A DNA stretch of 14,259 nucleotides from contig WFWP01000011.1 of assembly GCA_015491055.1 (NCBI GenBank), positions 1 through 14,259 of the forward strand. The letters run 5' to 3'. This document shows positions 1 through 14,259 of this stretch, in pieces. Within the stretch, counting starts at the first letter, position 1; each line of letters opens with the position of its first letter. Origin of the DNA: Patescibacteria group bacterium. GTDB taxonomy: Bacteria; Patescibacteriota; Minisyncoccia; Phycocordibacterales; UBA2100. The translations under genes and the position numbers were made by a program. The notes beneath the pieces are model-generated. The model did not search any database. It was not told where the DNA came from and was given only the letters and a program-made list of their open reading frames with translations.

Positions 1-9
1 ATATTATTT

Positions 10-2133
10 ATGAGAAAGGTGATATTTGGGTTATTGTTCAGTGCCGTATTCTCTTTGTATGGTACGGCGCAGGCAAACGTACCGATAAGTGTTGATAAAG
101 CATCGGGATACGCCCCGTTGCAAGTCACATTTACGGCGCAAGCTTTCGCAAATTCATGGACGGATCCGGCAACCGGCAATACCGTAAGCATAATGGACAG
201 GGGAGACAGATACATTTCTTTCGGAGATGATTCCGATGATGTTAAATTGGTTTGTCAGAATCCCACATCGTCCACTTGTACCGTAACCGTAAATCACACA
301 TACGATGAACCCGGAACATATGATGCGGTTTTGTTTACCGCCGGTTTTTATGGAATTCAAAATGATTCTCAATACGGAACCAGGGCGGATGTGGATAAAA
401 TAACCATACGAGTCAGGGGCTCGTCACCAATTGAGGGGGAGTATGATTCATGTGTTGATGCGTATGAAAACGGAGAGACCGAAAGCGGATATTACAGTAT
501 AGACGGAATAGGGCGCGCTTATTGCGATATGGATACGAATGGCGGAGGTTGGTTGCGAATAACTCCCGAACTTGCAAGAGATGAATTGAATGGAAAATTG
601 AGGTTTGAAGACGGTAAGAGCAATACTGATTACGGGTTTGACGGAAATGACAGGCCGTACACGAGAGATGATACCGGCGCTCATACGGCTCATTACACTT
701 TTGATTTGCCGGTGGAAATGTCTGAATTTATGTTGTTTGATTATTATGCAAAATCAAATTCCGCGCCCGATGATTCTTCGGATTTATACGGATCAAGATT
801 TACGCAAACATCTTGGGATAAGGCGCATGATAAGAGCGTGGGAGATGTATCTTTCGGTTTTGCCGATGATAACGGGCCGATCACAAGTTTCGCAAAAGAA
901 TTAAGCGATGATACTCTTGTTACACATAATCAGAGAATCAAATGGCCTCGTGACGAAAAGATTTATAAAACAAACAATCCTTCGGATAGATTCAGGATAG
1001 GGTGGGGAGATGAAGGTGGACCCAAGGAAGGTTGGTTTCCTTGGTGGAGCGGAAGTATTTTGATAAGGGAACGCGCCCCGAAAAGGCCTCTTGAAATTGA
1101 CATAAGGTATGCTCGTATTGAAGATGATAATGATGTGGTATTCAAAACCCGCGTTTCGGGAAATCCCGACGATGAAGATACCGAAATGCGCGTACAATAT
1201 GAAGACAGAGAAGGCGGGAGATGCAGGGGTGATTGGGAGCCGGCATATATAAAAAAAGGCGCAACAGCGACAAATGAAGACGGAGGAGATGAGCCGAGTG
1301 TAGATAATAACAAATCTTATCAAATAGGGTCAAAAAGCGGAGAACGGGTTATCGCGGACGGAACAAACAATACGGTAAGATTCACATGGGACGCTGAGCG
1401 AGATTTGGGTAAAAACCTTGAGGGAAAGTATTGCGTCCGTGTTACGGTTCGCGCGGATTCCGGTGAGTCAGATATGGACACTTATATCGTTGACTTCGGG
1501 ACCTCGCCTGATCCGGATACGGATTCCGATTCTGCGCCAAATCCCACACCTCGTCCGAATCCGTCTCCGAGAGGCGGGGTTACGATAGTTTCTCCCGTGA
1601 ACGGCGCAACGGTTGAAACCAATAATCCGGCGATTATAGGAACGGGTATTCCCGGGCAAACCGTAACGGTTGCCGCGGTTGGAAAGCAGTGCACGGCGCG
1701 CGTTATGTCGACAGGGGGTTGGACTTGCACTTTAACATTATTGCCTGCGGGAACTTATAAAATAGTCGCTACGCAACGCAACAATTACGGGCAAATTACC
1801 GGTACCGACACCGCGCAGTTTACCATACCGGGCAAGAAGTGCCCCGTGTTTACCAAGTATCATAAATTGGGGGATATTGGAGGAGAGGTTCCGAAAATAC
1901 AAGAGTTTTTGAAGAGTCGCGGATATTACACGGGCCCGATAACGGGATATTACGATTATGCCACAGACAGAGCGATAAGATCATTCCAATTGGAATTTAA
2001 GGAACTTATATTGGATCCGTGGAGATTGCCGGCACCAACAGGAAATTGGTATAAGACGAGCCGAAAGCATGCAAACTTCCTTTCAGGGTGCTACGAAACG
2101 GTATATCTTGAAGGTATAGGCATTACTTTCTGA
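10..2133 (+). CDS. Secreted multidomain protein: PKD, fibrinogen-like, Ig-like and peptidoglycan-binding domains
   Basis: 707 aa exported protein, probably displayed on the cell wall. Residues 1-22 form a signal peptide (MRK, hydrophobic core, cleavage after AQA). A PKD-like domain covers about 24-136 (SGYAPLQVTFTA, then HTYDEPGTYDAVL). Residues 147-355 resemble a bacterial fibrinogen-related domain: SCVDAYENG, SGYY-IDG, YCDMDTNGGGW, and near the end RIGWGDEGG and WWSGSILIRE. Residues 360-497 form a beta-rich Fn3-like segment, followed by a Pro/Asp-rich linker (499-520). Residues 523-606 are a bacterial Ig-like domain (VTIVSPVNGATV, PAGTYKIVATQ). Residues 613-694 are a PG_binding_1-type module (VPKIQEFLKSRGYYTG, ATDRAIRSFQ). 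The start is the only sensible one, but just 9 bp of upstream DNA are visible and no ribosome site is seen. It converges on the Mur ligase gene, and its TGA stop abuts a palindromic repeat. Domain calls rest on motifs; the natural ligand is unknown. Confidence 0.85.
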   Translation: MRKVIFGLLFSAVFSLYGTAQANVPISVDKASGYAPLQVTFTAQAFANSWTDPATGNTVSIMDRGDRYISFGDDSDDVKLVCQNPTSSTCTVTVNHTYDEPGTYDAVLFTAGFYGIQNDSQYGTRADVDKITIRVRGSSPIEGEYDSCVDAYENGETESGYYSIDGIGRAYCDMDTNGGGWLRITPELARDELNGKLRFEDGKSNTDYGFDGNDRPYTRDDTGAHTAHYTFDLPVEMSEFMLFDYYAKSNSAPDDSSDLYGSRFTQTSWDKAHDKSVGDVSFGFADDNGPITSFAKELSDDTLVTHNQRIKWPRDEKIYKTNNPSDRFRIGWGDEGGPKEGWFPWWSGSILIRERAPKRPLEIDIRYARIEDDNDVVFKTRVSGNPDDEDTEMRVQYEDREGGRCRGDWEPAYIKKGATATNEDGGDEPSVDNNKSYQIGSKSGERVIADGTNNTVRFTWDAERDLGKNLEGKYCVRVTVRADSGESDMDTYIVDFGTSPDPDTDSDSAPNPTPRPNPSPRGGVTIVSPVNGATVETNNPAIIGTGIPGQTVTVAAVGKQCTARVMSTGGWTCTLTLLPAGTYKIVATQRNNYGQITGTDTAQFTIPGKKCPVFTKYHKLGDIGGEVPKIQEFLKSRGYYTGPITGYYDYATDRAIRSFQLEFKELILDPWRLPAPTGNWYKTSRKHANFLSGCYETVYLEGIGITF

Positions 2134-2135
2134 TT

Positions 2136-2260
2136 TTCATCGCTAAGAAGTTTCAAACATGAGAGCAAGAACAATCTGATGTGTTTTTGAAAATCGGGTC
2201 TCGGGTGCGCGCAACATGCCTTTGGCATATTGTAGGGATAAGTTTTTTGAGAAGATGTAT
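2136..2260. repeat. Palindromic repeat element, copy A (intergenic, decayed)
   Basis: This segment matches 3130-3253 inside the Mur ligase gene in the same orientation, at an offset of 994 bp. The first 41 positions align without gaps with about 8 mismatches, the next 20 (2177-2196) are identical, and the central part differs by a few bases and one single-base deletion. The inner hairpin (2212-2232, arms around GCCTTTGGC) is kept with one mismatch. The right outer arm has drifted, so the long terminal inverted repeat seen in copy B is degraded here. It begins two bases after the TGA of the upstream gene. The single-base difference would break the reading frame that copy B keeps open. Confidence 0.8.
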
Positions 2261-2370
2261 GGGACCACTCCCATTAAGTGCATTATGCAAATAGTTCTTA
2301 ATGCAAGTTTTGAATATTGAAAATTAAAACATTGTATATTGTTTGAAAATTGAAAATTCGTAAATGAAAA
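2261..2370. other. AT-rich spacer between convergent genes
   Basis: The spacer holds a small hairpin (GCATTA at 2280-2285 pairing with TAATGC at 2299-2304, followed by AAGTTTT) that could be a weak terminator for the gene ending at 2133. It also has three short direct copies of TGAAAATT between about 2318 and 2370. No gene is seen. Confidence 0.35.
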
Positions 2371-3861
2371 TTAACTTAATTCAAGTAACGCATCTTTAAC
2401 AGCTTCATAATCCGACCATGGAACTTCTTTTCCGTTCACCGTTCTTGATGTGTAATGCCCCATGCCGGTCACAATCACAACATCTCCGTTTTTTGCAAGA
2501 CTTATCGCTTTTCGTATAGCTTCTTTTCTGTCTGCGATATTATGATATTCGCAAGTGTGATCAGGGTTCTCTTGCAATGTGTTTTTTATATATTTAATCA
2601 AATTTGACCTTATTTTATCGGGATCTCCGTCATACGGCTCATCATCGGTTACGATTGCGATATCGGATCCGAGCGCTGCAGACTTTGCAAGTCCGGGGTG
2701 GACACTCGCATCATGTTGACCACCGCTTGCGCCAAATACAAGTATCACCTTGCCGCTTTTCGCTATTTCTCCGGCGGTTGACAGGGCGCTACTCATAGCT
2801 TTTTCGGTAAGCGCAAAGTCAACAATGCAGGTAAGTGTCTTGTGAGGCACAATCTGCATCCTGCCCGGCACGCCTTCAAAATTCTCAAGCGCCATCAATG
2901 AGTCATGTGTGGAAATGGTGTTTTGTTGGGTTTTTGTTTTGGTTTGATTGTAATAGTTTTTTGGGATTCTTAATGCATTTATTGCAATCGCCGCCGCAAG
3001 CGCATTGCCCGCATTGTAATTTCCCAACATGGGTAGTGTGTATTGGTGATTGTTATAGAGAAATACGGTGCCATATGTATCGGTGTATGCGCCGAGATGT
3101 TCGGGGCTGTAGGGAAGTGTATTAGGTAATTCATCGTTAAGGAATTTCAAAAATGGACACAAGAACAATCTGATGTGTTTTTGAAAATCGTAGGCGTGGG
3201 CGTGCGCAATGTGCCTTTGGCACATTGTAGGGATAAGCGATTTGAAAAGACACATCAGATTGTTCTTGGTAAACGTAAATGTGCATGGAGTGTTTAGCGT
3301 ATGAAGCCACTTTTTTCCAAAAGCATCATTTGTGGGAAGTATGGCAATACCATTATTTTTCAGATATTTCGTAAAAAGAAGTTTTTTTGCATTCGCATAA
3401 TTTTCTATTGTTTTATGAAAATTCAAGTGTTCGTGTGTGATATTTGTAAGTATTGCCACATCAAATTTTATACCGAACAACCTCCATTGAACGAGACTGT
3501 GAGAACTGACTTCAATAACGATGACTTTGATTTTGTTTTGTATGGCTTGTCGCAGGATTTTTCTTGTTTCATATGCGGAAGATGTTGTTCGCTTGCTCAT
3601 TTTCAATATCTTTCCATTCATTTTTATCGCATAACTTGATGCGGATATATTCGGTATTTTCAATTCATTCAATATGTGCGCGATCATCTCAACGGTTGTG
3701 GTTTTTCCATCAGTGCCCGTAACACCGATTATTTGCATATTTTGCAAATCGGACTTTTTTACCGGTATCACTATGCCGGAAATTACATTCTTTATACGGG
3801 TATACCAAAGCCGAACAGGAGAATTGTGCGGTATTATTTTGCGAAGATAGTGTATGATCAT
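2371..3861 (-). CDS. Mur ligase family protein (MurE-like, no N-terminal domain) carrying an in-frame palindromic insertion
   Basis: 496 aa ATP-dependent amide ligase of the cytoplasmic peptidoglycan precursor pathway, nearest to MurE. The central domain starts almost at once: P-loop GVTGTDGKTTT at 46-56, IEVSSHSL at 116-123, TNITHEHLNFH at 139-149, and a probable carbamylated lysine K159 in YANAKKLLF. GNYNAGNALAA is at 280-290. The C-terminal domain begins near 330, with VDFALTEKAM (347-356), VFGASGG (375-381), TDDEPYDGDP (405-414) and TGMGHY (465-470). The usual roughly 90-residue UDP-binding N-terminal domain is absent, so the nucleotide-linked substrate must be held differently or by another protein. 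Residues 198-244 are encoded by a palindromic repeat (see 3130-3270); without it the protein would be about 449 aa. Positions that contact diaminopimelate in Escherichia coli MurE (DNPR, GKGHE) read DEPY and GMGHY. It sits 18 bp after ruvA and is probably co-transcribed. The specific substrate is unknown. Confidence 0.82.
   Translation of the reverse strand: MIIHYLRKIIPHNSPVRLWYTRIKNVISGIVIPVKKSDLQNMQIIGVTGTDGKTTTVEMIAHILNELKIPNISASSYAIKMNGKILKMSKRTTSSAYETRKILRQAIQNKIKVIVIEVSSHSLVQWRLFGIKFDVAILTNITHEHLNFHKTIENYANAKKLLFTKYLKNNGIAILPTNDAFGKKWLHTLNTPCTFTFTKNNLMCLFKSLIPTMCQRHIAHAHAYDFQKHIRLFLCPFLKFLNDELPNTLPYSPEHLGAYTDTYGTVFLYNNHQYTLPMLGNYNAGNALAAAIAINALRIPKNYYNQTKTKTQQNTISTHDSLMALENFEGVPGRMQIVPHKTLTCIVDFALTEKAMSSALSTAGEIAKSGKVILVFGASGGQHDASVHPGLAKSAALGSDIAIVTDDEPYDGDPDKIRSNLIKYIKNTLQENPDHTCEYHNIADRKEAIRKAISLAKNGDVVIVTGMGHYTSRTVNGKEVPWSDYEAVKDALLELS
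3130..3270. repeat. Palindromic repeat element, copy B, inserted in frame in the Mur ligase gene
   Basis: The segment has a perfect 19-bp terminal inverted repeat, caagaacaatctgatgtgt at 3160-3178 against its complement at 3250-3268. Pairing continues inward for 12 more positions with three mismatches (to 3190 and 3238). The centre holds a perfect 9-bp hairpin (caatgtgcc 3207-3215, loop ttt, ggcacattg 3219-3227). Homology with copy A (2136-2260) extends about 30 bp left of the palindrome, to 3130. On the minus strand it is read through without a stop and encodes residues 198-244 of the Mur ligase, a Cys/His/Lys-rich stretch unlike the surrounding protein. Confidence 0.85.
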
Positions 3862-3879
3862 GTTTCGGTTTGTTATAGG

Positions 3880-4449
3880 TTAATTTATGTTTCTTAACGC
3901 TTCTGCGATTTTTGCGTTCAGACCCTTTGTGTTTTGCGATAATTTCATAACCGCCCGTTGCGCTTGTTTGGAGGAGTAACCCATGGCTTCAAGGGCTTCA
4001 ATTACTTCTTCATTTTCATCGGAACACTCTCTCGATAGGGGAGCATCATCAATTTTATCTTTAAGTTCCATAATTATTTTTTGAGCAATTTTTTTTCCTA
4101 TACCTGACACTCTGGTTAACATGGATACTTTGTCGTGCGCTATCGCGCTTTTTATTGTTTTAATATCCGATATGGATAATATCATAAGCGCGGATTTCGG
4201 ACCCACTCCGGAAACCGTGGTCAACATTTCAAAAAGAGTCTTTTCATCAATAGTGTCAAATCCGTATAAAGATATTGATGTTTCTTTGACGGACATGTAT
4301 ATATGCAGCCCAACTTCATCATTGACACGCATTTTTTCAATAGTGTGAGAAGTGGTATAGACCACATACCCCACACCTTGTATGTTTATTATGACACTGT
4401 TGTCCTCAAGGTTAATGTGTGATACTTTCCCCGATAAAAAACCTATCAT
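3880..4449 (-). CDS. ruvA: Holliday junction branch migration protein RuvA
   Basis: 189 aa if the second ATG is used (190 aa from the ATG at 4452); the family usually starts MIG and is 190-205 aa, so the second ATG is preferred. RuvA binds four-way DNA junctions as a tetramer and positions the RuvB motor. An N-terminal OB-fold is seen (MIGFLSGKVSHI, then GVGYVVYTT), followed by two helix-hairpin-helix motifs, SGVGPKSALMIL near 81-92 and VSGIGKKIAQKII near 115-127 (numbered from the first ATG). After an acidic linker comes the C-terminal domain III that contacts RuvB (VIEALEAMGYSSKQAQRAVMKL, 150-171). ruvB and ruvC are not nearby. It is the first gene of an operon with the Mur ligase. A TATAAT box lies 7 nt before the preferred start, so the mRNA may be leaderless. 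Confidence 0.95.
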   Translation of the reverse strand: MIGFLSGKVSHINLEDNSVIINIQGVGYVVYTTSHTIEKMRVNDEVGLHIYMSVKETSISLYGFDTIDEKTLFEMLTTVSGVGPKSALMILSISDIKTIKSAIAHDKVSMLTRVSGIGKKIAQKIIMELKDKIDDAPLSRECSDENEEVIEALEAMGYSSKQAQRAVMKLSQNTKGLNAKIAEALRNIN

Positions 4450-4456
4450 CATGTTG

Positions 4457-4485
4457 ATTATACACTTTTCGTATTATTACACCAA
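4457..4485 (-). promoter_or_regulatory. Probable ruvA-Mur ligase operon promoter
   Basis: On the minus strand, TTGGTG (4480-4485), a 17-nt spacer and a perfect TATAAT (4457-4462). Transcription would start at about 4450, directly at the ruvA initiation codon, leaving no room for a ribosome binding site. Confidence 0.6.
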
Positions 4486-4768
4486 ATTAAAACTTATATT
4501 AAACTTTGAACTCGGAAGCTTTCTTTTTCATTCCCCGCAATAAAAACATCGCAAAGGGTCAACCGAGACATTTTATCGGACGATGACTTAATATGTCCTT
4601 GATCTTAGCTTATATTCAAAATGAATAATTCAAAACTTTTCCTTCCTTAATCTTCGTTCATAAGTATTTTTATTGAAATGCAAATAAACCGTAATTGTAT
4701 TGAGTCAAACTGAAATAAATACATGATTTATGAAAATTATGTTACAGATTGGTATGGTGGCAATTAAC
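4486..4768. other. AT-rich intergenic region between ruvA and the tRNA gene
   Basis: About 280 bp between the two divergent promoters. No open frame with coding character, repeat or strong hairpin was found. It is AT-rich throughout. Confidence 0.5.
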
Positions 4769-4796
4769 TTGTACACAAGAAAAAATTTGATATAGT
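4769..4796 (+). promoter_or_regulatory. Promoter of the tRNA-Arg gene
   Basis: TTGTAC (4769-4774), a 16-nt spacer and TATAGT (4791-4796). The expected start is near 4803, five bases before the mature tRNA 5' end. Confidence 0.6.
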
Positions 4797-4807
4797 TTTC
4801 GTACATT

Positions 4808-4879
4808 GCTCCCGTAGTTCAATGGATAGAATACAGGTTTGCGGTACCTGTGATTTAGGTTCGATTCCTAACGGGAGCA
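4808..4879 (+). tRNA. tRNA-Arg, anticodon GCG
   Basis: The cloverleaf folds completely by eye. Acceptor GCTCCCG pairs with CGGGAGC, and the discriminator is A. The D arm is GTTC/GAAT with loop AATGGATA, which has the A20 typical of arginine tRNAs. The anticodon stem is CAGGT/ACCTG with loop TTGCGGT, giving anticodon GCG (reads CGC and CGU). The variable loop has 4 nt, and the T arm is TTAGG/CCTAA with loop TTCGATT. Total length is 72 nt. CCA is not encoded (CAA follows the discriminator). Most bacteria use ACG, edited to inosine, for these codons, so G34 is unusual. A small hairpin (ACGCAA 4888-4893, TTGCGT 4898-4903) follows. Confidence 0.93.
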
Positions 4880-4989
4880 CAAAGGTAACGCAAGTCTTTG
4901 CGTGAAGGTGTTTATTACCGTTACAAAATCCGTCACAATCCAATATTCCAATTGCAACGAACTTTCCGCATTAAGACCAAGCGCATTTG

Positions 4990-5256
4990 TTATTGTTGTA
5001 TTTTTGCTATTGCGGCCATTATCCTGGATTTTTTGCGAGATGCGTTGTTTTTCTTGATAACTCCTCTTTTTGCCGCTTTGTCAATCGCTTTGTATACAGT
5101 CGGAATAATTGCTTCCGCTTCCGTTTTGTTTTTTTGCAATATCAACTTTTTGACCTTTTTTATTTCGGATTTCATTCTCCTCAAAACTCGCAGATTGAAA
5201 ACGCGTCTGCGCCTTGATTGTTTGTAACTTTTTTCAGCTGATTTTGTCGTAGCCAT
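4990..5256 (-). CDS. rpsT: 30S ribosomal protein S20
   Basis: 88 aa, the normal length for S20, a primary 16S rRNA-binding protein of the small subunit body. It is highly basic and helical, with the N-terminal MATTKSAEKSYKQSRRRR, central MKSEIKKVKKLI, and the family signature YKAIDKAAKRGVIKKNNASRKKSR. An upstream ATG at 5319 would add 21 residues, but MATTKSA fits the family and lies just behind a strong promoter, so 5256 is the start. It is transcribed alone, convergent with the tRNA gene. No Shine-Dalgarno site precedes it. Confidence 0.95.
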   Translation of the reverse strand: MATTKSAEKSYKQSRRRRVFNLRVLRRMKSEIKKVKKLILQKNKTEAEAIIPTVYKAIDKAAKRGVIKKNNASRKKSRIMAAIAKIQQ

Positions 5257-5267
5257 AATTGACGCAC

Positions 5268-5295
5268 ATTCTACACAATTTCTTGTATATGGCAA
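5268..5295 (-). promoter_or_regulatory. rpsT promoter with near-leaderless start
   Basis: On the minus strand, TTGCCA (5290-5295), a 16-nt spacer and TAGAAT (5268-5273). Each hexamer has one mismatch to consensus. The -10 box ends 11 nt before the ATG, so the 5' leader would be about 4 nt. Confidence 0.65.
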
Positions 5296-5455
5296 GTTTG
5301 CGTGTAATCGGTGATGCAATGCAGAGAAAATATGATCGTGTTTGCGAAATGTTCCATTGAGTTATGTAATTCACTTATGTATTAAAAAACGCCACTCCAT
5401 AACTTCATTTACTAAACTTATACTTTTTGTATCAAGATTATGCTCACATGCAAAA

Positions 5456-5953
5456 TCAAAATCCCAACAATCTTGCCAGTTTATGACTTGTCGGCTCTCT
5501 AAGTTCTTCTTCGGGTAAATAATCCAATAAAAAATCTTGCAATTCATCAGCATCAACAGAGTCGGGCAAGGGAATTATCAAATGCGGCACAATCGGCATT
5601 TGCGAGTCTATTAACAATACGGCTTTTTCTTCGTATGGCGCTTCATATATCCAAAATGATTTTAAGTCTTTATATGGGTACAATTTGCCATTTATTTTTA
5701 CACCACGTACGGTTATTTCATATTTGACTTCTTCCGGTGTTTTATTTGCGTATAACCCTATGGTTATGGCAGCCAACAATATCAAGATTCCGAATAAGAC
5801 ATTGCCTGTGATAACAGAACCTATAAATATAGCAAACGCAATAATGCCCAATGACCAAAACCAATCAGGTGTCTTGATGTCATGTTTTTTATTCACAGCT
5901 TTCCACTCGAATCGTATCGGTATTTGTCGTGTTTCATTAGCGTCGTTGGGCAT
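5456..5953 (-). CDS. Small membrane protein with two transmembrane helices and a PH-like C-terminal domain
   Basis: 165 aa. A short polar N-terminus (RFEWKAVNKKHD) precedes two adjacent hydrophobic helices at about 32-50 and 51-69, joined by a tight SVITGNV turn. A C-terminal globular region follows, with beta-strand patterns EEVKYEITVRGVKINGKLYPYKDLKSFWI (broken here into EEVKYEITVRG at 74-84 and YPYKDLKSFWI at 92-102), VLLIDSQ and LIIPLPDSVDADELQDFLLDYL. This layout resembles the bacterial PH-like/DUF5673 family often found in Patescibacteria; that match is from memory of the family's pattern. It begins 18 bp after the pilin-like gene and is probably co-transcribed with it. Function unknown; a role in envelope or pilus assembly is only suggested by the neighbour. 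Confidence 0.75.
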   Translation of the reverse strand: MPNDANETRQIPIRFEWKAVNKKHDIKTPDWFWSLGIIAFAIFIGSVITGNVLFGILILLAAITIGLYANKTPEEVKYEITVRGVKINGKLYPYKDLKSFWIYEAPYEEKAVLLIDSQMPIVPHLIIPLPDSVDADELQDFLLDYLPEEELREPTSHKLARLLGF

Positions 5954-5971
5954 AACTTACGCTTTATCAAA

Positions 5972-6391
5972 TTAAGGAGTTATCGTGTTGTTACAACCTT
6001 CAGAATATCCTGGCACCGAATTGCCTTCCAAGCAAAATGTTATAGTGAATTCAGTACCGAGCGCGTTAGTCTGATATTTGTATGCATAATCCGGATATAG
6101 CGGATCCAAGGGGATTTTTGATATCACATTGTCATTTATAAGCGCGGTGGATACAGTATCTGTTCCGGTTAGGGTGATTTGCGTTTCAGATTTTGGGTAT
6201 CTGTTACGACTTGTTTGATACAATTCAAGCGCTTTTTTTATGGAATTTACATCTTCCATTCTGCGGGTGTCCCTGCCTTTTTTTTGCACAGCTGTCATGC
6301 TTGCAAAGATTACAGATGCGAGCAACGCTATGATGGCCAATACAACAAGCAACTCTATCAATGTAAATCCCGTATTTTTTTTATGTTCCAT
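5972..6391 (-). CDS. Type IV pilin-like protein (prepilin N-methylation motif)
   Basis: 139 aa. The N-terminus MEHKKNTGFTLIELLVVLAI is a classic class III signal: prepilin peptidase would cut between G8 and F9, and E13 (position 5 of the mature chain) is present. The hydrophobic alpha1 helix runs to about 33. The head region contains RDTRRMEDVNSIKKALELYQ, a pattern of pseudopilins and type II secretion-like pilins, then RYP, a DPLYPDYAYKYQ segment, and two cysteines (C120, C133) that could form a C-terminal disulfide loop. It is a single minor-pilin-sized gene with no assembly ATPase, PilC or PilD in the window. It is divergent from the secreted protein at 6605 and leads a probable operon with the membrane protein downstream. 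No ribosome binding site is seen. Confidence 0.9.
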   Translation of the reverse strand: MEHKKNTGFTLIELLVVLAIIALLASVIFASMTAVQKKGRDTRRMEDVNSIKKALELYQTSRNRYPKSETQITLTGTDTVSTALINDNVISKIPLDPLYPDYAYKYQTNALGTEFTITFCLEGNSVPGYSEGCNNTITP

Positions 6392-6401
6392 AATGTTAAA
6401 A

Positions 6402-6456
6402 ATTATATTTTGTTATATGTGTGTCACATTATAATCTTATAAACATACTAACACAA
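6402..6456 (-). promoter_or_regulatory. Candidate promoter(s) of the pilin-like gene
   Basis: Two perfect TATAAT boxes occur on the minus strand. One at 6402-6407 ends 10 nt before the ATG. One at 6428-6433 has TTGTGT (6451-6456) 17 nt upstream of it. The distal pair has the better -35; the proximal box would give a near-leaderless mRNA. Confidence 0.4.
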
Positions 6457-6564
6457 TTTAATTTTAAATTTGTTGTTGATAATGTTATGTTACATCCATT
6501 TTTCAAATATCCACCTGATCGTGTGTTTGTGTTTTTAATTTGCGCATGAGATAATACAACAGTG

Positions 6565-6593
6565 TTGACGGATTGTTACATTTTTTATTAAAA
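6565..6593 (+). promoter_or_regulatory. Candidate promoter of the exported-protein operon
   Basis: TTGACG (6565-6570) is followed after 15 or 17 nt by TATTAA (6586-6591) or TTAAAA (6588-6593). The predicted start is about 5 nt before the ATG at 6605, and no ribosome binding site is present. Confidence 0.45.
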
Positions 6594-6604
6594 AATTGTG
6601 ATCT

Positions 6605-8290
6605 ATGAATAGTTTATTAAAACAGGAATATAACGGAAATAATACTTTCTTTTTATACGTGATTTCAAGCCTTATGGGCGTATTGTTTTTGCATGTTCTG
6701 TTTTATCCATTGTTTGTAACTGCTGATCATATGAGACCGGTGAAGTGGACTTGTGGAAACGGTACGGGAACTGACTTGCGCATTATGCAAAATGCTCAAA
6801 GCGCGTATTGCGTATCGGATCCGATTGTGGAGGATTTTAATGTTCCGGTGCCTGCGGTGTGGAAACTCGCGGAAAATGAAAGACGATATATTTGGCTTCA
6901 ATATGGCGGACATATATATGATCCGACCGTTTCGGTGCAATATGGAACTCGTTTGGTGAAAATTGATGATTCGGACAACGATATTGGTACCGTTGCTTGC
7001 GGTGGCACGGTACCTAAAGGTACACGCGTAAAAATACAAATTATACCGCAAGCGCGGCAAGATGTGTTTTGGTTTAATACCGGGGGAGCGTTTGACACTC
7101 CGTATGGTATATGGGCGCAAAATGCCGAATTGCAAAATCCCGAAAATGTTTTGTGTGTGGATGATAATTTTGTGTATCAACACGGTCGAGGAACTCCATG
7201 GTTCAAAAGCTATGCTACATTTGTCGTCAATCCTCCCGTTACGAATATAAATGTGACAGGGGCTTCATGTGAAGGGTCTACATCCGATAGTGAACGCGTA
7301 TGTAATTTGGATATCGTAGGTTCTGTATCTTTTGATACAACATTTTCAAATGTGTTCGGTTATTTCTACGGTGCCAATAAATATAGAAAAGATCGCCTTA
7401 ATAATACTCCTTCTGGTATTTGTTATGCGCGCAGATCGTTTTTGGTGAACCATGCGGCGTATAAGGAAGATCGCACAACGGGTAGGTACCCAGTTTATAA
7501 AGGTCGCGCCAAATGGGAAAACCAACCCAAAATAGAAGTCCCGGACCAAACAATATCATGTTCCGTAACTGTGGAAGATGTCTCCGGTGAACCTCCCGCA
7601 ACACCAACCGTATATTCCAACGGATCGTGTGTTATCGGAAGCGCGTTTACATTAAACATAAACTCAACAGATCCGGACAATGACGCTATCCGATATGGCA
7701 TAGATTGGGACAATAACGGCACGGTTGATCAATTCACACCCGCAACCGGTTATGTGCCGAGCGGCACAACTCAATCGCTAAGTCGCACATACACAACTGA
7801 AGGGACAAAAACGATTCGCGTACTCGCGCAAGATGAGAAAGGTCTTACATCGGGGTGGGTGACCGCATCGTTTGAGTGCGGTTCCGACCCTGAGGGCGGC
7901 GGAGTTGCAACAACCGAAGTGGCGATTTCGGTGACGGGAGGAGAAAGCGGCGCAAACACGGGCGGTGTTGCGAGAGATCCGGATGGAATAGCCACAAATG
8001 AAGATTTGTTCATAAAAGCCATACCGTCTTTGGTGGTGGCGGGTCAAACTTCCAAGGTGCATTGGAGTGCCGTTGATGTGGTGTCATGCACCGTTTCTGG
8101 GTCAAACGGAGATGGTCTGGCAAGCAGTTCAACGGGCTTATGGGATGGATTATTGTCTCCCGCGGGAGGGGTTACCACTTCCGCAATCGCCGAGCCCGTT
8201 ACATACACTTTGAGGTGTTTGGATAAAGACGGTAAGGAGTTCAGCAAAGATGCCAAAGTGCTTATATCTCCGACATGGAATGAGTTTTAA
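6605..8290 (+). CDS. Exported protein with PKD-like and Ig-like C-terminal domains
   Basis: 561 aa. An unusually long N-terminal export signal is seen: polar residues 1-13, then a hydrophobic stretch at 15-40 ending VTA, which could be cleaved or serve as an anchor. Residues 41-320 are rich in aromatic residues and contain spaced cysteines (C50, C69, C132, C184, C222, C233, C273, C319); I do not recognise this part. A PKD-like domain covers about 335-425 (STDPDNDAIRYGIDWDNNG, then SRTYTTEGTKTIRVLAQDEKG). Residues 466-555 form an Ig-like module common in Parcubacteria surface proteins (IPSLVVAGQTSKVHWSA, SCTVSGSNGDG, TYTLRCLDKDG). It starts a two-gene cluster, 27 bp before the next exported protein. 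Probably a surface or periplasm-equivalent protein; no enzymatic motif is visible. Confidence 0.82.
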   Translation: MNSLLKQEYNGNNTFFLYVISSLMGVLFLHVLFYPLFVTADHMRPVKWTCGNGTGTDLRIMQNAQSAYCVSDPIVEDFNVPVPAVWKLAENERRYIWLQYGGHIYDPTVSVQYGTRLVKIDDSDNDIGTVACGGTVPKGTRVKIQIIPQARQDVFWFNTGGAFDTPYGIWAQNAELQNPENVLCVDDNFVYQHGRGTPWFKSYATFVVNPPVTNINVTGASCEGSTSDSERVCNLDIVGSVSFDTTFSNVFGYFYGANKYRKDRLNNTPSGICYARRSFLVNHAAYKEDRTTGRYPVYKGRAKWENQPKIEVPDQTISCSVTVEDVSGEPPATPTVYSNGSCVIGSAFTLNINSTDPDNDAIRYGIDWDNNGTVDQFTPATGYVPSGTTQSLSRTYTTEGTKTIRVLAQDEKGLTSGWVTASFECGSDPEGGGVATTEVAISVTGGESGANTGGVARDPDGIATNEDLFIKAIPSLVVAGQTSKVHWSAVDVVSCTVSGSNGDGLASSSTGLWDGLLSPAGGVTTSAIAEPVTYTLRCLDKDGKEFSKDAKVLISPTWNEF

Positions 8291-8317
8291 ATGTTACAAA
8301 TAATATAAATACATTTT

Positions 8318-9931
8318 ATGAGCAAATATTCATATATGCAATTCACGGAAATTATGTCATCGGTTAAAAAGACACTTTTATTATTGTGCGCGACATTATT
8401 GTTGTCGGTAACGGTAACAATGGCGATTGCCGAAGCTCAGGAAATGACGCAGAAGCAAATTGTGATGGATTTTCTTATGTTTGACGATGAGGGGGGTGAG
8501 ATTATGCCAATTGAAGAAGCTGAGGAATTGACGGAAGACATAATAACTCGCGCAAAATCCGAGGGGGTTGATATTGAAGACACTGTTGAATTATTGGGTT
8601 TTGCTCAGGAAGTTTTGGAAGAATATATGTTTACGGATGATTTTTACGGTGACTCTTTTGTTTCCGGAAATGTCAATTGCTTTGATTATTACAAATTCGG
8701 GTCAGTACAAGCCAATATATCCGTGCCGGTAACCGGTTTCGTATCCGGTACGATTGCCACATTTTCCGGGTATCTTACAAATAACAATCCGTATCCGATA
8801 GTGGACGGAGCGTTATATGTAAAAGTATTTAAAAAACGAGATGAGGAAGGCGGAAATGCAAACGGACCATTGGTGGTTGACCAGGCGTTTGTAAAAACTG
8901 GTATAACAATTCCGGCAAATAAATCAATTCCGATTTCTTTTCAATGGCAAGTTCCTTCTTATGCGGTGTCCGGCGAATACATGCTCGCCACATTCTTTAC
9001 CACAAGTAAGAAATTTAATTTGCTGGGACTTTCGTTCACTGACGATGTGGTGGGGAATACGATATCATTTAACATAACCGGAGAACAAGAGGGCACGGTT
9101 CTTTTTGACAAAGATGCGGTTGCGATTAACGGAGATCCTTACACATTCGCCGCGTTTCCTCCGCGAGTTTCCGCAACCGATCCCGTGTCTGTAACGGCAG
9201 TTGTGGTTAATGAGACCTATAAAGCCGTTCGTGTTCCGATTCGTTGGCGATTGTTTTATTGGGATGCGCAACGCCGCGAGAACATGATTGATGAAAAGGT
9301 TGAAGAAGTAACAATTGAAAAGAACGGTACGGCGACAGTCGTTTACAATGCGGAGGACGCAAATTATCCGGTTTATCTTTTGGAAGGTGTATTAAAATAC
9401 GAAGATACAAAATCAATTATAAATGTGCGCTTTGTGCGAGATGGAATTGACCGCATTCGTTTGAATTTTCCGGGTGTTACGGATTATCCTTTGCGCGCCG
9501 GAGAAGAGACCGCTTTGTTTTCATGTTTGCACAATACATCGTATTACACTGCGAAAAACGGTCGTCTTGAATTGAGTTTAAAAGACACAAACGGCGAGAT
9601 AATACGAGAATATGTATATGAAGGAAGCGTTACGGGCGAGATGATGGGTGTTGCGGACACATTTGTCCCGAGCAAAACATACACAGATTTCACCTTGGAA
9701 GCGCGATTGTTTGATAATGATACGCTTGTTGATGATGTTGTTTTGGAATATAACTGTAAAGATATAGCGCCCGAATTATGCAAATTATCCTTAAATGATG
9801 ATATTTCAAACACCGAGTTGTCACAAAATGTGTTCACTGCGACCGGTTGGGAATTGTCGCTTTTAGTTTTTGTTGTATTGTTTGCGCTTGTAATATTGGT
9901 TTATATTTGGAAAATGTCTCGTGACAGATAA
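8318..9931 (+). CDS. Surface protein with signal peptide and C-terminal membrane anchor
   Basis: 537 aa. A signal peptide lies near 15-41 (VKKTLLLLCATLLL, cleavage around AEA/QE). The ATG at 8354 (residue 13) would give a more usual signal length and is a possible alternative start. Residues 43-105 are strongly acidic (EEAEELTED, VDIEDTVELL). The bulk, about 115-495, is beta-rich and looks like several Ig/CARDB-like domains (VSGTIATFSGYLTNNNPYPI, VPSYAVSGEYMLATFF, VTAVVVNETYKAVRVPIRW). Residues 513-532 form one transmembrane helix followed by KMSRDR, so the chain is anchored with its body outside and a short basic tail inside. It follows the 6605 gene by 27 bp and is probably co-expressed. 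No homologous function recognised. Confidence 0.8.
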   Translation: MSKYSYMQFTEIMSSVKKTLLLLCATLLLSVTVTMAIAEAQEMTQKQIVMDFLMFDDEGGEIMPIEEAEELTEDIITRAKSEGVDIEDTVELLGFAQEVLEEYMFTDDFYGDSFVSGNVNCFDYYKFGSVQANISVPVTGFVSGTIATFSGYLTNNNPYPIVDGALYVKVFKKRDEEGGNANGPLVVDQAFVKTGITIPANKSIPISFQWQVPSYAVSGEYMLATFFTTSKKFNLLGLSFTDDVVGNTISFNITGEQEGTVLFDKDAVAINGDPYTFAAFPPRVSATDPVSVTAVVVNETYKAVRVPIRWRLFYWDAQRRENMIDEKVEEVTIEKNGTATVVYNAEDANYPVYLLEGVLKYEDTKSIINVRFVRDGIDRIRLNFPGVTDYPLRAGEETALFSCLHNTSYYTAKNGRLELSLKDTNGEIIREYVYEGSVTGEMMGVADTFVPSKTYTDFTLEARLFDNDTLVDDVVLEYNCKDIAPELCKLSLNDDISNTELSQNVFTATGWELSLLVFVVLFALVILVYIWKMSRDR

Positions 9932-9953
9932 TTTTGTTTTTCGTGCATTTTGT

Positions 9954-9981
9954 TTGACTTTGTATTTATATAGGTTAGTAT
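9954..9981 (+). promoter_or_regulatory. rplJ-rplL operon promoter
   Basis: TTGACT (9954-9959), a 16-nt spacer and TAGTAT (9976-9981); an alternative -10 box is TATATC overlapping it. The start would be near 9988, giving a leader of about 170 nt, in contrast to the short leaders elsewhere in the window. Confidence 0.6.
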
Positions 9982-9987
9982 ATCTCG

Positions 9988-10159
9988 CGCAGAGCCGAAG
10001 AAGGTGTGCGTTTCGTTGCGGTTTTCAAGTTGCGGCGAATGTCAGACATGCCCAGGTCGATCGGCTCCATTACAAGTTGTAAAATATCGGCTCATATTTT
10101 TTGCGACCTGTTGATTTGGTTGCGAATATGCATGTCGGTATTTTGTAATAAAATTCATA
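9988..10159 (+). promoter_or_regulatory. Structured rplJ leader, candidate L10 leader for autoregulation
   Basis: The leader folds into a nested stem. GAGCCGA (9992-9998) pairs with TCGGCTC (10061-10067); GGTGTG (10003-10008) pairs with CATGCC (10047-10052); TTCGTTGC (10012-10019) pairs with GCGGCGAA (10032-10039), with G-U pairs. L10-L12 complexes are known to repress their operon by binding such leaders in Escherichia coli and Bacillus. A second TCGGCTC at 10087-10093 can replace the first as partner. A further imperfect stem (CATATT...GCGACC 10093-10108, GGTTGCGAATATG 10118-10130) lies before the start codon. Position and shape support the call; similarity to the known motif was not computed. 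Confidence 0.6.
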
Positions 10160-10654
10160 ATGGCGAAAACAAGAAAACAAAAGGAGGAGATCTTGGATAA
10201 ACTTTCAACGGTTTTTCAAGAGTCCGCATCCACCGTGTTTGTTCACTTCAAAGGTATCGGTGTTGTGAATGAGACGAAAATGCGACACGCTCTTGAAAAT
10301 GACGGGGTGCATTATTTTGTCGCAAAGAAAACTCTTATGCGAAAAGCGTCCGAGAATACCGATATTGATGGTGACATGCCGGAACTTGAAGGCGAAGTTG
10401 CGATCGCATATGGAGCCGATGATCCTACGGCTCCCGCCAGACTTGTTTACGAATTCTCCAAACAGTTTGGTGAGGATAGTTTGTCCATAATCGGTGGAAT
10501 CTATGAAAATAAATTCATGGACAAATCGTCAATGCGAGAAATAGCCACAATACCTCCGATTGATGTATTGAGGGGCATGTTCGCCAATGTGATAAACAGC
10601 CCCATACAGCGATTTGCCGTTGCGCTTAAAGCCGTTGCGGATAAAAAGGCTTAA
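10160..10654 (+). CDS. rplJ: 50S ribosomal protein L10
   Basis: 164 aa, within the usual range for L10. L10 anchors the L7/L12 dimers on 23S rRNA at the GTPase stalk. The N-terminal rRNA-binding domain is visible: MAKTRKQKEEILDKL, STVFVHFKGIGV, MRHALENDGVHYFVAKKTLMR, then EGEVAIAYGADDPTAPARLV. The L7/L12-binding helix is at the C-terminus (INSPIQRFAVALKAVADKKA, 145-164). It is followed 38 bp later by rplL, the standard order. No Shine-Dalgarno site precedes the ATG; an AT-rich stretch does. Expression is probably controlled through the structured leader. Confidence 0.95.
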   Translation: MAKTRKQKEEILDKLSTVFQESASTVFVHFKGIGVVNETKMRHALENDGVHYFVAKKTLMRKASENTDIDGDMPELEGEVAIAYGADDPTAPARLVYEFSKQFGEDSLSIIGGIYENKFMDKSSMREIATIPPIDVLRGMFANVINSPIQRFAVALKAVADKKA

Positions 10655-10692
10655 CAATATTATAATTATTAACCGTTAACCGTAAAATAATT

Positions 10693-11235
10693 ATGATTGA
10701 AGACAAGACACAAGAGACAAGCAATCAAGAAGATGCAAAAGAAGAAGAGCAAACTGCAAACAACGATAATTCAAACGACTCAAAAACCAAAGAAAGTTCA
10801 GCCGGTGAAGAAGTGGTAAAGGAAGAAAATAAAGAAGATGCGGAAGAAGACGTATTGCAAGATTTGCCCGAAGAACACAAAGAGATTATCGAAAAAGTTG
10901 AAAACATGACCGTGGTTGAATTGAACGCTTTGGTCAAGGCGATTGAGAAAAGATTCGGGGTGTCGGCCGCCGCGGTGGCGGTTGCGGCGGGCGGATCCGC
11001 AGATGCCGGCGGAGCGGAAGATAAAGATGAATTTGATGTGAAGTTGGTAAGTTTTGGAGACAAGAAGATTGCGGTAATAAAAGAGGTTAAGTCATTGCTT
11101 GGTTTGGGATTGAAAGAAGCGAAAGAACTTGTAGAGAGTGCGCCTGCGGATTTGAAGAGCGGAGTAAAGAAGGAAGAGGCGGAGGAATGGAAAGAAAAAT
11201 TGGAAGCCGCGGGAGCAACTGTGGAACTTGCATAG
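10693..11235 (+). CDS. rplL: 50S ribosomal protein L7/L12 with long acidic N-terminal extension
   Basis: 180 aa against the usual 120-125. Residues 61-180 are a normal L7/L12: dimerisation domain [23 protein letters not shown] (68-90), Ala/Gly hinge (91-109), and C-terminal factor-binding domain ([33 protein letters not shown], ending GATVELA). The first 60 residues are a low-complexity polar tail with 22 Asp/Glu and 6 Lys. There is no ATG between codons 1 and 72. TTG codons at 10855 and 10864 could start a normal-length chain, but nothing in the upstream bases marks them as better than the ATG. A strong terminator follows. Confidence 0.93.
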
Positions 11236-11262
11236 TATTGTTTCCCAGGCCGGACGCGTTAA

Positions 11263-11300
11263 AAAAACGATTCGCATATTGTTTTGCGAATCGTTTTTGT
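11263..11300 (+). terminator. Rho-independent terminator of the rplJ-rplL operon
   Basis: A 14-bp perfect stem: 11263-11276 pairs with 11285-11298, with the core ACGATTCGCA against TGCGAATCGT and A/T flanks. The loop is 8 nt and the stem ends in a run of five T. It lies 28 bp after the rplL stop. Confidence 0.92.
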
Positions 11301-11326
11301 ATTAAGTTTTAGGTATATGTTATAAT
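11297..11326 (+). promoter_or_regulatory. Promoter of the winged-helix gene, extended -10, leaderless
   Basis: TTGTAT (11297-11302, overlapping the terminator tail), an 18-nt spacer and TATAAT (11321-11326), preceded by TGT, which makes a perfect extended -10. The ATG begins 8 nt after the box, where transcription should start. Confidence 0.65.
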
Positions 11327-11334
11327 CCGCGTGT

Positions 11335-11964
11335 ATGGTAATGAAAGATCCTCTCGCAAAGTTGTTCGGTTCAGCCGGAAGGTTGAAAATTATGCGTCTG
11401 TTTATGGCGCAAGATGAGGCATGCTTGACCCAAACCGAAGTACAGAGTCAAACAAAAACCGTGAAGACAACGGTTTCCAAAGAATTAAAATTGTTGCATC
11501 AAGTTGGATTTTTGAAAAAAACCAAATGCAAAATTGAGGTAGTGAAAAAATTGAAGACTAAAGATAAGATTGTTTATAAACATGTGCCCGGATTTGCATT
11601 AAACAAGGAATTTGAATATTTGCAGGCGTTAAGAATTTTATTAACACAGGTTAGCGAAGAGCAAAAAGAGTCTTTGGTAAAACGCGTTCGCAGGGCCGGT
11701 CGTATTAAAATGTTGGTTGCTGGGGGCGTATTTATGCAGTGTGACAAATGCAGGGTTGATGTGCTTGTGGTTGGAGACGCAATAAAACAAAGGACACTTG
11801 AAAATGCAATACGGGCCACGGAAGCGGAATTGGGACATGGTTTGCGTTACGCGGTTTTTTCAACAAATGAATTTAGGTATAGGGTTGACATGAGAGATAA
11901 ATTGATTTGCGATATTTTTGATGAACCGCACACAAAATTGATTGACAGATTGAATTTGGTATAG
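11335..11964 (+). CDS. Winged helix-turn-helix protein with nucleotidyltransferase-like C-terminal domain
   Basis: 209 aa. Residues 5-65 form a winged helix of ArsR/MarR-like pattern: LAKLFGSAGRLKIMRLF, then TQTEVQSQTKTVKTTVSKELKLL as the recognition helices (broken across 32-54), and FLKKTKCKIEVVKKLKTKD as the wing. Residues 118-205 resemble the minimal nucleotidyltransferase fold often fused to such domains in Patescibacteria (RAGRIKMLVAGGVFM, VDVLVVGD, FRYRVDMRDKLICDIFDEP). The catalytic signature is degenerate: the usual Gly-Ser is GG, and the usual D-x-D before LLVVGD reads R-V-D. It may therefore bind nucleotides or only dimerise. It is expressed from its own promoter between the rplL terminator and a hairpin-rich gap. 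Probably a DNA-binding regulator; its targets are unknown. The ATG at 11341 is an alternative start. Confidence 0.75.
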   Translation: MVMKDPLAKLFGSAGRLKIMRLFMAQDEACLTQTEVQSQTKTVKTTVSKELKLLHQVGFLKKTKCKIEVVKKLKTKDKIVYKHVPGFALNKEFEYLQALRILLTQVSEEQKESLVKRVRRAGRIKMLVAGGVFMQCDKCRVDVLVVGDAIKQRTLENAIRATEAELGHGLRYAVFSTNEFRYRVDMRDKLICDIFDEPHTKLIDRLNLV

Positions 11965-12250
11965 ATGGATTTGGCGATGAATTTATTTAATCCGGATCTT
12001 ATACCGCTTTATCTGCGGATTCCAAACCCGATTTAGACGGTTCTTTGCTTATTGTAGCTTTGACATTTGCCGGTTACGGACAAACCGATTACCCACGACT
12101 TTACAGTGTGGGGTTAAGGTAATCGGTTCAAGTTATTAATGTTGCATCTTGCAAAAGTGTGTTAAAATAACGGCACTGCGCGATATATATATCGCGTGTG
12201 TTTTGGAATAATTAGCATGATTTTATTAGTAAGTTAATAATCATAAACAT
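11965..12250. other. Hairpin-rich intergenic region with an 18-bp perfect palindrome
   Basis: Three structures are seen. AATCCGGAT (11989-11997) pairs with ATC-CGGATT at 12011-12021, with a 2-nt bulge. A perfect 11-bp inverted repeat AACCGATTACC (12083-12093) pairs with GGTAATCGGTT (12118-12128) around an inner CAC/GTG stem. The palindrome CGCGATATATATATCGCG lies at 12179-12196. A TAAAAT box at 12163-12168 with TTGCAT at 12142-12147 is a weak promoter candidate whose start would fall beside the palindrome. A second candidate, TTAGCA (12212-12217) with AATAAT (12236-12241), would give a leaderless mRNA for the next gene. No T-run follows the hairpins and no gene was found. Confidence 0.55.
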
Positions 12251-12934
12251 ATGTTGTTAGATTCATGGGCAATTATTTTGCAAGAAGCCTTTCAGGATGT
12301 TTTTAGGACATTCGTCAATTTTGTACCTAATGTCGTGGGGGCGATTTTGTTCCTTGCAATAGGTTGGGTTATGGGAATTGTGTTGGCTCGCGTGGTTACA
12401 CAAGTGGTTGGCGCGATTAAGTTGGATTCTGCATTGAGGTACGCGGGAGTTGAAACGATTCTAAACAAAGCCGGCATACGATTAAATTCTCCGGTGTTTA
12501 TGGGGGAATTGGTGAAATGGTTGATAATCATCACATTTTTGATGTTTTCTTTGAATGTGATAGGTCTTGGAGCCGCGGCGTTATTTATAAAAGATGCGAT
12601 CGGGATTATTTTGCCTCAAGTTGTGTTGGCGGCCGTTATATTGATAATAACCGCTGTTGTTGCCAGATTCGTTGACGGTTTGGTTACCGGATCGGCGAAA
12701 GCGACAGGTGTGGAATCCGCGAACTTTATAGGAAACCTTGCAAAATGGGCTATCTGGGTAATGGGTGGTTTGACGGCGTTCGCTCAACTAGGTGTTGACG
12801 GATCGTTTGTTTACACTTTGTTCACCGGAGTGGTGGTAGCGTTTTCTTTGGCGTTCGGATTGGCATTCGGGTTGGGAGGTCAAGATGCGGCCGCAAAATA
12901 CATTGAGAAATTGAAGGAGGACATGAAGAAATAA
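12251..12934 (+). CDS. TM-helix repeat membrane protein related to MscS-type channels
   Basis: 227 aa and very hydrophobic, with four or five transmembrane segments at about 24-47, 86-108, 118-142, 161-182 and 187-208. It matches the pattern of the conserved TM-helix family (PF05552): repeated units of the form VVGAILFLAIGWVMGIVLARVV, and a final AFGLAFGLGGQDAAAKYIEKL that resembles the pore-lining helix of MscS (gly/ala pattern, then Q/K-D-A-A). The soluble beta domain of MscS is absent; the chain ends soon after the last helix with KLKEDMKK. It likely forms or modulates a membrane pore responding to osmotic change, a role inferred from the family. A terminator follows, so it is transcribed separately from the true MscS gene at 13078. 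Confidence 0.82.
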   Translation: MLLDSWAIILQEAFQDVFRTFVNFVPNVVGAILFLAIGWVMGIVLARVVTQVVGAIKLDSALRYAGVETILNKAGIRLNSPVFMGELVKWLIIITFLMFSLNVIGLGAAALFIKDAIGIILPQVVLAAVILIITAVVARFVDGLVTGSAKATGVESANFIGNLAKWAIWVMGGLTAFAQLGVDGSFVYTLFTGVVVAFSLAFGLAFGLGGQDAAAKYIEKLKEDMKK

Positions 12935-12964
12935 ATAGTTATAGTGTTTGACGCGGTTGTTCGT

Positions 12965-12998
12965 AACACGCCTTGTTTGAATAAGCAAGGCGTGTTTT
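12965..12998 (+). terminator. Rho-independent terminator after the TM-helix gene
   Basis: An 11-bp perfect stem AACACGCCTTG (12965-12975) and CAAGGCGTGTT (12986-12996), with a 10-nt loop and a TTTT run ending the stem. Confidence 0.85.
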
Positions 12999-13042
12999 GT
13001 GATGCATCTTTACATGGTTCCGATAACGGATACCTTAACATA

Positions 13043-13070
13043 TTGCATTGTAATATACACCTGTTATTAT
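13043..13070 (+). promoter_or_regulatory. Promoter of the MscS gene, extended -10, leaderless
   Basis: TTGCAT (13043-13048), a 16-nt spacer and TATTAT (13065-13070) with the TGT extension at 13062-13064. The ATG follows 7 nt after the box. GAGG at 13073-13076 is only 1 nt from the ATG, too close to work as a Shine-Dalgarno site. Confidence 0.6.
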
Positions 13071-13077
13071 TTGAGGT

Positions 13078-13896
13078 ATGAATGTTGACATTGCATCTAT
13101 TGTTGACCAAATTGTAATCCTTGCTTGGAAAGTCGGTCCGAATATTTTGTGGTCACTCATAGTATTGGTAGCGGGATGGAAAGCGATAGGGTTTTTGATT
13201 CGCGCCTTGGAAAGACTTTTTGAAAAAACAGATTTTGATGAAGCGTTGGAGAGCTTCTTGTTAAGCATTGCCTCTATTGGTTTGAAGATTATTTTGATTG
13301 TCGGGGTTGCCGGTATGCTGGGTTTTGAGACGAGTACTTTGGTGGCGATGTTTGGCGCCATGGCGTTTGCCGTAGGTATGGCATTGCAAGGAAGTTTGGG
13401 TAATTTGGCCGGAGGTGTTCTATTGTTGATTTTTAAACCTTTTAAAGCGGGGGATTTTATTGAGGTTCAAGGGTACAAGGGTAGAGTGGTGGCATTACAG
13501 ATTTTTCAAACCATTTTACGAACTGCGGATAATAAACAAATTTTTATTCCAAATGGAGACTTGTCAAACGGCGCAATAATCAATTATTCGGCAACCGGTA
13601 AAAGGAGGCTTGACATGGTGTTTGGTATAGGATATGGAGATGATTTAAAAAAAGCCAAAGATATTTTGAACAATTTGGCGCAAAGCGATGAGCGAATATT
13701 TAAAGATCCGGCTCCAATAATAAAATTGGGTAATCTGGGAGATAGCGCCATTGAAATATATTTCAGGGTGTGGGTTAAAAGTGAGGATTATTGGGATGTT
13801 AAATTTGATATGAATGAAAAAGTCAAGGAGGAATTTGATAAAGCGGGTGTTAACTTCCCATATCCGCAAATGGATGTGCATTTAAGTAAGTCGTAG
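13078..13896 (+). CDS. mscS: Small-conductance mechanosensitive channel, MscS family
   Basis: 272 aa, close to the 286 aa of Escherichia coli MscS. MscS opens under membrane tension to release solutes during hypo-osmotic shock. Three transmembrane helices are seen: about 17-42, 62-82 and the pore helix 86-118 (AMFGAMAFAVGMALQGSLGN, then LAGGVLLLIFKPFKAGDFIEV). The beta domain follows, with GYKGRVVALQIFQTILRTADNKQ (132-153, here split by motif), the signature IPNGDLSNGAIINYSA (157-172), and the alpha/beta C-terminal domain (RLDMVFGIGYGDDLKKAKDIL, EIYFRVWVKSEDYWDV). It ends at FPYPQMDVHL, the standard family terminus. Complete and with no broken motif. It is transcribed on its own, after the terminator of the related TM-helix gene. 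The gene symbol is by family resemblance. Confidence 0.93.
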   Translation: MNVDIASIVDQIVILAWKVGPNILWSLIVLVAGWKAIGFLIRALERLFEKTDFDEALESFLLSIASIGLKIILIVGVAGMLGFETSTLVAMFGAMAFAVGMALQGSLGNLAGGVLLLIFKPFKAGDFIEVQGYKGRVVALQIFQTILRTADNKQIFIPNGDLSNGAIINYSATGKRRLDMVFGIGYGDDLKKAKDILNNLAQSDERIFKDPAPIIKLGNLGDSAIEIYFRVWVKSEDYWDVKFDMNEKVKEEFDKAGVNFPYPQMDVHLSKS

Positions 13897-14088
13897 GTAA
13901 TGTGAAGGCGGAGTAAGCAACAGTGTTTTGTTGTGCATTGCTTGTTTCTTTCAATATAGCTTGGAAGGCGCGCAAAGCGCAAATGCGCGTAGCAAGTTAC
14001 TCTCCAAATTCAGCCGAAAACGCGAAAATTCAAAAATGGCGGTGCTGTTTGGGCAAAAATACTCATCCGATGCTTCGCATCGTCTTCG
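13897..14088. other. Non-coding tail after mscS with short hairpins
   Basis: A weak stem (AAGCAA 13915-13920, TTGCTT 13938-13943) followed by GTTTCTTTC could terminate mscS. A tight hairpin CGATGC-TTC-GCATCG lies at 14068-14082. Between them is sequence rich in GCGC/GCAAA words (13967-13995). The only open frame (from 13928) has no known motif and ends in the repeat region, so I treat it as non-coding. Confidence 0.4.
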
Positions 14089-14259
14089 TTTTTTGTTTGC
14101 GGAGGGTGTGGGACTCGGTCGCATTTGCTAAATATTTTGTTCACGCTTCGCGTTCCAAAATATTAAGCGACGCGACCCCGTCGGCGCTTCCGCTCCACTC
14201 CGTTCCGCGGGCTTCGCGCGCGCCTCTTTTCGAGATCCCACCCCTCCGAACAAAAATAC
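14089..14259. repeat. GC-rich nested inverted-repeat element reaching the window end
   Basis: The outer arms, 14089-14117 and 14231-14259, are imperfect inverted repeats of about 29 bp (common core CGGAGGG-GTGGGA). Inside, 14112-14139 pairs with 14156-14182 (GGTCGC and AATATTTTG blocks conserved) around a loop holding ACGC-TTC-GCGT. The segment 14165-14225 is much more GC-rich than the rest of the window and repeats GCTTC-C/GGC words. Both outer arms resemble the 3' end of a tRNA (T-loop-like TCGAG, then CCCAC-CCTCCG) read outward, but no cloverleaf can be folded. The right edge coincides with the end of the window, so the element may be longer. Confidence 0.6.

What the first reader, a model, noticed from the sequence alone, without database searches (positions are those of the whole stretch)
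3130..3270. Palindromic repeat inserted in frame inside a Mur ligase gene
Seen: a 19-bp perfect terminal inverted repeat (28 of 31 positions paired), an inner 9-bp hairpin, and a diverged second copy 994 bp away outside any gene. Read through the gene it gives residues 198-244 with no stop, in a protein whose other Mur ligase motifs are intact. Established: Rickettsia palindromic elements (RPE) behave this way, as 100-150 bp palindromes that add 30-50 residues to housekeeping proteins. Inference: this is an independent, unrelated family in a Patescibacteria-like genome, able to invade genes without destroying them. It lies between the central-domain ATPase part and the GNYNAGNALAA strand, probably as a surface loop.
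Basis: partly seen in the sequence, partly recalled or inferred. Interest (0 to 1): 0.85.

Follow-up and report, generated by a model that had tools for sequence, protein, structure and literature searches.

The report
Palindromic repeat inserted inside murE
A 141-base hairpin-forming repeat sits in frame inside a cell-wall gene (murE) of a small-genome bacterium and belongs to a rare family of repeats that elsewhere lie between genes, mostly just behind stop codons.

Summary
Window 3130-3270 is a real palindrome filling codons 198-244 of murE without a stop. The three same-genus orthologues lack it. The only other copy found in the 469-kb, 80%-complete draft genome lies 994 bp away, between two convergent genes.

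A covariance model from the two copies found distant relatives: four copies each in two genomes of other families, none in three same-genus genomes. A core pattern hit 3 of 397 order genomes. The conserved parts are two unpaired loop strands and the A/T stretch beside them. The arms vary but stay paired.

None of the eight relatives' copies lies inside a long gene; five begin within about 10 nt of a stop codon. At one site the element sits inside what is a terminator-like hairpin in a sister species.

The comparison with Rickettsia palindromic elements holds as analogy, not membership: the murE frame is closed in 8 of 8 relatives' copies and copy number is low. I read it as a new family of non-autonomous palindromic elements with one tolerated insertion in a housekeeping gene. 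How it moves is unknown; translation of the insert is inferred.

The parts
2371..3861 (-). murE-like Mur ligase gene, 496 residues, single match in the genome at E <= 1e-20, carrying the insertion
3130..3270 (-). Element unit of 141 nt, codons 198-244 of murE (model orientation = murE coding strand)
3238..3268 (-). 5' arm (on the coding strand) of the inverted repeat, 31 nt
3160..3190 (-). 3' arm of the inverted repeat, 31 nt; identical in 31 of 31 positions to the intergenic copy
3230..3237 (-). Conserved loop strand 1, CTTATCCC
3191..3206 (-). Conserved loop strand 2, CGCACGCCCACGCCTA (family consensus GCRCGCCCNCRCCTA)
3207..3227 (-). Variable inner hairpin, 9 bp with a 3-nt loop
3130..3159 (-). 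30-nt flank shared with the intergenic copy; resembles the left half of the core as seen in G217 (possible partial second unit)
2136..2255 (-). Second, diverged copy (82%), lacking the 5' arm, in the spacer between convergent genes
2134..2370 (.). 237-bp spacer between convergent genes; in same-genus G001 the two genes overlap at their stop codons

Best explanation
3130-3270 is one copy of a short, non-autonomous, dispersed palindromic element. Its constant part is an asymmetric internal loop (CTTAWCCC opposite GCRCGCCCNCRCCTA) next to a TTTTnAAA stretch; its arms may vary as long as they pair. Elsewhere the copies lie between genes, most often in the hairpin right behind a stop codon, at least once inside a terminator-like hairpin. 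In this genome one copy lies at the convergent junction of murE and its neighbour. A second copy, in the same orientation, arose or landed 994 bp away inside murE and survived because its length is a multiple of three, the frame happened to be open, and the site is a variable-length segment of MurE. SHOWN: structure, homologous copies, covariation, absence in close relatives, location. INFERRED: movement in a hairpin form recognised at the loop by an enzyme not found here; arms kept complementary by replication template switching or by selection; translation of the 47 residues into a working MurE.
For: Insertion absent in 3 of 3 same-genus orthologues. Model built from the window copies finds homologous copies in G217 and G213, other families of the order; 4 copies in G217, 4 clear copies in G213, none in G001-G003 or in G213's same-genus sister G253. 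Core pattern in 3 of 397 order genomes, 0 control hits. Covariation: 12 of 19 pairs changed on both sides, 89% of cells paired, score 0.506 against 0.145 in shuffles and at most 0.13 with slid partners. Sites: five of eight relatives' copies start within about 10 nt of a stop codon. Filled against differently occupied sites: similar outer stem in G253, element inside it in G213; G253 another palindrome, three other genomes only a short spacer.
Against: Only two copies here, 1 kb apart, which also fits local duplication. No significant target duplication (p 0.25). No enzyme identified: no Y1 transposase found in this genome, and no right half of the core beside the 8 Y1 loci inspected. No longer, gene-bearing version found. 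Only 2 of 379 phylum genomes hit. In the covariation test 5 of 500 shuffles reach the same number of two-sided pairs, and the alignment and structure lean on the murE copy. The sister genome's site holds a different palindrome, not an empty site.
Confidence: 0.6

Rival explanations
1. Local duplication: the murE copy is a replication-associated copy of the neighbouring intergenic sequence, its arms made complementary by template switching; no transposition was involved in this step.
For: Both copies in this genome lie 994 bp apart in the same orientation and share a 30-nt flank; the 3' arm is identical in 31 of 31 positions against 68 of 91 elsewhere; no significant target duplication; template switching is published as making and mending hairpins (PMC8794818, abstract).
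Against: Does not explain the homologous multicopy elements in G213 and G217, so it can only be the last step. The murE copy has a 5' arm that the intergenic copy lacks.
Confidence: 0.3
2. A conserved structured RNA (3' end signal, terminator or RNase site) under selection, inherited rather than mobile; the murE copy is a stray.
For: Position behind stop codons in five of eight relatives' copies and T-rich flanks at some; covariation; conserved loop strands.
Against: Spotty presence: 3 of 397 order genomes, absent in the same-genus sister of G213 and in three same-genus relatives here, while three relatives lack any palindrome behind nusG. No Rfam match to the window element up to E 5. Among arm mismatches G.T is not commoner on the modelled strand (2 against 10 on the other strand, p 0.04, small numbers, poorly aligned flanks included); this would still allow an RNA read from the other strand.
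Confidence: 0.15
3. murE is being lost, or the insert is removed or bypassed (at the RNA or translation level), so the 47 residues are not part of a working MurE.
For: No expression data; the hairpin in the mRNA is strong (-50 kcal/mol).
Against: The frame is open throughout, the length is a multiple of three, MurE still scores above the NCBIfam cut-off, and it is the only such gene found in the draft genome at E <= 1e-20.
Confidence: 0.1
4. Assembly artefact of the draft genome.
For: 93 contigs, draft genome of 80% completeness.
Against: The two copies differ at 18% of aligned positions, the murE copy has an arm the other lacks, and the frame is kept.
Confidence: 0.03

Closest known systems
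Rickettsia palindromic elements (RPE)
   Same: Palindromic element of 100-150 bp found both between genes and in frame inside a housekeeping gene (RPE: PMC10969869 and PMC1950309, passages).
   Different: RPEs are reported with an ORF encoding a conserved peptide and in many copies (44 insertions, ten families in R. conorii). Here there are two copies, and the murE frame is closed in 8 of 8 relatives' copies.
REP sequences / REPINs and RAYT transposases
   Same: Palindromes between genes; Y1 transposase genes occur in the carriers G213 and G217.
   Different: REPs are 20-40 bp with a GTAG or CGTC tag at one end (PMC3733652, start of abstract in the listing) and usually in high copy number (PMC2817692, start of abstract). 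Here the unit exceeds 100 nt, has few copies, and no Y1 gene was found in the window's genome.
MITEs
   Same: Short, non-autonomous, with inverted repeats.
   Different: Arm sequence is not conserved between groups of copies, no significant target duplication, no parent element found.
IS elements that insert into REP palindromes
   Same: Insertion into an existing intergenic palindrome (PMC1525189, abstract), as seen at one site here.
   Different: Those are gene-bearing insertion sequences; here no gene is carried.
Coding palindromes of Nematomorpha mitochondria
   Same: Long inverted repeats inside translated genes (PMC6649704, abstract).
   Different: There both arms encode conserved protein regions; here the palindrome is an extra segment missing in relatives.

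Membership tests
Rickettsia palindromic elements | Palindrome of about 100-150 bp | tested here: met
   141-nt unit with 31-nt arms
Rickettsia palindromic elements | Inserted in frame in a protein gene | tested here: met
   One case, murE codons 198-244
[quoted passage not shown]
   murE frame closed in 8 of 8 relatives' copies; three of the eight are open in one other of the six frames
Rickettsia palindromic elements | Many dispersed copies in the genome | tested here: not met
   2 copies in an 80%-complete draft
Rickettsia palindromic elements | Sequence relationship to a known RPE family | not tested
   No RPE sequence was compared
REP / RAYT | 20-40 bp palindrome in high copy number | tested here: not met
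   Unit of 141 nt, 2 copies
REP / RAYT | Y1 transposase beside or in the genome of the repeats | tested here: inconclusive
   None found in the incomplete window genome; 7 matches in G213 and 3 in G217, but also 5 in G253, which has no element; no right half of the core in the 8 Y1 loci inspected of 18 matches
MITE | Target site duplication | tested here: not met
   Flank similarity p 0.25 by shuffling, 0.30 by random murE windows
MITE | Conserved terminal inverted repeats shared with a parent element | tested here: not met
   Arms vary between copies; right half of the core found only at sites that also have the left half, in 397 genomes
Known RNA family | Match to an Rfam covariance model | tested here: not met
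   No match in window 2100-3300 up to E 5; in relatives' loci L048, L049, L053 only tRNAs reach their gathering score, and one chance-level match (sR24, 18.5 bits, threshold 36) overlaps the L048 copy

The most novel reading that the evidence does not exclude
The conserved internal loop is the recognition signal of an undescribed mobile system that works on single-stranded hairpins: it reads the loop, ignores arm sequence, and plugs the element into terminator hairpins behind genes of these small-genome bacteria. In this genome it has entered an essential cell-wall gene in frame.
Probability: 0.25. Interest if true: 0.78.

Novelty: new variant of a known kind. Interest (0 to 1): 0.6.

Why it matters
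Protein-coding palindromes in bacteria are known mainly from Rickettsia (recalled; the review passages point the same way). An independent family in a distant, gene-poor lineage would show that housekeeping proteins elsewhere also absorb such DNA. The pattern found here (constant loop, free but paired arms, seats behind stop codons, spotty distribution) also gives a concrete signature by which the responsible enzyme can be sought.

Tried and rejected
Exact-word searches with the arm found only arm-length matches without the core (11 loci in genome contigs, 7 in viral contigs), because the arms are the variable part. The murE element against phages gave no match, against plasmids one 27-nt match. 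Relatives' copies gave only short partial matches: one plasmid record, five phage records. The whole-core pattern had 0 hits in viral contigs; the right half had 2, neither with the left half beside it. BLAST hits of 18-27 nt in G018 and G027 cover only the inner hairpin.

Rows dropped before counts: model hits in G124, G128 and G185 at E 0.04-0.09, of which only the G128 stretch was read, and it lacks the core; a G213 hit at E 0.02, read, also without the core; three G213 rows that are the opposite strand of counted copies. RAYT as mobiliser was set aside because no right half of the core lies in the 8 Y1 loci inspected, 2 of 7 matches in G213 and 2 of 3 in G217 among them. In one search several rows were wrong reading frames or duplicates (L009, L014, L022, L024) and some homologues were missing; replace it.

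Searches behind the statement that I found no report of this family: looked at as listings. They cover open-licence papers only. One of the original RPE papers is not held; the other was not sought.

Full report
OBSERVATION. The window's 2371-3861 (-) encodes a 496-residue MurE-like ligase. Within it, 3130-3270 is a 141-nt unit covering exactly codons 198-244 with no stop. It contains a 31-nt inverted repeat, 90% complementary with 19 consecutive perfect pairs, and a 9-bp inner hairpin. The longest perfect arm in 20 simulated windows was 10-13 nt. Folding is about eight standard deviations beyond shuffles with DNA and with RNA parameters. A diverged copy lies at 2136-2255 in the same orientation, just behind the stop of the + strand neighbour. 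That copy lacks the 5' arm, and its surroundings do not fold better than shuffles.

CLEAN INSERTION. The three same-genus genomes G001-G003 carry orthologues at 57-61% identity. All three skip this region: between fixed anchors they have 19, 19 and 20 residues, the window has 77. The extra 10 or so residues beyond the 47-residue unit may be loop variation or flanking DNA; a flanking direct repeat was not significant. In G001 the two convergent genes overlap at their stop codons, whereas the window has a 237-bp spacer holding the second copy. Both copies are therefore additions relative to G001.

COPIES IN THE GENOME. In the 469-kb, 80%-complete draft only these two copies were found by BLAST and by covariance model (two further rows at E about 4 are chance level). 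The 3' arm is identical in 31 of 31 positions between them, against 68 of 91 elsewhere. Both copies share a 30-nt flank, which resembles the left half of the core as found in G217 (0 of 2000 shuffles as good; p 0.01 to 0.57 with the other four core halves tried). A local copying event between the two is therefore likely.

A FAMILY. A covariance model from the two copies found the element in two genomes of other families of the order, G217 and G213, among 297. A core pattern found 3 carrier genomes of 397, with no control hits. The right half alone found the same three genomes and the same eight sites, none with the right half only. A refined model gave 4 copies in G217, 4 clear copies in G213 and 2 here; it gave none in G001, G002, G003 or in G213's same-genus sister G253. 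Among 379 genomes drawn from the phylum only G000 and G213 hit (stricter filters, which lose weak matches). The constant parts are CTTAWCCC, GCRCGCCCNCRCCTA and the neighbouring TTTTnAAA. The arms differ between groups of copies but stay paired: 12 of 19 pairs changed on both sides, covariation 0.506 against 0.145 in shuffles (0 of 500 as high) and at most 0.13 when the partner is slid; the count of two-sided pairs was reached by 5 of 500 shuffles. The structure was taken from the murE copy, so the figures lean towards it.

WHERE COPIES SIT. None of the eight relatives' copies lies inside a long reading frame on either side; some neighbouring frames, taken from their first possible start codon, begin inside the outer stem. 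Five of the eight begin within about 10 nt of a stop codon; the other three are about 33, 80 and 120 nt from the nearest one. The comparison with G253 is telling. At a nucleotidyltransferase / thioredoxin-reductase junction (genes named by eye, not by a search), G253 has an ordinary hairpin followed by a T run; G213 has a similar outer stem and T run with the element inside. Behind nusG (also named by eye), G213 carries the element and G253 a different palindrome at the same point, while three other genomes have only a short spacer. The window's intergenic copy fits this habit: it lies at a convergent junction.

MECHANISM. The best reading is a non-autonomous element recognised through its loop and multiplied in hairpin form. 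Its arms can drift because template switching, or selection for the hairpin, keeps them matched. Template switching as a maker and mender of hairpins is published (PMC8794818, abstract). The enzyme is unknown. Y1 transposase matches exist in G213 and G217, but also in G253, which has no element, and none was found here; the 8 Y1 loci inspected, of 18 matches, have no right half of this core, and several have plain palindromes of their own. RNA-level selection on the modelled strand is not favoured by the mismatch pattern (2 G.T pairs on that strand against 10 on the other, p 0.04; small numbers, and poorly aligned flanks are included).

WHY IT IS TOLERATED IN murE. The insert is a multiple of three, has no stop (a 15% chance for such DNA), and falls in a variable-length segment behind the middle-domain match. 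The same frame is closed in 8 of 8 relatives' copies, counted over the core and 32 nt on either side. The murE case is therefore best seen as a lucky survivor, not as evidence that the element is built to be translated. Whether the product works is not shown.

COMPARISON. [quoted passage not shown] PMC1950309 passages). It is not a REP (length, copy number) and not a typical MITE (variable arms, no significant duplication, no parent found). No Rfam family matches the window element. I found no report of it in the searches, which cover open-licence papers only.

Noticed in passing
window 2920-2964 (-): A second extra stretch in the same MurE, residues 300-314 (PKNYYNQTKTKTQQN), low-complexity and missing in the three same-genus orthologues.
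   Followed up: no
window 10-2133 (+): Neighbouring 707-residue protein with a fibrinogen-like YCDxxxxGGGW domain match and a stretch resembling SleB; probably a surface or secreted protein.
   Followed up: no
L063 1176-1258 and 1960-2024; L068 1252-1289 and 1994-2035; L069: Y1 transposase genes of G213, G217 and G253 flanked on both sides by long plain palindromes of their own, without the core described here.
   Followed up: partly
L085 (G253, behind nusG) and L111 (G253, nucleotidyltransferase junction): Two sites where G213 has the element hold different palindromes in its same-genus sister, as if hairpins behind genes turn over quickly.
   Followed up: partly
L007 about 255-310: Three short hairpins in a row in G018, the last with the same AATGTGCCAAAGGCACAT stem as the inner hairpin of the murE element.
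   Followed up: no
L043 3442, 4284, 5148 (also L037, L038): Viral contigs with arm-like words spaced about 850 bp apart; possibly repeats within a coding region.
   Followed up: no
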